DNA of 64,000 bases from Haloglomus litoreum. Its GTDB lineage: Archaea > Halobacteriota > Halobacteria > Halobacteriales > Haloarculaceae. Under the pieces are notes generated by a model. It was not told the DNA's origin and made no database searches. It worked only from the letters and a program-made list of their open reading frames with translations. This document shows, one piece after another, positions 1 through 64,000 of the stretch (its first letter is position 1; every line of letters starts with the position of its first letter). The DNA lies in NCBI RefSeq assembly GCF_029338515.1, contig NZ_CP119988.1:3968001-4032000 (forward strand). The letters run 5' to 3'. Made by a program: the position numbers and the translations under genes.

Positions 1-1
1 C

Positions 2-925
2 GAGATCCAGTCCGCCATCGACAACATCCCCGTCCACGAGGTCGACGCGTTCCTCATCATCGCGGGGCTCGGGGGCGGCACCGGCTCCGGCGGCGGCCCG
101 GTGCTGGCGAAGCACCTCAAGCGCATCTACACCGAGCCGGTGTACGCGCTGGGTATCCTCCCCGGCTCGGACGAGGGTGGCATCTACACGCTGAACGCGG
201 CGCGCTCGTTCCAGACGTTCGTCCGCGAGACGGACAACCTGCTCGTCTTCGACAACGACAACTGGCGCCAGTCGGGCGAGTCCATGGAGTCCGGCTACTC
301 GGACATCAACCGCGAGATCGTCGAGCGGTTCGGCATCCTGTTCGGCGCCGGCGAGATCAAGGAGGGCGGCGAGGTGGGCGAGTCCGTCGTCGACTCCTCC
401 GAGATCATCAACACGCTCGCCTGTGGCGGCGTCTCCACGGTGGGCTACGCCAGCGAGACGCTGGACCGCGACCGCAAGGGCGGCCTGCTCTCGAAGTTCA
501 CCGGCAACGACGAGGAGGAGATCGACTCCACCTCGACCACGAACCGCATCACCTCGCTCGTCCGGAAGGCGACGCTCGGGCGGCTCACGCTGCCCTGCGA
601 GGTGGGTGGGACCGAACGGGCACTGCTGGTCCTGGCGGGCCCGCCGAAGTACCTCAATCGGAAGGGGATAGAGCGCGGGCGGAAGTGGCTCGAAGACGAG
701 ACCGGCTCGATGGAGGTCCGGGGCGGGGACTACCCCCGCTCGAAGGACGACAAGGTCCGCTCGGTCGTCCTCCTGTCGGGCGTGACGAACGTCCCGCGCA
801 TCAAGGAGCTCCAGCAGGTCGCCGTCGAGGCCCAGGACAACATCGACGACCTCCGTGATGCCTCCGCCGAGAACCTCGACCGCCTCGTCCACGACGACGA
901 CGAGGAGCTGGAGCCACTGTTCTAG
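2..925 (+). CDS. cetZ: CetZ-type tubulin-like GTPase (5' end outside window)
   Basis: This is the 3' part of a gene for a CetZ protein, the haloarchaeal tubulin/FtsZ-superfamily GTPase that shapes the cell. The frame is already open at base 2, and the tubulin signature loop GGGTGSGGG, which contacts the GTP phosphates, is encoded at 71-97. The following AARSFQTF and TDNLLVFDND stretches and the SGYSDINR helix fit CetZ, probably CetZ1, better than FtsZ1 or FtsZ2. About 307 residues are present, so I infer roughly 90 are missing from the N-terminus. The tail is acidic (DDDDEELEPLF). The neighbouring cofC and cofG genes match what I remember of the cetZ1 region in Haloferax, but I could not check that here. 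Confidence 0.93.
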   Translation, partial: EIQSAIDNIPVHEVDAFLIIAGLGGGTGSGGGPVLAKHLKRIYTEPVYALGILPGSDEGGIYTLNAARSFQTFVRETDNLLVFDNDNWRQSGESMESGYSDINREIVERFGILFGAGEIKEGGEVGESVVDSSEIINTLACGGVSTVGYASETLDRDRKGGLLSKFTGNDEEEIDSTSTTNRITSLVRKATLGRLTLPCEVGGTERALLVLAGPPKYLNRKGIERGRKWLEDETGSMEVRGGDYPRSKDDKVRSVVLLSGVTNVPRIKELQQVAVEAQDNIDDLRDASAENLDRLVHDDDEELEPLF

Positions 926-958
926 GACTAAGAGGGCCCGCCCCCTCACGTCGCCCAC

Positions 959-1666
959 GTGCCCGACGCCGATCCCCACGTCCTCGTCCCGTTCGACGCG
1001 CACCGGCCGAAGAGCCGGCTCGCCGACACCCTCGACGAGTCCGAGCGCCGCGCGTTCGCGACCACCATGCTCGAGGACGTGCTCGCCGCCCTCGACCGGG
1101 CCGGCCTCGAACGGACCGTCCTCTCGACCGCGCCGCTGGACGACGCCCCGGACCGCGACGTGCCCGTGATCGTCGACGACCGGCCGCTGACGACGGCGGT
1201 GAATGCCCGCCTCGCCGGCGACCTCGTCGGCGCGGCCGAACCGCCCGTCCCCGCCCACGAGCGCCCCGTCGCGGTCGTGATGGCGGACCTGCCGCTGGTG
1301 ACGCCCGGGGCGCTCGGGCGGCTGGTGGCCGCCGACGGCGACGGCCCTCGCCCGGACGTGACGATGGCGCCGGGGCTCGGCGGAGGGACGAACGCCCTCT
1401 GCGTTCGGGACCCCGCCTTCCGCGTGGACTACCACGGCGCCTCCTGTCACGACCACCGCGAGGGCGCCCGCGACCGGGGGCTCTCGGTCGCCACCGTCGA
1501 CTCGTTCCGGCTGGCGGTCGATGTCGACGAGCGGGCCGACCTCGTCGAGATACTGCTCCACGGCGAGGGGACCGGGACCCGGGCGTGGCTCCGGGCCGCC
1601 GGCTTCGAACTCGCGGCGGGGGAGGGACGCGTACGCGTCGCCCGACGGAGCGACGAGCGTGCCTGA
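959..1666 (+). CDS. cofC: 2-phospho-L-lactate guanylyltransferase CofC
   Basis: CofC activates 2-phospholactate with GTP to make the lactyl-phospho-guanosine that CofD transfers onto Fo during coenzyme F420 synthesis in the cytoplasm. The 235-residue protein is of family length. It shows the nucleotidyltransferase N-terminus (VPFDAHRPKSRLA, residues 10-22) and the metal-binding MADLPLV at 108-114, the counterpart of the DxPxL segment in MobA-like enzymes. The start is a GTG 33 bp after the cetZ stop. Two further F420 genes follow (cofG at 2088, cofH on the other strand at 5877), which supports the assignment. Confidence 0.9.
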   Translation: MPDADPHVLVPFDAHRPKSRLADTLDESERRAFATTMLEDVLAALDRAGLERTVLSTAPLDDAPDRDVPVIVDDRPLTTAVNARLAGDLVGAAEPPVPAHERPVAVVMADLPLVTPGALGRLVAADGDGPRPDVTMAPGLGGGTNALCVRDPAFRVDYHGASCHDHREGARDRGLSVATVDSFRLAVDVDERADLVEILLHGEGTGTRAWLRAAGFELAAGEGRVRVARRSDERA

Positions 1667-2087
1667 GTCGGTCGTGGCACCGGGCGTAGTACCACCCGGC
1701 ACCGGGACACAACGATTTTGACGCTTCCCATCCAACAGGACCTTGCGCGAGCGTGGTTCGCGCGGTGCATCGGGTAGTGGCGCGGGGACGGTTTCACAGG
1801 AGGGCACCCTGCTCCCCGGGCCACCCGGGCATCCCGTTCTGCGACGGCCGGTCGATACCGGATAGCGACGCTGTTCCCGTCCGGTTGCTACCGGGATGCG
1901 GGTGGAGGGAGATGCAGAACGAGGAGACGCGGCTCGAACCGGTTCGGACCGCTTCCGTCGGTGTTCCCGCCGGGGACTCCACCACCGCATCGGACCGACC
2001 ACGCACGACCGACCCATCGACCACGACCCGACCGGTGCGGCCCGGGCGAACCGAACCGTTTTGTCGGTCGCTCCCCCAGAGCGCGCC
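1667..2087. other. 421-bp gap between cofC and cofG, no gene seen
   Basis: I see no convincing gene here. Open frames run through the stretch on both strands but are Arg/Pro/Thr-rich and look like non-coding readings of GC-rich DNA; the one joined to cofG in frame (from 1896) is an N-terminal over-extension. A weak promoter-like GTTTTG at about 2058-2063 lies some 27 bp before the chosen cofG start. Confidence 0.5.
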
Positions 2088-3212
2088 GTGGTATCGATAC
2101 CCGGGACCGAGGAGTACGGCGTCGACCTGGCCATCAGCGAGGGCGCCGTCGACGACTTGCTGGGGACGACGCCGGCCGACGTGGCCGCCGCGCCCGAACT
2201 CTCCTTCGCCCGGAACGTCTTCCTGCCGCTGACAACGGCCTGCCGGTACACCTGCACGTACTGCACGTACTACGACCCGCCGGGCGAGGCCTCGCTCATG
2301 TCGCCGACCGAGATCCGCGAGACGGTCGAGCGCGGGGCCCGTGCCGGCTGCACGGAGGCGCTGTTCACCTTCGGCGACGACCCGGACGACCGCTACGACG
2401 CCATCCACGCCCAGTTGCGCGAGTACGGCCACGACTCCATCCACTCCTACCTGCGCGAGGCGTGCGAGATCGCCCTCGATGCGGGCCTGTTGCCCCACTC
2501 GAACCCGGGCGACCAGACCCGCGAGCAGATGGCCGCCGTCGCCGATGTGAACGCCTCGATGGGCACGATGCTGGAGACGACCGCCGACGTGCGCGCCCAC
2601 GGCGGTCCACGGGCGAAGAGCCCCGGCCAGCGGCTGCGGACCATCCGGACCGCGGGTGAACTGGGCGTGCCGTTCACCACGGGCATCCTCGTCGGCATCG
2701 GCGAGACGCGCCGGGACCGCGCGGTCTCGCTGCTCGCCATCCGCGCGCTGCACGAGCGGTACGACCACGTCCAGGAGGTCATCGTCCAGCCGGTCAGCGA
2801 GAACGAGCGCTGGCGCGGCGGGGAGCCGTCGCTCGACGAGCTGCGCGAGGCGGTCGCGATGGCGCGTGCCTGCCTCCCGCCGGAGGTGAGCGTACAGGCA
2901 CCGCCGAACCTCGCGCCCGTCCGCGAGTTGCTCGACTGCGGCATCGACGACCTCGGCGGCGTCTCCCCCGTCACGGTCGACCACGTCAACCCGGACTACG
3001 AGTGGCCCGAACTCCGGCAACTCGAGGACCTGGCCGACGAGGCCGGAGTCCCGCTGCGCGAACGGCTCCCGGTCTACGAGCGGTTCCTCGCCGAGGGTGG
3101 GCGGGCGTGGGTCGCCCCGCCCGTCCGCCGGGCGCTGCGGGCCGAGGACGACGCCGGCGCGCGCTACCGGGCGGTGCTGGACGGAACAGCGTCGGGAGCG
3201 GCGGGCGACTGA
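2088..3212 (+). CDS. cofG: 7,8-didemethyl-8-hydroxy-5-deazariboflavin (Fo) synthase subunit CofG
   Basis: CofG is the radical-SAM subunit that closes the deazaflavin ring of Fo, the chromophore of coenzyme F420, from the intermediate made by CofH. The iron-sulfur motif ACRYTCTYC gives C52, C56 and C59 (CX3CX2C, with the Tyr before the last Cys typical of radical-SAM enzymes). The SAM-barrel segments LFTFGDDP, LLPHSNPG, TTGILVGIGE and VSPVTVDHVNP follow in the expected order. I placed the start at GTG 2088 because the 64 in-frame codons upstream encode Arg/Thr-rich sequence unlike the family; this gives 374 residues, about the usual haloarchaeal length. cofC lies upstream and cofH convergently downstream. 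Confidence 0.93.
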   Translation: MVSIPGTEEYGVDLAISEGAVDDLLGTTPADVAAAPELSFARNVFLPLTTACRYTCTYCTYYDPPGEASLMSPTEIRETVERGARAGCTEALFTFGDDPDDRYDAIHAQLREYGHDSIHSYLREACEIALDAGLLPHSNPGDQTREQMAAVADVNASMGTMLETTADVRAHGGPRAKSPGQRLRTIRTAGELGVPFTTGILVGIGETRRDRAVSLLAIRALHERYDHVQEVIVQPVSENERWRGGEPSLDELREAVAMARACLPPEVSVQAPPNLAPVRELLDCGIDDLGGVSPVTVDHVNPDYEWPELRQLEDLADEAGVPLRERLPVYERFLAEGGRAWVAPPVRRALRAEDDAGARYRAVLDGTASGAAGD

Positions 3213-3406
3213 GAACGCGGCCTGGCGACCGCGTGCGGCCCGCGACGAACGCCGCCGTGCCGACGGGCCGATGGTCGACGACTCCGGCCGCGTCCCGTAC
3301 CCGTGGGTCGGGAGACCCGGGGCCACGGAGCGGGAGAGTTTGGACGAACCTGAGACGGAGCCGGGACGCTCTCGACCCGGAGACCGCCCGAATCTCGAAA
3401 AATCGG

Positions 3407-3413
3407 GATATAG
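3407..3413 (+). promoter_or_regulatory. TATA-box candidate for the lipoprotein gene at 3435
   Basis: GATATAG sits 22-28 bp before the GTG at 3435. That spacing would put the transcription start at or next to the start codon, the leaderless arrangement common in haloarchaea. It also favours GTG 3435 over ATG 3438. Confidence 0.45.
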
Positions 3414-3434
3414 CCCTCCAGCATCCGTTCTGCC

Positions 3435-4442
3435 GTGATGCGACCAGAGTTCACGCGGCGACAGTTCGTGGCGGCGACCGGAGTGACGGCCACGACCCTC
3501 CTCGCGGGCTGTACCGGGTCCGGTGGCGGCGGGGACGGGAACGGCGGCAGTGACGGCGGCGACGGAGGGGCCACGCCGACGGACGACGGGATGGGGATGG
3601 AGCCGACGGACCCGGCCAGCGCCGAGCGCGTCTCGGTCGACCGCTTCAGCGAGGCGGCGGGCACGCTGATGGTCCGCACGGAGGAGAACGGCCTCCCCGG
3701 CCCGGACGAACCCGTCGACTTCGACCAGGCGCCGTTCGTGACGAAGGGCCTCGGCCCCGACGGCGGTCACGTCACCTACTACAACTTCGACGTCCAGCCG
3801 ACCACCCCGGCACCCATCTTCGTGCTGTTCCGCGAGGGCGCGGACACGCCCGTCGAGGGCCAGCTCAACGTCATCGACGCCGTCCCCGGCGACGAGGGGT
3901 ACAACGACTTCTGGCACGTCCACGCCGTGACCGTGCCCGAATCGTACGAGGCGAACACCGTCACGAGCCGACAGGCCATCGCGGACGCGGGCTACGAGGT
4001 GACGGCGACGGACATGCTCGTCAACTGCCCGGTCGTCCCGGACGGCTCGACGGCGACGATGCGCGGTGGCGACAGCGACCCCGGCCTCGTCGAGGGCTGG
4101 TACCGGGGTACGGTCGTCTCCTACTTCCAGTTCACCGAGGCGCCGCTGACGAGCAGTGGCGAGTCGGTTCCGCTCTCGCCCATCTGGGTCACGTTCAACG
4201 TGAACCCGGGCGAGGACGGCGGCGGCCCACCCTCCGGATTCCGGACCGAGGCGGGGAGCGACCGGACCCACAACGTCCTCGCCACGGTTCCGGGGCAGGA
4301 GGGCTACTCGCCGCTCTGGCTCGTCAACATCTACGACAACGCCGACTTCGAGGCGGTGTCGGACCTGGACTCCGCGCAGGCCGCCGAGGTGCTCGCCTCC
4401 GGCGCGGCGACGGTCAACTGCCCGGTCGTCGCGTTCCCCTGA
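3435..4442 (+). CDS. Secreted Tat lipoprotein of unknown function
   Basis: The protein (335 residues) begins with a twin-arginine signal (TRRQFVAATG) and a lipobox LLAGC, so it should be exported folded by the Tat system and lipid-anchored on the cell surface. A Gly/Asp-rich spacer follows, then a domain of about 270 residues with two related halves: both contain a GDEGY or GQEGY motif, an aromatic W-H-V or W-L-V stretch, and an end reading VNCPVV. I infer an internal duplication, each half with one conserved cysteine. The domain family is not one I can name with confidence. It sits between cofG and cofH, but nothing in the sequence ties it to F420. Confidence 0.8.
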   Translation: MMRPEFTRRQFVAATGVTATTLLAGCTGSGGGGDGNGGSDGGDGGATPTDDGMGMEPTDPASAERVSVDRFSEAAGTLMVRTEENGLPGPDEPVDFDQAPFVTKGLGPDGGHVTYYNFDVQPTTPAPIFVLFREGADTPVEGQLNVIDAVPGDEGYNDFWHVHAVTVPESYEANTVTSRQAIADAGYEVTATDMLVNCPVVPDGSTATMRGGDSDPGLVEGWYRGTVVSYFQFTEAPLTSSGESVPLSPIWVTFNVNPGEDGGGPPSGFRTEAGSDRTHNVLATVPGQEGYSPLWLVNIYDNADFEAVSDLDSAQAAEVLASGAATVNCPVVAFP

Positions 4443-4470
4443 GGAGCCGGGGTGAGGACACGAGAGCGTC

Positions 4471-5877
4471 TCAGTCGTCGGCGCTGGCGGGTTCGCCCGC
4501 GGGGTCGCGCTCGGCCGGGTGGAGGAGCGGCGTGCCGTCTGCCCGCGGGCCCAGTTCGGGGCCGTGGGGCCCCTCGTCGTCGAGGACACGGCGCTGTTCG
4601 TAGTCCGTCGAGCGCTCGACGGGCACCCGGCCGACCGCGCGGATCATCCGCGCGTACTCGTCGAACGAGCGGAACTCGCCGTGGCCACCGCCCGCGCGCT
4701 TCGTGATCTCCTCGGAGAGGATGGTCCCCATGAAGTCGTCCGCGCCACACGAGAGCATCTTCAGTCCCTGCTCGTCGCCGTACTTCACCCACGAGGACTG
4801 GATGTGCTCGACGTTGTCGAGATACAGGCGCGACACCGCGATCATCAGTTCGTCCTCGTGGACGGTCGCGCCGCCGTCGACGACGCCGCGCTCGTACAGC
4901 GGCGTCGTCTCGTGGACGAACGACAGCGGGACGAACTCCGTGATGGCGCCCGTGCGGTCCTGCAGGTCGCGCACGCGGTCGAGGTGGAGGGCACGGTGGG
5001 CCTCGTTCTCGACGTGGCCGTACATGATGGTCGCGGTCGTCGGGAGGCCCGCCTCCGCGGCTGCCTCCATCGCGTCGAGCCAGTCGTCGGTGCCGATCTT
5101 GCCGGGGCAGATGACATCACGCACCTCGTCGACCAGTATCTCGGCCGCCGTTCCGGGGACCGAATCGAGGCCCGCCTCCTGCAGCCGCCGGTACGTCTCC
5201 CGGTAGGAGCGGTCGGTCCCGCGTTTGGCGTGGTAGGCCTCCTCCGGCGTCATCGAGTGGAGGTGTGCGCCGTCGACGGACATCGCGCGCATCTGCTCGA
5301 CGTACGTGCCGGGGTCGGTCTCGTACCGTTCGGGCGGCTTGTAGTTCACCTCGCTCGCAGGATCGTCGTACGAGGCGAGCGCCTCGTGGTGGTCTTCGTC
5401 CAGCGCGAACGCCGGGTGGAGCCCGGAGACGGAGGTGACCTCGTAGATACCCCGGTCGAGGGCGTCCCGGACGATGGCGCGGGATTCGGCGGGGGTCTTG
5501 GTGAACCCGGCGTGTTCGACCTCCGAGTCGCGCTCGAAGTTCGCCGCGGTGTCCTTGAAGTTGCAGAACAGACAGCCCGTGTTGCACGCCGTCGTGACGT
5601 TGTTGTTGAGGTTCGCGACGAAGGTGACCGCCTCACCGACGACCTCGGCACGCCGGCGGTCGGCGGCCTCGAGGACGAGTTCCTTGCGCGCGTCGTCGAT
5701 GCCGTCCGCGTCGGTCCCCGTGGTGAGGAGTTCGATGGCGTCGTCGACGTCGAGGCGCTCGCCCGAGCGGGCCTTCGCGAGCGCGTTCTCGAACGACTGG
5801 TCCGTGACCGGCCGGTGCTCGAACCCGAACCGGCCACGGGGGACGCCCGTGTCGGCGGGCGCCTCGAACGTATCCAT
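4471..5877 (-). CDS. cofH: 5-amino-6-(D-ribitylamino)uracil--L-tyrosine 4-hydroxyphenyl transferase CofH (Fo synthase subunit)
   Basis: CofH is the radical-SAM subunit that joins tyrosine to the pyrimidine precursor, giving the substrate of CofG in Fo synthesis. The cluster motif CNTGCLFC supplies C98, C102 and C105. Other family segments are VTSVSGLHP, LHSMTPEE, SVPGTAAEIL and TATIMYGHVE. I chose ATG 5877, giving 468 residues; an ATG 15 bp upstream (5892) is a possible alternative, and the much longer in-frame extension toward 6333 overlaps the divergent stress-protein gene and is spurious. The gene converges with the lipoprotein gene; cofC and cofG lie on the opposite strand 1-3 kb away. 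Confidence 0.93.
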   Translation of the reverse strand: MDTFEAPADTGVPRGRFGFEHRPVTDQSFENALAKARSGERLDVDDAIELLTTGTDADGIDDARKELVLEAADRRRAEVVGEAVTFVANLNNNVTTACNTGCLFCNFKDTAANFERDSEVEHAGFTKTPAESRAIVRDALDRGIYEVTSVSGLHPAFALDEDHHEALASYDDPASEVNYKPPERYETDPGTYVEQMRAMSVDGAHLHSMTPEEAYHAKRGTDRSYRETYRRLQEAGLDSVPGTAAEILVDEVRDVICPGKIGTDDWLDAMEAAAEAGLPTTATIMYGHVENEAHRALHLDRVRDLQDRTGAITEFVPLSFVHETTPLYERGVVDGGATVHEDELMIAVSRLYLDNVEHIQSSWVKYGDEQGLKMLSCGADDFMGTILSEEITKRAGGGHGEFRSFDEYARMIRAVGRVPVERSTDYEQRRVLDDEGPHGPELGPRADGTPLLHPAERDPAGEPASADD

Positions 5878-6049
5878 GCCCCACCCTCTCATGCGGAGGT
5901 ACAAATGCACAACGGGTAGCGGCTGGCCGTGCGGGGCCCGTGTCCTCGTCGGCCCGGGAGTCGTCGTCCCCGGGAAGCGGTCGCCGGACTGGGGGGTGGC
6001 CGAGCCGTTCGCGTCCAGATTGAAGTGCCGGCCCGCTGAAGCGCCGCGT

Positions 6050-7027
6050 ATGTACGACGAGATCCTCCTCCCGACGGACGGGAGCGCCCACGCGACGGCC
6101 GCGGCCGAGCACGCACTGGCGCTGGCGCGCGCGTTCGACGCGACCGTGCACGTCCTCGGCGTGGCCGACGTCGACCGGGCGGCCGGGCTGTTCAACGCCG
6201 GCGGCGTGGACGAGGCGTTCGTCGAGCGTGTCGAGCGCGACGCCCAGCAGGCCGTCGACCGGACCGCCTCGCTGGCGGCCGACGACGACCGGCTGGAGAC
6301 CGTGGTCGTCGACGGCGACCCCGGCGAGGCCATCGTCGACTACATCGAGGAGGCGGGTCTCGACGCCGTCGTCATGGGAACCCACGGGCGGCGGGGGATC
6401 CGCCGGTTCATCGCCGGGAGCGTCACCGAGCACGTCATCCGGGTGGCCCCGGTCCCGGTCTTCACCGTCCGTCGACCGGACGACGTCGGCGAGGGCGACG
6501 AGTCGACCGGCGCGACCGGTGACCTCCCGCGCTACGAGCGGGTGCTCGTGCCGACCGACGGGAGCGACACCGCCGAGCGGGCCGTCGAGCACGCGCTCGC
6601 CATCGCCGAGGCGTTCGACGGCGAACTCCACGCCCTCAACGTCGTCGACGTGGGGGCCGTCGCGTCCAGTTCCGACATCGTCCCGTCGGAGACCGTCATC
6701 GAGTCGCTGACCGACCGGGGCGAGGCGGCCGTCGCCGACGTGGCCGAGCGGGCCGGCGAGCGCGGTGTCGAGGCCACCACCGACGTCCGGCAGGACTTCC
6801 CCGGAAGCGGCATCCTCGGCTACGTTCGCGAGCAGGAGATCGACATCGTCGTGATGGGGACGCACGGCCGGACCGGCCTCGGTCGGGTCCTGCTCGGCAG
6901 CACGGCCGAACGGGTCATCCGCCGCGCGGAGGTCCCGGTCTGTGCGGTTCCCGCCGAGGGACGGAAGGAGGCGATGGAGGAGGAGGGCGTGCCCGAGGAT
7001 AGCGAGGCCGGCGAGGACGAGGACTGA
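6050..7027 (+). CDS. Tandem-domain universal stress protein (UspA family)
   Basis: Two UspA-type alpha/beta domains are fused in one chain of 325 residues. The first runs from MYDEILLPTDGS to the ATP-binding-type segment GTHGRRGIRRFIAGS. The second starts at YERVLVPTDGS and ends with GTHGRTGLGRVLLGS. Both halves keep the G-2x-G-9x-G-S/T pattern of nucleotide-binding Usp proteins, so ATP or AMP binding is likely. Start ATG 6050 matches the canonical Usp N-terminus; an in-frame extension to 5474 is spurious. The acidic tail (EEEGVPEDSEAGEDED) is a haloarchaeal addition. The gene is divergent from cofH. Confidence 0.9.
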   Translation: MYDEILLPTDGSAHATAAAEHALALARAFDATVHVLGVADVDRAAGLFNAGGVDEAFVERVERDAQQAVDRTASLAADDDRLETVVVDGDPGEAIVDYIEEAGLDAVVMGTHGRRGIRRFIAGSVTEHVIRVAPVPVFTVRRPDDVGEGDESTGATGDLPRYERVLVPTDGSDTAERAVEHALAIAEAFDGELHALNVVDVGAVASSSDIVPSETVIESLTDRGEAAVADVAERAGERGVEATTDVRQDFPGSGILGYVREQEIDIVVMGTHGRTGLGRVLLGSTAERVIRRAEVPVCAVPAEGRKEAMEEEGVPEDSEAGEDED

Positions 7028-7031
7028 CCCC

Positions 7032-7592
7032 GTGAGCGCGAAGCGCCTCTTCGTGAGCGTCGACCTCGACGGCCTCGCCGACGCCGTCCGCGAGGCCCAG
7101 GCACCGTTCCGCGACCAGCCGGGCGTCGACCCCACCGACCCCGAGCAGGTCCACGTGACGCTGAAGTTCCTGGGCGACACCGACCCGAACCGGCTCGACG
7201 AGCTACACGAGGCGCTCGCGGGGGCCGTCGCGGACGCCGACGTGGGGCCCTTCGAGGCGACGTTCGGCGGCTACGGCGTCTTCCCGTCGCTCGACTACAT
7301 CAGCGTCGTCTGGCTCGGCGTCCGCGAGGGGGGTGCGGCGCTGACCGCGCTCCACGAGGCCATCGAGGCCCGGACGACCGACCTCGGGTTCGACCCGGAG
7401 GGCCACGACTTCACCCCTCATGCGACCATCGCGCGGATGCGCGACGCCCGCCGGAAGGAGCACGTCCAGCAGGTCGTGCGCGAGCGCGACCCCGACGTGG
7501 CCCGGCTCGACGTCGAGGAGGTCCGGCTCACCGAGAGCACGCTGACCGACGACGGCCCGGTGTACGAGACGGTGGCGGCGTTCGGGCTGTGA
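7032..7592 (+). CDS. thpR: RNA 2',3'-cyclic phosphodiesterase ThpR (LigT/2H family)
   Basis: This 186-residue cytoplasmic enzyme belongs to the 2H phosphoesterases, which open 2',3'-cyclic phosphates on RNA and were first described as 2'-5' RNA ligases. Both catalytic HxT motifs are present: HVTL at residues 41-44 and HATI near 130. The protein has the standard KRLFVSVDL start and the two-lobed length of the family. The GTG start lies 4 bp after the Usp stop, so the two genes are probably co-transcribed. A second, more divergent 2H protein is encoded at 10932-11426. Confidence 0.9.
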   Translation: MSAKRLFVSVDLDGLADAVREAQAPFRDQPGVDPTDPEQVHVTLKFLGDTDPNRLDELHEALAGAVADADVGPFEATFGGYGVFPSLDYISVVWLGVREGGAALTALHEAIEARTTDLGFDPEGHDFTPHATIARMRDARRKEHVQQVVRERDPDVARLDVEEVRLTESTLTDDGPVYETVAAFGL

Positions 7593-7659
7593 TGCGATTC
7601 TCGTCCGTAGGGAATCACCGCTCGCGTTCAACTCGTCACGGCGTATCCCTCCACCCGTG

Positions 7660-7911
7660 ATGACCGAAACCTCCACCACGACCGTCCCGACCAGCGCCCG
7701 AATCTGGCCGCTCGGCTTCCTGGGATTCCTCGCGTTCCTGGGGTTCCAGGGGTTCCAGCGGGGCGACCCGCTGTTCCTGTTCTGGTTCGCGTTCGCCGGG
7801 TTCTTCTCCTTCTTCGGCTACCGGTGGCCCCGGCTCCGCTACGTCGGACTCCTCGGCATCGTCGGCCTGGCGGTTGCCGTCCTCGGGTTGTTCGGTGTCT
7901 TCACCGTCTGA
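7660..7911 (+). CDS. Small membrane protein
   Basis: An 83-residue protein with three predicted membrane segments, rich in Leu/Phe/Gly (LGFLGFLAFLGFQGF, then FLFWFAFAGFFSFFGY, then LLGIVGLAVAVLGLFG). It resembles small DUF3796-like proteins in style, but I am not sure of that family. Start is ATG 7660, with a GTG immediately before it. It lies 65 bp downstream of thpR on the same strand. Confidence 0.7.
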   Translation: MTETSTTTVPTSARIWPLGFLGFLAFLGFQGFQRGDPLFLFWFAFAGFFSFFGYRWPRLRYVGLLGIVGLAVAVLGLFGVFTV

Positions 7912-8023
7912 TCGCGCCGCCCCGGCCGTTCGTGAGCGTTCCCCGCGGACTCTCGCCCCTGTTTAGGCCCGCCGAAAACATCAGTTCCGTGACAGTTATG
8001 CCGAGCGGCACAGTAGCCCGGAT

Positions 8024-8863
8024 ATGGCCGACGTGACCCTCGCGGCGCTGGTGCTCGTGTTCGTCGCCGGGCTCATCACGGCACTCGCGACGGGGCTGGG
8101 GGCGTTCCCCTTCTTCGTCCTCGAGGAGGTGAGCGACCGGCTCAACGTGGCGCTCTGGGGACTGGCGTCCGGTATCATGCTCGCGGCGTCGCTGTTCGGG
8201 CTCGTCCGGGAGGGGCTGGCCGAGGCCGAGCGCGGGCCGCAGTTGCTCCCGCTCGGCCAGTACAGCGGCGAGGTGGCTGTGGGACTCGGACTCCTCGCGG
8301 GCGTCCTGCTCGTGGTCGTCGCCCACGAGATCGTCGAGGGCTCCGAGGTGAACCCCCGGCAGTACGAGGAGGCCGACTTCAGGAAGCTGGTGCTCATTCT
8401 CGGCATCCTGACGGTCCACTCCTTCCCGGAGGGCGTCGCCATCGGCGTCGCGTTCGCGGACCTCAACATCGAGGGGGTCGCCCTGTTCGGGTTCACCGTC
8501 CCGCTGCTCGCGGTGTTCATGACCGTCGCCATCTCGATCCACAACATCCCCGAGGGGGTCGCCATCTCCATCCCGCTCCGGGCGATGGGCGTCTCGAACT
8601 GGCGGATGGTCTGGTGGTCGGTGTTCTCCTCGCTCCCACAGCCCATCGGCGCGGTGCTGGCGTTCTACTTCGTCCGCCTGGCCCGGGCGTTCCTCCCGGT
8701 CGGCTTCGGGTTCGCCGCCGGCGCGATGATCTACCTCGTGCTGACGGAGTTCGTCCCGGAGGCGCTGGAGGAGGGTGCCGACCTCCCGGGCGACGGCTAC
8801 CGGGAGCTGGTGGGGGGAATCCTCGTCGGCGTCGTGGTCATGGTCCCGCTGGTCCTCGTCTGA
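8024..8863 (+). CDS. ZIP-family divalent metal transporter
   Basis: A 279-residue integral membrane protein with about eight helices. It carries the two ZIP signatures that form the binuclear metal site: HSFPEGVAIG near residue 127 (TM4) and HNIPEGVAIS near residue 172 (TM5). It should import zinc, iron or manganese down its gradient across the cytoplasmic membrane; the substrate cannot be read from sequence. Both His and both Glu residues of the motifs are intact. Start ATG 8024; a TATA-like AGTTAT lies about 30 bp upstream. There is no metal regulator next door. Confidence 0.92.
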   Translation: MADVTLAALVLVFVAGLITALATGLGAFPFFVLEEVSDRLNVALWGLASGIMLAASLFGLVREGLAEAERGPQLLPLGQYSGEVAVGLGLLAGVLLVVVAHEIVEGSEVNPRQYEEADFRKLVLILGILTVHSFPEGVAIGVAFADLNIEGVALFGFTVPLLAVFMTVAISIHNIPEGVAISIPLRAMGVSNWRMVWWSVFSSLPQPIGAVLAFYFVRLARAFLPVGFGFAAGAMIYLVLTEFVPEALEEGADLPGDGYRELVGGILVGVVVMVPLVLV

Positions 8864-8927
8864 GCGTCGGCAGAACGGTCGGCATCGGTCGTCGTCGGGT
8901 CCTGCTGGGCGCGGGGCGTGGTCGGAT

Positions 8928-9185
8928 TCAGAACTGCGGGCCGCGGACGTCGTTCCGGGTGGAACGGCCGTCGGTGCGGCGCCGCATCCGGAACCACTTC
9001 GCGATGCCGAACACGCCGCCGGTCAGGCTGAGACCGACCAGCAACGGCCCCAGCGTGTTCGCCGGCAGCGTCGTGTAGATGTACGACCCCGCCCCCAGTC
9101 CGAACAGCGCCACCGCCATCGTGACGACGACGATGAACGCGTCGAGTGCTCGCCCCATACACGGACCGAGTGAGGGCACGGCCAT
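8928..9185 (-). CDS. Small membrane protein, two helices
   Basis: A protein of 85 residues (76 if the second Met at 9158 is used) with two hydrophobic segments (AFIVVVTMAVALFGLGAGSYI and LGPLLVGLSLTGGVFGIAKW) and a basic, arginine-rich tail. A TTTAAA box at 9213-9218 on this strand places transcription start within a few bases of ATG 9185, which supports the longer, leaderless form. The function is unknown. Confidence 0.65.
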   Translation of the reverse strand: MAVPSLGPCMGRALDAFIVVVTMAVALFGLGAGSYIYTTLPANTLGPLLVGLSLTGGVFGIAKWFRMRRRTDGRSTRNDVRGPQF

Positions 9186-9212
9186 GCTGGTTCTGCCGGG
9201 TATACGGACCGG

Positions 9213-9218
9213 TTTAAA
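9213..9218 (-). promoter_or_regulatory. TATA box for the small membrane protein gene
   Basis: TTTAAA, palindromic, in otherwise GC-rich DNA, centred 30 bp upstream of ATG 9185. The spacing fits an archaeal TATA box driving a leaderless transcript. Confidence 0.55.
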
Positions 9219-9259
9219 TCAGATGCCGGCCGGCCTTCCCGCTCGACCGCGTCCGGCGC

Positions 9260-10120
9260 TCAGCCGTCCCCGTCCGGCAGGTCGTCGACCGCGTCGCCGA
9301 GGTCGAACCCGTCGTCGTCCATCGTGTCGTCGTCTCCCTCACTGTCGGCCCGTGGCGCGTCGGGCGCCTCCGGCGTCGGGGTTGTGGGCCCGCTCTCGAC
9401 TCCCTCGTCGCCCCCCTCGCCGGGGGCCCCGAGCAGCGGCTCGTCCGGGCGCGGCAGGTCGTACGTGTCCCGGACCGTGTCGGCCACCATCCCGTCCTTC
9501 TCGACGACGAGGTAGACGACGACGTAGGGGCCGTCGGGGTCGAGGACGAACGCCTCGAACGGCGGGTCCTCGCCCTGTGCGAGCCGGTCGACCAGCGGGT
9601 CCAGCGGCTTCACGCCGTCGCGGAACTCGGAGAACAGGTCGCGCTGCCCGGGCTGGTCGGCGAACGTGTAGACGACCCCGGCGGGGTCGCCGTCGGTGGT
9701 GTAGGTCACCCGCGAGTTCATCGCCTGTCCCTCGCGGCGGGCGGTCTCCCAGCAGGACTGCGCGGCCTCGAACACGGGGTCCGCGTGCGGGACGAACGCG
9801 AACAGCGAGCCCTCCAGCACGTCGAGCGATTCCAGGCGGGGCTCGTCGCCGGTCCAGTCGAACGCGGCGTCGACGCGGTAGCCCGGCCGGAGCCCGCGGA
9901 CCCGCTCGTCGAGGGCGCCGTGGCCCTCGTGGGGCACGTACGTCGGGTCACCCGCAGGGTCGATGAACAGCCACTCCGCGCGGTCGCGCGTGCTCTCGAG
10001 GACGCGGTACGGCCCGTCGAGCAGTGGCTCGTCGGTGTCCTCCGGCTCGTCCGTCGACACCGGTCGCTCCCCGGCCCCGGCGGGCTCGTCGGGCGCGTCC
10101 GGCACGCTCGGTTCCGTCAC
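9260..10120 (-). CDS. Haloarchaeal protein of unknown function, acidic
   Basis: A soluble 286-residue protein. A Pro/Glu/Asp-rich N-terminus is followed by a small beta-rich domain starting YRVLESTRDRAEWLFIDP and a second domain containing SCWETARREGQAMNSRVTY, a haloarchaeal arrangement I have seen before but cannot name for certain. The C-terminal 70 residues are low-complexity and acidic. I chose GTG 10120; longer in-frame readings run into the repeat locus and encode Ser/Arg/Pro-rich non-protein-like sequence. No signal peptide or membrane helix is seen. Confidence 0.8.
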   Translation of the reverse strand: MTEPSVPDAPDEPAGAGERPVSTDEPEDTDEPLLDGPYRVLESTRDRAEWLFIDPAGDPTYVPHEGHGALDERVRGLRPGYRVDAAFDWTGDEPRLESLDVLEGSLFAFVPHADPVFEAAQSCWETARREGQAMNSRVTYTTDGDPAGVVYTFADQPGQRDLFSEFRDGVKPLDPLVDRLAQGEDPPFEAFVLDPDGPYVVVYLVVEKDGMVADTVRDTYDLPRPDEPLLGAPGEGGDEGVESGPTTPTPEAPDAPRADSEGDDDTMDDDGFDLGDAVDDLPDGDG

Positions 10121-10235
10121 TGCGCTGTCCTTGGTGCCGGGTGGACAAAGGCGCCCCGGGTTGGGGCCGCTGGGTGTTGGGGTGGGATTCGTGGGGGCTG
10201 CCGCGAGAGAACGGGCGTAGGAAGTCCCCTCCTGC

Positions 10236-10345
10236 TCTCTCTGCGACCGCGACAGCCACGACGGAACCGTGTCGAAAGCCCCCGCACGCTCTCCCTGCGA
10301 CGACAACCGGAACAACGGAACCCTGTCGAAAGCCCCCGCACGCTC
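10236..10345 (+). repeat. Two tandem copies of a ~55-bp unit
   Basis: Unit one ends at 10290 and unit two at 10345; both finish with the same 21-bp run that starts GTCGAAAGCCCC. The copies differ by a few substitutions and small indels. The repeated part is the 5' clamp and first arm of the hairpin element, so this looks like a partial duplication of one element. Confidence 0.7.
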
Positions 10346-10439
10346 GACCGTCCGGGGCTCGTTGCGCTCCTCGGGTTCGCTTCGCTCACCCTGCGGTGCT
10401 TACGTCGCCCGGGACGGATCGAGGCGGGCGGCCCCTTTC
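10328..10439 (+). repeat. Structured intergenic repeat, copy 1
   Basis: A 112-bp hairpin-forming unit. Clamp GAAAG (10328-10332) pairs with CTTTC (10435-10439). C-rich strands face each other as an internal loop. The variable stem CTCGACCGTCC (10343-10353) pairs with GGACGGATCGAG (10412-10423) with one bulged base. The head between them reads GCTCGTTGCGCTCCTCGG, then CCTGCGGTGCTTACGTCG, and is nearly the same in all copies. Confidence 0.8.
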
Positions 10440-10480
10440 AGTCCCGCCCTGTTGCCTGTCGCACTGGCCGTTCGTGCGTG

Positions 10481-10593
10481 GTGGTTCCAGGGGAGTGCTC
10501 GTGGCCCCACACCTCCCCGCGCTCGCGCTGGGGTGTTCCGGCACGCTCGCTATCGCTCGCGGCCTTCACAGCACGAGCGCGAGCGCGCTTCCT
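10481..10593 (+). repeat. Second repeat module, shared with locus B
   Basis: About 113 bp beginning GTGGTTCCAGGGGAGTGCT and ending GAGCGCGCTTCCT. The copy at 17561-17672 is close to identical over the first 85 bp. It always follows a hairpin element on the same strand in this window. Confidence 0.7.
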
Positions 10594-10931
10594 ACCTTCG
10601 GAACCGGCCAGCCGAACAACCGCCACCCGGCCGGGAGAGCGGGGCGCCGGAGGCGCCCCGAGCGAGCGGTGGCGGAGCCACCGCGAGCCGCGTGGCCGAG
10701 CGGCTTGCCCGCGAGGCCCGCGCGACCTGGGGAAGGGCAGGGCCACAGCGCCCGTGGAACAGCCGAACCCTGGCGGACTCGAAGGCCGAGAGCGCGAGGG
10801 CTTCGTAGGCGTCGCCGCAGTCAGATAGCGTGTTAGGGCCCCGATTCTCGAAGATGCCGAATTATGTGTTATATGTAGGTATTGGTAGAAAATGCGCAAA
10901 TAAATAACGAAATTTCTATATATCCAATCAA

Positions 10932-11426
10932 CTACGTCAACGAGATGCTCTCCACGACGTTCTCGTGGTAGGCGTCCCAGACGTCGATGCGTTCGATCTC
11001 CCAGTCGATGGGGCCCGCGTCCCGTCCGCGCAGTTGGCCGGCGTCGCCGCCACGCGCGATGGTCACGTGCGGTTCGTACTCGTCGCCCTCCAGCACCTGG
11101 CCGAACGGGTCGACGATGTCACAGCAGGCCTCGTGGACGGCCATCAGGCCGGGGGAGTGGACGTCGAGGTAGGCGACCGGCGCCTGCCCGCTGGGTGGGG
11201 CCTCGAACGTGTCCACGCCCTCGACGCGGGCCGGAATCGGCCCCGTCCCCTCCAGCAGGTCCCGGACCTCGCCGATGAGCCGGCGGTAGTCCTCGGCCTC
11301 GCCGAGGCGCTTCAGGACCATCGTGTGGTGCTCCCGGGGCTCGGCGGTCAGGCACTCGGTCGCGAGGCCGGCGGCGAGCCGGGCGACGTCGGAGGGGACG
11401 GGCACGTTGAGGCTGTACGCGGGCAC
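10932..11426 (-). CDS. 2H phosphoesterase-like protein (2'-5' RNA ligase family)
   Basis: A 164-residue protein with two HxT motifs spaced like those of 2H phosphoesterases: HHTMVL near residue 33 and HVTIARG near residue 119. The fold should hydrolyse cyclic phosphate or 2'-5' linkages in nucleotides or RNA ends. It is clearly separate from the ThpR-type protein at 7032, with a different N-terminus (YSLNVPVP). The GTG start at 11426 follows from the frame. Downstream lies repeat locus A. Confidence 0.8.
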   Translation of the reverse strand: MPAYSLNVPVPSDVARLAAGLATECLTAEPREHHTMVLKRLGEAEDYRRLIGEVRDLLEGTGPIPARVEGVDTFEAPPSGQAPVAYLDVHSPGLMAVHEACCDIVDPFGQVLEGDEYEPHVTIARGGDAGQLRGRDAGPIDWEIERIDVWDAYHENVVESISLT

Positions 11427-11561
11427 TGACGACTGCTACGCGACAGGGCGAAAAGAGCGTGTCGAGAGGTGGCCGGGGCCGAAGCGGGCTCCGGCGGTGA
11501 TCGTCGGGAGCAGGCAGCGTGGAGGAGTGTCGTGCCGGGCGATACGTCCGACCGGGCGGCG

Positions 11562-11756
11562 TCAGATGTAATCGAGGAAGTAGAGGATGATGAGGACGAT
11601 GATGATGAGGCCGATGAGGTTGGTCAGCGGCCCGAGAAGCGGGGCCAGCGCGAACTCTATGAGGTCGAACGCGAGGTTGATCACGATGTAGACGATGACC
11701 AGGACGAGGATGATCTTCAGCAGATCCTCCACGTCGAGCGCGGCTCTATCGAGCAT
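11562..11756 (-). CDS. Small membrane protein, two helices
   Basis: A 64-residue protein made almost wholly of two membrane segments (LLKIILVLVIVYIVINLAF and LIGLIIIVLIILYFLDYI) after a short acidic N-terminus (MLDRAALDVED). It resembles the small DUF7554-type haloarchaeal proteins, a comparison I hold loosely. ATG 11756 gives the compact form; longer readings in frame are Arg-rich and spurious. Confidence 0.7.
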   Translation of the reverse strand: MLDRAALDVEDLLKIILVLVIVYIVINLAFDLIEFALAPLLGPLTNLIGLIIIVLIILYFLDYI

Positions 11757-11883
11757 GACGCCTGTCGATGTGCCCCGGCGCCGCAAAAGCGTGCTGGCCA
11801 CATATACTGGTGTGAGGAACGTCCACACCCGACGAGCCGGACGAGCCGGTGTAGCCGGGCTGACGGCCACCCGACGAGTCGGG

Positions 11884-12063
11884 CTACCCGTCGCGCCGGA
11901 GGACCAACAGGACGACGCTCGCGACGACGACGGCGGTGACCAGCGGCGTGAAGGGGCCGAGCGCGACGTCCAGCACCCACGCACCGAGCCACAGCAGCCC
12001 CAGTACCATCGCCACGGCCACGGCGAACCCGGCCAGCCGCGACCCCAGCGACCTGTCGTCCAT
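11884..12063 (-). CDS. Small membrane protein, two helices
   Basis: A 59-residue protein with two hydrophobic segments (LAGFAVAVAMVLGLLWLGAWV and PLVTAVVVASVVLLVL), a short N-terminus MDDRSLGS and an RRDG end. ATG 12063 lies divergently 149 bp from the secreted protein gene at 12212. The function is unknown. Confidence 0.65.
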   Translation of the reverse strand: MDDRSLGSRLAGFAVAVAMVLGLLWLGAWVLDVALGPFTPLVTAVVVASVVLLVLRRDG

Positions 12064-12211
12064 GGGCTCGGTTCGGGAGCGGCCCGCAAAAGGCCGGTGG
12101 CCCCCGGCGGCGGACGGACCCCCAGCTGGGCCGGCCGACCGCGCGTGATGCCCTGTGGCGGCCGAGCGGAACGCCGACGGGCTTAACCCGGAGGCGACGA
12201 ACCTCCGGGCG

Positions 12212-13075
12212 ATGAGGAGGGACTGGCGTGCGGTCCTGGCCGCGTGCATGCTCCTGAGCGCGAGTCTGGCTGCCGTGCCCGCCGGCGCGGTCCACGACAC
12301 GGACCGGCAGTTCACCGTGGACCTCGCCGAGAACGGCACCGCGACGGTCACGTTCGAGCGCCGGTACAACCTCTCGGTGGCGGCCGAGCGGGACCGGTTC
12401 CGGACGCTCGCGAACAACACGACGGCGCTGGAGCAGCGGCGGGCGGCGTTCGGCGCCCAGCTGCGCGCCGAGGCCGCCAACGGGAGCCAGCGGACCGCCC
12501 GCGAGATGCGCATCGAGAACGTCACCGTCGCGAGCCGCGAGGTGAACGGCACCGGCGTCGTCGAGTACCGCGCGCGCTGGGTCGCACTCGCCGGGATCTA
12601 CGGCGCGCAGGTGGTCGTCAACGAGCCGTTCTCGACGAGCTTCGACCCGAACGCGACGCTCGTGGTGCGAGGGCCGGACGGCTACGTTCGCGAGCAGGTG
12701 AGCCCCCCGCCCGCCATCGCCCGCGCCAACGTCGCGTTCTGGGGTGCCGACACGGACCTCGATGGGTTCTCCGCGCGGTTCGTCGACCCCGACGCGACCA
12801 CCGCCGGCGGGGACGACGATGGCGACGGTGACGGCGAGTCGACGCCGCCGCCGGAACCCAGCGGCGTCGGCCGGGTCGTCGGGGCGGCCGGGTTCGCGCT
12901 GGTGCCGGCGCTGCTCGTCCTCCTCGGGGCGCGGCGGCGCGACCTGCTCGAAGACCCCGGGAGCGGTGCCGACGGGGACGGGGCCAGTCGCGCCGGGGCG
13001 GAGAGCGAGCGCGGCGACGGGGCCAGCGGAGGCGACGGGAGTGGCGACGACGCCGACAGCGAGCGCGGCGGGTAG
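12212..13075 (+). CDS. Secreted, C-terminally membrane-anchored protein (DUF7345-like)
   Basis: A 287-residue exported protein. It has a signal peptide ([21 protein letters not shown]), an extracytoplasmic domain starting [22 protein letters not shown], and a C-terminal membrane segment ([19 protein letters not shown]) followed by a basic RRR patch and a long acidic Gly/Ser/Asp tail. Domain and layout resemble haloarchaeal DUF7345 proteins as I remember them. Many N-x-T/S sites (NGT, NLS, NNT, NVT, NAT) suggest surface N-glycosylation. Start ATG 12212; a CTTAAC box 25-30 bp upstream fits a leaderless transcript, so the in-frame extension to 12155 is unlikely. Confidence 0.75.
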
Positions 13076-13128
13076 CAGTTCCGCCCCGGTCACCGCCTCT
13101 TGAAGTACCCCCACGACCGAGGACCGGT

Positions 13129-13665
13129 ATGGCGAACTCGAACGCGAAGGGAGACCGCCGGGAGCGCGAACTCGTCAACCGGCTCGACGAGCGCGGCTTC
13201 GCGGTGATGCGGGCCCCCGCCTCGGGCAGCGCGACCGAGCGCGAACTCCCGGACGTGCTAGCGGGCGACGGCGATTCCTTCTACGCCATCGAGGCCAAAT
13301 CCTCCGCGGGCGACCCCATCTACCTCGACGGCCAGGAGATCGAGAACCTGGTCTACTTCGCGCAGAACTTCGGCGCCGCCCCCAAGGTGGGCGTGCGCTT
13401 CGACCGCGAGGACTGGTACTTCTTCCACCCCGCCGACCTCTACGTCACGGACGGGGGGAACTACCGCGTGAAGAAGGAGGTCGCACTCGCCGACGGCGAG
13501 GACATGGACGAGCTGACGGGCCACTCCGAACGGACCGGCCTCGACGACTACACCGACAGCGAGGACGAGGATGAGGACGAGGACGGGACCGGCGTCCGGG
13601 ACGTGCTGCTGGCGTTCGAGGGGGGCGCCATCACGCTGGAGGAGGCCGCGGCGATGCTGGAGTAG
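13129..13665 (+). CDS. hjc: Holliday junction resolvase Hjc
   Basis: Hjc cuts four-way DNA junctions during recombination and repair. The first 125 residues hold the archaeal resolvase nuclease fold, with [10 protein letters not shown] at the N-terminus, D42 in the ELPDVL motif and E55/K57 in AIEAKSS as the metal-binding catalytic set. It also has [16 protein letters not shown] and WYFF, typical of the family. A C-terminal extension of about 50 residues is very acidic ([10 protein letters not shown]) and ends in a small helix ([18 protein letters not shown]), giving 178 residues against about 130-150 for many archaeal Hjc proteins. Confidence 0.93.
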
Positions 13666-13691
13666 AAGTGCAGGCCCCGGAACCACGAACT

Positions 13692-13698
13692 TCTATAT
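13692..13698 (+). promoter_or_regulatory. TATA box for the gene at 13721
   Basis: TCTATAT ends 22 bp before the GTG at 13721, the usual distance for a leaderless haloarchaeal transcript. It lies just behind the hjc stop. Confidence 0.5.
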
Positions 13699-13720
13699 CG
13701 CCCGCGCCGGTCGCTCCGCC

Positions 13721-14401
13721 GTGGCCGAACCGTCGCACCGTCGGAGCCGCCGCCGGGGAGCGCTGCTGGTGCTCTGCTCGCTCTGCCTCCTCGCCCAGCC
13801 GGTCGTCGGCAACGGGCCCGGGCCGGACCCACAGACCGTCTACAGCGGCGATCCGGTCGACCTCGAGACGGAGGCCGCCGAGGGGGAGCTGGCGCTCCAC
13901 CCCGCGGTCAACGGCGACTTCGTCATCACCGGCACGGTCCGGATGGCCGCGAACGGGAGCTTCGAGCGACCGGCCGCGAACGCGACCGCCAACCTCCGGG
14001 CGCTCCTCGACGCCGAGTTCCACTGGGACAGCACCAGCGAGCAGTACTACGCCATCGACGCCACGCTGACCGAGGGGACCTACCGGCTCACGGCCGAACG
14101 CGTCACGGCCCGGACGGTCGCCGAGGAACTGGCCGTGCCGGCCGACGAGGCTCCGGCACCGGCCGCCCGCGCCGCCCGCGCCGCGGACTACCGGGCGGTG
14201 GTCGACAGGGGTCGGACCGCACCCATCGACGACCGACCGACGCTCGTGGCGGCCGGCGGGGAGTACGTGTTCGTCACGCGCTCGGTGGAGCCGGCGCCGG
14301 ACCCGCTCCGGGTGGCGAAGCTCGGTGGCTACGCGCTGGCGGGTTCGGGCCTCGTCGCCGGTGCGCTGCTGCCCGTCCTGACGCGGCTGCGGCCCGACTG
14401 A
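13721..14401 (+). CDS. Secreted, membrane-anchored protein of unknown function
   Basis: A 226-residue protein with a basic N-terminus (SHRRSRRRG), a signal sequence (ALLVLCSLCLLAQPVVG), an extracytoplasmic beta-rich domain and a C-terminal membrane helix (LGGYALAGSGLVAGALLPVL) followed by RLRPD. The topology resembles the protein at 12212, but the domain looks different and I cannot name it. GTG 13721 was chosen because the TATA box at 13692-13698 fits it and the 50 upstream codons in frame are Arg/Ser-rich. Confidence 0.7.
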   Translation: MAEPSHRRSRRRGALLVLCSLCLLAQPVVGNGPGPDPQTVYSGDPVDLETEAAEGELALHPAVNGDFVITGTVRMAANGSFERPAANATANLRALLDAEFHWDSTSEQYYAIDATLTEGTYRLTAERVTARTVAEELAVPADEAPAPAARAARAADYRAVVDRGRTAPIDDRPTLVAAGGEYVFVTRSVEPAPDPLRVAKLGGYALAGSGLVAGALLPVLTRLRPD

Positions 14402-14463
14402 CTCCGGGGAACGACCGGTGGCCCGCCACCGCCAGCCCCGCCGCGGAAGGTGACCGGCGGCCA

Positions 14464-16134
14464 TCACTCCTGGTCGCGGAGGTGTCTGATCCGTTCGTCG
14501 ACCGAGCGGTGGGCGGCGTCGAGCAGGACGCGCCCGAAGAACAGGTCGTACGGGGCACGGATGACCCGCCATGTCGACCGTGCGGCGCCGTGGGCGGAAC
14601 CACCACCCGACAACCGGCCACCGCCGTCGGCCAGCGCGTCCCCGGCCCCCCGGGCCCGTTGCCCCTCCAGCCGCCGGAGCGCCCGGACCACCGCGCCGGT
14701 CCCGACGGCGGCCGCGGCGTGCTCGTCGGCGGCCCGCTCGGCGGCCGCGTAGTCGTAGAACGCCAGCAGCGCGTTCCGGCCGCCGAAGCCGAGCCCCGCG
14801 AGCGTGGCGACGGCGGCCGCGGTCAGGTCGCGGCTCCCGAGGTGGTACGCCTCGTGGGCGACGACCGCGCGGAGCTCGTCCGCCGCGAGCGCCTCGGCGA
14901 CGGGCCGCCCGACGAGGACGCCGCGCCACAGCCCGGCGACGGCCACCGGGCGGACGAGCGGCCGGTCGGTCGGGACCACGCGGACGGGGACCGGGAGCGG
15001 GTCGCTGGCCGCCTCGCTGGAGTCGAACCGGCCCCCTGCCGGCTCCGAGCGGGCCAGTGCGAGCAGCCGGCCGCCGACGCTTCCCCCGAGGTGTGCGGCC
15101 CAGCCGACGGCGAGCCACGCCAGCGGCGCCAGCAGCAGCAGCGTGAAGCCCGCGACAGCGAGGTCGTCGCCCAGCGCGCCCCGGAGGGTGGCCCGTCCGA
15201 GAACGGACGGGACGGTCTCTCCGAGGGGCGGGGCGCCGCCGAGCGGGACGCTCCCGCCGGCGACCACGGCGCGGAGGGCGAGCACAACGCTCCCCGCGAG
15301 GGCGAGCGTCAGCGCACCGTACCCGAGTGCAGCCAGGGCTCGGTACCGGCGCGCAACGGGCGTGAGCCGTGCGGCCCGGAACCGGCGGAGCGCGAGCCGG
15401 CAGTACGCCGGGAACAGTGCCCCGAGCGCCAGCGCGAGCGCGCCCACGAGGCCAACCGCGAGCGCGGGCGACCGGGCGTCGCGAAGGAGTGCGCCCGCGA
15501 CCAGCAGGTTCGTCGCTGCGACCAGCGGCGCGAGCAGCCCCGAGAGCGGCACGTCGAGCGCGGTCACGCGCCGGCCGGTCCCCGCGAGGAGGTACGCGCC
15601 CGCCCCGACCGCCGTCAGCACCGCGACGGGTGCGGCGGCGACCGCCGGCGGGACGGTCCCGCGCAGGGTCCCGAACAGCGCCAGCGCGGTCGCCGCGTAC
15701 GGGGCCAGCGCCGTCGCGGTCAGCCCGCGGTCGACGGTGCGGGCGCCCGGCGTCTCGGGGAGCGGGCCGACCAGCAGGTGCCCGACGGGGAGCAGCGTCA
15801 GGGCGACGCCGCCCCAGAGCGCCGGGAGGAAAGTCCACGGGGGCGCGTCGAGCGCGAGCGCCACGGCGACGGCCAGGAGGAGCAGCACGGCACCCGGGCC
15901 GTACTCCCCCGGAAGCGCGACGCTCACCCGGAGGTCGCCGGTGGTCGCGTCGAGTTCGGCAGTCGTCCGGTAGGGCCCCCGCCGGGCGACCCAGCGGCTC
16001 CCGGGTGCGGTGGGGGTGTCCGGGGCCTCGTCCCCGCCTCCGTCCTCGGCGTGGAAGCGCGCGTCGTCCTCGAACGCCGCTCGGACGAGCGCGGCGGGCC
16101 GGTCGAGCGTGCGGGTCTCACGGTAGGCCTCCAT
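14464..16134 (-). CDS. M48-family zinc metalloprotease, multi-pass membrane
   Basis: A 556-residue membrane peptidase. The zinc site HEAYH (427-431) and the third-ligand region AAERAADEHA (E466) match the M48/HtpX arrangement. Ten or so hydrophobic segments precede the active site, many more than HtpX has, and the first 80 residues form a soluble cap. The family works in membrane-protein quality control; the substrate is unknown. Start ATG 16134 (MEAYRETRTL) was preferred to an in-frame extension of nine residues. The gene is tail-to-tail with the secreted protein gene at 13721. Confidence 0.85.
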   Translation of the reverse strand: MEAYRETRTLDRPAALVRAAFEDDARFHAEDGGGDEAPDTPTAPGSRWVARRGPYRTTAELDATTGDLRVSVALPGEYGPGAVLLLLAVAVALALDAPPWTFLPALWGGVALTLLPVGHLLVGPLPETPGARTVDRGLTATALAPYAATALALFGTLRGTVPPAVAAAPVAVLTAVGAGAYLLAGTGRRVTALDVPLSGLLAPLVAATNLLVAGALLRDARSPALAVGLVGALALALGALFPAYCRLALRRFRAARLTPVARRYRALAALGYGALTLALAGSVVLALRAVVAGGSVPLGGAPPLGETVPSVLGRATLRGALGDDLAVAGFTLLLLAPLAWLAVGWAAHLGGSVGGRLLALARSEPAGGRFDSSEAASDPLPVPVRVVPTDRPLVRPVAVAGLWRGVLVGRPVAEALAADELRAVVAHEAYHLGSRDLTAAAVATLAGLGFGGRNALLAFYDYAAAERAADEHAAAAVGTGAVVRALRRLEGQRARGAGDALADGGGRLSGGGSAHGAARSTWRVIRAPYDLFFGRVLLDAAHRSVDERIRHLRDQE

Positions 16135-16194
16135 GGGTGGTCGGCGGGCAGGCGGCGGCACGCGGGAAACGACGGCTGGGGGCCGGGCGAAGCC

Positions 16195-16677
16195 TCAAGG
16201 CGGCGGGAGGAACCCGGGCATCCGCAGCAGCGCCTCGGTCATCGCCCCGCCGTCCTCGCCCGCGGTGGGCCGGCTGGCCTCGTCGGGGAGCAGCGCCAGC
16301 AACTGGGCCGTCGAGAGCAGGTAGACCGAGGGGTTCTCGGCGTCGACCATCTCCGCGTAGGCGAGGTAGACGACGCGCGACTCCGGTTCGAAGTTCGACC
16401 GGACGACGTCGTCCAGTCGCTCGGGCGGGCGGACGCGGCGCTGCCGGTTCTCGCCGCCGTCGTACACCTTGTACCGGCCCACGTCGACGTACTCGGGCGC
16501 CTCCAGCGGTCGACGGGAGAGCACCACGTAGTCCGAATGGCGCTCGTAGTTCCAGTGGACGCTCTCGCCGTCCAGCGGGTGCTCGAACGCCACCGCCTCG
16601 CGGACGGCGGGCGGGAGCGGGACGTACCGGTTCGCCCCGACCGTCTCCTGCACCGCCAGCGTCCAGTCCCGACTCAT
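16195..16677 (-). CDS. Conserved-looking soluble protein, function unknown
   Basis: A 160-residue protein with no signal peptide and no membrane helix. It starts MSRDWTLAVQETVGANRYVPLP and has a mixed alpha/beta pattern (HSDYVVLSRRPLEAPEYVDVG, RVVYLAYAEMVDAENPSVYLL). It is encoded 60 bp upstream of the M48 gene on the same strand and is probably co-transcribed with it. I do not recognise the family. Confidence 0.7.
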   Translation of the reverse strand: MSRDWTLAVQETVGANRYVPLPPAVREAVAFEHPLDGESVHWNYERHSDYVVLSRRPLEAPEYVDVGRYKVYDGGENRQRRVRPPERLDDVVRSNFEPESRVVYLAYAEMVDAENPSVYLLSTAQLLALLPDEASRPTAGEDGGAMTEALLRMPGFLPPP

Positions 16678-16719
16678 GTAATCACTTCCGCGCGTGCAAC
16701 ACCTGAACCTGCCGCGCTT

Positions 16720-16732
16720 GTCACGGTGTGAC
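16720..16732. promoter_or_regulatory. Palindrome in the divergent promoter region
   Basis: GTCAC-GGT-GTGAC, a 5-bp-arm palindrome midway between the divergent genes at 16677 and 16826. It has the size of a dimeric repressor site but may be chance. Confidence 0.25.
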
Positions 16733-16825
16733 TGGTTTCACGGGTGTAACTCTTTCCTCGGTGGTGGGGTGTTTTCCTGTTGGTGATTTGGTAGTTTGTT
16801 AGTGGGTCGGGGGCACAGGTGGGGT

Positions 16826-17296
16826 ATGGAGTTCACACATCTGGTGCGGGATGACGAGGCGGTCTCGCCGGTCATCGGCGTCATCCTGATGGTCGCGATC
16901 ACCGTGATTCTGGCCGCGGTCATCGGGACCTTCGTGCTCGGGCTGGGTGACGAGCTCTCCGCCACTTCTCCGCAGGCGACCTTCACGTTTGATTTCGAAG
17001 AGGCGTCTAGTCCGACGACGGACTGTAGCATTGCCTCGGCGACTAGCGGAGCCAACGGAAAGCTAACCGTGACACACGACGGGGGAGAGACTATCCCTGC
17101 CACTCAGCTCTCGGTGACTGCCGGCGGCACGAAGACTGTTCTCACCTCCTGCGGATTCGGGTCTGGATCGGATGTCTCGTCTGGCTCGACGTTCACTACG
17201 GAGGTCAACTCCGCCGACACTGTCCGTGTCGTCTGGGAGTCCTCGAACGGCGGTGACACGGCAACCCTCGGTAAGTGGACCGGACCGGACGCCTGA
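16826..17296 (+). CDS. Type IV pilin-like protein
   Basis: A 156-residue prepilin-like protein. The N-terminus MEFTHLVRDDEAVSPVIGVIL followed by VAITVILAAVIGTFVLGLG is the archaeal type IV pilin N-terminal domain: a short charged leader, a SPVIGV core and a long hydrophobic helix that packs in the pilus after processing by the prepilin peptidase. The rest is a Ser/Thr/Gly-rich surface domain with three cysteines (TDCSIAS, TSCGFG), the first and second possibly disulfide-bonded. Start ATG 16826. No assembly ATPase or membrane-platform gene is adjacent, so this is an orphan pilin. Its codon use is less GC-rich than its neighbours'. Confidence 0.85.
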   Translation: MEFTHLVRDDEAVSPVIGVILMVAITVILAAVIGTFVLGLGDELSATSPQATFTFDFEEASSPTTDCSIASATSGANGKLTVTHDGGETIPATQLSVTAGGTKTVLTSCGFGSGSDVSSGSTFTTEVNSADTVRVVWESSNGGDTATLGKWTGPDA

Positions 17297-17407
17297 ACCA
17301 CGCCACTAATCAACGGCAATAGTTCAATTCAGTCGATTATTTTATATTTATTTTCTCTATTATAATTCAAATGCCACATTTCACTTCGAGACGAGGTAAG
17401 TGACTAC

Positions 17408-17517
17408 GAAGCCCTCGCGCTCTCGACCACTCCGGGACTCGCTGCGCTCCTCGGCCTCACTGCGTTCGGCCTGCGGTGCTTACGTCGTCTGGGAGGGTTC
17501 GAGAGCGCTCGCCCTTC
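17408..17517 (+). repeat. Structured intergenic repeat, copy 2
   Basis: Clamp GAAG (17408-17411) pairs with CTTC (17514-17517). The variable stem GCGCTCTCGA (17417-17426) pairs perfectly with TCGAGAGCGC (17499-17508). The head carries CTCGCTGCGCTCCTCGG and CCTGCGGTGCTTACGTCG. The stem sequence differs from copy 1, but pairing is kept. Confidence 0.82.
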
Positions 17518-17560
17518 GAGTCCGCCAGGGGGCTGTGTTTCGGGTCGAGCGAGGCGCCTG

Positions 17561-17672
17561 GTGGTTCCAGGGGAGTGCTAGTGTCCCCACACCTCCCCGC
17601 GCTCGCGCCGTGGTGTTCCGGCACGCTCGCTGGCGCGAGCGGCCTCCACGGTGAGACGCGAGCGCGCTTCCT
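17561..17672 (+). repeat. Second repeat module, copy at locus B
   Basis: Starts GTGGTTCCAGGGGAGTGCT and ends GAGCGCGCTTCCT, matching 10481-10593 with few differences. It follows hairpin copy 2 by 43 bp, the same order and strand as at locus A. Confidence 0.7.
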
Positions 17673-17706
17673 GATTCCGGAACCAGCTGGGCGACCCACC
17701 CTCTCG

Positions 17707-17740
17707 GCCGGTGCGTGCTAGCCCTGTCAGTCGCACCGGC
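17707..17740. repeat. Inverted repeat, 9-bp arms
   Basis: GCCGGTGCG (17707-17715) and CGCACCGGC (17732-17740) form a 9-bp stem with a 16-base loop, directly before a longer inverted repeat. Confidence 0.6.
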
Positions 17741-17747
17741 GCGCGCT

Positions 17748-17814
17748 GGTGGTCGGCACCCGCCACCCGCGAGCGGCTTCAGGCCGCGAGCACCAACGGC
17801 GGGTGCCGACCACC
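17748..17814. repeat. Perfect inverted repeat, 17-bp arms
   Basis: Arms 17748-17764 (starting GGTGGTCGGC) and 17798-17814 (ending GCCGACCACC) are exact reverse complements with a 33-bp loop. The loop itself contains GCGAGCGGC and GGCCGCGAGC. It could fold as RNA or extrude as a cruciform; no T-tract follows on either strand, so it is not a standard terminator. Confidence 0.75.
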
Positions 17815-17923
17815 TCTAAGCGCGCGAGGGCCGAAGCGCGCAGCAACGCGAGCACTGCAGGCGGCTGGGGAGGTGAGAGGCCTACGGAGCCGATTGACCA
17901 ACGTGCGGTCCTGGCGGACTTCC

Positions 17924-18072
17924 GAAGGGCGAGGCCGCTGCACCCGTCCCGGACCCGGCAAGCACCGCAGGCCGGAGGCCGAGGAGCGCAGCCGCCAGCT
18001 CGCTGGCGCGACCGGAGCGAACAAAGTGAGCGAAGGGAGCGGGTCCCGGACGGTGCAGCGGCCGAGGGCTTC
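17924..18072 (-). repeat. Structured intergenic repeat, copy on minus strand at locus B
   Basis: Read on the plus strand, GAAG (17924-17927) and CTTC (18069-18072) close the element. The arms at 17933-17949 (GGCCGCTGCACC plus CGTCC) and 18048-18063 (GGACGGTGCAGCGGCC) pair with one bulge. The head is the reverse complement of the copy 1 head, with some extra bases. A 20-bp piece ending GAGGGCTTCG is repeated at 18101-18120. Confidence 0.78.
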
Positions 18073-18227
18073 GGGGGATGTTCTGGTAGTCATAACCCTG
18101 TGCAGCGGCCGAGGGCTTCGTACCCGTCTCCATCGCCGCTGTCGCCACAAGGTTCGAGGACTTCGGAGGTGGTGGTTCCCCCGTCGAAACAGTCTCCCGA
18201 ACACGACCGCCAGCAACCGTCCCCACC

Positions 18228-19601
18228 CTACACCAGCCGGTCACGGAAACGGAGGGCGGCACCCACAGCCACCAACAGCCCGACGATACCGACCACAACG
18301 GGCACCCCGCCGAGGCGCTGAACCACACCGCCAACGGCCCCGCCAGAAGAGAGGAACGAACCCCGGCCGGCAGCCGCATCCAGCGTCGCGGCACACTCCT
18401 CCTGCTCGGCGAGACTGAACGCCGTATCACCGCTCAGATTGTACTCACCGGACGCGCCCTGGTCGGCGATGGTGGGGCCGCCGTCCTCGTTGCCGTTGGT
18501 GACCCGCGCCACGTCGTACACCAGCCAGGGGGCGTACACCTCCCAGACGACCTCGCCCTCGGGCGTCACCTCGAGCACGCGGTTGTGCCGGGAGTCACCG
18601 ACGAGCGTGTTGCCGTTCGCCAGGCGGTCGGCGTCGCGGGGCCACTCGAACGAGTCGGCGCTCCCGAGCGTCCAGGTGCGCTCCCAGGCACCCTGCGGGC
18701 CCGCCGTGCCGGCCGTCGCGTTCGCGCCCTCGCGGAGCTGGTACTCGACGAGGCGGTCGTTCTCGGAGTCGGCGACGAGCATCGTCGGCCGGCCCGAATC
18801 GCTCTCCAGGTACATCGGGTTGTGCTGCTCGAACAGCACGGACCGCCGGTCGTCGCGGCCGAGGCGGGCGTCGATCTCGCCGGTCGAGCGGTTCACGATG
18901 ATGGCCTGGTCGAGGTTCCGGGGTGAGGCGAGGAACGCCTCGCCACCGCGGATGGGGTCGATGTCGTTGACGTGGGTCCAGTCGTCGCTGTAGTTGCCGC
19001 CGACGCCGGGCGGGTAGTGGTCGTCGAAGAACCACTCCCACTCGGTCTCGCCCGAGGTGCGGTTGTAGACGAGGAGGCTGTCGCCGTTCGTGCCGTTGGC
19101 GGGGTCCGGGTCGCGCATGTTGGCGACGGCGATGCGGTGCTCGTCCAGCAGGTCCGCGTCGTGCGTGTCGTGGAAGTCTGCCGTGACCGACCAGACCGGT
19201 TCCTGGGTCTCGGGGTCGAACCTGATGAACTTCGTCTTCCCCTCGCCCTCGACGCGGGTGGTGGCCGTGAGGAACAGGTCACCGTTCTCCAGCGGGTCGA
19301 CGTCGTACGACCAGACGACGCCGTCGGGTTCGTGGACCCAGCGGACGTTGCCGCGGGGGCCGAAGGCGACGAGGCGGGCGGTCGTCTTCTTCACCTCCGG
19401 GCGGAAGCGCGCCCCCTGGACGCTGACGACCGTGACGCCGTCGGCGGGGTTCGCCATCGTCCCGGTGCAGGCGCCGAGTTCGGGCGTCGGCTCGGCGGTC
19501 GCGTTGGCCGTCGTCGTGGCCGCCCCGTCCTGGGCGGCGACGGGCGCCACCGGCCCGAGGACGAGACAGACCGCGAGCACGGCGACGGCGAGTCGTGACA
19601 T
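18228..19601 (-). CDS. Secreted arylsulfotransferase (ASST)-like beta-propeller protein
   Basis: A 457-residue exported protein with signal peptide (LAVAVLAVCLVLGPVAPVAA), a Thr/Ala-rich linker, an ASST-like propeller with repeated motifs (NGDLFLTATTR, LLVYNRTSGETEWEW, RLANGNTLVGDSRHNRVLEV) and a C-terminal membrane helix (PVVVGIVGLLVAVGAALRF). ASST proteins transfer sulfuryl groups between phenols, but haloarchaeal relatives are uncharacterised and I did not find a clear active-site histidine context, so enzyme activity is inference. ATG 19601 begins directly at the signal sequence; ATG 19628 is a nine-residue-longer alternative. Confidence 0.75.
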   Translation of the reverse strand: MSRLAVAVLAVCLVLGPVAPVAAQDGAATTTANATAEPTPELGACTGTMANPADGVTVVSVQGARFRPEVKKTTARLVAFGPRGNVRWVHEPDGVVWSYDVDPLENGDLFLTATTRVEGEGKTKFIRFDPETQEPVWSVTADFHDTHDADLLDEHRIAVANMRDPDPANGTNGDSLLVYNRTSGETEWEWFFDDHYPPGVGGNYSDDWTHVNDIDPIRGGEAFLASPRNLDQAIIVNRSTGEIDARLGRDDRRSVLFEQHNPMYLESDSGRPTMLVADSENDRLVEYQLREGANATAGTAGPQGAWERTWTLGSADSFEWPRDADRLANGNTLVGDSRHNRVLEVTPEGEVVWEVYAPWLVYDVARVTNGNEDGGPTIADQGASGEYNLSGDTAFSLAEQEECAATLDAAAGRGSFLSSGGAVGGVVQRLGGVPVVVGIVGLLVAVGAALRFRDRLV

Positions 19602-19675
19602 GCCACCCCCTCGCGGGACGCGAGCCATCAGTCTTTCCTCACGCGGTCGGGGGGAGAGCAAGGGGAACCGACGCC

Positions 19676-20512
19676 TCAGTCGGCCGCCGGACCCGAGCCG
19701 CCGGCGTACTCGCGGGTGATGTCGACCAGCGCCTTCCGGTACTCGGAGTCGTCGGTATCGGCGGCGAGCGTGCGGAAGTGGGTCTTGAACGCCGAGAGCG
19801 ACACCTCCGGGGCGTCGGCGGCGGCCGCCTCGGCGAGGTCGTAGAGCCGGTGGTCCGTCGAGAGGAGGTCGTGGCGCTCGCAGAGCGCGAGCGCGAACGC
19901 GGCGTTGACCGCCGTGATCTCCGGGTCGGCCGCTGGGGTGAGCCGCTGCCAGCCGCCGCCGTCGCGGGTCGTCCCCGCGGACCCGGGTGCCGCAGCCGCC
20001 GAACCGTCCGGTCGCCAGCCGCCGCGGTCGCCAGCCTCGGCCGGGCGGTCGGCGACGGCGGTCGCGAGCGAGGATTCGAGGAACGACACCAGTTTATCGG
20101 CCGGCGCGACGTCCAGTGTGATGTCGTCGGCGTAGATGTCCTTCATGTGGTTCGCGATCTGGTAGCAGTGGGTGAGCTTCCGCCGTTCGACGGAGCGCCC
20201 AGCCAGCGCGAGGAACAGCGCCTCCTCCATCGGCTGCGTGTGCGAGGGGTGCTGTTGCTCGTAGCGGAGCATATGGGAGAACTCGTGGAGGGCGAGCTCC
20301 CGGGCCATCGCCCCGCGGGCGGCCTGCTCGCTCATCACGAGGACGTGTCGTTCGCCGTCGTAGTGGCCGGTGAGCGTCCGCTCGTCCGGGTCGGGTCGGA
20401 CCTCGACCTCAACCGGCCAGTCGAGGTCGTGTTCCGTCTCGAAGAGGTCGCGGGCCGAGAGGAAGGGGTCGGCCGGTCCACGACCCTGCACGCGTAGGTC
20501 CATGTCAGCCAT
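19676..20512 (-). CDS. HEFSH-motif protein (probably DUF5781)
   Basis: A 278-residue soluble protein. LALHEFSHMLRYEQQHPSH places an HExxH zinc-protease-type motif at residues 76-80, followed by EEALFLALAGRSVERRKLTHCYQIANHMKDIYADD, which recalls the haloarchaeal DUF5781 family from memory. A Gly/Ala-rich linker of about 40 residues (near 155-195) splits the protein and looks inserted. Peptidase activity is possible but unproven: the third zinc ligand is not obvious. Start ATG 20512; ATG 20503 is an alternative. Confidence 0.78.
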   Translation of the reverse strand: MADMDLRVQGRGPADPFLSARDLFETEHDLDWPVEVEVRPDPDERTLTGHYDGERHVLVMSEQAARGAMARELALHEFSHMLRYEQQHPSHTQPMEEALFLALAGRSVERRKLTHCYQIANHMKDIYADDITLDVAPADKLVSFLESSLATAVADRPAEAGDRGGWRPDGSAAAAPGSAGTTRDGGGWQRLTPAADPEITAVNAAFALALCERHDLLSTDHRLYDLAEAAAADAPEVSLSAFKTHFRTLAADTDDSEYRKALVDITREYAGGSGPAAD

Positions 20513-20657
20513 ACAACGGGTCCGGACCGCTTGAGGCTTGTCCCCACGGCGGGCGTGACCGGAGTCCGGGACGGCCGCCGTGGGGCCCGGACGCCGTCAG
20601 ACGGTCGTCGTCGGACGGGACGAGGGGTTTACAACGGCGGGAGACGTTCCCATACGC

Positions 20658-21554
20658 GTGGACACCGGATGGCTCCTCGTCGGGGTAGCCGGCATCACCG
20701 GCGGCCTCGCACTGGTGCTCGTGGGGGCCGGCGTCGCGACGACGCCGCTGTTGCTCCCGGTCGGCCTCTGCTTCGGTCTCGTCGCCTACCTCGCGTGGGC
20801 GGCCGGGAGCTCGCGGGTCGTCTCGACCGTCTACGAGGAGGTCGGCGACCCCGGCCGGGAGGCGGCCGCCGACAGCCGGACCGGCCGACCCGAGGACCGT
20901 GCCGACCCGGACGGCAACTGGCGCGGCACCGCCGCCGACGGCGGCACCGACGCCGCGACGGGAGGCAGCGCCAGCGACTGCTTCGACGGCCCAGGGGGCC
21001 CGGACACCAGCCCCGGCCCCGGCACCCGTACCGGGCTCGGGCCGGACGGTGAGCGCATCTGGGACGCGCGCGAGCGCGACCGGGTCGGCGGCTGGGACGA
21101 CTGGGACGCCGACTGGGAGTGGGCCGACCGCCACTGGCGCTCGTTCCAGCGGGAGTACGGCGACGCCGACTGGACCGAGTCCGAGGGGCGGAGACGGAGC
21201 GGGGCCTCCTCGACCGGGGACGAACAGGGCCAGCGGCGGGGCGCTGATCGCCGTGGCAGGACCCGACAGCGGAGCCGGACGGGCGGGCAGCGAGGCGAGG
21301 AGCGACACCGGGACCGGGGGCGCCGGAGCCGGCGCACGGGACCGAGCCAGCGGCGACGCGCCCGCCGGGAGCGCCGGGGGGACCAGCGAGCGAGGCGGGC
21401 CCGCGAACTGCTCGATGTCCCTGCCGACGCCGACGCAGAGACCATCCGCCGAGCCTACCGCGACCGGGTGAAGGAGGTCCACCCCGACCGGGGCGGCGAT
21501 CCGGAGCTGTTCAAGCGGGTACAGTGGGCCTACGAGTACCTCAGCGAGGAGTAG
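20658..21554 (+). CDS. Membrane-anchored J-domain protein with long disordered linker
   Basis: A 298-residue protein. Two membrane helices at the N-terminus (WLLVGVAGITGGLALVLVGAG, TTPLLLPVGLCFGLVAYLAW) are followed by about 190 residues of low-complexity linker, first Gly/Asp-rich and then strongly Arg/Gln/Gly-rich. It ends in a J domain (ARELLDVPADADAETIRRAYR) with HPDRGG at 275-280. The HPD motif should stimulate an Hsp70 ATPase at the membrane surface. GTG 20658 starts right at the first helix. The basic linker is odd in a haloarchaeon, where proteins are normally acidic, and might bind nucleic acid. The gene lies 117 bp upstream of EF-2. Confidence 0.82.
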   Translation: MDTGWLLVGVAGITGGLALVLVGAGVATTPLLLPVGLCFGLVAYLAWAAGSSRVVSTVYEEVGDPGREAAADSRTGRPEDRADPDGNWRGTAADGGTDAATGGSASDCFDGPGGPDTSPGPGTRTGLGPDGERIWDARERDRVGGWDDWDADWEWADRHWRSFQREYGDADWTESEGRRRSGASSTGDEQGQRRGADRRGRTRQRSRTGGQRGEERHRDRGRRSRRTGPSQRRRARRERRGDQRARRARELLDVPADADAETIRRAYRDRVKEVHPDRGGDPELFKRVQWAYEYLSEE

Positions 21555-21671
21555 CCCGCCACCGGTCCGTCCGCCGAGCTGGTCGGCGTGTGCTGCCGTC
21601 GCACGCCGCGAGACGCGGACGCACGGCGAAACACTACCCTTTTCACGGTCCTGCCGGTACCAGTCTCCATA

Positions 21672-23858
21672 ATGGGCCGACGCAAGAAGATCGTACAGGA
21701 GTGCGAGAAACTGATGGACAAGCCGGAGCAGATCCGGAACATCGCCATCGCCGCACACGTCGATCACGGCAAGACAACGCTGACTGACAACCTTCTCGCG
21801 GGCGCCGGGATGATCGGCCAGGAGAGCGCCGGCCAGCAGCTCGCGATGGACACCGAGGAGGACGAGCAGGAGCGCGGCATCACCATCGACGCGGCCAACG
21901 TCTCGATGACCCACGAGTACGAGGGCTCCAACCACCTCATCAACCTCATCGACACGCCGGGCCACGTCGACTTCGGCGGCGACGTGACCCGTGCGATGCG
22001 TGCCGTCGACGGCGCGCTCGTCGTCGTGGACGCCGTCGAGGGCGCGATGCCCCAGACGGAGACGGTCCTGCGCCAGGCGCTCCGCGAGGGCGTCAAGCCC
22101 GCGCTGTTCATCAACAAGGTCGACCGTCTCATCTCCGAGCTCCAGGAGGGCCCGGAGGAGATGCAGCAGCGCCTCCAGAAGGTCATCCGCGACGTGAACG
22201 AGCTCATCCGCGGGATGACCGAGGAGATGGACGACATCGACGACTGGACGGTCTCCATCCAGGACGGCACCGTCGGCATGGGGTCGGCCCTGTACAAGTG
22301 GGGCATCTCGATGCCGTCGATGCAGCGGACGGGGATGGACTTCGGCGACATCATCGACATGGAGCGCGCCGACAAGCGCCAGGAGCTCCACGAGCAGACG
22401 CCGCTCTCGAACGTCGTCCTCGACATGGTCTGTGAGCACTTCCCGGACCCCATCGAGGCCCAGCCCCGCCGTATCCCGCGGGTCTGGCGTGGCGACGACC
22501 AGTCCGAGATCGCCGAGCAGATGCGCCTCGTCGACGACGATGGCGAGGTCGTCCTGATGGTGACCGACATCGGCATCGACCCCCACGCCGGCGAAATCGC
22601 CGCGGGCCGTGTCTTCTCGGGCACCATCGAGAAGGGTCAGGAGCTGTACGTCTCCGGGACCGCGGGCAAGAACCGCGTCCAGAGCGTCGGTATCTACATG
22701 GGCGGCGAGCGCGAGGAGGTCGAGCACGTCCCCGCCGGGAACATCGCCGCCGTCACCGGTCTGAAGGACGCCATCGCCGGGTCGACCGTCTCCTCCATCG
22801 AGATGACCCCGTTCGAGTCCATCGAGCACATCTCGGAGCCGGTCATCACGAAGTCCGTCGAGGCGAAGAACATGGACGACCTGCCGAAGCTCATCGAGAC
22901 GCTCCGCCAGGTCTCGAAGGAGGACCCCACCATCCGCATCGAGATCAACGAGGACACCGGCGAGCACCTCATCTCCGGGCAGGGTGAGCTCCACCTCGAG
23001 GTCATCACCCAGCGCATCGAGCGAAACCAGGGGATCCCGGTCACGACCGGTGAGCCCATCGTCGTCTACCGCGAGGCGCCGACGGGCGCGACCGAGCAGG
23101 TCGAGGGCATCTCGCCGAACCGCCACAACCGCTTCTACGTCACGCTGGAGCCGCTCGACCAGGACATCATCGACGTGCTGAAGAAGGGCGAGGCGACGAT
23201 GGACATGCCCGAGCTGGAGCGCCGTGAGGCACTCCAGGAGGCCGGCATGGACAAGGACACCTCCCAGAACGTCGAGCACATCTTCAAGTCCAACATCTTC
23301 ATCGACGACACGAAGGGTGTCCAGCAGCTGAACGAGACGATGGAGCTCGTCCTCGAGGGCTTCGAGGAGGCGCTGGAGGACGGCCCGCTGGCCGCCGAGC
23401 CCGTCGAGGGCGCGATGATCCGCCTCCACGACGCCCGGCTCCACGAGGACGCCATCCACCGTGGCCCCGCGCAGGTCATCCCGGCCGTCCGGGACGCAGT
23501 CCACCGCGCGCTCATCCACGCCCGCGTCAAGCTCCTCGAGCCCATCCAGAACGTCCGCATCGACGTGCCCAACGAGCACATGGGTGCCGCCTCCGGCGAG
23601 ATCCAGGGGCGCCGTGGCCGCGTCGACGACATGTACCAGGAGGGTGACCTCATGGTCGTCGAGGGCATCGCGCCGGTCGACGAGATGATCGGCTTCTCCT
23701 CGGACATCCGCTCGGCGACGGAGGGGCGTGCCTCCTGGAACACGGAGAACGCCGGCTTCCGCGTCCTCGCGGACAACCTCCAGCCGGAGATCATCCAGGA
23801 GATCCGCGAGCGCAAGGGCATGAAGACGGAGCTGCCCGAGGGCGTCGACTACTTCTAA
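21672..23858 (+). CDS. fusA: Translation elongation factor EF-2
   Basis: aEF-2 is the GTPase that drives ribosomal translocation. The 728-residue protein has G1 AHVDHGKT (28-35), the switch II DTPGH, and G4 NKVD, followed by domains II-V. The diphthamide histidine lies in AIHRGPAQ (about H596), the site modified by the Dph enzymes in archaea and eukaryotes. ATG 21672 gives the standard [14 protein letters not shown] start. In many archaea fusA follows rpsL and rpsG; here the upstream gene is a J-domain protein instead. A T-tract and hairpins follow the stop. Confidence 0.97.
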
Positions 23859-23866
23859 AGTCGAGC

Positions 23867-23873
23867 TTTTTTT
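23867..23873 (+). terminator. Poly-T terminator of EF-2
   Basis: Seven T residues nine bases after the EF-2 stop, in otherwise GC-rich DNA. A run of T like this is enough for termination by archaeal RNA polymerase. Confidence 0.65.
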
Positions 23874-23890
23874 CCCGCTCGGGTTTCCTC

Positions 23891-23913
23891 GGCGCTCGCC
23901 AGAGGCGAGCGCC
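23891..23913. repeat. Hairpin 1 behind EF-2
   Basis: GGCGCTCGCC, loop AGA, GGCGAGCGCC: a perfect 10-bp stem with a 3-base loop. Confidence 0.8.
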
Positions 23914-23932
23914 TGCGGAACCACTCGCGGTC

Positions 23933-23955
23933 GTGGAATCGCGGAGCGATTCCAC
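23933..23955. repeat. Hairpin 2 behind EF-2
   Basis: GTGGAATCGC, loop GGA, GCGATTCCAC: a perfect 10-bp stem with a 3-base loop, 19 bp after hairpin 1. Confidence 0.8.
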
Positions 23956-23960
23956 GGGCA

Positions 23961-23983
23961 ATCAGAACGCGGAGCGTTCTGAT
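23961..23983. repeat. Hairpin 3 behind EF-2
   Basis: ATCAGAACGC, loop GGA, GCGTTCTGAT: a perfect 10-bp stem with the same loop as hairpin 2, five bases further on. Stem sequences differ but geometry is identical. Confidence 0.8.
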
Positions 23984-24002
23984 GACGGCAAAAAACGTTC
24001 AG

Positions 24003-24034
24003 AAAAAAGCCGGCCCTCGCTCCGCTCGGGCCGG
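24003..24034 (-). terminator. Hairpin plus T-tract terminator for the SnoaL-like gene
   Basis: On the minus strand CCGGCCC pairs with GGGCCGG around an 11-base loop (24010-24034) and is followed within two bases by six T residues (24003-24008). A second T6 lies at 23989-23994. This sits 64 bp past the stop of the gene at 24098 and has the form of an intrinsic terminator. Confidence 0.65.
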
Positions 24035-24097
24035 TGAAACCGCGCTCCCTGCGGTCGCACGGTATGCAAGACGAATATTCTGTGACGCCGAGCGTCG

Positions 24098-24547
24098 CTA
24101 CCAGCTCCCCTCGCCCGCCTCGGGCGACCAGGAGAGGGCATCGAGCTGTTCGAGCAGCTCCAGCGAGTCGCGGGTAGCGCGGACGCCAGTGATCTGGCCG
24201 TCTTCGATGTCATAGAGCGCCCACTCCTCGTAGGAGAGGCTGTTGCCCGTCGGCTCGATGCCCGCGTAGTTGCCGTCGTGGGTGGCGGTGACGTGCCAGC
24301 GGACGAACACCCGGTCGCCGTCCGGTTCGGCGAACAGGTCCTCGATGGTCGCCGTGGCGTCCGGGAACGACTCGAAGAAGGCCATCTCGGCGTCGAGCTG
24401 GGCTTCGCGCGAGCGGGTGCCGGGCTCGGCGTTCGGGACCGCGAGTTCGTCGGCGTACAGCTCCGCCATCGCCTCGCGGTCGTGGGCGTTCCAGGCCTCG
24501 GTGAGCCGTTCGATGACCGTCGTGTCCGCCGTCGTAGATGCGTCCAT
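24098..24547 (-). CDS. SnoaL-like (NTF2-fold) protein
   Basis: A 149-residue cytoplasmic protein of the SnoaL/NTF2-like fold: VIERLTEAWNAHDREAMAELYADE at the N-terminus, then DAEMAFFESFPDATATIEDLFAEPDGDRVFVRWHVTATH and SLSYEEWALYDIEDGQITGVRATRD. This pattern (work-up helix, FPD, and the final beta-hairpin) is typical of SnoaL polyketide-cyclase relatives, most of which have unknown ligands. Start ATG 24547; the 17-residue in-frame extension is not family-like. Confidence 0.85.
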   Translation of the reverse strand: MDASTTADTTVIERLTEAWNAHDREAMAELYADELAVPNAEPGTRSREAQLDAEMAFFESFPDATATIEDLFAEPDGDRVFVRWHVTATHDGNYAGIEPTGNSLSYEEWALYDIEDGQITGVRATRDSLELLEQLDALSWSPEAGEGSW

Positions 24548-24637
24548 GGTTGTGTATCGGGCCGCCTGCCCCCGTCGGGCGAGAATCCCTGTTCCCACTG
24601 CGTGTGATGAGGAGAAAGCGTTTGCCCCGGTCCGGGG

Positions 24638-25549
24638 TCACTCCCCCGGCCAGTCCGTCGGCACGTACTGCTCGAACCGTGGCTCCGGCGCGAGCGCCGT
24701 CGGGTGGAACGCCCGTTCCCCGTCGCGGCGGAACCCGCGGATGGTCGCCTGCGCCGGCCCGGTCAGGTAGCCCACGTAGGCCATCGCCAGCGGGTAGGCG
24801 ACCTCGTGGCGGGCCGGGTTGACCGGGATGACGCCGTAGTCGTTGCGCAGGAGTGGCGGGGGGTCGGCGATGCCGCGGTCGACGTGGGCCGCGAGCCCGA
24901 GGTCGGGCCGGAGCGTGAGGAAGGTCCCGCGGTCCGTGAGGGTGTAGGCGCCGGCCTCACTGGCGGTGGTCAGCGTGTCGCCCATGCTCCGACCGGTCTC
25001 ACGGTACCACGCGCCGGCCGGGTCGACGCCCGCGGCGTCCCAGATGCGGCGCTCGCGGACGTGGGTGCCCGAGTCGTCACCCCGCGAGAGGAACGGGGCC
25101 CCGGCGCGGGCGACCGCGCGGAACGCGTCCGTGATGTCGGCACCGGCGGCGTCGGCCGGGTCGTCGGGTGGGCCGACGAGGAGGAAGTCGTTGCGCATGA
25201 GTGCGCGGCGGTTGACGCCGTGGCCCTCGCGGAGGAAGCGGTCCTCCAGCGAGCGGGCGTGGACGAGGACGACGTCGCAGTCACCGTCCCGGGCGGTGCG
25301 TAGCGCCGCGCCGGTCCCCTCGACGAGCGTCCGCACCTCGACGCCGAACGCCTCCCCGAACCCCGGGTTGAGGGCGCCGAGGAGCCCGCTGTCGTGGGCG
25401 GTCGTCGCCGTCGCGAGCGTCAGTCGGCCGCCAGCGAGCGACGGCGACGAGCTGCCGCCGTCACTGCCGCCCCCACCGTCCGCGACACACCCCGAGAGCG
25501 ACGCCGCTCCACCGAGGCCGAGCACCCGAAGGTAGTCGCGTCGGTCCAT
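24638..25549 (-). CDS. Tungstate/molybdate-binding lipoprotein (TupA-like)
   Basis: A 303-residue surface lipoprotein with a Tat-like start (MDRRDYLRVLGLGG), lipobox SLSGC and a TupA-type periplasmic-binding domain: LATATTAHDSGLL, DCDVVLVHARS, GHGVNRRALMRNDFLLVGPPDDPA, PFLSRGDDSGTH, GAYTLTDRGTFL and YGVIPVNPARH. These match the oxyanion-binding loops of tungstate-specific ABC binding proteins. It should capture tungstate for an ABC importer, but no TupB permease or TupC ATPase gene is adjacent, so the partner is elsewhere or lost. Start ATG 25549. Confidence 0.88.
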   Translation of the reverse strand: MDRRDYLRVLGLGGAASLSGCVADGGGGSDGGSSSPSLAGGRLTLATATTAHDSGLLGALNPGFGEAFGVEVRTLVEGTGAALRTARDGDCDVVLVHARSLEDRFLREGHGVNRRALMRNDFLLVGPPDDPADAAGADITDAFRAVARAGAPFLSRGDDSGTHVRERRIWDAAGVDPAGAWYRETGRSMGDTLTTASEAGAYTLTDRGTFLTLRPDLGLAAHVDRGIADPPPLLRNDYGVIPVNPARHEVAYPLAMAYVGYLTGPAQATIRGFRRDGERAFHPTALAPEPRFEQYVPTDWPGE

Positions 25550-25612
25550 ACCACGTAACGCCCCGATGTTGCATTAGACCTTTTCCGGAATCGATTCGGG
25601 TTCCCCCGGCAC

Positions 25613-25837
25613 TCAGAACGGGAGGTACCGTTCGTACAGCTCGTCCAGCTGCTCGTTGTACTCGCGGCCGGACGCCTCGTCGACGCCCCACGGGTGCCGG
25701 GAGAAGTAGAAGGCAGCCGCGGCGGCGACCCCGACGCTGGTGGCGGCCCGCGGCGCGACGAGGCTCATCGGGAACGCGACGAGGCCCGCGATGAGCCCCG
25801 CAAGCAGGATGTCGACGATCTGGTGGGCGGTGGACAT
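25613..25837 (-). CDS. Small membrane protein
   Basis: A 74-residue protein with two hydrophobic segments (VDILLAGLIAGLVAFPMSLVA and TSVGVAAAAAFYF) and a charged C-terminus (DEASGREYNEQLDELYERYLPF). ATG 25837 starts at STAHQIVD. It is encoded 63 bp upstream of the TupA-like gene on the same strand. The function is unknown. Confidence 0.65.
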   Translation of the reverse strand: MSTAHQIVDILLAGLIAGLVAFPMSLVAPRAATSVGVAAAAAFYFSRHPWGVDEASGREYNEQLDELYERYLPF

Positions 25838-26046
25838 GGGGACGGGTTCGGGTCGAACCGGCAACGGGGTTGTGATTCCGGGCGGGCACCGCACGGCGTG
25901 GAGAGTCGGAATATTCCGAATATCTACGCCATTACCCGATAATGTGGCAATCTATAGCGTTGTTTGCGAACCAGGAGAATCATATCGGAGATTACAGGAG
26001 CTCGGTTCAGCAAGCACGTATGTACCCGGCATCGGTAACCGTGGGC

Positions 26047-27057
26047 ATGCTGCTACTCGCGACGAACGACGGTGTGTTCCGCTGGCGTGAGGGCGACGGC
26101 GAACGGGTGACCGAGCGGACCCTCTCCGGTGGCGGCGGGCTGACCGTCCCCCGAGTGCGCGCGCTGGAGACGGCCTGCTACGCGGCCACCGAGCGTGGCC
26201 TCTACCGCTCGACGGACGACGGGGCGACGTGGACGGACACGGGTGTCCCCCACGAACCCGTCTACAGCGTGGCGGAATCGACGGACGGAGCGCGACTCTA
26301 CGCGGGCACCTTCCCGGTCCACCTCTACCGGAGCGAGGACGCGGGCGAGACGTGGACCGAACTCGGCGGTATCCGGGAGGTTCCCGCCGCCGAGACGTGG
26401 TCGACGCCGCGCCACGACGACGCCGCGCGGGTGCGGGCGCTCCGGACCCACCCCGACGCGCCCGACCGCCTCGTGGCCGGCATCGAGGCCGGCGGCGTCC
26501 ACCTGAGCGACGACCGCGGGGAGACCTGGCGCGACCGTTCCGGGGAGGTCCACGACGACATCCACGGCCTCCACCTGCGCGGCCCGGACGAGTTCATCGC
26601 GTCGACCGGCTACGGCCTGTACCGGACCACGGACACCGGTGAGTCGTGGAGCCGCATCGACCCCGCGGCCGATACGGGCCTCGGCCTCGGGGAGACGGGC
26701 GGCGACCCCGACCGGTTCGGCGTGGGCGGTGACACGCGGCCGCGGCGGTACGTCCGCGAGGCGACGAGCCTCGACGGTCGACTGTACACCGCCGCGGCGA
26801 CCGGCCCGACGGGCACGTGGGTCGGCGAGCGCGGCGCCGACGCGGCGCTGTACGAATCGGCCGACGACGGTGAGACGTGGACGGCCGCCGACTACCCGGG
26901 CGGCCCCGCCGAGTTCGTGCTGACGTTCGCACGCGACCCGGACGGGGGACGGGTGCTGGCGGGCACGGACCGCGGGCGGGTGCTCGTCCGGGAGGCCGAC
27001 GGCTGGACGGAGCTGACGCGGGCGCCGGCGTGCATCCGGTCGCTGGCGGTGGTCTGA
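26047..27057 (+). CDS. BNR-repeat beta-propeller protein
   Basis: A 336-residue protein built of BNR/sialidase-type repeats: STDDGATWTDTG, SEDAGETWTELG, SDDRGETWRDRS, TTDTGESWSRID and SADDGETWTAAD are five clear Asp-box copies. Each begins a beta-hairpin in the propeller. There is no signal peptide, so it is probably cytoplasmic; relatives include HCF136-like and haloarchaeal glycosyl-hydrolase-like proteins of unknown function. Start ATG 26047 (LLLATNDGVFRW) fits the first propeller strand; in-frame ATG codons at 26020 and 25942 are less likely. Confidence 0.82.
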   Translation: MLLLATNDGVFRWREGDGERVTERTLSGGGGLTVPRVRALETACYAATERGLYRSTDDGATWTDTGVPHEPVYSVAESTDGARLYAGTFPVHLYRSEDAGETWTELGGIREVPAAETWSTPRHDDAARVRALRTHPDAPDRLVAGIEAGGVHLSDDRGETWRDRSGEVHDDIHGLHLRGPDEFIASTGYGLYRTTDTGESWSRIDPAADTGLGLGETGGDPDRFGVGGDTRPRRYVREATSLDGRLYTAAATGPTGTWVGERGADAALYESADDGETWTAADYPGGPAEFVLTFARDPDGGRVLAGTDRGRVLVREADGWTELTRAPACIRSLAVV

Positions 27058-27058
27058 C

Positions 27059-27180
27059 TCACGCGACCCGGCGGCGGAGGGGCACCGCCAGCACGACCAC
27101 CGCGAGGGGCACCACGGGACCGACGCCGGGGTCGGGGGGCGCCGCACCCGAAACCGCGGCCGTGGTCGGCGTCGGCGTGG
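27059..27180 (-). pseudogene. Possible C-terminal remnant of a membrane-anchored protein
   Basis: On the minus strand this stretch encodes TPTPTTAAVSG, a Pro-rich spacer, then VVPLAVVVLAVPL, RRRVA and a stop. A Thr/Pro stalk, a hydrophobic helix and a basic end make up the usual C-terminus of a haloarchaeal surface protein. No start codon or upstream coding-like sequence is present in frame, so if real it is a broken leftover. It could also be chance. Confidence 0.25.
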
Positions 27181-27324
27181 CCCTACCCCTGGAACCACCG
27201 CGCTGGGCGTGAACCCGGCACGGCCGAGCGCGACGGGCGGCCGACCCACCGACTGCCGGGTTCCGGGGGGCTTATGCCCGGGCGTGCCGGGTATCCGGCC
27301 ATGCAACCGAGTCGCTGCGCGCCG

Positions 27325-27331
27325 GAGGTGG
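27325..27331 (+). promoter_or_regulatory. Shine-Dalgarno site deciding the GTG start at 27336
   Basis: GGAGGTG ends 4 bases before the GTG start. The match to the anti-Shine-Dalgarno of archaeal 16S rRNA is good and supports GTG 27336. Confidence 0.55.
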
Positions 27332-27335
27332 GAGC

Positions 27336-27866
27336 GTGAGCGAGTCCGAGCGGGTCCGGGCGTACACCGTCCGCCTCGAGCTGCAGGACGAGCCCGGCGA
27401 GCTGCTGCGGGCGCTCGAACCCATCGCCGACAACGGCGGGAACCTCCTGTCGATCTTCCACGAGCGCGGGAACATCACGCCCCGGGGGCACATCCCCGTC
27501 GAGGTGGACCTGGAGGCGACACCCGAGCGGTTCGAGGAGATCGTCGACGCGCTCCGCGAGGCCGGCGTCAACGTCGTCCGCGCGGGCGCCGAGGAGTACG
27601 CCGAGGAGCTGGTGGTGCTGCTGGTGGGCCACCTCGTCGACACGGACCTCTCGGACACGCTGTCGCGCATCGAGGACTGCGGCGGCGCCTCTATCGACGA
27701 CGTGGCGCTGTCGGCGCCGGACGGCACGGACGAGCTGTCGTCGGCGCGCATCCGGATGGATACGCACGCGGGCGCCGCACAGCAGGCGCTGGCGACGGTG
27801 CGAGAGGTGGCCGACGCGAAGGGGCTCGACGTCATCGAGCCGCTCGCCGGGGGTGGTGACGCGTGA
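27336..27866 (+). CDS. ACT-domain amino-acid-binding protein
   Basis: A 176-residue cytoplasmic protein with an N-terminal ACT domain (YTVRLELQDEPGELLRALEPIADNGGNL) and a second, more divergent ACT-like half. It likely binds an amino acid and regulates the next gene's product, since it overlaps homoserine dehydrogenase by 4 bp (GTGA) and the two would be co-translated. The GTG start at 27336 has a clear Shine-Dalgarno GGAGGTG at 27325-27331, unusual in this mainly leaderless genome. Confidence 0.85.
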   Translation: MSESERVRAYTVRLELQDEPGELLRALEPIADNGGNLLSIFHERGNITPRGHIPVEVDLEATPERFEEIVDALREAGVNVVRAGAEEYAEELVVLLVGHLVDTDLSDTLSRIEDCGGASIDDVALSAPDGTDELSSARIRMDTHAGAAQQALATVREVADAKGLDVIEPLAGGGDA

Positions 27867-28813
27867 AGCTCGCCATCCTCGGTGCGGGCGCGGTCGGCCG
27901 TTCGGTGGCGGAACTGGCCGGCGAGTACGGGCACCGAGTGACGGCGCTCGCGGACTCCTCGGGTGCCGCCGTCGACGCCGACGGCCTCGACGTGGACGCG
28001 ACGCTGGCCCGGAAGGACGAGACGGGCGCGGTCGGCGACGAGTCCGTCGAGGCCGCGCTCGATACCGAGTACGACGCGCTCGTCGAGGCGACGCCCACGA
28101 CACTCGACGACGCCCAGCCCGGCTTCGGCCACGTCGAGGCCGCGCTGGCGCGGGACCGACACGTCGTCCTCGCGAACAAGGGTCCGGTCGCCGAGCGCTA
28201 CGACGAGGTGCGGGCGCTGGAGGCCGACTCCGAAGGACGGGTGCTGTTCGAGGCGACCGTCGCGGGCGCCATCCCGACGCTCTCGACGGTCCGCTCGCTG
28301 GGCCCCGAGCGCGTGAACGCCGTTCGTGGCGTGCTCAACGGCACCGCGAACTTCGTCCTCTCGCGGATGGCCGCCGAGGGGCTGGACTACGAGCACGTCC
28401 TCGCGGAGGCCCAGGACCTCGGTGTCGCGGAGGCCGACCCCTCCTTCGACGTCGAGGGGACCGACGCCGCGCTGAAGTGCGTCATCCTCGCGAACGTCCT
28501 CTACGACGGCGGCTACACGCTCGACGACGCCGAGGTGGCCGGCATCCGCTCGATTCCGGGGAGCGCACTCGAACTCGCCGCCGAGGACGGCCGGACGGTG
28601 CGGCTCATCGGCGAGGTGGCCGACGGCGCGGTCCGAGTGGGGCCGCGCCTCGTCCCCGAACACGGCACCCTCGCCGTCTCCGGGACGACGAACATCGTCC
28701 AGCTGGAGACCGACCACGCCGGCCGCCTCAACATCTCCGGGGCGGGCGCGGGCGGCCCGGAGACCGCGAGCGCGGTGCTGGCCGACGTGGGACTGCTGGA
28801 ACCGCTGGAGTAA
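27863..28813 (+). CDS. hom: Homoserine dehydrogenase
   Basis: Homoserine dehydrogenase reduces aspartate semialdehyde to homoserine, the branch point to threonine and methionine. The 316-residue protein has the Rossmann start LAILGAGAVGRSVAEL, ANKGPV and FEATVAGAIPTL of the catalytic domain, then VLNGTANFVLSRM and EAQDLGVAEADPSFDVEGTDAALK, hallmark segments of the family. It lacks its own C-terminal ACT domain; the preceding gene supplies a separate one. GTG 27863 overlaps that gene's stop. Confidence 0.93.
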   Translation: MKLAILGAGAVGRSVAELAGEYGHRVTALADSSGAAVDADGLDVDATLARKDETGAVGDESVEAALDTEYDALVEATPTTLDDAQPGFGHVEAALARDRHVVLANKGPVAERYDEVRALEADSEGRVLFEATVAGAIPTLSTVRSLGPERVNAVRGVLNGTANFVLSRMAAEGLDYEHVLAEAQDLGVAEADPSFDVEGTDAALKCVILANVLYDGGYTLDDAEVAGIRSIPGSALELAAEDGRTVRLIGEVADGAVRVGPRLVPEHGTLAVSGTTNIVQLETDHAGRLNISGAGAGGPETASAVLADVGLLEPLE

Positions 28814-28919
28814 CGCGTCGGACTGTTCTCGGCTGGTTCTGTCGGTCGTGAGACCGAGCGTGCGAGTCTATCGTCTCGTACTCGACTAATGATTCCGCAA
28901 ACAGCGACGGAACCCTGTT

Positions 28920-29028
28920 GAAAGCCCCCGGGCGCTCGGTGGCCCGCGGCTCGCTGCGGTCCTCGGGCGCCAGAGGCGCCCTGCGGTCCTTACGTCGCCG
29001 GGGACCCACCGAGCGCCCGGCCCCTTTC
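28920..29028 (+). repeat. Structured intergenic repeat, copy 3
   Basis: GAAAG (28920-28924) pairs with CTTTC (29024-29028). The variable stem GGGCGCTCGGTGG (28930-28942) pairs perfectly with CCACCGAGCGCCC (29006-29018), 13 bp. Facing C-rich strands form the internal loop. The head keeps GGCTCGCTGCGGTCCTCGG and CTGCGGTCCTTACGTCG and has an extra GGCGCC-AGA-GGCGCC hairpin. Confidence 0.85.
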
Positions 29029-29061
29029 AGTCCCGCCCGGCTCGGCGTACCAAGGTTACTA

Positions 29062-29100
29062 CGCACCGTGCTGGCTCGGTGCGTGCGCTCCGTGGACCGG
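29062..29100 (+). repeat. Third repeat module (CGCACCG hairpin)
   Basis: CGCACCG (29062-29068) and CGGTGCG (29077-29083) form a 7-bp stem, followed by GCGCTCCGTGGA. The same module occurs at 62050-62084 in the opposite orientation, in both cases between two hairpin elements. Confidence 0.65.
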
Positions 29101-29118
29101 ACAACTTCGGGTGGGAAT

Positions 29119-29230
29119 GGAAGGGGCTGGCCGCCTCGACCCGGCCCGGACGACGCAAGCACCGCAGGCCGAGCGAAGCGAGGCCGAGGAGCGCAGCGAG
29201 GCCCGGCCGGTCGAGCGGCCAGGGGCTTCC
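29119..29230 (-). repeat. Structured intergenic repeat, copy 4
   Basis: On the plus strand GGAAG (29119-29123) pairs with CTTCC (29226-29230). The stem is GGCCGC-CTCGACC-CGGCC against GGCCGGTCGAGCGGCC, with two single-base bulges. The head is the reverse complement of the other heads (CGACGCAAGCACCGCAGGCC, then GAGGAGCGCAGCGAGGC). Confidence 0.82.
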
Positions 29231-29480
29231 AACCCGTTCCCGCTGTCAGCGGAAGCGTTCTTAGCGAAGTATCCGCCAGACTCGCACGCTGTCTCTTGCG
29301 GGTCGCCATCGAAGCGGGGCGCAGGCACCCACCACCCAGCGGTTGTACCCGTGTGAACGGCACGCACGGCCCGCGAAACGGGCGGATTCGAGCGATTCCG
29401 GCCCGTGGTATCGAAATCTTCTTACGGGCGTCGGGGTAACGTTCTCCGCACATAGCGCCACGCGAGGCGCGACATCAACC

Positions 29481-30746
29481 ATGAGCGACAAACCGCACCA
29501 GAACCTGGCCGTCATCGGCCACGTCGACCACGGGAAGAGTACGATGGTCGGGCGGCTCCTGTTCGAGACAGGGAGCGTCCCCGAGCACGTCATCGAGCAG
29601 TATCGAGAGGAGGCCGAGGAGAAGGGCAAGGGCGGCTTCGAGTTCGCCTACGTGATGGACAACCTCGCCGAGGAGCGCGAGCGCGGTGTAACCATCGACA
29701 TCGCCCACCAGGAGTTCGACACGGACACCTACTACTTCACGATCGTCGACTGTCCCGGTCACCGCGACTTCGTGAAGAACATGATCACGGGCGCGAGCCA
29801 GGCCGACAACGCCGTGCTCGTGGTCGCCGCCGACGACGGCGTCCAGCCCCAGACCCAGGAGCACGTCTTCCTCGCGAAGACCCTGGGCATCGACGAGCTC
29901 ATCATCGCGGTCAACAAGATGGACCTCGTCGACTACCAGGAGAGCCGCTACAAGGAGACCGTCGAGGAGGTCAAGAAGCTCCTCAAGCAGGTCCGCTTCG
30001 ACACGGACGACGCGAGCTTCATCCCGACCTCGGCGTTCGAGGGCGACAACGTCTCCGAGCACTCCGACAACACCTCCTGGTACGACGGCCCGACGCTGCT
30101 CGAGGCCCTCAACAACCTGCCGGAGCCGCAGCCGCCGACGGACGCGCCGCTGCGTCTGCCCATCCAGGACGTCTACACCATCTCCGGCATCGGGACCGTC
30201 CCGGTCGGCCGCATCGAGACCGGTGTGATGAGCCCGGGCGACAACGTCAGCTTCCAGCCCAGCGACGTCGGCGGCGAGGTCAAGACCGTCGAGATGCACC
30301 ACGAGGAGGTCGACCAGGCCGGTCCCGGTGACAACGTCGGGTTCAACGTCCGCGGCGTCGGCAAGGACGACATCCGCCGTGGCGACGTCTGTGGCCCCGC
30401 CGACGACCCGCCGAGCGTCGCCGAGACGTTCCAGGCCCAGATCGTCGTGATGCAGCACCCGTCGGTCATCACCGCGGGCTACACGCCGGTCTTCCACGCC
30501 CACACGGCGCAGGTCGCGTGTACCATCGAGTCCATCGACAAGAAGCTCGACCCCTCGTCGGGCGAGGTCGCCGAGGAGAACCCGGACTTCATCCAGTCCG
30601 GCGACGCGGCGGTCGTCACCGTCCGCCCGCAGAAGCCGCTGAGCATCGAGCCGTCCTCCGAGATCCCGGAGCTCGGCTCCTTCGCCATCCGCGACATGGG
30701 CCAGACCATCGCCGCCGGGAAGGTCCTGAGCGTCAACGAGCGATAG
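29481..30746 (+). CDS. tuf: Translation elongation factor EF-1alpha
   Basis: EF-1alpha (archaeal EF-Tu) carries aminoacyl-tRNA to the ribosome as a GTP complex. The 421-residue protein has G1 GHVDHGKST (13-21), the [10 protein letters not shown] effector region, DCPGH, NKMD and the domain II/III signatures. ATG 29481 gives the usual [13 protein letters not shown] start. Ribosomal protein S10 follows after one base, the conserved archaeal gene order. Confidence 0.97.
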
Positions 30747-30747
30747 A

Positions 30748-31056
30748 ATGCAGCAGGCACGCGTCCGTCTGGCGGGGACCAGCCCCGAGGACCTCGACGA
30801 CATCTGCGACGACGTCCGCGAGATCGCCGACAACACGGGCGTCCAGCTGAGCGGCCCCGTGCCGCTCCCGACGAAGAACCTGGAGATTCCCGCGCGCAAG
30901 TCCCCGGACGGCGAGGGGACCGCCACGTGGGAGCACTGGGAGATGCGCGTCCACAAGCGGCTGATCGACATCGACGCCGACGAACGCGCGCTCCGCCAGC
31001 TCATGCGCATCCAGGTCCCGAACGACGTCTCCATCGAGATCGTCCTCGAGGACTGA
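30748..31056 (+). CDS. rpsJ: 30S ribosomal protein S10 (uS10)
   Basis: A 102-residue protein with the S10 core: [41 protein letters not shown], and [25 protein letters not shown]. It belongs to the head of the small ribosomal subunit. ATG 30748 lies one base after the EF-1alpha stop, so the two are co-transcribed. Confidence 0.96.
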
Positions 31057-31247
31057 GCGCTCGCGGACCGAGCCCGCGGCCGTCTCGGCCACGGTGCGGC
31101 TTTCGCTCTCCACCGTCCGGCCGTTGTACCACCCAGTAGCCGTCGGCTTCCTCGACCACACCGACCTCGTTCGCCTCTCCCCCGACTTCAAAGGGCGAAC
31201 TATCCGGCCCCAGTCTCAGGGGACTGAGCGTGATAGGTACGACCGCC

Positions 31248-31469
31248 ATGGACGAAGCTCTCGAAGCGGCCGAAGCCGTCGAGGGGACCGAGCTGGAGGG
31301 GCCGCTGGTGATGCTCTTCCGGGTCATCGGTGCCATCATGATCCTCGCCGGCCTCGGCCTCTGGCTGTTCACCGAGATGACTCTGCTCTGGGTGCCGGCA
31401 CTGCTCGTCGTCGTCGGGATCGTCCTGGTGACGATCCCCGGTATCGCCTTCGAGTTGCTCGGTGGCTAG
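31248..31469 (+). CDS. Small membrane protein, two helices
   Basis: A 73-residue protein: an acidic start (MDEALEAAEAVEGTELEG) and two membrane segments (MLFRVIGAIMILAGLGLWLF, LLWVPALLVVVGIVLVTIPGIAF). ATG 31248 is preferred; an in-frame GTG lies at 31230. An AACTATCC box about 40-50 bp upstream may be its promoter. The function is unknown. Confidence 0.7.
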   Translation: MDEALEAAEAVEGTELEGPLVMLFRVIGAIMILAGLGLWLFTEMTLLWVPALLVVVGIVLVTIPGIAFELLGG

Positions 31470-31517
31470 GCAGGGAAACGGAATCCTCAAGTGAACCGCT
31501 CGGCTTCTTCCTCGTGC

Positions 31518-31589
31518 GGGCTCGTAGATCAGCGGCAGATCGCTTCCTTCGCAAGGAAGAGGCCCGGGGTTCAAATCCCCGCGAGTCCA
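31518..31589 (+). tRNA. tRNA-Ala (anticodon CGC)
   Basis: A full cloverleaf of 72 bases. The acceptor stem GGGCTCG/CGAGTCC contains the G3-U70 pair that identifies alanine tRNA. The anticodon stem CTTCC/GGAAG encloses the loop TTCGCAA with anticodon CGC. The T arm is CGGGG-TTCAAAT-CCCCG. The discriminator base is A; the 3' CCA is not encoded. No intron is present. Confidence 0.95.
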
Positions 31590-32036
31590 CTCACTTCGTT
31601 CGTCCTCTCGAAGTGTCGGCCTAACGTCGCACAGCGTCGGCTACGCGCCACTTCTCACCGCGCGACAGCCGAAGCGAACTCCCGAGAATGACCGAAGGAA
31701 AGAGGGGCCCTCTTCCACCCCGACGCCGTCCTGCGGTCTCCGGAATGGAACGTGGAGTGGTGGGTCGTGAGGGACTGTGCGGCTCGAAGCTCCGTCACGG
31801 CACCCCCACGGGCAGCGCCATCCCGCGCGACTTCTGCCCTGAATGCGACGGGGGGGAGGGCCGTGTCCGAGCCGCTCTCCGGGGAGCGCTCGACCGCCTC
31901 GGTCACCCCCCTCGGTACGTGCGTGGCTGATGGAGCCAGGATGCGACGGTCACTGGTGACGGGATTGGTCCCGTCGACAGGTGGGTAGCGAACGCCCCTG
32001 TCCGACCGCTGTGCCCGGAAGACCCCTTCGTCGCGG
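31590..32036. other. 447-bp gap after tRNA-Ala, no gene seen
   Basis: It begins with a hairpin CACTTCG/CGAAGTG (31592-31598 with 31609-31615) right behind the tRNA, probably a processing or termination element. The rest has open frames on both strands without protein-like composition. I looked for a second copy of the tRNA 3' end that would mark an integrated element and saw none in the window. Confidence 0.5.
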
Positions 32037-32684
32037 TCATCGGTTCGACGACCGCTCCCGTTCGAACAGGAACCGTTCCAGCACACGTGCAGTGCCGCGA
32101 CGGATGGTCTCACTGACGGTCGAGGTGTCCACGTCCAGTGCGTCGGCCACCTCGGCGAGCGAGCAGTCGCGGGGGACCTCGAAGTACCCCATCCGCCACG
32201 CGACGGTCAGACACTCCAGTTGTCGGTCCGTGAGCGGACCGCCGTCCGAGTCATCCCGGTGGACGACCGACTGGAGTTCGTACCGGAGGCCGCTGGCATC
32301 CAGACGGTCGCCGAAGGCCTCGAAGTCGGCGCGACTCGCGGTGATGGCGAACGACATCACGCCGTCCTCGACGACGAGGGGGAACTCGGGGAGGAGCGAG
32401 CTGCCACCGAGGAACTCGAACAGGGCCTGGTCCTCGGTCTCGTACCTCGAGAGCGACCGCTCCTCGTCGCAGTAGAGCAGTTCGAGCGAGCGCACGTCTG
32501 GCTGCTTTCGGATAGCCTCGACCACGGCACGCGGATCCTCGCCCCGTGTCTCGCCGAGTTCGAGCGTCCGGTCGTCCATCGGGACGCCGGTCAGGAGTCT
32601 GAGGCTCGCGTCCGGGAACGACCGCGAGACATCGGCCACCCAGAGGCCGTCGGGGAGCCAGAGGCGGAACCGGGCGCGGATCAC
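32037..32684 (-). CDS. Bat-like HTH-10 family transcriptional regulator
   Basis: A 215-residue regulator. The C-terminal LTDRQLECLTVAWRMGYFEVPRDCSLAEVADALDVDTSTVSETIRRG is the HTH-10 (bacterio-opsin activator-type) DNA-binding domain common in haloarchaea. The N-terminal 150 residues form the usual mixed alpha/beta input domain (ARFRLWLPDGLWVADVSRSFP). The signal is unknown. GTG 32684 starts at the input domain; the 25 codons upstream in frame are not family-like. Divergent from the hydrolase gene at 32922, which may be its target. Confidence 0.85.
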   Translation of the reverse strand: MIRARFRLWLPDGLWVADVSRSFPDASLRLLTGVPMDDRTLELGETRGEDPRAVVEAIRKQPDVRSLELLYCDEERSLSRYETEDQALFEFLGGSSLLPEFPLVVEDGVMSFAITASRADFEAFGDRLDASGLRYELQSVVHRDDSDGGPLTDRQLECLTVAWRMGYFEVPRDCSLAEVADALDVDTSTVSETIRRGTARVLERFLFERERSSNR

Positions 32685-32921
32685 CGGTTGCCCCCCCTGG
32701 TCGCGTGCGTGCGCGTCACACTCCCTGCCGGGGAGCGGCGGCGTATAGCGTTTGTCCACGGCCCGGGTCGCGGATCGTCACGCCGGTCCACGGCACCAGA
32801 GCCGGGGCGGGGGAAGCGTGCCGGCCGCCACCACGAGGGCCGGCGCGAGCAGTGGCGGAGCGCAGGGAGAGCCCAACGTAGTGGCGGAAGGCTCAATCCA
32901 GGAGCCGTCGAATGGTCGAGG

Positions 32922-33772
32922 ATGACGCTCCGGAGCCGTGGTACGGACGTTCACGCCGAATCCCCGTTCGCCTCCCTCTACCGGCGGGCCCGTACCGACC
33001 TGCTCTCCGTCCCCGTGACCGACCGCGAGGTCGAGACGACCGATGGGTCGACCCACCTCCTGACGGCCGGCGACCCCGACGCCTCACCGTTGCTCCTCCT
33101 CCAGGGGGCGAACGTGACGAACCCGGTGACGCTCTCGTGGGTCCAGTCGCTCTCGGACGAGTACTACCTGGTCGCGCCGGACACGCCGGGCGAGCCGGCC
33201 GAACTGGAGACGGAGGCGCCAGCTGACTTCGGCCGGTGGGTCGCCTCGCTGCTCGACGGGCTCGGCCTGGAGCGGGTGCCCGCGGTCGGCATCTCACACG
33301 GCGGCGGGGTCCTGCTGGAGGCGGCCGCGACCATCCCGGAGCGGGTCTCCGCAGCGGGGTTCGTCGTCCCTGCCGGGTTCGGCGTGTCGCCGTCGGCCGC
33401 GCTCGCCCGCGTCGTCGGCCTCTCGCTCGCGTACCGACTCGTCCCGCGCGAACGCCTTCTGGAGGCCGCGCTGGCACCGCTGTTCACGACGCCCGTCGCC
33501 GACCTGCCGCCGGTCGTCCGGGAGACGGTGGCGCTCGCGCTCCGAACCGCCGACGTGAAGACCGGCTTCCCGGGGCCTGACCGTGCCGAGGCACTGGCGG
33601 AGTTCGACGCCCCCACGCTGCTGGTCGGGGGCGAGCGGGACCCGTTCTTCCCGGCCGGGTGGCTCCACGAGCAGTCGGTCCCGTACCTCCCGGAGGGAAC
33701 CGAGCGGGCGTACTCGTCGTCGAGGAGGCGGAGTACCTCCGCCCGGTCCACGTCCTCACGCACGGCGGATGA
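32922..33772 (+). pseudogene. Alpha/beta hydrolase, frameshifted near the 3' end
   Basis: The first 262 residues are a normal alpha/beta hydrolase: SPLLLLQGANVTN near the oxyanion hole, the nucleophile elbow GISHGGG (S125) and the acid loop GGERDPFFP. From about 33708 the open frame turns Ser/Arg-rich (YSSSRRRSTSARS) and runs on to 33812, while the next frame reads VLVVEEAEYLRPVHVLTHGG and stops at 33772. One base appears to have been lost at 33708-33711. The catalytic histidine expected in the last segment would be in the shifted frame, so the product as written probably lacks it. A sequencing error is possible. Confidence 0.7.
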
Positions 33773-33837
33773 GCGAGCCGAGGGGTGGTATACGATACAG
33801 CACTCTTTCTGACCCGGAAACTCGGCGTTCCGGGTTA

Positions 33838-34568
33838 TGTCCTCGCCCAACCCAGTGGGTGTCGTGATGCGAACGACCACCACGACGCCGCGCTCGGCCG
33901 CGCTGGCGTTCCTGACCGCCCCCGTCCGCCCGCAGACGTACAGGAACCTCGCGTACCTCGCGCTCCAGTTCCCCCTCGGCGTCGCCTACTTCACGTTGCT
34001 CGTCCCGGCGCTCGCCTTCGGGCTGGGGACGCTCCCACTGCTCGTCCTGTTCGGCCTGCCGGCCGTCGGCGCACTGCTCCTCGGCGTCGCCACGATGACC
34101 GTCGACCGGGCGGTGACGGGCGCACTGCTCCCGGTCGAGCTGGAGCGTCATACCGCCACGAAGTCGCTCGACGACGGTGTCGTCGACTACGCAACGGATC
34201 TCCTGCTGGACCCCGGGACGTACCTCAGCCTCGGGTTCGTCCTCGCGAAGTTCGTCGTCGGGATCGCCACGTTCGTCACCCTGACCGTCGCGAGCGCACT
34301 CGTCGGCGTCGCCGTCACGGCACCCCTGCTCTACGCGCACCCGATGGCGAACTACACGCTCCCGCTCCCGTCGTGGCTCGGCGGGGCGACGTACGTCGTC
34401 GACACGTTCCCGGAGGCGCTGGCACTCGCCGCCGTCGGCGTTCTCGGCCTGTTCGTCACGGTGAACGCGCTCAACGCGCTCGCGTGGGGACTGGGTCGTG
34501 CGACGGAACTCGCCTGCCGGCACGCACGCGTTCTCGGCCCGGCCGCGACGGCGCCCGACCACGCGTAA
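33838..34568 (+). CDS. Sensor-domain membrane protein (PF13796-like), first of a tandem pair
   Basis: A 243-residue multi-pass membrane protein. RPQTYRNLAYLALQFPLGVAYFTLLV opens the domain, followed by further hydrophobic helices and the motif DDGVVDYATDLLLDPGTYLSLGFVLAKFVVGI. I recognise this as the 'putative sensor' domain, which elsewhere precedes histidine kinase modules; here it stands alone. The next gene encodes a close relative. GTG 33838 is the first possible start; the ATG about 30 bases downstream (VVMRTTTTTPR) is an alternative. Confidence 0.8.
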
Positions 34569-34613
34569 CCGCGACAGCCGCTCCACACACCACACACCAC
34601 CACCCGACCATCC

Positions 34614-35369
34614 ATGTCCGTCCCCTCCGAGACGCGGGCCGCCCCGGCCGAGCGTCTCATCGATGCCCTCCGCGCTGTCGTCGGCGTCCCGTTCCGGCCC
34701 CGGACGTACGGGAACCTCGCCTACCTCGCGCTCCAGTTCCCCCTCGGCGTCGCCTACTTCACCACGCTGATCACCCTGCTGGCGCTCGGCGTCGGCCTCT
34801 CGGTCGTCCTCGTCGGCGTCCCGCTCGTTCTCGGGACGCTCGTCCTCGTCACCGGCCTCGTCAGCGTCGAGCCCGTGCTCGCGGACAGACTCCTGTCGGT
34901 CGATGTCCACGCTCGGCCGGCCCCCGTCGACGTCGACGACGGCGTCGTCGCCTACGCGAGGGGACTCGTCCTCGACCCGGGGAGCTACGTCGGGCTCGCG
35001 TTCCTCCTGACCAAACTGTTCGTCGGCATCGTGACGTTCACCCTGCTGACGTTCTTCACGTCGCTGACGGCGGCGCTCCTCGCCGCGCCGTTCCTCTACG
35101 ACCACCCCGGATCGTACCGCTTCTTCTACGACACGACGCTGACGTTCGCCCCCGAGATCAGGTTCGTCCAGGACCTCTGGTCGGTCACGTTCGCCCCCGT
35201 CGTCACGCTCTCGCAGTGGAACGTGGACACGCTCGGGGAGGCGCTCGTCGTCGCGGCGTTCGGGCTGGTCGTCCTCGTCGTCTCGCTGCACGTCCTGAAC
35301 GCGCTCGCCCGCGGCCTCGGCGTGGTGACCGCGTGGGTCCTCGGCCGTGCCCGGTCACTCGGCGTGTGA
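34614..35369 (+). CDS. Sensor-domain membrane protein (PF13796-like), second of a tandem pair
   Basis: A 251-residue paralogue of the preceding protein: RPRTYGNLAYLALQFPLGVAYFTTLI and DDGVVAYARGLVLDPGSYVGLAFLLTKLFVGI align without gaps to its neighbour. In both, the stretch from LAYLALQFPLGVAYF is nearly identical at the DNA level (33954-33990 against 34720-34756), so the duplication is either recent or kept alike by conversion. No kinase domain is attached. Confidence 0.8.
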   Translation: MSVPSETRAAPAERLIDALRAVVGVPFRPRTYGNLAYLALQFPLGVAYFTTLITLLALGVGLSVVLVGVPLVLGTLVLVTGLVSVEPVLADRLLSVDVHARPAPVDVDDGVVAYARGLVLDPGSYVGLAFLLTKLFVGIVTFTLLTFFTSLTAALLAAPFLYDHPGSYRFFYDTTLTFAPEIRFVQDLWSVTFAPVVTLSQWNVDTLGEALVVAAFGLVVLVVSLHVLNALARGLGVVTAWVLGRARSLGV

Positions 35370-35607
35370 GCCGAGACTGAGCCACCACACCCGGCTGTAG
35401 CGGCTACAGCGGGCTGGACTCGACCGTTGCAGGCCACACCCCGGCCGAGGGACGGGCGGGCCGACCACCGCGGCGAGCGGGAGGCGTGAGCGGCCCCGGG
35501 ACGATTCGCCGAGCGAGCGAATCGGGCCCGGGATTCATGTCCCCGCTCCCCCCGGGAGGGGACGTGCGCCACACGCTCCGACCGACCCCCGACCGAGACG
35601 CCGCCTG

Positions 35608-35955
35608 ATGAGCGACGACAGGCTCGCGTCGGTCGCGGAACTGCTGGCCGATCCGTACGCGAGGTCGATCCTCGCGGCGGCGAGCGAGGCCCCCGTCGAC
35701 GCGGCGACGCTCGCCGACCGGTTGGAGGCCGACCTCTCGACGGTCTACCGGCGGCTGGAGGCGCTGGAGGAACACGACCTCGTCCGGAGCACCGTCAAAC
35801 CACGGTCGGACGGTCACCACTACAGCGTCTACCGGACTCGACTCCGCCGGGTGACCGTCGATCTCGAGGACGGCGAGTACCACGTCGCGGTCGAGCGCGA
35901 GCCCTCGACCGACCCGGCCGACCGACTGACCGACCTGTTCGAGGAGATCCGATGA
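35608..35955 (+). CDS. Small winged-helix (ArsR-like) regulator
   Basis: A 115-residue protein: VAELLADPYARSILAAASEAPVDAATLADRLEADLSTVYRRLEALEEHDLV is an ArsR-type winged helix. A short C-terminal beta domain (HHYSVYRTRLRRVTVDLEDGEYHVAVER) follows. No metal-binding cysteines are seen. ATG 35608. Its stop overlaps the ATG of the next membrane gene (ATGA), so regulator and membrane protein are translated together. The protein at 39151-39519 is a paralogue with the same arrangement. Confidence 0.85.
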   Translation: MSDDRLASVAELLADPYARSILAAASEAPVDAATLADRLEADLSTVYRRLEALEEHDLVRSTVKPRSDGHHYSVYRTRLRRVTVDLEDGEYHVAVEREPSTDPADRLTDLFEEIR

Positions 35956-36290
35956 TAGCACAGACCACCGCGGAGACGCTGTTGTTGCCGACGTTCGTGA
36001 CCGCGCTCCTCCTGTTCGCCACGGTCCCGCTGGGCCTGGTGGTCGGGTACTTCGCGTTCCGTGGCCTCCGACGGGGACGCCGACGGACGGCGCGGGCACT
36101 CGCACTCGGCCTCGTCGTGCTGACGGCCGTCGACGCGCTGCTGGGTGCCACCGTCACCGTCGGCGGGACGACGCTGCTCGCACAGCGCGGGCCGCTGCTC
36201 CGCATCGCCGCCAAATGCACCGGCCTCCTCCTCGTCCTCTACGCCATCTACGGCGCGGATGCGAGCGGTGCGGAGGGTGAGTCCGGATGA
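35952..36290 (+). CDS. Small three-helix membrane protein (DUF7521-like), first of a pair
   Basis: A 112-residue membrane protein with three helices (LPTFVTALLLFATVPLGLVVGYFAF, ALALGLVVLTAVDALLGATV, LLRIAAKCTGLLLVLYAIYG) and a basic loop GLRRGRRRTAR. It overlaps the regulator upstream and the next gene downstream by 4 bp each. I associate it with haloarchaeal DUF7521. Confidence 0.78.
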   Translation: MIAQTTAETLLLPTFVTALLLFATVPLGLVVGYFAFRGLRRGRRRTARALALGLVVLTAVDALLGATVTVGGTTLLAQRGPLLRIAAKCTGLLLVLYAIYGADASGAEGESG

Positions 36291-36556
36291 CGGCTGCCGA
36301 CCCCGTCGTCGTCGCCGCGAGCCTCCTCGTCGCGGCGCTGGCCCTCCTCGTCGTCGCACAGTGCTACCGCGGGTACGTCCGCAACGGGAGTCGACCGCTC
36401 CTGTTCCTCGGACTCGGTATCGGGCTGGTGACGCTCCCGTCGCTCCTGCTGTCGGGCGCGTCGGTGGCGTTCGCCGTCCCCGCGTACGTCGATGTGGTCG
36501 TCGTCGCGCAGACGCTCGGATTGCTGTCGATGCTCTACGCGTTCACGCGGGCATGA
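36287..36556 (+). CDS. Small three-helix membrane protein (DUF7521-like), second of a pair
   Basis: An 89-residue membrane protein with the same three-helix plan as the previous one (VVVAASLLVAALALLVVAQCY, LFLGLGIGLVTLPSLLLSG, VVVVAQTLGLLSMLYAF) and a YRGYVRNGSRP loop. It overlaps both neighbours by 4 bp. The two together correspond to the two halves of the single protein at 38444-39154. Confidence 0.75.
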   Translation: MTAADPVVVAASLLVAALALLVVAQCYRGYVRNGSRPLLFLGLGIGLVTLPSLLLSGASVAFAVPAYVDVVVVAQTLGLLSMLYAFTRA

Positions 36557-36843
36557 GCACGGTCCGGGACGCGACGACGGGCCCCGTCCCTGCCACCGCA
36601 CCCGCGACGACGGGTGATTCCGTGCAGGGGTCGGCCGGTCGTGAGCCGGTCGGCGCCCGGTGTGGCTCCCTCGCCGCGTGTCCGGGGTGGAGTACCGCCG
36701 ATGGCGGAGCCGGCGCGCTCGTGTCGGTGCCCGCTCCGCCCACATCCCCAAGCTGTTGGGTGAACACGGACCTCACCACCCGCCGACCGACCGATATGGA
36801 AGACGGAGCCGACGGCACGACGGGCGGGGAGCGATCGGCATGA
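36553..36843 (+). CDS. Doubtful 96-residue gene in the ATGA chain
   Basis: This frame starts with an ATG overlapping the previous stop and ends with a TGA overlapping the next ATG, 4 bp each, which fits the chain of coupled genes around it. The product, however, is low-complexity (Thr/Pro/Ala/Gly-rich, with no helix or domain I can see), so the gene may be a chance frame or a decayed member of the operon. Confidence 0.35.
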   Translation: MSTVRDATTGPVPATAPATTGDSVQGSAGREPVGARCGSLAACPGWSTADGGAGALVSVPAPPTSPSCWVNTDLTTRRPTDMEDGADGTTGGERSA

Positions 36844-37040
36844 GTGGCGTCTGGTCGCGGTCGCGACAGCGGCTCGCACACGTCGCCCTGGCGACGGCGC
36901 TCGGGGTGTACCTCTACTCACCGCTGGGGAGCGTGGCGGCGTTCGAACTCGCGGTGCAGGTGCTCGTGTTCCCGGCGCTCGCGCTCTCCGGCCTGTTGCT
37001 GTGGAAGGGCCACCGTCTCCGGCGGTGGCTGGGTCGGTGA
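36840..37040 (+). CDS. Small membrane protein, two helices
   Basis: A 66-residue protein: a basic start (SGVWSRSRQRL), two membrane segments (VALATALGVYLYSPLG, LAVQVLVFPALALSGLLLW) and a KGHRLRRWLGR end. It overlaps the next gene by 4 bp (GTGA). The function is unknown. Confidence 0.65.
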   Translation: MSGVWSRSRQRLAHVALATALGVYLYSPLGSVAAFELAVQVLVFPALALSGLLLWKGHRLRRWLGR

Positions 37041-37525
37041 GCGGGGACGACCTGTCGACTGAGGCTGCTCCGCCCGACGTTCGACACCTGTTCGAAGCGT
37101 ACCGCGGGAGTCTGCCACCAGAGGGGCGCCCGGACCTCGCCGGCGCGTTTTCGTTCGGCGACACGCCCGCGCTGGCCGATACGCTCGCCGACCTCGTCTG
37201 CGTGGGGGAGAAGACGGCTACCGCCGAGGCGAAGTGGACGGTTGAGGCGGCAGGAGAGCCGCTCCCGGAGCCGGGCGACCACTGGGTCGTCCTCGACGGC
37301 GATGGGGAGCCACGGTGTGTGATCCGCACCGAGCGCGTCGAGGTTGTCCCGTTCGTCGACGTGACTCCCGACCATGCCGCCGCCGAGGGCGAGAGCGACG
37401 GCTCGCTGGCGTCCTGGCGCCTGGCGCACGTCCGGTACTACCAGCGGACGCTTCCCGAGGGGCGATCGTTCGACCCGGAGATGCCGGTCGTCTGCGAGCG
37501 GTTCCGGGTCGTCTACCGCGCCTGA
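37037..37525 (+). CDS. ASCH-domain protein
   Basis: A 162-residue cytoplasmic protein of the ASCH fold, which is related to the RNA-binding PUA domain. The diagnostic stretches are FSFGDTPALADTLADLVCVGEKTATAEAKWTVEAAGEPLP, GDHWVVLDGDGEPRCVIRTERVEVVPF and WRLAHVRYYQ. Some bacterial relatives act on modified nucleosides, but the substrate here is unknown. GTG 37037 overlaps the stop of the previous gene. Its 3' end overlaps the convergent protease gene by 13 bp. Confidence 0.85.
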   Translation: MSGDDLSTEAAPPDVRHLFEAYRGSLPPEGRPDLAGAFSFGDTPALADTLADLVCVGEKTATAEAKWTVEAAGEPLPEPGDHWVVLDGDGEPRCVIRTERVEVVPFVDVTPDHAAAEGESDGSLASWRLAHVRYYQRTLPEGRSFDPEMPVVCERFRVVYRA

Positions 37526-38373
37526 GCGTCTCCCGTGGTGGGTCGCCGTGGATCACCCAACTCCCGGCCCCACACGACAATCACGACGAGCGCCGCCGCG
37601 ACGGTCAGAAGCGTCATCGCCTGCCCGTACCGGAGCTCGAGGAGCGGCGTGGTGAGTGTCCCCGAGACGAACGCCTCCGTCCCGTTGACCGCTGCGTGGA
37701 GGAGGACGGCATGGAGCACGCTCCCCCGGGTGTGGTCGAACACCCACGTCAGCAACACCGAGAGCGCGAGGAGTCGCGGCAGGTACCACTCGAACGGGAG
37801 CGTCGTCCCGGCGTCGGTCAGGAGGAACACCGGCAGGTGCCAGACGGCCCAGACGGCCCCGAGGAGGAGGCTCGCGCCGAGCGCGTCGAACCGTGCCTGC
37901 AGTCGCGGGAGAGCGTAGCCCCGCCACCCCAGCTCCTCGGCGAGCGCCCCGCTTCCGAGGCTGGAGACGAGGAACAGGGCGACGATGACGGGGAGCGGGA
38001 GGGTCCCGAGGTCACCGCCGAACCGGCCGAGCGGTCCGGCCCCGGCGGTCAGGTGGAGATACCACCAGCCGAGGAGGCCGAGGCCGACCGGCAGGAGCGC
38101 GGCGGCGTACCAGCGGAGAGGAACGCGGATTCGAACGAGCCGGGCGAGCAGTCGTCGGAGGCCGGCGAGACCGTCGGCCCGCCACGTCAGCACGAGCGCT
38201 GCAACGGACGGACCGAAGATGGAACCGACCACCAGCGGTGTGGCTTGCGCGACGGGGACGAGGCCGAGGACGACTGGGAGGAACAGCCCCCACGAGAGCA
38301 GGAACGTCAGGGCGACGAAACGGACGAGCGTTTCCGGGGGAGCGTCGATCCGGGTCGGGTCTGGCGGAGTCAC
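37513..38373 (-). CDS. CPBP-family intramembrane metalloprotease
   Basis: A 286-residue membrane protein with about eight helices. The CPBP/Abi signatures are intact: EELGWRGYALP (the EExxxR motif), then WHLPVFL and HAAVN, whose His and Asn/Glu residues form the active site in the membrane. Relatives process prenylated proteins or bacteriocin-like peptides; the haloarchaeal substrate is unknown. GTG 38373 starts the protein. Confidence 0.88.
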   Translation of the reverse strand: MTPPDPTRIDAPPETLVRFVALTFLLSWGLFLPVVLGLVPVAQATPLVVGSIFGPSVAALVLTWRADGLAGLRRLLARLVRIRVPLRWYAAALLPVGLGLLGWWYLHLTAGAGPLGRFGGDLGTLPLPVIVALFLVSSLGSGALAEELGWRGYALPRLQARFDALGASLLLGAVWAVWHLPVFLLTDAGTTLPFEWYLPRLLALSVLLTWVFDHTRGSVLHAVLLHAAVNGTEAFVSGTLTTPLLELRYGQAMTLLTVAAALVVIVVWGRELGDPRRPTTGDAQAR

Positions 38374-38443
38374 GGGTCGGCTTGGTCCGGAACGGACCTA
38401 TCGGCCCGTCCACACTCACGTCTCGCGGGACCGTGCGGCACGT

Positions 38444-39154
38444 TTATACCCCGTCATCAGCGCGGTCGGAGAGTGTGGCCAGCAGGAGGACCTGGCCGAG
38501 GACGAAGAACCCGGCATAGCCGAGGGCAGCGGCCGCTGTCCCACGGCTGAGGAGAGCGAGCGCGGCGGGTGTCGGGACCACGACCAGCGACAGCGTCCCT
38601 GCCGACAACGCGAGCATCCGGCGGTCCCCCCGCCGTCGGTACGCGCGGGCGGCTTGCCCGGCGACGAAGGTGCCGCCCAGAACGACCACACCGAGGGTGG
38701 CGGCCGCGAGCGGGCCCGAGCCACCGAGAAACACCGTCGCCGCCCCGACGGTCGTTCCTGTCCCGACCCCGAGCGCGGCGACCACGAGATCCGCGATGGA
38801 CCGGGGCGCCCAGCTCCCGCCCGCACCTGTCGGCCCGTACATCCCCCGGATGATGGTCAGCAGACCGACCGTCTGTACGAGGCTGCCGGTCACGTACCGG
38901 AGCCGGTCCGGGAGGACGCCGACGTCGACGAACAGGAAGCCGAGCGGGGCCGCGGCGACGAGCGAGATGCCGACGACCAGTGCGCGGAGCGACGGGGTGG
39001 GGGCGGCTCGGTAGCGGCTGACGACACGGCCGACGATAGCGAGGCCGAGCAGTACCGCAAGCCCGACGGCCAGTGTCGCCGCCACTGCGACCGGCGAGGT
39101 GGTGGCGAAGCTCTGGAGCGGGGCGAGCAACGGGGGAGGCGTGGCGTGTGTCAT
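38444..39154 (-). CDS. Membrane protein, fused duplicate of the DUF7521-like unit
   Basis: A 236-residue membrane protein of six to seven helices. Its first half (AVAATLAVGLAVLLGLAIVGRVVSRY, GSLVQTVGLLTIIRGMYG) and its second half (VVLGGTFVAGQAARAYRRRGDRRML, YAGFFVLGQVLLLATLSD) each follow the three-helix plan with a basic loop seen in the small proteins at 35952 and 36287. Its ATG overlaps the stop of the upstream regulator gene (ATGA), the same coupling as at 35952. Confidence 0.78.
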   Translation of the reverse strand: MTHATPPPLLAPLQSFATTSPVAVAATLAVGLAVLLGLAIVGRVVSRYRAAPTPSLRALVVGISLVAAAPLGFLFVDVGVLPDRLRYVTGSLVQTVGLLTIIRGMYGPTGAGGSWAPRSIADLVVAALGVGTGTTVGAATVFLGGSGPLAAATLGVVVLGGTFVAGQAARAYRRRGDRRMLALSAGTLSLVVVPTPAALALLSRGTAAAALGYAGFFVLGQVLLLATLSDRADDGV

Positions 39155-39519
39155 CGGAGTCGGTCGAAGAGCCCCTCGAGCCGGTCGACGGCGTCGGTTG
39201 CTGGCTCGGTGCGATCGATCGTCATGTGTACCCCGTCGGTGTCGAGGTCGATGGTGACGCGGTCGAGGCTGGCGCGGTAGCGCTCGAAGTGATGCCCGTC
39301 CGGGTCGAGCTGGACGGCGCCGACGACGAGGCCGGCGGCTTCGAGCCGCTCGAGCTGACGGTAGACGGTGGTCCGGGAGGCGTCACACCGGTCGGCGAGT
39401 TCGTCACCCGAGAGCGCCTCGCCGGCGGTGCGGACGAGTATCTCGCGGGCACAGGCGTTGGCCAGTAGCTCGGCCACCTGTCCGACATCGGCCTCGTCCG
39501 CGTCACCCGCCGGACTCAT
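39151..39519 (-). CDS. Small winged-helix (ArsR-like) regulator, paralogue of 35608
   Basis: A 122-residue protein: VAELLANACAREILVRTAGEALSGDELADRCDASRTTVYRQLERLEAAGLV is the winged helix, followed by HHFERYRASLDRVTIDLDTDGVHMTIDR, the same beta domain as in the protein at 35608. It is translationally coupled to the membrane protein downstream. No sensor cysteines are visible. Confidence 0.85.
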   Translation of the reverse strand: MSPAGDADEADVGQVAELLANACAREILVRTAGEALSGDELADRCDASRTTVYRQLERLEAAGLVVGAVQLDPDGHHFERYRASLDRVTIDLDTDGVHMTIDRTEPATDAVDRLEGLFDRLR

Positions 39520-39567
39520 CCGGGCGACACCTCGAACGGAGGCCCCATAGCCCCTCGCGTTGGCGGT

Positions 39568-39873
39568 TCACTCGGCGGTCACCGGGGGAGGGGACGGGTC
39601 ACGGCTCCAGAGGTACGCCGCGAGGAGGAACAGACCGACGAGCCCACCCCCGAGAAGCGACACGCCGACGATACTCGCCCAGAGTGTCGGCCGAGCGCGG
39701 CCGGTCAACCGGGCGTCCCGACGGACCCAGACGGCCACCAGCAGGCAGACGCCGACGTACGCGCCCCCGAACAGGACGAGCGCGAGGACGACGAGCCAGC
39801 CGATGGCCGTGGTCGGCGGGAACGACGACTGGAGGGGAACGGACGATGCGTGGACGGTCGATGCGAGCGTCAT
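39568..39873 (-). CDS. Small membrane protein, two helices
   Basis: A 101-residue protein with an exported-looking N-terminal stretch, helix one IGWLVVLALVLFGGAYVGVCLLVAVWV, a basic loop RRDARLTGRARP, and helix two ASIVGVSLLGGGLVGLFLLAAYLW. ATG 39873. It lies 48 bp upstream of the regulator on the same strand. The function is unknown. Confidence 0.65.
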   Translation of the reverse strand: MTLASTVHASSVPLQSSFPPTTAIGWLVVLALVLFGGAYVGVCLLVAVWVRRDARLTGRARPTLWASIVGVSLLGGGLVGLFLLAAYLWSRDPSPPPVTAE

Positions 39874-40067
39874 GGGCTCCAGAGGGCCCCAGGAGGGATG
39901 ACCCCCGGCTCACGGTCACGCCCGGCGGAACTGAGCGATACCTTCATACGGGGCGTGATTCCGCGGGGATGCTCTGTTGACGAACGACGCTCGGGAGCCG
40001 TACCGGGGAGCCGGGTCCGACCCGGTCGCCGGCAACCGCCTCGTGATCAGCCGAGATCCGTCGAGGC

Positions 40068-40292
40068 CTACTGACGAACGGGTTCGTCGTCACCACGCGA
40101 CTCGACAGCCGGCGGTCGGAACTGGAACGCAGCGCCGGCGCCGGCGACCGCGATTCCGGCCCCGATCAGCACGCTGTCGCCGTCGATCCCCGTCGGAACC
40201 CCCAGGCTCGTCAGGAACGCACCGACGGCGATCATGGTGCCGAGAACGGCGAGTACGATGCCGGCTCCGCGATACAGTCCAGTTCGATCCAT
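40068..40292 (-). CDS. Small membrane protein, two helices
   Basis: A 74-residue protein: MDRTGLYRGAGIVLAVLGTMIAVGAFL, then VLIGAGIAVAGAGAAFQF, and a charged end (ESRGDDEPVRQ). ATG 40292 starts right at the first helix; longer in-frame readings are not protein-like. It is divergent from the gene at 40476. Confidence 0.65.
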   Translation of the reverse strand: MDRTGLYRGAGIVLAVLGTMIAVGAFLTSLGVPTGIDGDSVLIGAGIAVAGAGAAFQFRPPAVESRGDDEPVRQ

Positions 40293-40475
40293 GTGGATGG
40301 TAGGCTGGCCAACAGCATACCCGTATCGGCAGACACGCACTCGTCCGTACGAGCGATCGCTCGCCGCCACACGGGGCGCCGGTCGAGCGGTGAGGAGGGA
40401 TATAACCGTTCCGACGGATTGGCGGCGCTGCAAGCCAGCTTCCGGGTCTTTGCCGGGTGGCCGCCGATTCCGGTC

Positions 40476-41408
40476 GTGAACCGAACGACACTCGCCCGCC
40501 ACCCGGTCCTCGCCGCGGCAGTGGGCTACGTCTGTCTGCACGTTGCGCTCGTCCTCGGCTCGGCGGTGTACGCGCGCGGCGACGCTGGCTCGCTGGTCGC
40601 GGCCGGGGCCCCCTCCACCGCGTACTACCTGCTGATCACCGGCTTCGGCGCAGTCGTCCTGGCGGTCACCGCCCCATCACTCGGCCGATGGTGGTGGGCC
40701 GCGGGCGGCACACTCGTGGTCGCACTCGTCGCCGCCCGATACCTGACCGGGACCGCCGCGGGCGTCCTGACCATCGTGGCGCTGTTCGCGCTGGTCTTCC
40801 TCCCGTACCTCGTTGCCGGTGGCATCGTCGTCCGGCTGGTCGCGGGGCGGTTCGGGGGGGATCGACTTCGCGGGCTCCCGGCGCACCCGCGCACGCGGCG
40901 CGGGCTGTTCGTGGCTGCCGTGGTCCTGGTTGCGACGGTCGGTGGATCGGTGCTCGCGGTGGCGGCCGCGCCGGCGCCGGTCCCGCCGGACGACTGGCCG
41001 GCCGAACGGCAGCTGGCGTACCTCGAGCGGACCGACCAGCGGGACCGGGAGACCGGTGCGGTGGCCGACCGGAGCCGCGACTACCAGCGCGCCGAGCGAG
41101 TCCTCTCGTTGCTCGCGGCGGGCCGGGCGGACGCCCCCGACGAGTGGCTCGACGCGGCCGTCGTCCTGCATCACGGGACCTGCCCGGCGCACTTCGAGAC
41201 GGCCCACCGGCTCGCCCTCGCGGCGAACGAATCGGCTGCCCTCGACGCCACCCGCTGGGTCCACCTCACCTACGACCGCTGGCAGGTGTCGATGGGCCAC
41301 CCCCAGCGCTACGGGACCCAGACCGGGACCCGCCCGGTGGATGCCGGGTGCCACCCACCGATACCGCCGGAACTGGAGCCGGAGTCGCCGCTGGCGATGG
41401 CCCGGTGA
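40476..41408 (+). CDS. Membrane protein with C-terminal DUF6624-like domain
   Basis: A 310-residue protein: about five N-terminal membrane helices, then a soluble region after APVPPDDWP. The end, LHHGTCPAHFETAHRLALAANESAALDATRWVHLTYDRWQVSMGHPQRYGTQ, resembles the DUF6624 domain of bacterial proteins, which also ends in a Gly-x-Pro-Gln-x-Tyr-Gly-Thr-Gln motif. The function of that domain is unknown to me. GTG 40476 was chosen because the 61 in-frame codons upstream are not protein-like. Confidence 0.7.
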   Translation: MNRTTLARHPVLAAAVGYVCLHVALVLGSAVYARGDAGSLVAAGAPSTAYYLLITGFGAVVLAVTAPSLGRWWWAAGGTLVVALVAARYLTGTAAGVLTIVALFALVFLPYLVAGGIVVRLVAGRFGGDRLRGLPAHPRTRRGLFVAAVVLVATVGGSVLAVAAAPAPVPPDDWPAERQLAYLERTDQRDRETGAVADRSRDYQRAERVLSLLAAGRADAPDEWLDAAVVLHHGTCPAHFETAHRLALAANESAALDATRWVHLTYDRWQVSMGHPQRYGTQTGTRPVDAGCHPPIPPELEPESPLAMAR

Positions 41409-41447
41409 TAGCTGCGGCGGGACGGCGACTCCCGAAAGATTCATGGT

Positions 41448-41495
41448 GTAAAGCCAACTTTACGTAAAACGAACTTTACGGAAAGTACGCTTTAC
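41448..41495. promoter_or_regulatory. Three tandem 16-bp palindromes, probable operator array
   Basis: Three head-to-tail units without spacer: GTAAAGCCAACTTTAC (41448-41463), GTAAAACGAACTTTAC (41464-41479) and GGAAAGTACGCTTTAC (41480-41495). Each is a dyad of the form GTAAA-N6-TTTAC, and units repeat every 16 bp. The array is AT-rich and may overlap the promoter of the ABC exporter genes 130 bp downstream. A repressor binding cooperatively is the simplest reading; its gene is not obvious nearby. Confidence 0.7.
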
Positions 41496-41627
41496 ACCCC
41501 ACCCGAACTATGACAGGACCCCCAACCCGACCTGACAGGCGGCCCGTGGACCAGCCCGGTCGACGAGCGGACCCCAGCCCCCGTGCGGTGAGACCGAACC
41601 GACAGCGGACACCCGGAGGAGTCGCCG

Positions 41628-42521
41628 ATGAGTGACGGCGAAGCGAGCATGATCGAGGGCGAGCACGGGGCGGTGTCGTTCCGGCCGGTCAGCGAGACGC
41701 CCACCACCGGAAACGGGGGTGTCGCGTGGCACCGCCAGAGCCGCGCGTTCGCCGTCCGGACGCTCCGAGAACTGTTCCGCAACCGGGCGGCGCTGGTGTG
41801 GGGGCTTGCCGCGCCGGCCTTCTTCTTCCTCGTCTTCGGCGTGTTGCTCGGTGACCCGGGCGTCCAGCGAGGGGCGAACGCGGTCGTCTTCGGCGTGTTC
41901 GGTGCGTTCAGCGTCTCGCTGGTCATCTTCGCGACCGCGCTGAGCGCGGACCTGAAGGCCAAACGCTACCGGAAGCTCCGGTCGCTCCCGGTCTCGCCCA
42001 CGGCGGACCTGCTGGGCCGATTCGCGGGCGGGCTGGCGCTCGCCCTCGTCTCGTTCGTACTCGTACTGGCGGTCGGCGTCGCGACCGACGGAACGCTCGC
42101 GCTCCGTTCGGCCGTCTCGGTGCCCGTCGTGCTCGGGGCGCTGGTACTGTTCTGCCTGCTCGCGATGGGGGCGGCCGTTCTCGTCGCCTCCGTCCTCGAC
42201 GACGGCGAGTACGTCGTCGGCGTCACGAACATGCTCACGCTGGCGCTGTTCTTCCTCACCGGCTACAACGGCCTGCTCCCGTCGATGGCGCCGGGGCCGC
42301 TGGGCGAACTGGTGAACGTCCTCCCGAACTCGCTCGCCACGCGGCTGGCGGTGTACCACCTCGTCCCGGTCGGTTCGGGCGCGGGCACCCCGCTGGTCCC
42401 ACCCGCGCTCCCGACCGGCGTGGAGTCGGCGCTCCTGCTGGGTGGCTACGCCGTCGCTGGCGTCGTGCTCGGGTCGGTCGTGATGCGTCGTCGCATCTAC
42501 GACGGCGAGGGGGGTGAGTGA
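41628..42521 (+). CDS. ABC-2 type transporter permease
   Basis: A 297-residue membrane protein of the ABC-2 exporter class. The N-terminal amphipathic part (HRQSRAFAVRTLRELFRNRAALVWGLAAPAFFFLVFGVLLG), six helices and the conserved LKAKRYRKLRSLPVSP coupling region are present. It should form the channel for the ATPase encoded next. A Shine-Dalgarno GGAGGA lies at 41615-41620. A 41-codon frame from ATG 41510 ends overlapping this start and might act as a leader, but it is Arg/Pro-rich and weak. Confidence 0.88.
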   Translation: MSDGEASMIEGEHGAVSFRPVSETPTTGNGGVAWHRQSRAFAVRTLRELFRNRAALVWGLAAPAFFFLVFGVLLGDPGVQRGANAVVFGVFGAFSVSLVIFATALSADLKAKRYRKLRSLPVSPTADLLGRFAGGLALALVSFVLVLAVGVATDGTLALRSAVSVPVVLGALVLFCLLAMGAAVLVASVLDDGEYVVGVTNMLTLALFFLTGYNGLLPSMAPGPLGELVNVLPNSLATRLAVYHLVPVGSGAGTPLVPPALPTGVESALLLGGYAVAGVVLGSVVMRRRIYDGEGGE

Positions 42522-43395
42522 CGTGTCGACCGGGACGGACGTGGCGGTCCGGGCCCGTGGCCTCACCAAGTCGTTCGGTGACGGGTCCCCGGTGTTCGAG
42601 GGGGTCGACCTGTCGTTCCGCCGCGGCGAGACCACCCTCCTGATGGGGCCGAACGGGTCGGGGAAGACCGTCCTGCTGTCCTGTCTGGCGGGTGGACTGC
42701 GACCCTCCAGGGGGTCGATCTCGGTGTTCGGCGACCCGCCGGCCGACGGCCGGACCGAGCTCGTGTTCATGCTCCAGGACGGGCTCGCGGTCGACGAGCT
42801 CTCCGGTCGCGAGAACGCGGCGTTCTACACCGCGCTCCACCCGGGCGCGACCGACCGGTGGCAGGAGGTGGCCGACAGCCTCGAACTCGACGCGCTCGAC
42901 CGCCGCGTGGCGGACTACTCCGGCGGCATGCGCCGGAAGCTCGAACTCGCGCTGACGCTCTCGGTCGACGTGCCGCTCTACCTGCTGGACGAGCCGACCG
43001 CCGCGCTCGACCCGACGACCGTCGAGCGGTTCCACGCGATGCTGGACGACCTGGCCGACGCCGGCCGGACCGTCGTCGCCACCAGTCACTCCCCGCGGGA
43101 CATCCGGGCGGCCGACCGACTGGTCTTCTTCGGCTCGGACGGCATCGTCGCCGACGGCGAGCCGGACGCGCTCCGCGAGGCCACGCCCCCGGTGGTCGTC
43201 GTCGAGGGGGGGACGACCGACGACCTCCGACCGGTCCTCCGCGAGGGCCGACTGTTCGACACCGATGCCGGCCGTCGCGGGTTCCTCGCGGCCCAGGCCG
43301 ACCCCGAGGCCGTCGCCGAACGGCCGGGCGTCCGCGCCATCGAGGTACCGACGGCCCCGGACGTGTTCAACTACTACATCCACCTCCAGCCGTGA
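42514..43395 (+). CDS. ABC transporter ATP-binding protein
   Basis: A 293-residue ATPase partner of the preceding permease, with which it overlaps by 8 bp. Walker A is GPNGSGKT, the Q-loop LQDGL, the signature YSGGMRRKL, Walker B LYLLDEPTAALD and the H-loop TSHS. The C-terminal 80 residues follow the pattern of drug or antibiotic exporter ATPases (VVVVEGGTTDDLRPVL). The substrate is unknown. GTG 42514 is the first start. Confidence 0.92.
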   Translation: MSDVSTGTDVAVRARGLTKSFGDGSPVFEGVDLSFRRGETTLLMGPNGSGKTVLLSCLAGGLRPSRGSISVFGDPPADGRTELVFMLQDGLAVDELSGRENAAFYTALHPGATDRWQEVADSLELDALDRRVADYSGGMRRKLELALTLSVDVPLYLLDEPTAALDPTTVERFHAMLDDLADAGRTVVATSHSPRDIRAADRLVFFGSDGIVADGEPDALREATPPVVVVEGGTTDDLRPVLREGRLFDTDAGRRGFLAAQADPEAVAERPGVRAIEVPTAPDVFNYYIHLQP

Positions 43396-43578
43396 CTGGA
43401 GTCCTGCACCGCGTTGCAGGGAACAGCTTGGTTGCCGGGTGGGCACCGCCGGGTGTCAACTGCCCCCGTCGAGCCCTCCCGGCGGGTCAGGTGGTCCCGT
43501 GACCGACACCCCGGTACGGGTGGACTGCCGGCGAGCCCCCGGGCGGGCCGCCACGGCTGTCGGCCACAGCGGGACGGG

Positions 43579-44775
43579 TCATCGCGACGCCAGACACGCC
43601 TCGACGGCACGCCGGAGCCGCAGCTCCCGTGGGTCGTCCCAGACGTGTGTGCCCATCCGGTTCGGCGTGTAGGCGAACCCCAGGTCCCGGTCGGGGTCCG
43701 CGAACGCGAACGAGCCACCGGCACCCGGCGCCCCGAACGCGGCCTCGCTCCCGAACGCGAAGCCGTCGAACGGCTTCCAGAACCCCAGCGAGTACGAGGT
43801 TTCCGTGCCGAGGACCACGTCCCGGCGGCCGCGTGTCGGGAGCGTCCCCGGTGCCGCGAGGGCGTCGAGCGTCTCCCGACCGATGCCCAGCGGGTCGCCG
43901 TCCGTCGCGAGCGCCCCGTAGAGTCGCGCGAGCGCCCGGGCGGTCCCGACACCGTTGCCCGCGGGGATCTCGAGCCGGCGCCACTCGGGAGCGTTCAACT
44001 CGGCCGGCGTCGAGACGTCGAACGGGTTCATCGCCCGCGACGTGGTCGAGAACGGGTTGGCGAGGCCGAGGAGCATCCGGGGCGGGAACGCCCCGAGGTT
44101 CCGGAGGGCGTCGAACGGGCCGAACGGCTCCACATGGGCGACCCGGTCGTCCGCCGACTCGGGGAGGCCGATGTGGAACGTCTCGCCCAGCGGGTCGAAC
44201 AGTTCCTCGGCGACGTACGTGCCGAGCGTCCGGCCCGCCGGGTCGGTTCGGCGGAGCAGCTCGCTCTCGTACCAGCCGAGCGACCACGCGTGGTAGCCGT
44301 GGCGGGTTCCGGGCTCCCAGTCGGGCGCCTTCGCGGCGAGGCGGGCGACGAGCGAGTCGCGGGCGGCCACGTCCGCGGGAGTCAGGTTCCGGCCGACGGC
44401 GGCGACACCGGCCTGATGCCCGAGCAACTGCCGAACGGTGACGTCGCCCTTCCCGTGCTGTGCGAAGGCGGGCCAGTGGTCCGCCACCCGGTCCCCGTAC
44501 TCGAAGCGACCCTGTGAGCGGGCGTGCGCCATCGCCGCCGCGGCGACACCCTTCGTCGTCGAGAAGACGAGAACGAGCGTCTCCCCGGTCCAGGGATCGG
44601 TGCGGTCGGCGTCACGATAGCCACCCCAGAGGTCGACGACGAGTTCGCCCCGGTGAACGACGGCACACGCGGCACCGAGTTCGTCGCCGTCACGGAGCGA
44701 TTCGGCGAACACCGATTCCACGGGCTCGAACCCGGAAGCGACACGGCCGCCGACCGGTGGCTCGACGCCGCTCAT
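43579..44775 (-). CDS. Serine hydrolase, class C beta-lactamase/esterase family
   Basis: A 398-residue cytoplasmic enzyme of the penicillin-binding-protein/EstB fold. The nucleophile motif STTK (S72, K75) is followed by LLGHQAGV and the YHAWSLG segment that supplies the catalytic tyrosine; the C-terminal region GFAYTPNRMG completes the domain. Such proteins are mostly esterases with unknown natural substrates. ATG 44775; no signal peptide is seen. Confidence 0.88.
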   Translation of the reverse strand: MSGVEPPVGGRVASGFEPVESVFAESLRDGDELGAACAVVHRGELVVDLWGGYRDADRTDPWTGETLVLVFSTTKGVAAAAMAHARSQGRFEYGDRVADHWPAFAQHGKGDVTVRQLLGHQAGVAAVGRNLTPADVAARDSLVARLAAKAPDWEPGTRHGYHAWSLGWYESELLRRTDPAGRTLGTYVAEELFDPLGETFHIGLPESADDRVAHVEPFGPFDALRNLGAFPPRMLLGLANPFSTTSRAMNPFDVSTPAELNAPEWRRLEIPAGNGVGTARALARLYGALATDGDPLGIGRETLDALAAPGTLPTRGRRDVVLGTETSYSLGFWKPFDGFAFGSEAAFGAPGAGGSFAFADPDRDLGFAYTPNRMGTHVWDDPRELRLRRAVEACLASR

Positions 44776-44892
44776 CGGGAGTCACCGGGCCTGTCGGTCC
44801 CGTCCATGGACATCGTGTGAGGGGACACGGGCATCAGCATGCACCCAACAGATTGGGGTCGTCGAGGAAGACCGTACCCGGACCGAGTGGGC

Positions 44893-45411
44893 TCACGACC
44901 CGGGCGTTCCACACGCCATCTCGGTCGACACCGTCTCGACGGTCGGGGGCTGGCCACCCAGGTCGAACGTCGTCGTCGAGTGGTTGCAGTCGAAGGACCC
45001 CGCGTCGAGTGTTTCGGTGACGTTGCTCCCGCCGGTGACCGAGAGCGTCATCGTGTAGTTCCCCACGTGGTCGATCTCCCCGAGGACGGTCGTGTTCGGG
45101 AACGACCGGAACGTCCCGACGTACACCGTCTCGCCGTCGCGGGCGACGGTGAGGGTCACGTTCCGCGTCGCGTTCCCGTCGTTGACGAGCCGGACCATGT
45201 GCGGCGGCTCGTTCGGGTCGAGTGTGTCGTCCGCGCCGTCGAAGTCAAGTGGCGGCTCGTCCGGACTCGTCCCGGTGGCAGGGGTGCTGGCGTTCGTCGG
45301 TGTACTCGCCGGGTCCGGGCTGTCGGTCGGGGACGACGGACCCATCGCTGTCGAGCATCCGGCCAGGAGGGCGAGGACGAGGAGGGCCAGCGTCAGCGTG
45401 GTTCGGGACAC
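44893..45411 (-). CDS. Secreted lipoprotein of unknown function
   Basis: A 172-residue lipoprotein with signal TLTLALLVLALLAGC, a Ser/Thr/Pro stalk, and a small beta-sandwich-like domain (VRLVNDGNATRNVTLTVARDGETVYVGTF, GNYTMTLSVTGG). Several N-x-T/S sites suggest glycosylation. GTG 45411 starts directly at the signal; longer readings in frame are not exported-protein-like. Divergent from the gene at 45630. Confidence 0.75.
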   Translation of the reverse strand: MSRTTLTLALLVLALLAGCSTAMGPSSPTDSPDPASTPTNASTPATGTSPDEPPLDFDGADDTLDPNEPPHMVRLVNDGNATRNVTLTVARDGETVYVGTFRSFPNTTVLGEIDHVGNYTMTLSVTGGSNVTETLDAGSFDCNHSTTTFDLGGQPPTVETVSTEMACGTPGS

Positions 45412-45572
45412 GATGGCGATGCGAGCCGTGGCGAGGTAGCCTTCCTGTAGCCTCAAACGGGTGTTTGACCGATCCGGCACGAAGGCCCGTCGGCACCCAC
45501 CGTCCCGTTCCTCATCGGCGACCACCCGCTGCAGCAACCGCTATGCGGGGGGTCTCGGAGCTACCACCCTTT

Positions 45573-45599
45573 CAAAAATTTGAGAACCAAATATTTTTG
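45573..45599. promoter_or_regulatory. AT-rich inverted repeat in the promoter of the DUF6653-like gene
   Basis: CAAAAATTTG (45573-45582) faces CAAATATTTTTG (45588-45599) in a sharply AT-rich patch of GC-rich DNA. ATATTTTT at 45591-45598 would work as a TATA box, placing transcription start near 45620, ten bases before ATG 45630. The dyad could also be an operator. Confidence 0.45.
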
Positions 45600-45629
45600 A
45601 GTTCACAAATGCTCTCCCGACACGGACAC

Positions 45630-46133
45630 ATGAACGTCGAAAGCACACTCGCGCGGCTGTTCGGACTCGAGGGGGACGAATGGCTCCGGCACGCGAACCC
45701 ACGCAGCGTCTACTCGCGGTTCACCGTCCTACCGCTCATCGTCGCCGCGGCGTGGTCCCGCGTCTGGATCGGTGAGTACTTCCTCGTTCCGCTGGCGCTG
45801 ACGCTACTGTGGACGTTCTTCAACCCACGACTCTTCAGCAGGCCGGCGTCGCTGGAGAACTGGGCGTCGAAGGGGGTTCTCGGCGAGCGCATCTGGCAAC
45901 AGCGGGAGACGTACGACATCCCGCGGGTGTTCGCTCTTCAGACGCACACACTGAACCTGGTCCAGGTCGTCGGCCTCGTTCCGTTCATCTGGGGGATGTA
46001 CACCCTCGACCTCTGGATGACCATGGCCGGGATGTCCGTGGCGTTCCTCGCGAAGACGTGGTTCTTCGACAGGATGGTGTGGCTGTTCGAGGACATGCGT
46101 CATCTGGAGGACATCCGGGCCTGGACCGAGTGA
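45630..46133 (+). CDS. Membrane protein, DUF6653-like
   Basis: A 167-residue membrane protein. The stretches RHANPRSVYSRFTVLPLIVAAAWSRVWIGEYFLVPLALTLLWTFFNPRLF, WASKGVLGERIW and AKTWFFDRMVWLFEDM match what I recall of haloarchaeal DUF6653. Four helices are predicted. The function is unknown. ATG 45630 was chosen by promoter spacing; ATG 45609 is seven residues longer. Confidence 0.8.
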   Translation: MNVESTLARLFGLEGDEWLRHANPRSVYSRFTVLPLIVAAAWSRVWIGEYFLVPLALTLLWTFFNPRLFSRPASLENWASKGVLGERIWQQRETYDIPRVFALQTHTLNLVQVVGLVPFIWGMYTLDLWMTMAGMSVAFLAKTWFFDRMVWLFEDMRHLEDIRAWTE

Positions 46134-46312
46134 ATCGGTCTCGCGTTCCACGAGTCCAGCGTCCCCCGCCGTGCTCGGCCGACCAGAGCCACGGCAGTCG
46201 TGGCACACCACGCGTCCGACCTCGGCCCGGGGGCGCCGGACGGACCTGCCAGCCACAGCCGGGATCGGCTGGAAACTCAGGACATATCCGTTCCTGATTC
46301 GTGCGGGTGGCC

Positions 46313-46918
46313 ATGAAGGGGTTCTCCGACGACCAGCGCGACCGCATCCGGGCGGACCTGCTGGAGGCCGGGCGAGAGCTGTTCGCGCAGTACGGCCTCG
46401 GGAAGACGACCATCGCCGACCTCACCGGCGAGGTCGGGATCGGGACGAGCACGTTCTACCAGTTCTTCGACTCGAAGGAGGGACTCTACCTCGCGGTTCT
46501 GGAGGAGGAGGGAGAGGCCATCAGCCGCCGCCTCTCCGACGAGGGGATCGTCGAGGGCGACGATCCGGAGACGGTCGTCCGGTCGTTCCTGCGCTTCCTG
46601 TTCGACGAGATCGAGACCAATCCGCTGGTCCGCCAGCTCGTCGTCTCGGACGAACTCGGCCGGTTGCGCGAGTACCGCACGCCCGAGGAACGCGAGGCCG
46701 ACCGAGCCGAGGACATCGAGGCCATCCGGGCGTTCACCGACCCCTTCGTCGAGGCCGGCGAGGTTCACGGGGAGGATCCCGAACTCGTCGCCCGGGCGGT
46801 CGGCGCGATCCCGTACCTCACGCTCCACGAGGACGACATCGGTGCGGACCACTACCCGGAGGTCCGGGATTTCGTCATCGAGACGTTCGCACGGGGGCTG
46901 GCTGCGACCGGAGAGTGA
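46313..46918 (+). CDS. TetR-family transcriptional regulator
   Basis: A 201-residue regulator. The N-terminal HTH reads IRADLLEAGRELFAQYGLGKTTIADLTGEVGIGTSTFYQFFDSKEGLYLAV, a textbook TetR domain; the C-terminal helices form the ligand-binding and dimer part. ATG 46313; GTG 46301 is a four-residue-longer alternative. It probably controls the FAD oxidoreductase gene that follows 162 bp later, itself, or both. Confidence 0.88.
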   Translation: MKGFSDDQRDRIRADLLEAGRELFAQYGLGKTTIADLTGEVGIGTSTFYQFFDSKEGLYLAVLEEEGEAISRRLSDEGIVEGDDPETVVRSFLRFLFDEIETNPLVRQLVVSDELGRLREYRTPEEREADRAEDIEAIRAFTDPFVEAGEVHGEDPELVARAVGAIPYLTLHEDDIGADHYPEVRDFVIETFARGLAATGE

Positions 46919-47080
46919 CCCAGGCCGGAACGGCCCGCCAGCCGTCCGGGATCGACGCCATCGACGGCCGAGTCGTGCCGTCTCCCGATAGAACGGGGCG
47001 CTCCGCGGACCGGAGCACGTGCGATGCCCAAGCTGTTGGTGGAACCGTTTCGGCCCGGCGCTCCGTCCTCCCGCTCATCG

Positions 47081-48637
47081 ATGTCCCGGAGCAGCGCGAA
47101 CGACGGAGATCGGTACGACACAGTGGTCGTCGGAGCGGGTCTCGGGGGACTGACCGCCGGGGCGACGCTCGCCCGTGCCGGGCGTGATGTACTCGTCCTC
47201 GAACGGCACTCGGTGCCCGGCGGGTGCGCCACCACGTTCCAGCGGATGGACTTCGAGTTCGAGGTCAGCCTCCACGAGATCGAGGGCCTCGATGAGCACG
47301 ACATCAAGCGGGAGCTGTTCGATTCGCTGGGGCTGCTGGAGGAGCTGAACTTCGAGCCCGTCCCCGAGTTCTATCGCTACAGCCGCGGCGACCAGGAGCT
47401 GGTCGTCCCACACGGAAGGGAAGCGGCCATCGAACGACTGACCAGCGAGTTCCCCCACGAGGAGGCCGGCATCCGCCGGTTCTTCGAGGTCATCATGTCG
47501 ATCCGCGAGTCGATGTCGCGGTTCCCGCTGTCCGGGTCGCTCCCGCTTCGACGGCTGCTGACGTTCCCGCTCGGCAACTGGACCTTCCTCCGGTATCGTA
47601 CCACCACGTTGGGAGCGTTCCTCGACGACATCATCGAGGACGAGGAGCTGAAGCTCGTACTGACCGCGAACCTCGGCTACTACCACGACGACCCGTATTC
47701 GATGTCGCTGCCGTTCTTCGCCGCCGCGCAGGGCGGCTACTTCGCTGGCGGCGGGTACTACGTCACGGGCGGGTCACAGACCCTCTCGGACCATCTCGCA
47801 GCCGAGATCGAGGCGCACGGCGGGACGGTTCGGATGGGGCGGCTCGTGACCGACCTCGTCGTCGAGGACGGGGAGATAGCGGCCGTCCGGCACGAGAGAT
47901 CCCGGCCCGGAACGACAGAGACGACCGGACGTGAGAGGCAGACCACCCCCACCGAGGCCGTCGTCGCGAACGCGGCGATCCCGCTGGTCGCCGACGAGTT
48001 GCTCCCCGAACGGTACGGCCGGCAACTGGCCGATCGCATCGAGGACTGGGAGGTGGCTCCCTCGCTCACGACGCTGTATCTGGGCTTCGAGACGCCGCCG
48101 TGCGATCTCGGCTGTGAGCAGTACTCGACCGTCCTCCAGCACCCCGAGACGGAGACGCTGGCCGACGCGGCCGAGGGACGCGACTCGTCGTACGGTCGAC
48201 GGACGCTGAACTTCGTCGACTACAGTCAGGTGGACACCGGACTCACCGACGATGGCAAGGCCGTCGGTGCGGTCTCGACGGTCGACTACCTCGACAGCTG
48301 GACGGGCCTTACGGATGCCGAGTACCGACGGAAGAAGGTCCACGTTCGAGACGTCCTGCTGCGTCGGCTCGGCGACCAGTACCCCCGGTTGCCCGACGTG
48401 GTCGAACACGCCGAGTTGGCGACGCCGAAGACGATCCATCGGTACACGCTCAACCCCGGCGGATCGGCCTACGGCTTCGCACAGACGCCCGGGCAGTCGT
48501 TGCTGAACCGACGTATCGAGACGCCCGTTCCGAACCTCCGGTTCGCTTCGGCCTGGGGGTTCCCCGGCGGGGGCTTCACCGGCGCCATGGCGTCGGGATA
48601 TCGCGCTGCAACAGCATTGCTCCAGTCCCGCGACTGA
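47081..48637 (+). CDS. FAD-dependent oxidoreductase, phytoene desaturase/carotenoid isomerase type
   Basis: A 518-residue flavoprotein. The N-terminal dinucleotide-binding motif VVVGAGLGGLTAGATLARAG and ERHSVPGGCATTF are typical of the CrtI/CrtO/RetSat group; GGGYYVTGGSQTLSDHLAAEIEAHGGTVR and the closing FASAWGFPGGGFTGAMASGYRAA are also family marks. It acts on a carotenoid or retinoid-like lipid, but the exact substrate cannot be told. ATG 47081 is preferred to ATG 47024. It is preceded by a TetR gene, without other carotenoid genes nearby. Confidence 0.85.
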   Translation: MSRSSANDGDRYDTVVVGAGLGGLTAGATLARAGRDVLVLERHSVPGGCATTFQRMDFEFEVSLHEIEGLDEHDIKRELFDSLGLLEELNFEPVPEFYRYSRGDQELVVPHGREAAIERLTSEFPHEEAGIRRFFEVIMSIRESMSRFPLSGSLPLRRLLTFPLGNWTFLRYRTTTLGAFLDDIIEDEELKLVLTANLGYYHDDPYSMSLPFFAAAQGGYFAGGGYYVTGGSQTLSDHLAAEIEAHGGTVRMGRLVTDLVVEDGEIAAVRHERSRPGTTETTGRERQTTPTEAVVANAAIPLVADELLPERYGRQLADRIEDWEVAPSLTTLYLGFETPPCDLGCEQYSTVLQHPETETLADAAEGRDSSYGRRTLNFVDYSQVDTGLTDDGKAVGAVSTVDYLDSWTGLTDAEYRRKKVHVRDVLLRRLGDQYPRLPDVVEHAELATPKTIHRYTLNPGGSAYGFAQTPGQSLLNRRIETPVPNLRFASAWGFPGGGFTGAMASGYRAATALLQSRD

Positions 48638-48719
48638 GGTCCGGGGGCGCGTTCGGGTCGTCCAGTGGAGGCTGCAGGAGCCGAGGCGGGCGCGCCGTAT
48701 CCGCTCCGGGCGGCGGGAG

Positions 48720-49493
48720 CTACGAGTAGGCGATGTTCAGTTCCAGCTCGTTCGCCGTCTCGAGGAGCCGGGTCGAGAGCTCGCGCTCCGAGGCCTCGTT
48801 CTGCAACCTGTGCGCCGGCCCCGAGATGCTGAGCGCGCCGATCGGTCGCCCGTCGGTCCGTTTGATCGGCACGCCGACCGCGTAGACCCCCTCGACGTTC
48901 TCCTCCTCGTTCACGCTGTACCCCCGTTCCCGGATCGTATCCAGGTCGTTGCGGAACGCCTCGGGGTCGGTGATGGTGTTGTCCGTCACCGGGTCGAGCC
49001 CCACCGTCTCGAGTATCTCCTCGACGGTCTCTGGGGGATAGCAGGCGAGGATCGACTTGCCGGCGGCAGTCGAGTGTAGCGGGATCCGCTCACCGATCCG
49101 CGAGTTCGGCGTGTTGACCGCGTTGTCACCCTCCGCACGGTGGACGTACACGGCCCGGCCGTGCTCCGGGACGAGGAACTGGACCGACTCCCCCGTCTGC
49201 TCGGCCAGTGTCGCGACCTTGGGCTGGAGTTTCGTGTACGCCGGGTCCCGGGTCCTGGCGTACTCGCCGAGCGAGAGGAACCGGAGTCCGACTTCGTGCG
49301 TATCACCGTCCTTCACAAGGTAACCCAGGTCGTGCAGTGTCGTAACGTGGCGATGGATCGTGCTCTTCGCCACGTCCAGTTCCGTCGCTAACTCGGTCAC
49401 CCGGGCGCCTCCGCTGGTCCGAATGGCTTCGATGATCTCGAACGTCGTTTTCGTCGTCTGGACCGGCTTCCGCCCCTCGTTCCCGCTGCTCAT
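48720..49493 (-). CDS. IclR-family transcriptional regulator
   Basis: A 257-residue regulator. The winged HTH (TTFEIIEAIRTSGGARVTELATELDVAKSTIHRHVTTLHDLGYLV) is followed by the IclR effector domain (IPLHSTAAGKSILACYPPETVEEIL, VGVPIKRTDGRPIGALSISGPAHRL). The family senses small organic acids of catabolic pathways. It is divergent from the acyl-CoA dehydrogenase/amidohydrolase operon, which is the likely target. ATG 49493. Confidence 0.92.
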   Translation of the reverse strand: MSSGNEGRKPVQTTKTTFEIIEAIRTSGGARVTELATELDVAKSTIHRHVTTLHDLGYLVKDGDTHEVGLRFLSLGEYARTRDPAYTKLQPKVATLAEQTGESVQFLVPEHGRAVYVHRAEGDNAVNTPNSRIGERIPLHSTAAGKSILACYPPETVEEILETVGLDPVTDNTITDPEAFRNDLDTIRERGYSVNEEENVEGVYAVGVPIKRTDGRPIGALSISGPAHRLQNEASERELSTRLLETANELELNIAYS

Positions 49494-49861
49494 TGGCGTG
49501 CGAATCGGTTCGACACCGAGATAGATAAAGTTCCGCTGGCTCGAACGCACCCCCCGGGACCGTCCTCGGGTCGATGAGGCGCTTCCACGGTTGTGGTCCC
49601 GAGACGATCGCACGCTCCCCGGACGGTGCCGACCCGAAACGAGGGGTTCGTATGATGGAACGGACGGACGGTCGTTCGAACGGAACGGACGGGCGACAGA
49701 TTCCAATAGTTCTGATTTCTAACACCGAAAGGCAGTGCAAGCAGCCAAGACCCACCTATATCTACCCTATACCACTGATAGCACATATATAGCCGGTTTT
49801 AATTAACAGAATTAGAAATGTTGGCAAAGTTATTTAACGTTAGTAGATGTGATACGATACC
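49494..49861. promoter_or_regulatory. Divergent promoter region between IclR and the catabolic operon
   Basis: 368 bp without a gene. On the minus strand CTTTATCTAT (49521-49530) lies about 30 bp before the IclR ATG. On the plus strand TTATTTAA (49829-49837) lies about 28 bp before ATG 49862. Both fit leaderless starts. Bases 49690-49860 are strongly AT-rich compared with the window. I see no perfect long dyad that would mark the IclR site. Confidence 0.5.
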
Positions 49862-51637
49862 ATGAGTGGACCGTTAGCGTACGAGTCGCTGGACGAGGGA
49901 CGCCACTGCAACTACTACCGCTACGACCGAACGTTGCAGTTCGAACTGGCGTATCGCTGTGCCGACGCGGAGCTGGACTGGGGAGCCCCGAGACTGCGGG
50001 ACTTCGGGGAACTGGTCGGACACACCGTCGTCGACAACGCCGACACCGTCGAGGCACATCCGCCGGAACTGACGGCGTACGACAAGGACGGCGATCGCGT
50101 CAACGAGGTCGAGTACCACCCCGCCCACCTCGAGAACGAGCGGCTCGTCTACGAGTCCGGGCTGATCGCCGACGCGTTCGAGGCGCCGCCCGGTCGTGAC
50201 GAGCCCGTCTCGTTCCCGTTCCACTTCGGTCAGTTCTACCTGATGGAGTACGCCTCGAGCGTCGGCCTCAGCTGCCCGGGGGCGATGACCGGGGGGGCCG
50301 CGCTCGTCCTGGACAAGTTCGACGACGGGTCGCTGGACGAGTTCTACGAGGGGTTGACCGCCAGGACGTACGAGGACCTGGTGACCGGCGCGATGTTCCT
50401 GACCGAGAAGCAGGGCGGGACCGATGTCGGGGCGAACGAGGTGACCGCCGAGCCCCAGGGGGACGGGACGTACGAGCTCTACGGCGAGAAGTGGTTCTGT
50501 TCGAACGTCGATTCGGGGGCCGCGCTGGTGCTGGCTCGAACGCCCGATGCCCCCGACGGCACGGAGGGGCTCTCGCTGTTCCTGGCCCCCGGGCCCGAGC
50601 GTGCCGGGGCGCCGGCGGACTACCGCATCCGTCGTCTGAAGGACAAGCTCGGGACCAAGAGCGTCCCGACGGGGGAGGTCGTCTTCGAGGGGGCCGAAGC
50701 CTCCCTCGTCGGTGCGCCGGAGGACGGGTTCGAGCAGATGTCGGAGATGCTGAACATGGAGCGACTCTACAACGCCATCGGCTCCTGTGGCGTGATGGGT
50801 CGGGCGCTGCTGGAGTCGAAGGTCCACGCCGCCAACCGCGAGGTGTTCGGCGAGCGGCTCGACGAGCATCCCCTGATGCGACGGGACCTGCTGGAGATGG
50901 CGACCGACCACGAGGCCGCGCTGGTGTTCACCTTCGAGGCCGTCGACGCGTTCCATCGCCGTGAGCGCACCGACGACGGGACCGCCCATGGGCTCATGCG
51001 CATCCTCGTCCCCATCGCGAAGTACCGGACCGCACGGATGGCCGTCGACACCGCCTCGTACGCGATGGAGATCAAGGGCGGGAACGGGTACGTGGAGGAG
51101 TTCGTCCACCCCCGGCTCCTCCGGAACGCGCAGGTGCTTCCGATCTGGGAGGGTGCGTCGAACGTCGTCGCCCTCGACGTCCTCCGGGCGATGGAGCGCG
51201 AGGGGGCCCACGAGCCGCTCCTCGAACTCGTGACCGACCGACTCGGATCCGTCTCCCACCCCGTCCTCGAACCGCTCGCGGCCGCGGTCGCCGACGAACG
51301 CGACGGGCTCGCGCGCGCCATGGCGACGGTCGGCACCGAGAGCGTGGCCTACGCACAGCGGCAGGCGAAGGAGCTCGCGGACTACGTCTTCGACGTGACG
51401 ACCGCCGCCGTCCTGCTCGAACAGGCGCAGCTACAGCTCGACGACGAGGGCGACGCGCGGAAGGCGGCCGTGGCGCGACGGTTCATCGACGACCAGCTGC
51501 GTCGGCCCGACGAGCGGGGCATCACCACCCCGGACGAGCTGTCGCCGGACGTGTTCGATGCGGTCGTCCGGTACGACAGCCTCGACCCGGAGCGCCTGGC
51601 GGAACCGGCGGCTCCGGAGGGGATGGGTGAGTACTGA
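49862..51637 (+). CDS. AidB-like acyl-CoA dehydrogenase
   Basis: A 591-residue flavoenzyme. It has the long N-terminal and C-terminal parts of the AidB/isovaleryl-type branch rather than the 380-residue core only. The FAD and substrate sites show in GAMFLTEKQGGTDVGANEV, YGEKWFCSNVDSG and the C-terminal IKGGNGYVEEFVHPRLLRNAQVLPIWEGASNV. The exact acyl substrate is unknown; AidB itself is a DNA-repair-associated relative, so catalysis is inferred from context. The stop overlaps the next start by one base (TGATG). Confidence 0.9.
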   Translation: MSGPLAYESLDEGRHCNYYRYDRTLQFELAYRCADAELDWGAPRLRDFGELVGHTVVDNADTVEAHPPELTAYDKDGDRVNEVEYHPAHLENERLVYESGLIADAFEAPPGRDEPVSFPFHFGQFYLMEYASSVGLSCPGAMTGGAALVLDKFDDGSLDEFYEGLTARTYEDLVTGAMFLTEKQGGTDVGANEVTAEPQGDGTYELYGEKWFCSNVDSGAALVLARTPDAPDGTEGLSLFLAPGPERAGAPADYRIRRLKDKLGTKSVPTGEVVFEGAEASLVGAPEDGFEQMSEMLNMERLYNAIGSCGVMGRALLESKVHAANREVFGERLDEHPLMRRDLLEMATDHEAALVFTFEAVDAFHRRERTDDGTAHGLMRILVPIAKYRTARMAVDTASYAMEIKGGNGYVEEFVHPRLLRNAQVLPIWEGASNVVALDVLRAMEREGAHEPLLELVTDRLGSVSHPVLEPLAAAVADERDGLARAMATVGTESVAYAQRQAKELADYVFDVTTAAVLLEQAQLQLDDEGDARKAAVARRFIDDQLRRPDERGITTPDELSPDVFDAVVRYDSLDPERLAEPAAPEGMGEY

Positions 51638-52467
51638 TGGCGCTCGATGACACCCCGGTCGTGGATGCGTGGATGCAGCATCCGGTCGGCGAGTTCCTGG
51701 ACCAGCCGTGGCTCGAGTCGCTGAAGCGGTGGAACGACGGCGATTTCGAGGACGTCCCCCCGGAGTGGACCGTCCAGGCCTACGAGGGCGCCGGCGTCGA
51801 CATCGGCCTCCTGAGCGCCTGGTGGGGCCCGGATGGCCCGCTCATCGGCAACGACGACGTGGCCGACATCGTGGACGCACATCCGGACCAGTTCGTCGGC
51901 GTGGGGTCGGTGCCCATCGACCGGCCGATGGCGGCGGTGCGGGAGGTCCGGCGGTGCGTCGAGGAGCTGGGCTTCGCCGGCATCCGCGTGGTGCCGTGGC
52001 TGTGGGAGCTGCCGCCGAACGACCGGCGGTACTACCCGGTCTACGCCGAGTGCGTCGAGCAGGACGTGCCCTTCTGCCTGCAGGTCGGCCACACGGGCCC
52101 GCTGAAACCCTCCGAGCCGGGACGGCCCATCCCGTACCTGGACGACGTGCTCCGGGAGTTCCCGGACCTCACGGTCGTCGCCGGGCACATCGGCCACCCG
52201 TGGACCGAGGAGATGATGGCGCTCGCGACGAAGTACGAGGACGTCTACATCGACACCTCGGCGTACAAGCCCAAGCGGTACCCGGACGAACTGGTGGAGT
52301 TCATGCGGGGCCACGGCTCGGAGAAGGTCCTGTTCGGGACGAACTACCCGATGATACAGCCCGGCGAGTGTCTGGAGGGCATCGCCGACCTCGACCTCGG
52401 CGAGGAGGCACGCGAGCGGTTCTGCTACCGCAATGCCGCCGAGGCCTTCGGGCTGGACATCGCGTAG
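51637..52467 (+). CDS. Amidohydrolase-2 family hydrolase or decarboxylase
   Basis: A 276-residue TIM-barrel protein of the ACMSD-related amidohydrolase group. Recognisable parts are VVDAWMQHP at the N-terminus, FAGIRVVPWLW, FCLQVGHTGP, VVAGHIGHPWTEEMM and KVLFGTNYPMI. Two metal-ligand positions differ from the standard: the N-terminal HxH is AWMQH and the late Asp (usually FGSDYP) is Asn, so metal binding may be altered. It is translationally coupled to the dehydrogenase; together they look like a short catabolic pathway under IclR control. Confidence 0.85.
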   Translation: MALDDTPVVDAWMQHPVGEFLDQPWLESLKRWNDGDFEDVPPEWTVQAYEGAGVDIGLLSAWWGPDGPLIGNDDVADIVDAHPDQFVGVGSVPIDRPMAAVREVRRCVEELGFAGIRVVPWLWELPPNDRRYYPVYAECVEQDVPFCLQVGHTGPLKPSEPGRPIPYLDDVLREFPDLTVVAGHIGHPWTEEMMALATKYEDVYIDTSAYKPKRYPDELVEFMRGHGSEKVLFGTNYPMIQPGECLEGIADLDLGEEARERFCYRNAAEAFGLDIA

Positions 52468-52641
52468 GCGCCTCCCGGCTCCGACAGCCCCGGCCCGTGG
52501 CTGGCGGGAGCCCCACCGTCTCGCGAACGACCCGGACGGCCACAGCGAGCGGGCGGGCGGGGTGGGTGGTCGTCGCTGTCGGCAGACTGGACGGAACAGC
52601 GGTATCACAGCACATTTGACACGAGCGGCCGAGGGGCGAGT

Positions 52642-53100
52642 ATGGAGATAGAAGTGGTCACGGGGACCGGCGAAGGAGCGACCTCCCTGAGCGCGTTCGA
52701 TGCCGCGCTCGCGGACGCCGGGATCCACAACTACAACCTCGTGACCCTCTCGTCGGTCATCCCCGAGGGGGCGGTCGTCTCCGTCGAGGGGACGCACGAC
52801 CGCGAGTGGGACGTCGGGGAGCTGGTGAGCGTCGTCCTCTCGGAGAACGAATCCACGGTCTCGGGCGAGACCATCGCGGCCGGGCTCGGCTGGGCGCAGG
52901 CCGACGAGGGCGGGGTCTTCTTCGAGGCGACGGCCGAGAGCCGGACGAACGTCGAATCGCTGGTCACGCGGGGGATCGAGACCGCCAAGACGAACCGGCC
53001 GGACTGGAACTGGGAGCCGGGGATCGAGACCGAGATCGCCCAGCACACCGTCGACCAGAACGGGGCCGCGATCGTCTCGGCGATCTACCGGCCGGTGTAG
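52642..53100 (+). CDS. pdaD: Pyruvoyl-dependent arginine decarboxylase
   Basis: PdaD makes agmatine from arginine for polyamine or agmatidine synthesis. The 152-residue proenzyme matches the family throughout: GTGEGATSLSAFDAALADAGIHNYNL and LSSVIPEG. Self-cleavage between S37 and S38 should give the pyruvoyl group on the new N-terminus of the alpha chain. ATG 52642; a CACATTTGAC box about 28 bp upstream fits a leaderless promoter. It stands alone between the amidohydrolase operon and the next cluster. Confidence 0.93.
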   Translation: MEIEVVTGTGEGATSLSAFDAALADAGIHNYNLVTLSSVIPEGAVVSVEGTHDREWDVGELVSVVLSENESTVSGETIAAGLGWAQADEGGVFFEATAESRTNVESLVTRGIETAKTNRPDWNWEPGIETEIAQHTVDQNGAAIVSAIYRPV

Positions 53101-53167
53101 TCGGCCACGTGGGGTAGGATGGACGTGAGGGGGCCCAGATTCGGGCAGGGGATTCCGGCGTGAGAAA

Positions 53168-53174
53168 CATTTAG
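53168..53174 (+). promoter_or_regulatory. TATA-box candidate before the 53-60 kb cluster
   Basis: CATTTAG about 30-36 bp before ATG 53204. A near-identical GCTTTAGT lies at 55400-55407, 24-31 bp before the ATPase ATG at 55431, so the cluster may have two promoters of the same type. Confidence 0.4.
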
Positions 53175-53203
53175 CAGGGGTCCCCGACGAGGGTAAGGCA
53201 CCG

Positions 53204-55255
53204 ATGTCACGAGCCGACCCGGACCTGAACGTTGACATCCCGTCCGGCTACGAGGATGTCGACGAGTGGGCGACGGCGGCGGTCAGGGGGGCCAACAACT
53301 GGCTCGTCACGATCCGCAACGCCACCGACGAGGGAATCGACCCGTGGAGCGACGAGTTCACCAAGGGGGAGAACGGGATCATGACCTACGCGGAGGCGCT
53401 CACCGCGCTGGCACTCACCGAGCAGTTCGCGCCGGTGGACCGCTCGGACTGGAGCACCCTCCGCCGACGCTACTATCAGAACGATCTGGAGGTTGTCCTG
53501 GACCACATCACGGCCGAGGACGGCCCGAACTTCAGGCCGAACCCGTACCTGACCGGGGGTGACGGACAGGGCGAGCGACTGGAGACGGACAACTTCACCG
53601 TCGCGGCGACGTTCTCGACCTCGGCGATCCTGGAGTCGCTGCAGGCCGGCATCGACCTCGGCGACGATATCGACCGGAGCGAGCTCGAGGCGGCGCTGGA
53701 GACCAACGTGGAGTGGCTGCTCTCGAACGCCGTCGAGGGCGAGCGTGTCGCGGCCGACGACGCGGTCGGCTGGGCCTGGCTCGGGAGCGAGTCGAGCCAG
53801 TTCGAGGAGATGGACCCCAGCCCGGTCAACTACTTCACCTACTCGGCTACCATCGTCCTCTGTGACCTCCTCAACTACCGGGGGATCGACCTGGTCGACG
53901 ACGTCGTCACGAAGTACGAGACGGAGCTGAAGGAGACCCTCGAGGGGGCGAGCCGGTTCCTCCAGAACGAGTACTGGGAGGGAGAGTACTGGTCGGTGCC
54001 GACCGGGGTGATGGGCGAGGTGAGCAACAAGGAGAAGCTCCTGTCGACCTGCTACGCGTTCGTCGGCCTCTCGTACGCCGCGGCCAGTCTCGAGGGGATC
54101 GACATCACGGACGAGCGGAGCGACCGGATGGCGACGGCGATGAACTGGGCGCTGGGCTACTACGAGGACCAGCCCAACCTCTGGGCCCTGACCGTGGACT
54201 ACGACTGCGGGCCCGACCACCAGTTCACGGACGGGTCGGCCCCGTACGTGCTGCTGGACTCCCTGGTCGAACTCATCAACCGCCGGCCGGAGCTGGTCGA
54301 GCAGGTCGATGACTTCGCCGCCGACACCATCCGCGAGAAGGTGCGCGGGAAACTGGCGCCGGTCATCCTGGACAAGTGCTGGGCCGGCGACCCGCGGTTC
54401 GAGCAGAAGGGGTTCCGCCACATCGGGAACGCGGACCGGCTCATCAAATCCCGCGACGGTGCCCCCGAGTACAACATGACGGCCATCTACTCGACGGGTG
54501 TCGCCATCGAGACGTTCCTGCTCAACTTCCTCGAGGAGGGCAAGCAGTTCAACTTCGGCGACGAGTTCGAAGAGGAGTCCGACACCGCGACAGGGACGAC
54601 GGAGGCCGTCGAGACGCCGACTGGCACGCCACAGCAGGTCGAGCGCAAGACGGTCAACAACATCATCCTCAACGAGGGCGGCGAGGAGGGCGGCGTCCCC
54701 GAGGCGGTGGACGAGCAGCTCCGGGACATCCAGTCGGAGATCAAGGACCTCTCGGCGGAACTCGGGGACGGGGGCGACGACGTGGCCGTCAAGGAGCTCG
54801 AGACGCGGAGCCTCGCGTTCCTGAGCGAACTCAACGACTGCGAGTCCACGCTCGACGACGAGTACGACGAGCACTGGGTGGACGTGACCGACGACCTCGG
54901 GTCGGCGAAGCAGCCGATCGCCTCGAGCCTGCAGGAGAACTGGGAGGAGAAGTTCAAGCGCATCAACACCGGCCAGTTCACGGAGTACCTCCGCGAGGTC
55001 TACTTCTGTCCCGACCGCGAGACCTACGAGGCACGGGTCGCCTTCGGGGACCGGACGACGCTCCTGTTGCCCCCGCAGCGGGCCATCGTCGACGAGATCG
55101 GCGACTGGGACGACGAGACGTTCCGGGACACGGACGCCCGACGCGGCTACGTCGAGGAGCGCGTCGAGGAGCTGGCCGAGGAGCCCTGGGGCGGCGAGGA
55201 CATCAGCGACGCCGTCTACCAGTTCAAGAAGCGGTTCGAGGAGGAGACGAGCTGA
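53204..55255 (+). CDS. Large helical protein, possible alpha/alpha toroid (first gene of candidate system)
   Basis: A 683-residue acidic soluble protein with no signal peptide or membrane helix. Residues 1 to about 450 show repeated paired helices with small-residue faces (MTYAEALTALALTEQF, FSTSAILESLQAGIDL, LSTCYAFVGLSYAAASLE, ATAMNWALGYYED), which reads like the alpha/alpha toroid of terpenoid-cyclase or glycosidase folds; this is inference. A Thr/Glu-rich linker (about 455-500) leads to a coiled-coil-like C-terminal part (VDEQLRDIQSEIKDLSAELG, VEERVEELAEEPW). I do not recognise the family. It is followed on the same strand by an ATPase, a methyltransferase and a channel-like protein. Confidence 0.8.
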   Translation: MSRADPDLNVDIPSGYEDVDEWATAAVRGANNWLVTIRNATDEGIDPWSDEFTKGENGIMTYAEALTALALTEQFAPVDRSDWSTLRRRYYQNDLEVVLDHITAEDGPNFRPNPYLTGGDGQGERLETDNFTVAATFSTSAILESLQAGIDLGDDIDRSELEAALETNVEWLLSNAVEGERVAADDAVGWAWLGSESSQFEEMDPSPVNYFTYSATIVLCDLLNYRGIDLVDDVVTKYETELKETLEGASRFLQNEYWEGEYWSVPTGVMGEVSNKEKLLSTCYAFVGLSYAAASLEGIDITDERSDRMATAMNWALGYYEDQPNLWALTVDYDCGPDHQFTDGSAPYVLLDSLVELINRRPELVEQVDDFAADTIREKVRGKLAPVILDKCWAGDPRFEQKGFRHIGNADRLIKSRDGAPEYNMTAIYSTGVAIETFLLNFLEEGKQFNFGDEFEEESDTATGTTEAVETPTGTPQQVERKTVNNIILNEGGEEGGVPEAVDEQLRDIQSEIKDLSAELGDGGDDVAVKELETRSLAFLSELNDCESTLDDEYDEHWVDVTDDLGSAKQPIASSLQENWEEKFKRINTGQFTEYLREVYFCPDRETYEARVAFGDRTTLLLPPQRAIVDEIGDWDDETFRDTDARRGYVEERVEELAEEPWGGEDISDAVYQFKKRFEEETS

Positions 55256-55430
55256 GGTAGCGACCGGCCTCTCGGGGGCAGCCCGATCCCGGGAGCTCCC
55301 TGTCCTGCCACCCCGACCGCGGCGTCGGTGCGCACGAACCGACCCCGTCACGCAGCCCGGGCCAGACGTCGCGCCGTAGCGTGGTTCAGCGACCCATACG
55401 CTTTAGTCACACCCATCGCAACCAGCGTCC

Positions 55431-56201
55431 ATGTCGACGTCGACGGACATCGTCTCATTCTACTCCTTCAAGGGGGGTACGGGGCGCAGCACGTCGCTGG
55501 CGAACGTGGCGCACGCACTGGCCGAACGGGGGGCGACGGTCGGCTGTATCGACCTGGACCTGGCGGCTCCCGGGCTCCACATGATCTTCCCGAACATCGG
55601 GGTGGCCCACCTGAACGCGAAGACCGTTCACGACCACCTCAACGGGGACGACAGCGACATCGAGGAGTACATCATCGACGTGGGATCGCAGCTGGACGAG
55701 CCCCCGGAGGGGGAGCTGTTGCTCATCTCCGGGGCCGTCGAGTCGCCGGGCGACGACAACCCGCTGGAGATGATGAAGCGGGCCCTGGAGCTCCGGGACG
55801 ACTTCCAGCGCCGGCGTGACCTGGACTACCTGCTGCTCGACTCCCGCTCGGGCCTCAGCAACCACATGATCCCGGTGTTCGACAAGGCGGACCTGTTCCT
55901 CGCCTTCCACCGCTGGACCCACCAGCACAAGACCGGGACCGACCGGCTGGCCGACTGGATCAAGGACATCGGCGTCTCGCTCGACCACGTGATGAGCGTC
56001 GCCAGCAACGTCCCCACGGCGGTTCCAGAGGACGACATCAGGGAGTGGGTCCAGACGGAGCTGTACGGCGTCTCCGAGTACCACATCATCAACACGTCCC
56101 AGATCCTGCGGGGTGGCGAGGAGATCGTGACGCTGACCCACCCGGACGAACTCATCGCGGAGCAGTACCGGAGGCTGGCCTCACGGCTCGAACGGATATG
56201 A
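55431..56201 (+). CDS. KGGxGR-variant MinD/ParA-type ATPase (second gene of candidate system)
   Basis: A 256-residue SIMIBI-class ATPase. The deviant Walker A is SFKGGTGRSTSLANVA (K14, R19), where Arg replaces the Lys of classical ParA/MinD. Next come CIDLDLAAPGL (D41, D43) and LLLDSRSGLS (D137 to S143) in place of the usual DxPPG switch. This triad (KGGxGR, DLDLxAPGL, DSRxG) marks the KGGVGR-variant ATPases that I know from bacterial conflict and signalling islands, not chromosome partitioning. No ParB gene or parS-like repeat is nearby. ATG 55431; the next gene starts 60 bp later. Confidence 0.9.
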   Translation: MSTSTDIVSFYSFKGGTGRSTSLANVAHALAERGATVGCIDLDLAAPGLHMIFPNIGVAHLNAKTVHDHLNGDDSDIEEYIIDVGSQLDEPPEGELLLISGAVESPGDDNPLEMMKRALELRDDFQRRRDLDYLLLDSRSGLSNHMIPVFDKADLFLAFHRWTHQHKTGTDRLADWIKDIGVSLDHVMSVASNVPTAVPEDDIREWVQTELYGVSEYHIINTSQILRGGEEIVTLTHPDELIAEQYRRLASRLERI

Positions 56202-56261
56202 TGCGCCGGGCGTCGAAGCGTCTCGGGCGAACGGCGACCGACCGCAGTCCACCCAGCTAGC

Positions 56262-57401
56262 ATGGCAGACAACGACTACGACTCACTGTCGGAGTACTAC
56301 ACCAAGGAGGTCGATACCGGCGAGGGGACGGCCGGCCCGACACCGCTGAAGGTGCTCGACGAGTCCACCGTCCTGGACGCGCCGCTCGACAGGGTGCTGG
56401 TGACGGTGTACAAGCGGGGGGAGATCACGCTGTCGGAGGTCGCCGCCGAGACGGACCTCCCGAAGCCGAAGGTGAAGCGCCACCTCGGCGAGCTCCGGCT
56501 CCAGGGGTACCTCGGCATCGAGTACGAGGCCGGGGAGAAGTACTACTACGTCAAGAGCCGGTGGCAGACCGAGGAGTTCCCCTCGGGGCCGGTCATCCCG
56601 CTGGTCTACCAGTACAACCTGCTGAGCGACGAGCAGCGGCTCTCGGCGATCAAGGAGGCCATCGACGAGCACGTCGCCGCCGGCGACGTGGTGGCCGACC
56701 TCGGGGCCGGGGTGGGAGTGCTCTCCTACCTGGCCGCCGAGCGGGCCGAGACCGTCTACGCGGTCGAGATGGACCGCGAGGTGTACGAGAAGGGCCGCGA
56801 GATCATGGCCGAGCAGGGCATCGAGAACGTGACGTACGTCCGCGGGGACGCCCGGGAGGTCGACCTCCCGGAGGAGGTCGACGTCGTCATGTGCGAGATG
56901 CTCGACACCGCCCTCGCCGCCGAGCTGCAGGTGCCGGTGATGAACTACGCCGTCGAGCAGCTCCTCGCTGACGGCGGGACGGTCATCCCGACGGCGGCGA
57001 AGACCTCGGCCCGGCTGGTGAACTCCGACTACGAGTTCCACGGCGGCGAGTTCCGGCTGCCGCACTTCGAGGAGTACGGTGCCAGGGAGAGCGAGCGTCG
57101 CTCCGAGGAGACGGTGTACCACGAGGTCCGCTTCGACGAGAAGAACGCGGAGCTGGTCGAGCAGAAGGTCACCATGACGGCCACCGAGGCGGGGCTGGTC
57201 AACGGGGTGCAGCTCAACACGGACGTCCAGTTCGGCGAGGGGCTCGACTACACGGGGGCGAGCCCGTGGCTGGACGCGCCGCTGAACCTCCCGTTCGACG
57301 AGGACATCCACGTCGAGCCCGGCGACGAGGTCACCATCGAGGTGTCCTACCAGCTCGGCGGCGGGCTGAACAACATCCTGTACGATGTCACGGACCACTG
57401 A
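56262..57401 (+). CDS. Winged-helix plus PRMT-like methyltransferase fusion (third gene of candidate system)
   Basis: A 379-residue fusion. Residues about 35-100 form a winged helix (LVTVYKRGEITLSEVAAETDLPKPKVKRHLGELRLQGYL). Residues 138-250 are a class I SAM methyltransferase: VVADLGAGVGVLS (motif I, 144-155), AVEM (E169), and the segment MCEMLDTALAAEL with E212 and E221 placed like the double-E loop of protein arginine methyltransferases. The remaining C-terminal part is beta-rich, as the PRMT barrel is. A DNA- or protein-directed methylation role is inference. The channel-like gene overlaps its end by 17 bp. Confidence 0.85.
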   Translation: MADNDYDSLSEYYTKEVDTGEGTAGPTPLKVLDESTVLDAPLDRVLVTVYKRGEITLSEVAAETDLPKPKVKRHLGELRLQGYLGIEYEAGEKYYYVKSRWQTEEFPSGPVIPLVYQYNLLSDEQRLSAIKEAIDEHVAAGDVVADLGAGVGVLSYLAAERAETVYAVEMDREVYEKGREIMAEQGIENVTYVRGDAREVDLPEEVDVVMCEMLDTALAAELQVPVMNYAVEQLLADGGTVIPTAAKTSARLVNSDYEFHGGEFRLPHFEEYGARESERRSEETVYHEVRFDEKNAELVEQKVTMTATEAGLVNGVQLNTDVQFGEGLDYTGASPWLDAPLNLPFDEDIHVEPGDEVTIEVSYQLGGGLNNILYDVTDH

Positions 57402-60252
57402 CGGGGCGAGCGGGGACGCCGGGGGAGAATCGACGAGCGGCTGTCGCTACCTCGCGCTGTACGACGCCGAGGCGGGGGCGCTCACCGAGTGGGCGGAGAC
57501 GCTGGCGGCCGACTTCGAGACGCTCGTCGCCGAGAGCGACGTCATCAAGCGCCGGCTCGACCTCGGGACCTACGACGCGGCGTCGCTGTTCGAGCGCGAG
57601 GGGGCCGACAGGGAGGCCGTGTCCGACCGGACGGCCAACCGGCTCATCAAGGCGGACGAGGCCCGGCAGGCCGCCGGCCTCCCCGAGACCTGCCCCCACG
57701 AGTCCCACGAGGACGAGCCGTACTGCGAGTTCCACCTCGCACCGGAGCGGTGTGCCGAGCTCGGTATCGAGCCGGCGGAGATCCGGCGCGCGCTCCTGGA
57801 GCGCATCGGCGACGAGACCGAGGACGGGGCCGGCCGGGGGAAGTGCTTCGCCGGCGGTCGCTTCCGGGAGCTGTCGTTCTCCTACCGGACGCTGGAGTCG
57901 ACGTCGAACCGGCCGATACAGCTGCAGTACGCCCACATCGAGGACCTGAGCCTCGACGACGCGGTCATCGACGAGCGGCTGCTGCTCGACGGGGGGACGA
58001 TCGAGTCCTGCTCGGCGGAGGACGCGCGGTTCCGCCGGACGGTCTCGTTCGACCGGGCGACGCTGGACTGCGACAGCCTCTCGTTCGACGGCTCCGTGTT
58101 CGAGGAGCAGGCCTCGTTCCGGGCGGCGACGGTCACCGCGACCAGGCTCCGGTTCCAGGACTGCTCGTTCGAGCGGGGCTGCAGCTTCGAGGACGCCGAG
58201 TTCGAGCTCGCGCTGGGGAACACGGACCCGGACGTGGACCCCGTGCGGTTCAACGGCACCGAGTTCGACGGCGGCGTGACCTGCAGCGACGCGACGTTCT
58301 CGCTGCGGAACGCCAGCGATATGCGACGCCAGGCCGCGGTCAAGTTCCGGGGCTGCCGGTTCGGCGGGCAGGCCTCGTTCGACGACTGCGAGTTCGGTAC
58401 GGTGAGCAACGACGGCGGCGGCTCGCTGGAGGCGCTCCTGTCCGGCGACGGCGACGGCGACTCCGGCGACGACGTGACCTGGAAGGTGCAGTTCAAGGAC
58501 GCCGAGTTCCAGGGCGGCTTCCGGGCGATCGACGCGGGCATCGCCGGTGACCTCCGGATGCGTGGGGCGGAGTTCCGGGGCGACGGGAGTGACTTCGACG
58601 AGACGACCATCGAGGGGGACTTCGTCCTGACCAACGCCGAGTTCCGGGGCGACGGGAGCAGCTTCGACGGGCTGACCGTCACGGGCGCGTTCTACCTGAA
58701 CAGCGCCGAGTTCTCGCAGGGGGCGGTCACGTTCGCGGGGATCCAGGTCGACGGGCGGCGGATGGACTGCGAGGAGGTGTCGTTCGGGGGCAACAAGCTG
58801 AGCTTCGCGGGCGCGACCATCGACGGCGAGGCGGCGTTCAAGCGGCTGTCGTTCGCCGGCGGCGAGGCCAGCTTCGGCGGCCTCACCGTGCGGGGAGCGC
58901 TCGACCTCGAGGGCTCGGTGTTCGACGTCTCCGGCGGCGACATCGATTTCGCGGACCTGACCGTCGAGGACGAGCTCAACCTCCGGCAGGCGACGTTCAC
59001 CGGCAACGGGATCGACTTCAGCCGGGCGACGGTCGGCGAGACCCTTCCGTCGGCGACGACGGTGGCCGACTGCACGGGGAGCGTCTGGCGGGGTGGCGAG
59101 GTCGACTTCGGCGGGAGCGAGTTCGGCGGGAGCACGGACTGGGAGCTCACGACGTTCGGCGGCGACCAGGTCAGCTTCGCGGGGATGACCGTCGACGGCG
59201 ACGCGACGTTCCACCACGCGGAGTTCGAGACGACGGAGGCCGACCTCTCGGAGCTGACCGTCGCGGGCGAGACGTTCGACATGTCCCACGCCCGGCTGGG
59301 CGGGAAGACCGTGTTCAACGGCGCCGAACTGTGGACCGAGGCGGTCGACCTGCGTCGGCTCCGGGCCGAGGGGGTCGTCGTGGAGTTCCGCAAGGTTGAA
59401 TCGGGCGAGACGCTGGTCGATCTGAGCAACGCCACCGTCACCGACGGCGTGTTCGAGATCGGCCCACAGGACACCGTCTACGGCTTCGAGGGGGCGACCA
59501 TCGGCGACATCGAGATCGCCCTGGGAGAGGGGGAGGGGGCACTGCTCGAGCACTTCGTGTTCAAGAACACCGACTTCGACGGCTTCGACTTCAGCCGGGA
59601 CAACATCAAGCAGGAGCTGAACAACACCGGGTGGCAGATCCACACCACCCACGGTGACGAGACGGCCTCCCCGCGGCGGCTGCGCGACCTGGTGCGGCGC
59701 TACTACCGGCTCGTCACCGAGGGACCCGACGAGGACGGAATCGACCCGAACGAGCTCGAGACGACGTACATGCGGGCGAAGCTCGGCGCGGACCAGCAGG
59801 GCGATCCGGACGCCGTCTCGCAGTTCTTCCAGAAGGAACTGCGCTTCCGGCGGCGGGCTCACGGGCACCGGTTCTGGGACCGGGACCGGGGGAAGGGTCG
59901 GACGACCTACGAGTCGTTCCGGTCACAGGTGCGGATCGGCTGGGACTGGCTCGCGAACACGACCCTCGGGCTCACCGTCGGCTACGGGGAGCGGCCGGGC
60001 AACGTCGTCGCCACGTCGCTGCTCATCGTCCTCGCGTTCGCGTTCGTCTACCGCGCCATCGACGCGCTCCCGCCGGGGTCGAACTCGTTCGACTACGTCA
60101 CCTACAGCTTCCAGGGGTTCATCCAGCTGGTGGTCGGCATCCAGACGACCGGCTCCATCCTGGTCCGGTTCTTCACCGCGGTGGAGGGGTTCCTCGGGGC
60201 GTTCGTCATCGCGCTCTTCGTCATCACCCTCACGCGGTCCATCGACCGCTGA
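57385..60252 (+). CDS. Pentapeptide-type beta-helix protein with C-terminal ion-channel-like domain (fourth gene of candidate system)
   Basis: A 955-residue protein. After a helical N-terminus comes a Cys/His cluster (C103, C114, H117, C123; CEFH is like the small zinc-type motif of haloarchaeal pentapeptide proteins). About 600 residues then form a pentapeptide-like right-handed helix, with repeats such as FRGCRFGGQASFDDCEF, AEFRGDGSDFDETTI and AEFRGDGSSFDGLTV. The C-terminal 85 residues hold two membrane helices (VVATSLLIVLAFAFVY, FLGAFVIALFVITL) around a pore-loop-like TYSFQGFIQLVVGIQTTG, the layout of an ion-channel (Ion_trans_2) domain, although the pore lacks the standard TVGYG. It overlaps the methyltransferase gene by 17 bp. 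Confidence 0.85.
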   Translation: MSRTTDGASGDAGGESTSGCRYLALYDAEAGALTEWAETLAADFETLVAESDVIKRRLDLGTYDAASLFEREGADREAVSDRTANRLIKADEARQAAGLPETCPHESHEDEPYCEFHLAPERCAELGIEPAEIRRALLERIGDETEDGAGRGKCFAGGRFRELSFSYRTLESTSNRPIQLQYAHIEDLSLDDAVIDERLLLDGGTIESCSAEDARFRRTVSFDRATLDCDSLSFDGSVFEEQASFRAATVTATRLRFQDCSFERGCSFEDAEFELALGNTDPDVDPVRFNGTEFDGGVTCSDATFSLRNASDMRRQAAVKFRGCRFGGQASFDDCEFGTVSNDGGGSLEALLSGDGDGDSGDDVTWKVQFKDAEFQGGFRAIDAGIAGDLRMRGAEFRGDGSDFDETTIEGDFVLTNAEFRGDGSSFDGLTVTGAFYLNSAEFSQGAVTFAGIQVDGRRMDCEEVSFGGNKLSFAGATIDGEAAFKRLSFAGGEASFGGLTVRGALDLEGSVFDVSGGDIDFADLTVEDELNLRQATFTGNGIDFSRATVGETLPSATTVADCTGSVWRGGEVDFGGSEFGGSTDWELTTFGGDQVSFAGMTVDGDATFHHAEFETTEADLSELTVAGETFDMSHARLGGKTVFNGAELWTEAVDLRRLRAEGVVVEFRKVESGETLVDLSNATVTDGVFEIGPQDTVYGFEGATIGDIEIALGEGEGALLEHFVFKNTDFDGFDFSRDNIKQELNNTGWQIHTTHGDETASPRRLRDLVRRYYRLVTEGPDEDGIDPNELETTYMRAKLGADQQGDPDAVSQFFQKELRFRRRAHGHRFWDRDRGKGRTTYESFRSQVRIGWDWLANTTLGLTVGYGERPGNVVATSLLIVLAFAFVYRAIDALPPGSNSFDYVTYSFQGFIQLVVGIQTTGSILVRFFTAVEGFLGAFVIALFVITLTRSIDR

Positions 60253-60299
60253 GCGCGGGCCGGTCCCCGCCGGCCCGGCCGTCGGGAACGGACCGGACC

Positions 60300-60968
60300 T
60301 CAATCGCTACTGGAGCGCGCCTGGTCGAACCGGCTCGCCGGCAGCAGCAGTTCCTCCAGTCCCGGCAGGTGCTTGACGTTGAAGACGACCTGCATCTCGT
60401 CGGAGACGGGCGCGGAGACACAGGAGAGGCGGACGCCCCGCTCGATCCACTCCTTCGGGAGGATGTGGCTGGAGTGCATCGGCATCTCGCCGTCGATGAT
60501 GGCGACGGCGCAGTTGGTGCAGGCGCCGCCGCGGCAGGCGAAGGGCCAGGCGTGGCCGGCTGCCTCGGCCGCCTCCAGCAGCGGGGTCCCGGGCTCGGCG
60601 ACGAACTCGCCGTAGTCGGGGGCCTCGAGGTCCGCGGCGGCGGCCTTCTCGAAGAGGTCGGCGTCGGTCAGCTCCCAGCCCTGGTCGGCCAGCGCCTGGT
60701 AATCGAGGTACTCGACGGTGACGCCGACCTCCTCGGGTTCGGGCTCCGGGTCGGCGTCGGGCTCGTCGGCCGGGGTGAGGTCGGCACCGTTCGTCGCGGG
60801 GTCGTAGCCGTTCTCGATGCGCTCGTAGGCCCGGCGGACCCGCTGGAACTCCCGGGCGGAGCCGCCGTGGTCCGGGTGCGCCTCGAAGACGCGCTCGCGG
60901 TAGGCCTGCTCGATGGTCTCCTCGTCGGCGTCCGGGTCGACCCCGAGCACATCGAACGGAGATGCCAC
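60300..60968 (-). CDS. J-domain/2Fe-2S ferredoxin fusion
   Basis: A 222-residue protein. Residues 1-55 are a J domain (SPFDVLGVDPDADEETIEQAYRERV, HPD at 31-33). An acidic linker leads to a plant-type ferredoxin domain with CRGGACTNC (C145, C150, C153) and C183 in LSCVSAP as the cluster ligands. It should carry one electron per [2Fe-2S] and dock to an Hsp70 or assembly partner through the J domain. Haloarchaea have such fusions. GTG 60968 begins at the J domain. The gene converges with the channel-like gene. Confidence 0.9.
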   Translation of the reverse strand: MASPFDVLGVDPDADEETIEQAYRERVFEAHPDHGGSAREFQRVRRAYERIENGYDPATNGADLTPADEPDADPEPEPEEVGVTVEYLDYQALADQGWELTDADLFEKAAAADLEAPDYGEFVAEPGTPLLEAAEAAGHAWPFACRGGACTNCAVAIIDGEMPMHSSHILPKEWIERGVRLSCVSAPVSDEMQVVFNVKHLPGLEELLLPASRFDQARSSSD

Positions 60969-60992
60969 ACCGGCACGTAGGGAGTCACGCCG

Positions 60993-60999
60993 GTAAAAC
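60993..60999 (-). promoter_or_regulatory. TATA-box candidate for the J-domain-ferredoxin gene
   Basis: GTTTTAC on the minus strand, about 26 bp upstream of GTG 60968, spaced for a leaderless transcript. Confidence 0.45.
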
Positions 61000-61066
61000 C
61001 TGCTTCTCTCGGTAACCGCCACCGTGGCCGGTCCCGACGGATGAAACGCCGGACTGGACCGGTCCG

Positions 61067-61073
61067 TTTATAT
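61067..61073 (+). promoter_or_regulatory. TATA box for the SCP2-like gene
   Basis: TTTATAT, 31-37 bp before ATG 61104, in GC-rich surroundings. It is one of the clearest TATA boxes in the window. Confidence 0.6.
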
Positions 61074-61103
61074 GTTTCAGTGGCATCGCTGTGAGTAGTT
61101 GGC

Positions 61104-61817
61104 ATGAGTCTGTATCCCACGGAGCAGTGGTTGGAGGCCTACGGGCGCGCGCTCGACGAGAGCCGGGCCCTCGACGACATCGCGTCGGGGTGGGGTGTCG
61201 GATTCAACGGTGACGTGCTGCTCGTCATCGACGACGTGCCGCTGGCGGACACCACGCTGGGTGACCTCCCGGACGAGGTGCTGGCGGACCTCCCCGCCGA
61301 CATCCAGGAGGGGATCAGCGACGTGACGCTGGCCGAGGCCCCCGAGCGGTTCGGGGAGACGCTGCGGCCGTCGCTGCCGGCGAACGTGCAGGACCTGCTC
61401 TACCAGATCGAGACGAAGGTCCACGACGGCACCATCTACGCGTACGTGGGACTCGAGGGCGGCGAGTGCACCGGGACGGAGGTCCTCGCGGACCCGGGCT
61501 CGCGCGACGTGGGGTACGTGGTGAAGGGCCCCTACCAGACCTGGCGGCGCATCGTCGACGGCCGGCCGGTCGCCTCGGCCTGGCTGAACGGCGACCTCGC
61601 CATCGAGGGGAACAAGGTCCGGCTGGTCCGGTACGGTTCGGTCCTCCAGCTGGTGGGGGATGTCGCGGCCGACGTGGAGACGACCCACCTCTTCCCCGGT
61701 GACGCCGCCAGCCCGGGCGAACTCGTGCTCGACGAGGCCGTCCGCCAGCCGGTCATCCTCGGCCGCCTCGCCGAGCGACAGGCCAGCCTCGTCACGAGGA
61801 CGTTCAGCCCTTTCTGA
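61104..61817 (+). CDS. SCP2 sterol-carrier-domain protein
   Basis: A 237-residue cytoplasmic protein. The start MSLYPTEQWLEAYGRALDES and the segments GVGFNGDVLLVIDDVPLADTTLGDLP, VGYVVKGPYQTWRRIVDGR and ALQLVGDVAADVETTHLFP agree with the haloarchaeal SCP2-domain family. The SCP2 fold has a hydrophobic tunnel for lipids or acyl-CoA; the ligand here is unknown. A clear TATA box precedes it. Confidence 0.85.
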   Translation: MSLYPTEQWLEAYGRALDESRALDDIASGWGVGFNGDVLLVIDDVPLADTTLGDLPDEVLADLPADIQEGISDVTLAEAPERFGETLRPSLPANVQDLLYQIETKVHDGTIYAYVGLEGGECTGTEVLADPGSRDVGYVVKGPYQTWRRIVDGRPVASAWLNGDLAIEGNKVRLVRYGSVLQLVGDVAADVETTHLFPGDAASPGELVLDEAVRQPVILGRLAERQASLVTRTFSPF

Positions 61818-62008
61818 ACCCGTTCCAGCAGGAATCCGACGACGAGAACGATTAAATTCCGCATTATTCTGAAATAATCCAACCTAGAGAGATATCTGTC
61901 CCGGTACCTTCCGCCGGTCCGGTGCCGGATCGCGGACCAGGGTAGTCGATAGGGGCCGGGGCTGGCTGTATCGATTGGTTCGAGGGGCTCTGTGACTGGA
62001 ACGAACGG

Positions 62009-62040
62009 GTTGGAAGCTCCTGGCCGCTCGACCGTCCGGG
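62009..62040 (+). repeat. Truncated 5' part of a structured intergenic repeat
   Basis: GTTGGAAGCTCC followed by TGGCCGCTCGACCGTCCGGG is the clamp and first arm of the element, like copies 1 and 4. The head and second arm are missing. Confidence 0.6.
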
Positions 62041-62049
62041 ATTGGCTGT

Positions 62050-62084
62050 TCCACGGAGCGTCCGCACCGAGCCAGCACGGTGCG
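62050..62084 (-). repeat. Third repeat module (CGCACCG hairpin), inverted copy
   Basis: CGCACCG (62063-62069) pairs with CGGTGCG (62078-62084); TCCACGGAGCG precedes it. This is the reverse complement of 29062-29100. Confidence 0.65.
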
Positions 62085-62117
62085 AAGCGATCCTGGACCG
62101 CCGAATCGGGTGGGACT

Positions 62118-62320
62118 GAAAGGGGCCGCGGGCTCGGCGGCCCCCCGGCGATGCAAGCACCGCAGCGGACGCCCGGAACGGCGGCCGACCGAAGGGAGGC
62201 CGCCGCATGACCGGACCGCGAGGAGCGCAGCGAGCCGCGGGGTCGTTCGAGAGAGCTCCGCTCTCTCGTGATGACGAAGATCTCCGATTTTCGAACCATC
62301 CCGAGCCCGCGGGGGCTTTC
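62118..62320 (-). repeat. Structured intergenic repeat with a ~90-bp insertion
   Basis: GAAAG (62118-62122) pairs with CTTTC (62316-62320). The stem GCGGGCTCGG (62128-62137) pairs perfectly with CCGAGCCCGC (62301-62310). The head is recognisable (GATGCAAGCACCGCAG, GAGGAGCGCAGCGAGCC) but interrupted; part of the insertion, 62248-62268, is a CGAGAGAG/CTCTCTCG hairpin. Confidence 0.75.
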
Positions 62321-62435
62321 AATAGCTCATCACTGTCGCTGTCGTCCCCCCCATCATCGTCGAACGAATCGCTACAGACACAGTCCCACCGGATCGACCC
62401 GTACCGTTAGGTGGGGCGGTCCCCAGCCCCCTCTC

Positions 62436-63155
62436 ATGCCAGCCAAGGTGACGGACCCGCCGGCGGGGTACGAGGAGGGGCTCCGGTGGGACGGGGGCGT
62501 GGAGTGGCTCGTCCACCCGGACGAGACGATGGAGCGCGCCAGCACGGCGCTCGCGACCGACGAGGGCGTCTACCTCGTGGACCCCCTGGACGCCCCGGGA
62601 GTCGACGACCTGATCGCCGAGTTCGGTGAGGTCGCGGGCGTCGTCCTGCTGTCGAACCACCACACCCGGGACGCTGGCCTGTTCGCGCGGCGCCACGAGG
62701 TGCCGGTGTACGTGGGCGCGGACGTGCCCGAGGACGCGACGCCCGACCTGGCCGTGCCCATCGAGCGCATCGCCGTCGGGGAGCGACTGGGCGACTACGA
62801 GTTCGTCGAGGTCGCGACCGGGACGGCACTGGGCGCGCCCTGGTACGAGTACGCGCTCTGGAACGGCGAGACGCTCCGGGTGAGCGAGTGCGTCGGCACG
62901 GCCGAGTACATGCGGGTCGGTGACGAGCCGCTGGGCGTGATGACGATGCGGCGACGCCACCCACCGACGGCGCTCCGGGGCCTCGAACCCGAGCGGGTCC
63001 TGTCGGGCCACGGGCCTGGCCTCGACGAGAACGCGGCGGAAGCCCTCGAGGCAGCCATCGACAGCGCCGAGGAGAACTTCACGACGGCGCTCGTCCAGAA
63101 CGGGCTCGACCAGGCCCGGACGGTGCTGGCCGCGCTCCGGTCGGACCTGGGGTGA
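62436..63155 (+). CDS. Degenerate metallo-beta-lactamase-like protein
   Basis: A 239-residue protein with the MBL-fold strand order: GVYLVDPLDAPGVDDLI, VVLLSNHHTRDAGLFARRHEVPVYVGAD, and the late RVLSGHGPGLDENA. The usual HxHxDH metal motif is reduced to NHHTRDA, so the enzyme may bind metal differently or not at all. ATG 62436 starts at PAKVTDPPAGYEEG; the in-frame extension upstream crosses the repeat and is spurious. Confidence 0.75.
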   Translation: MPAKVTDPPAGYEEGLRWDGGVEWLVHPDETMERASTALATDEGVYLVDPLDAPGVDDLIAEFGEVAGVVLLSNHHTRDAGLFARRHEVPVYVGADVPEDATPDLAVPIERIAVGERLGDYEFVEVATGTALGAPWYEYALWNGETLRVSECVGTAEYMRVGDEPLGVMTMRRRHPPTALRGLEPERVLSGHGPGLDENAAEALEAAIDSAEENFTTALVQNGLDQARTVLAALRSDLG

Positions 63156-63164
63156 GCAGTCGAG

Positions 63165-63998
63165 TTACAGCGTCTCGCCGTCGACGACGTCGTAGCCGAG
63201 GTCGCCCTCGCGCAGCGCGTCGGTGAGCGCCGACAGCTCCGTCACGCTGGCGACGACCAGCACGTCCAGCCCGCGGTGGGCGGCCTCCGTGACCGCGGCG
63301 GGGACGCCAAAGCGGATGTCCGGGTCGAGATCGACCCGCGAGACGGCCGCGAGCGCCTCGCCGCCGGCGACCGCGAGCAGGTCGGTCTCGCCGGCCCGCT
63401 CGGCGAGCGCGTCGGCGTCGACCGCCCGGCTCCCACCCTCGTGGACGCGCGGGACGCTCACGACACGGACCTCGCCCCACTCGTAGTCCACCAGTCCCTC
63501 GAAATCCGTGACGCCGACGTCCTCGTCCGCTTCGGCGCTCGTGACCGCGACGCCGGTGGCGCCGCCGGCGCCCCCGGGTGTCGCCCGGAGGACGCCGTCG
63601 CGCATCGACAGCGAGACGGGCTGGCCCTCCGCGATATCGGCTGTCGCGATGGCCGTGTCCACGTCCACCCGCCCCAGGACGTCCTCGGAGACGTGGCTGA
63701 CGTAGTCGCGCAGCGCCTCGGTCCGGCTCATCAGCCAGTCGACGCCCTCGTTGGTCACCTCGTAGCGTCCGCGGCCGTGCTTCTGGACGTACCCCTCCGC
63801 GACGAGCCCCTGGAGGTAGTCGCTGACGGCCTGGGCCGTGACGCCGATCTCGTCGGCGACCTCCTGCTGGCTGACCGCCGGCTGGCGCTGGGCGATCTCC
63901 ACGAGGATCTGGTAGCGGGTCGCGTCGCGCTTGCTCCGCAACACGCCGGTCCGGTCGCCGGCGCCCAAGTCCTCGCCGGGGGCCCCCTCACCGTTCCC
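63165..63998 (-). CDS. HTH regulator with C-terminal domain (start at or beyond window edge)
   Basis: A regulator of at least 267 residues. LRSKRDATRYQILVEIAQRQPAVSQQEVADEIGVTAQAVSDYLQGLVAEGYV is a winged HTH of a type I associate with haloarchaeal MarR/Lrp-like proteins (possibly DUF7839). The remainder is an alpha/beta domain of unknown ligand (GETDLLAVAGGEALAAVSRVDLDP). The only start visible is a TTG at 63968, and the frame stays open to the window edge, so the true start may lie outside. Confidence 0.8.
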   Translation of the reverse strand, partial: GNGEGAPGEDLGAGDRTGVLRSKRDATRYQILVEIAQRQPAVSQQEVADEIGVTAQAVSDYLQGLVAEGYVQKHGRGRYEVTNEGVDWLMSRTEALRDYVSHVSEDVLGRVDVDTAIATADIAEGQPVSLSMRDGVLRATPGGAGGATGVAVTSAEADEDVGVTDFEGLVDYEWGEVRVVSVPRVHEGGSRAVDADALAERAGETDLLAVAGGEALAAVSRVDLDPDIRFGVPAAVTEAAHRGLDVLVVASVTELSALTDALREGDLGYDVVDGETL

Positions 63999-64000
63999 GG

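Follow-up and report, generated by a model that had tools for sequence, protein, structure and literature searches.

Four co-directional genes of Haloglomus litoreum (genes 1–4) combine an orphan protein, a KGGxGR-type ATPase, a winged-helix protein with a PRMT-like methyltransferase domain and a pentapeptide-repeat protein with a pore-like C terminus, at the right-hand end of what, by comparison within the genus, appears to be an acquired, strain-specific island. The genes are real and their combination is unusual; it is a one-genome finding and not a widespread defence system. The island boundary and a foreign arginine decarboxylase upstream of gene 1 are additions to the preliminary description of the locus. 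All coordinates refer to the window, the whole 64,000-nucleotide stretch of DNA that was analysed, unless another contig is named.

Table 1 Features of the insertion and its flanks in the window
Feature	Position	Strand	Characteristics
tRNA-Ala (CGC), left flank	31518–31590	+	ARAGORN; at the junction in G519 and G521 too
Strain-specific insertion, ~28.7 kb	31604–60309		Absent from G519 and G521; genes 1–4 form the right-hand end
Pyruvoyl-dependent arginine decarboxylase, divergent	52642–53100	+	PF01862, E 2e-30; complete family member
Gene 1	53204–55255	+	683 aa; orphan, plausibly helical protein; charged, possibly coiled-coil C-terminal third
Gene 2	55431–56201	+	256 aa; KGGxGR-type SIMIBI ATPase; NF047398 match
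Gene 3	56262–57401	+	379 aa; winged helix and PRMT-like methyltransferase; PDB PRMT matches
Gene 4	57385–60252	+	955 aa; pentapeptide-repeat protein with C-terminal 2-TM pore-like domain; Pentapeptide_3 ×9, family alignment, hydropathy
DnaJ–ferredoxin gene, right flank	60300–61022	−	Fer2 and DnaJ; 84–87% identical in three same-genus genomes

Island boundaries and layout of the locus

Two genomes of the same genus, G519 and G521, align collinearly with the window over 22.1–31.6 kb (elongation factors, S10 and tRNA-Ala) and 60.31–63.15 kb (the DnaJ–ferredoxin gene and two more genes), at about 82–97% nucleotide identity. The spacing between these flanking blocks is 0.7–0.9 kb in both genomes against 28.7 kb here, and the absence of the 28.7-kb block from both supports horizontal acquisition. 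Searching 40.4–60.3 kb of the insertion against the two genomes returned only paralogue-level matches (67–73%), located elsewhere in those genomes. Genes 1 and 3 are also absent from a third same-genus assembly, G389, whose contig begins at the DnaJ–ferredoxin gene and does not show the junction.

The island encodes regulators and Sensor proteins, along with an ABC exporter, a CAAX-type protease, hydrolases, an amine oxidase, an acyl-CoA dehydrogenase and an amidohydrolase. None of the called genes looked like an integrase, and neither direct nor terminal repeats turned up at the island ends. Two adjacent Sensor-domain genes (33867–35369) share a 105-nt stretch of 81% identity, apparently the product of a tandem duplication.

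Re-deriving the coordinates of the four plus-strand ORFs (53204–60252) reproduced the arrangement first described: the gaps measure 175 and 60 bp, and genes 3 and 4 overlap by 17 bp. Coding bias is haloarchaeal throughout (GC3 0.93–0.97) and composition is alike across the four genes. Reading the sequence by eye, we found TTTAG boxes 30–37 nt before the ATG of gene 1 and of gene 2, and no such promoter-like box before gene 3. Genes 1 and 2 are likely to have separate promoters, both of which the preliminary description had missed; this distribution of boxes suggests two predicted transcription units, gene 1 alone and genes 2-3-4 together. ARAGORN additionally called a minus-strand tRNA-Leu within gene 4 (57887–57977), probably falsely as Rfam gives no match there, and a tRNA-Ala within a coding region at 15006–15093, likely false in the same way.

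The locus may simply belong to a patchwork island that brings together by chance an orphan gene, an ATPase of the KGG type, a regulator resembling PRMTs and a stand-alone pentapeptide pore protein, each working alone. This would fit the promoter-like box that each of genes 1 and 2 has of its own, the ordinary transporters, hydrolases and regulators that make up the rest of the island, the orphan status of gene 1 and the wide spread of the gene 4 family, whose members stood alone wherever we checked the neighbourhood. It sits less well with four genes of similar composition on one strand, with genes 3 and 4 overlapping and with the lack of a box before gene 3. We regard such a patchwork as possible, with the balance somewhat against it.

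Families of the encoded proteins

Gene 2 carries KGGTGRST at residue 14, DLDLAAPG at 41 and DSRSG at 137; KGGxGR, DLD..APGL and DSR[TS]G are motifs that we take to mark the KGGVGR ATPase family. The protein scores 89.0 bits (E 5e-25) against NF047398, the KGGVGR-motif ATPase model, whose cut-off is 90 bits, and 90.4 bits when neighbouring in-frame sequence is included; with that extension, it alone reaches the threshold among 292 haloarchaeal genomes. With the family it has in common the deviant Walker A motif KGG.GR, D.DL.APGL and DSR[TS]G, whereas it is a short stand-alone copy scoring just beneath the cut-off (89 against 90 bits). We keep the KGGVGR-type assignment of the preliminary description, as a borderline membership judged from motifs and score. 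The next-best KGGVGR scores in Halobacteria (G266 and G239) belong to partition-type ParA genes, and a 558-aa KGG ATPase adjoining asparaginase-like genes on a viral contig (L137) is unrelated.

Full-length small relatives of gene 2 lie on cyanobacterial and Deinococcus plasmids and carry RGGTGKS; their settings are bacteriocin export (cyanobacterial) and SpoIIE/STAS/HAMP genes (Deinococcus). On one Deinococcus plasmid (L124, 7992–11147), SpoIIE, STAS and HAMP genes share a cluster with those of two small MinD-like ATPases that are related to each other (RGGTGKS and MRGTGKS). Further ATPase-domain relatives on bacterial plasmids include large proteins, one of them carrying a TIR domain, whose genes directly follow a small or an HTH-encoding gene. 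A Sinorhizobium chiapasense plasmid (L138, 1–6193) encodes a TIR-fused KGGVGR ATPase; a 107-aa gene comes before it, and another TIR gene lies not far away. KGGVGR relatives do occur in signalling and conflict-like settings; nothing direct about gene 2 follows from this. The actinobacterial SCO2521–SCO2525 cluster, which we take from its NCBIfam names to contain a variant P-loop protein and a SAM methyltransferase, resembles the present locus in placing the two near one another, and gene 2 matches NF040564 at E 1e-11. The SCO2525 methyltransferase model NF040568 matched nothing in this genome, nor in the control genomes. Literature searches on KGGVGR, haloarchaeal arginine methyltransferases and SCO2523 found nothing usable.

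Gene 3 had been described as a winged-helix/SAM methyltransferase fusion with a PRMT-like double-E segment, and this description holds. Pfam HTH models match residues 45–97, a SAM motif (DLGAGVG) lies at 146 and the double-E segment (CEMLDTALAAE) at 211, with E212 and E221 aligning at identical spacing to both E residues of PRMT6 SEWMGYGLLHE. Nearly all of the best 60 PDB sequence matches listed are PRMTs, including PRMT6, PRMT2, PRMT3, PRMT1 and CARM1 (best E 2e-12, others weaker). The predicted model has a pLDDT of 38 and a beta-rich C-terminal third. A fold search with this low-confidence model gave PRMTs in 50 of 50 listed matches, over about 290–370 alignment columns, with low TM-scores that reflect the poor global model; on their own, these matches weakly back a PRMT identity. 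Gene 3 passes no curated Pfam PRMT model (14.3 bits against the PRMT5 model, 22.9 needed), and the C-terminal barrel searched alone found no sequence match. It shares with PRMT1/2/3/6 and CARM1 the SAM motif, the nine-residue double-E spacing and a C-terminal part predicted to be beta-rich, but differs from them in its N-terminal winged helix, in reading SPW at the THW-loop position and in leaving the Pfam PRMT models unpassed. We assign gene 3 as a fusion of a winged helix to a PRMT-like methyltransferase, which may methylate protein arginine.

Clear matches to gene 3 among 391 Halobacteria are confined to its own genome and G038, where the copy is decayed by stops and frameshifts, lacks the winged helix and reads TDW at the THW position. 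When 84,980 species genomes and the viral contigs were scanned for peptide patterns, neither gene 3 nor gene 1 gave a hit; such scans require exact short peptide matches and reach close relatives, so that distant ones may escape. A second PRMT-like haloarchaeal protein of 331 aa occurs in G074 (L096, 8914–9909), with TSW at the THW position, no winged helix and a SAM domain 33% identical to that of gene 3.

Gene 4 was rightly recognized as a pentapeptide protein with two C-terminal membrane helices: besides its nine Pentapeptide_3 copies, hydropathy places helices at 874–892 and 929–947 with a P-loop-like segment in between, and the family alignment agrees. Its C-terminal 190 residues fall into a common haloarchaeal family in which TM1, pore-loop-like and TM2 motifs are conserved, and 29 aligned haloarchaeal proteins show a conserved pore loop and an M2-like helix. 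Members have in common the pentapeptide beta-helix and the motifs LE.TY..AKNGA, GYGERP and EGFLGAFLIALFVFTLTRS; gene 4 departs from its haloarchaeal relatives in having a longer repeat region and in sitting after a methyltransferase gene rather than alone. Of the earlier proposal that it is a channel, the 2-TM pore-like C terminus stands, but the aligned family has no canonical K+ selectivity filter and gene 4 itself has no Ion_trans_2 match (2 of 21 family members match, weakly, best E 0.02). One relative bears the NCBI name potassium channel family protein. The sequence can reasonably be read as that of a channel, though this is unproven. Matches to gene 4 occur in 146 of the 391 haloarchaeal genomes, some of them to the pentapeptide region only, and the four plasmid neighbourhoods of relatives that we inspected contain unrelated genes, with genes 1–3 missing there. 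The same genome encodes a second, shorter relative at 37% identity (G000:C1:2313727-2314737).

Gene 1 has no homologue among the 391 Halobacteria outside its own genome, nothing above chance-level scores in 139 genomes of the phylum, no relatives found in plasmids and phages, and no match to family models or the PDB. A single-sequence AlphaFold model (mean pLDDT 39) is all-helical, which makes a helical protein plausible; a PDB fold search with this model was uninformative. The toroid previously proposed for it, a fold that would call for six helical-hairpin repeats, is not confirmed, the internal-repeat signal lying within that of shuffled sequences (91/500).

A foreign arginine decarboxylase upstream

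The gene directly upstream of gene 1 is the sole PvlArgDC in the genome. Although a complete member of the PF01862 family, it is of a divergent type: it shares 45–46% identity with three same-genus copies, which are 80–93% identical among themselves, and groups in a tree with the G288 copy (49% identity), apart from the same-genus copies (support 100/99). The single copy, the low identity to the genus and the tree position argue that this decarboxylase is foreign to the genus and replaced the native enzyme; it would have arrived with or before the cluster, the native copy being gone.

In G038 a decayed decarboxylase directly precedes the decayed gene-3 relative, leaving no room for genes 1 and 2 between them, and the longer decayed decarboxylase fragment is nearest to the G288 copy and to that of the present genome. 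The adjacency of the decayed pair in a second lineage points to this decarboxylase type and gene 3 having travelled together. In the vicinity of this G038 locus (L095, 8800–13069) are an IS66-type transposase and what may be a Cas6-like gene (5273–6226), both named from reading the sequence.

The decarboxylase and the PRMT-like gene might themselves be the real unit, a regulatory pair linked to arginine or agmatine, with genes 1 and 2 inserted into it. The adjacent decayed copies in G038, both of the same divergent type as those of the window, and the status of the window copy as the only decarboxylase of its genome are in keeping with such a pair. We nevertheless think it improbable: it would be documented by a single decayed locus, G288 has a decarboxylase of the same type and no methyltransferase beside it, and, with the winged helix missing from the decayed relative, deletion of genes 1 and 2 explains the arrangement equally well. 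The decarboxylase may be functionally tied to genes 1–4 or a mere fellow traveller; we favour neither.

Distribution and possible working of the cluster

A recurring four-gene system, as the preliminary description envisaged, is not what we find. Among the 391 haloarchaeal genomes there is no second set of genes 1–4: gene 1 is an orphan, gene 3 has one decayed relative, and gene 4 homologues are largely scattered and, where the neighbourhoods were inspected, solitary, close to the outcome that the preliminary description had named as refuting its proposal. As no second genome carries the four together, co-occurrence does not show a joint function. Ten flanking genes tested for known defence genes gave generic HTH similarity only. 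PADLOC gave a candidate PDC-M28B match (E 6e-17) and a mad2 match (E 4e-20), in each case to a generic domain; the mad2 and Csa3 matches of gene 3 we put down to general similarity among methyltransferases and among HTH domains.

These results bear on a role in conflict, anti-viral or by abortive infection, in which the ATPase would be an alarm switch, the pore would kill or depolarize the infected cell and the PRMT-like enzyme would restrain the response or mark its trigger. Channels are common effectors of conflict systems, which suits such a role, together with the TIR-bearing KGGVGR relatives on bacterial plasmids, the two PADLOC matches and the island location. It is opposed by the tested flanks and the lack of co-occurrence, by a gene 1 that has no viral, phage or plasmid relatives and a gene 3 that has no viral ones, and by the wide distribution of the gene 4 family, which does not look like a specialized effector. 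A defence role is possible but unsupported, and we consider this form of it unlikely.

Building on the observed families of genes 2–4, their order, rarity and island status, we tentatively propose, as our preferred reading, an island-borne, switchable membrane module, made up of a genes 2–4 operon and a gene 1 on its own promoter, downstream of the foreign decarboxylase. The gene 2 ATPase would act as an ATP-dependent dimerizing switch, gene 3 would control the locus or methylate an arginine of a partner protein, gene 4 would provide the membrane output through its pentapeptide stalk and 2-TM pore-like domain, and gene 1 could be a scaffold or sensor. We infer here that the four proteins act together, and likewise each interaction, the trigger, the output and the sensor, switch and effector roles. 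The proposal draws on co-direction, the overlap of genes 3 and 4 and the missing box before gene 3; on the KGGVGR, PRMT and pore-like matches and the TIR-linked KGGVGR relatives; and on the island and the linkage of gene 3 to the decarboxylase in G038. Against it stand the unrelated neighbours of gene 4 relatives, the G038 gene-3 relative following right after a decarboxylase and the low confidence of the structure models. We hold a switch–methyltransferase–pore module to be about as likely as a patchwork whose genes act separately. A more elaborate form of the module, in which a mobile archaeal element is anchored by the divergent, native-displacing decarboxylase, an essential-type enzyme, and arginine methylation by the DNA-binding PRMT-like protein gates the pore alongside the ATPase, is a long shot.

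PRMT-like enzymes appear, from these searches, to be very rare in haloarchaea, and a winged-helix PRMT-like gene overlapping that of a pore protein, behind a KGGxGR ATPase, is a concrete case in which to test whether archaeal signalling uses arginine methylation. If the replacement of the sole arginine decarboxylase by an island-borne foreign copy is causal, it would be an instance of an acquired element making itself hard to lose.
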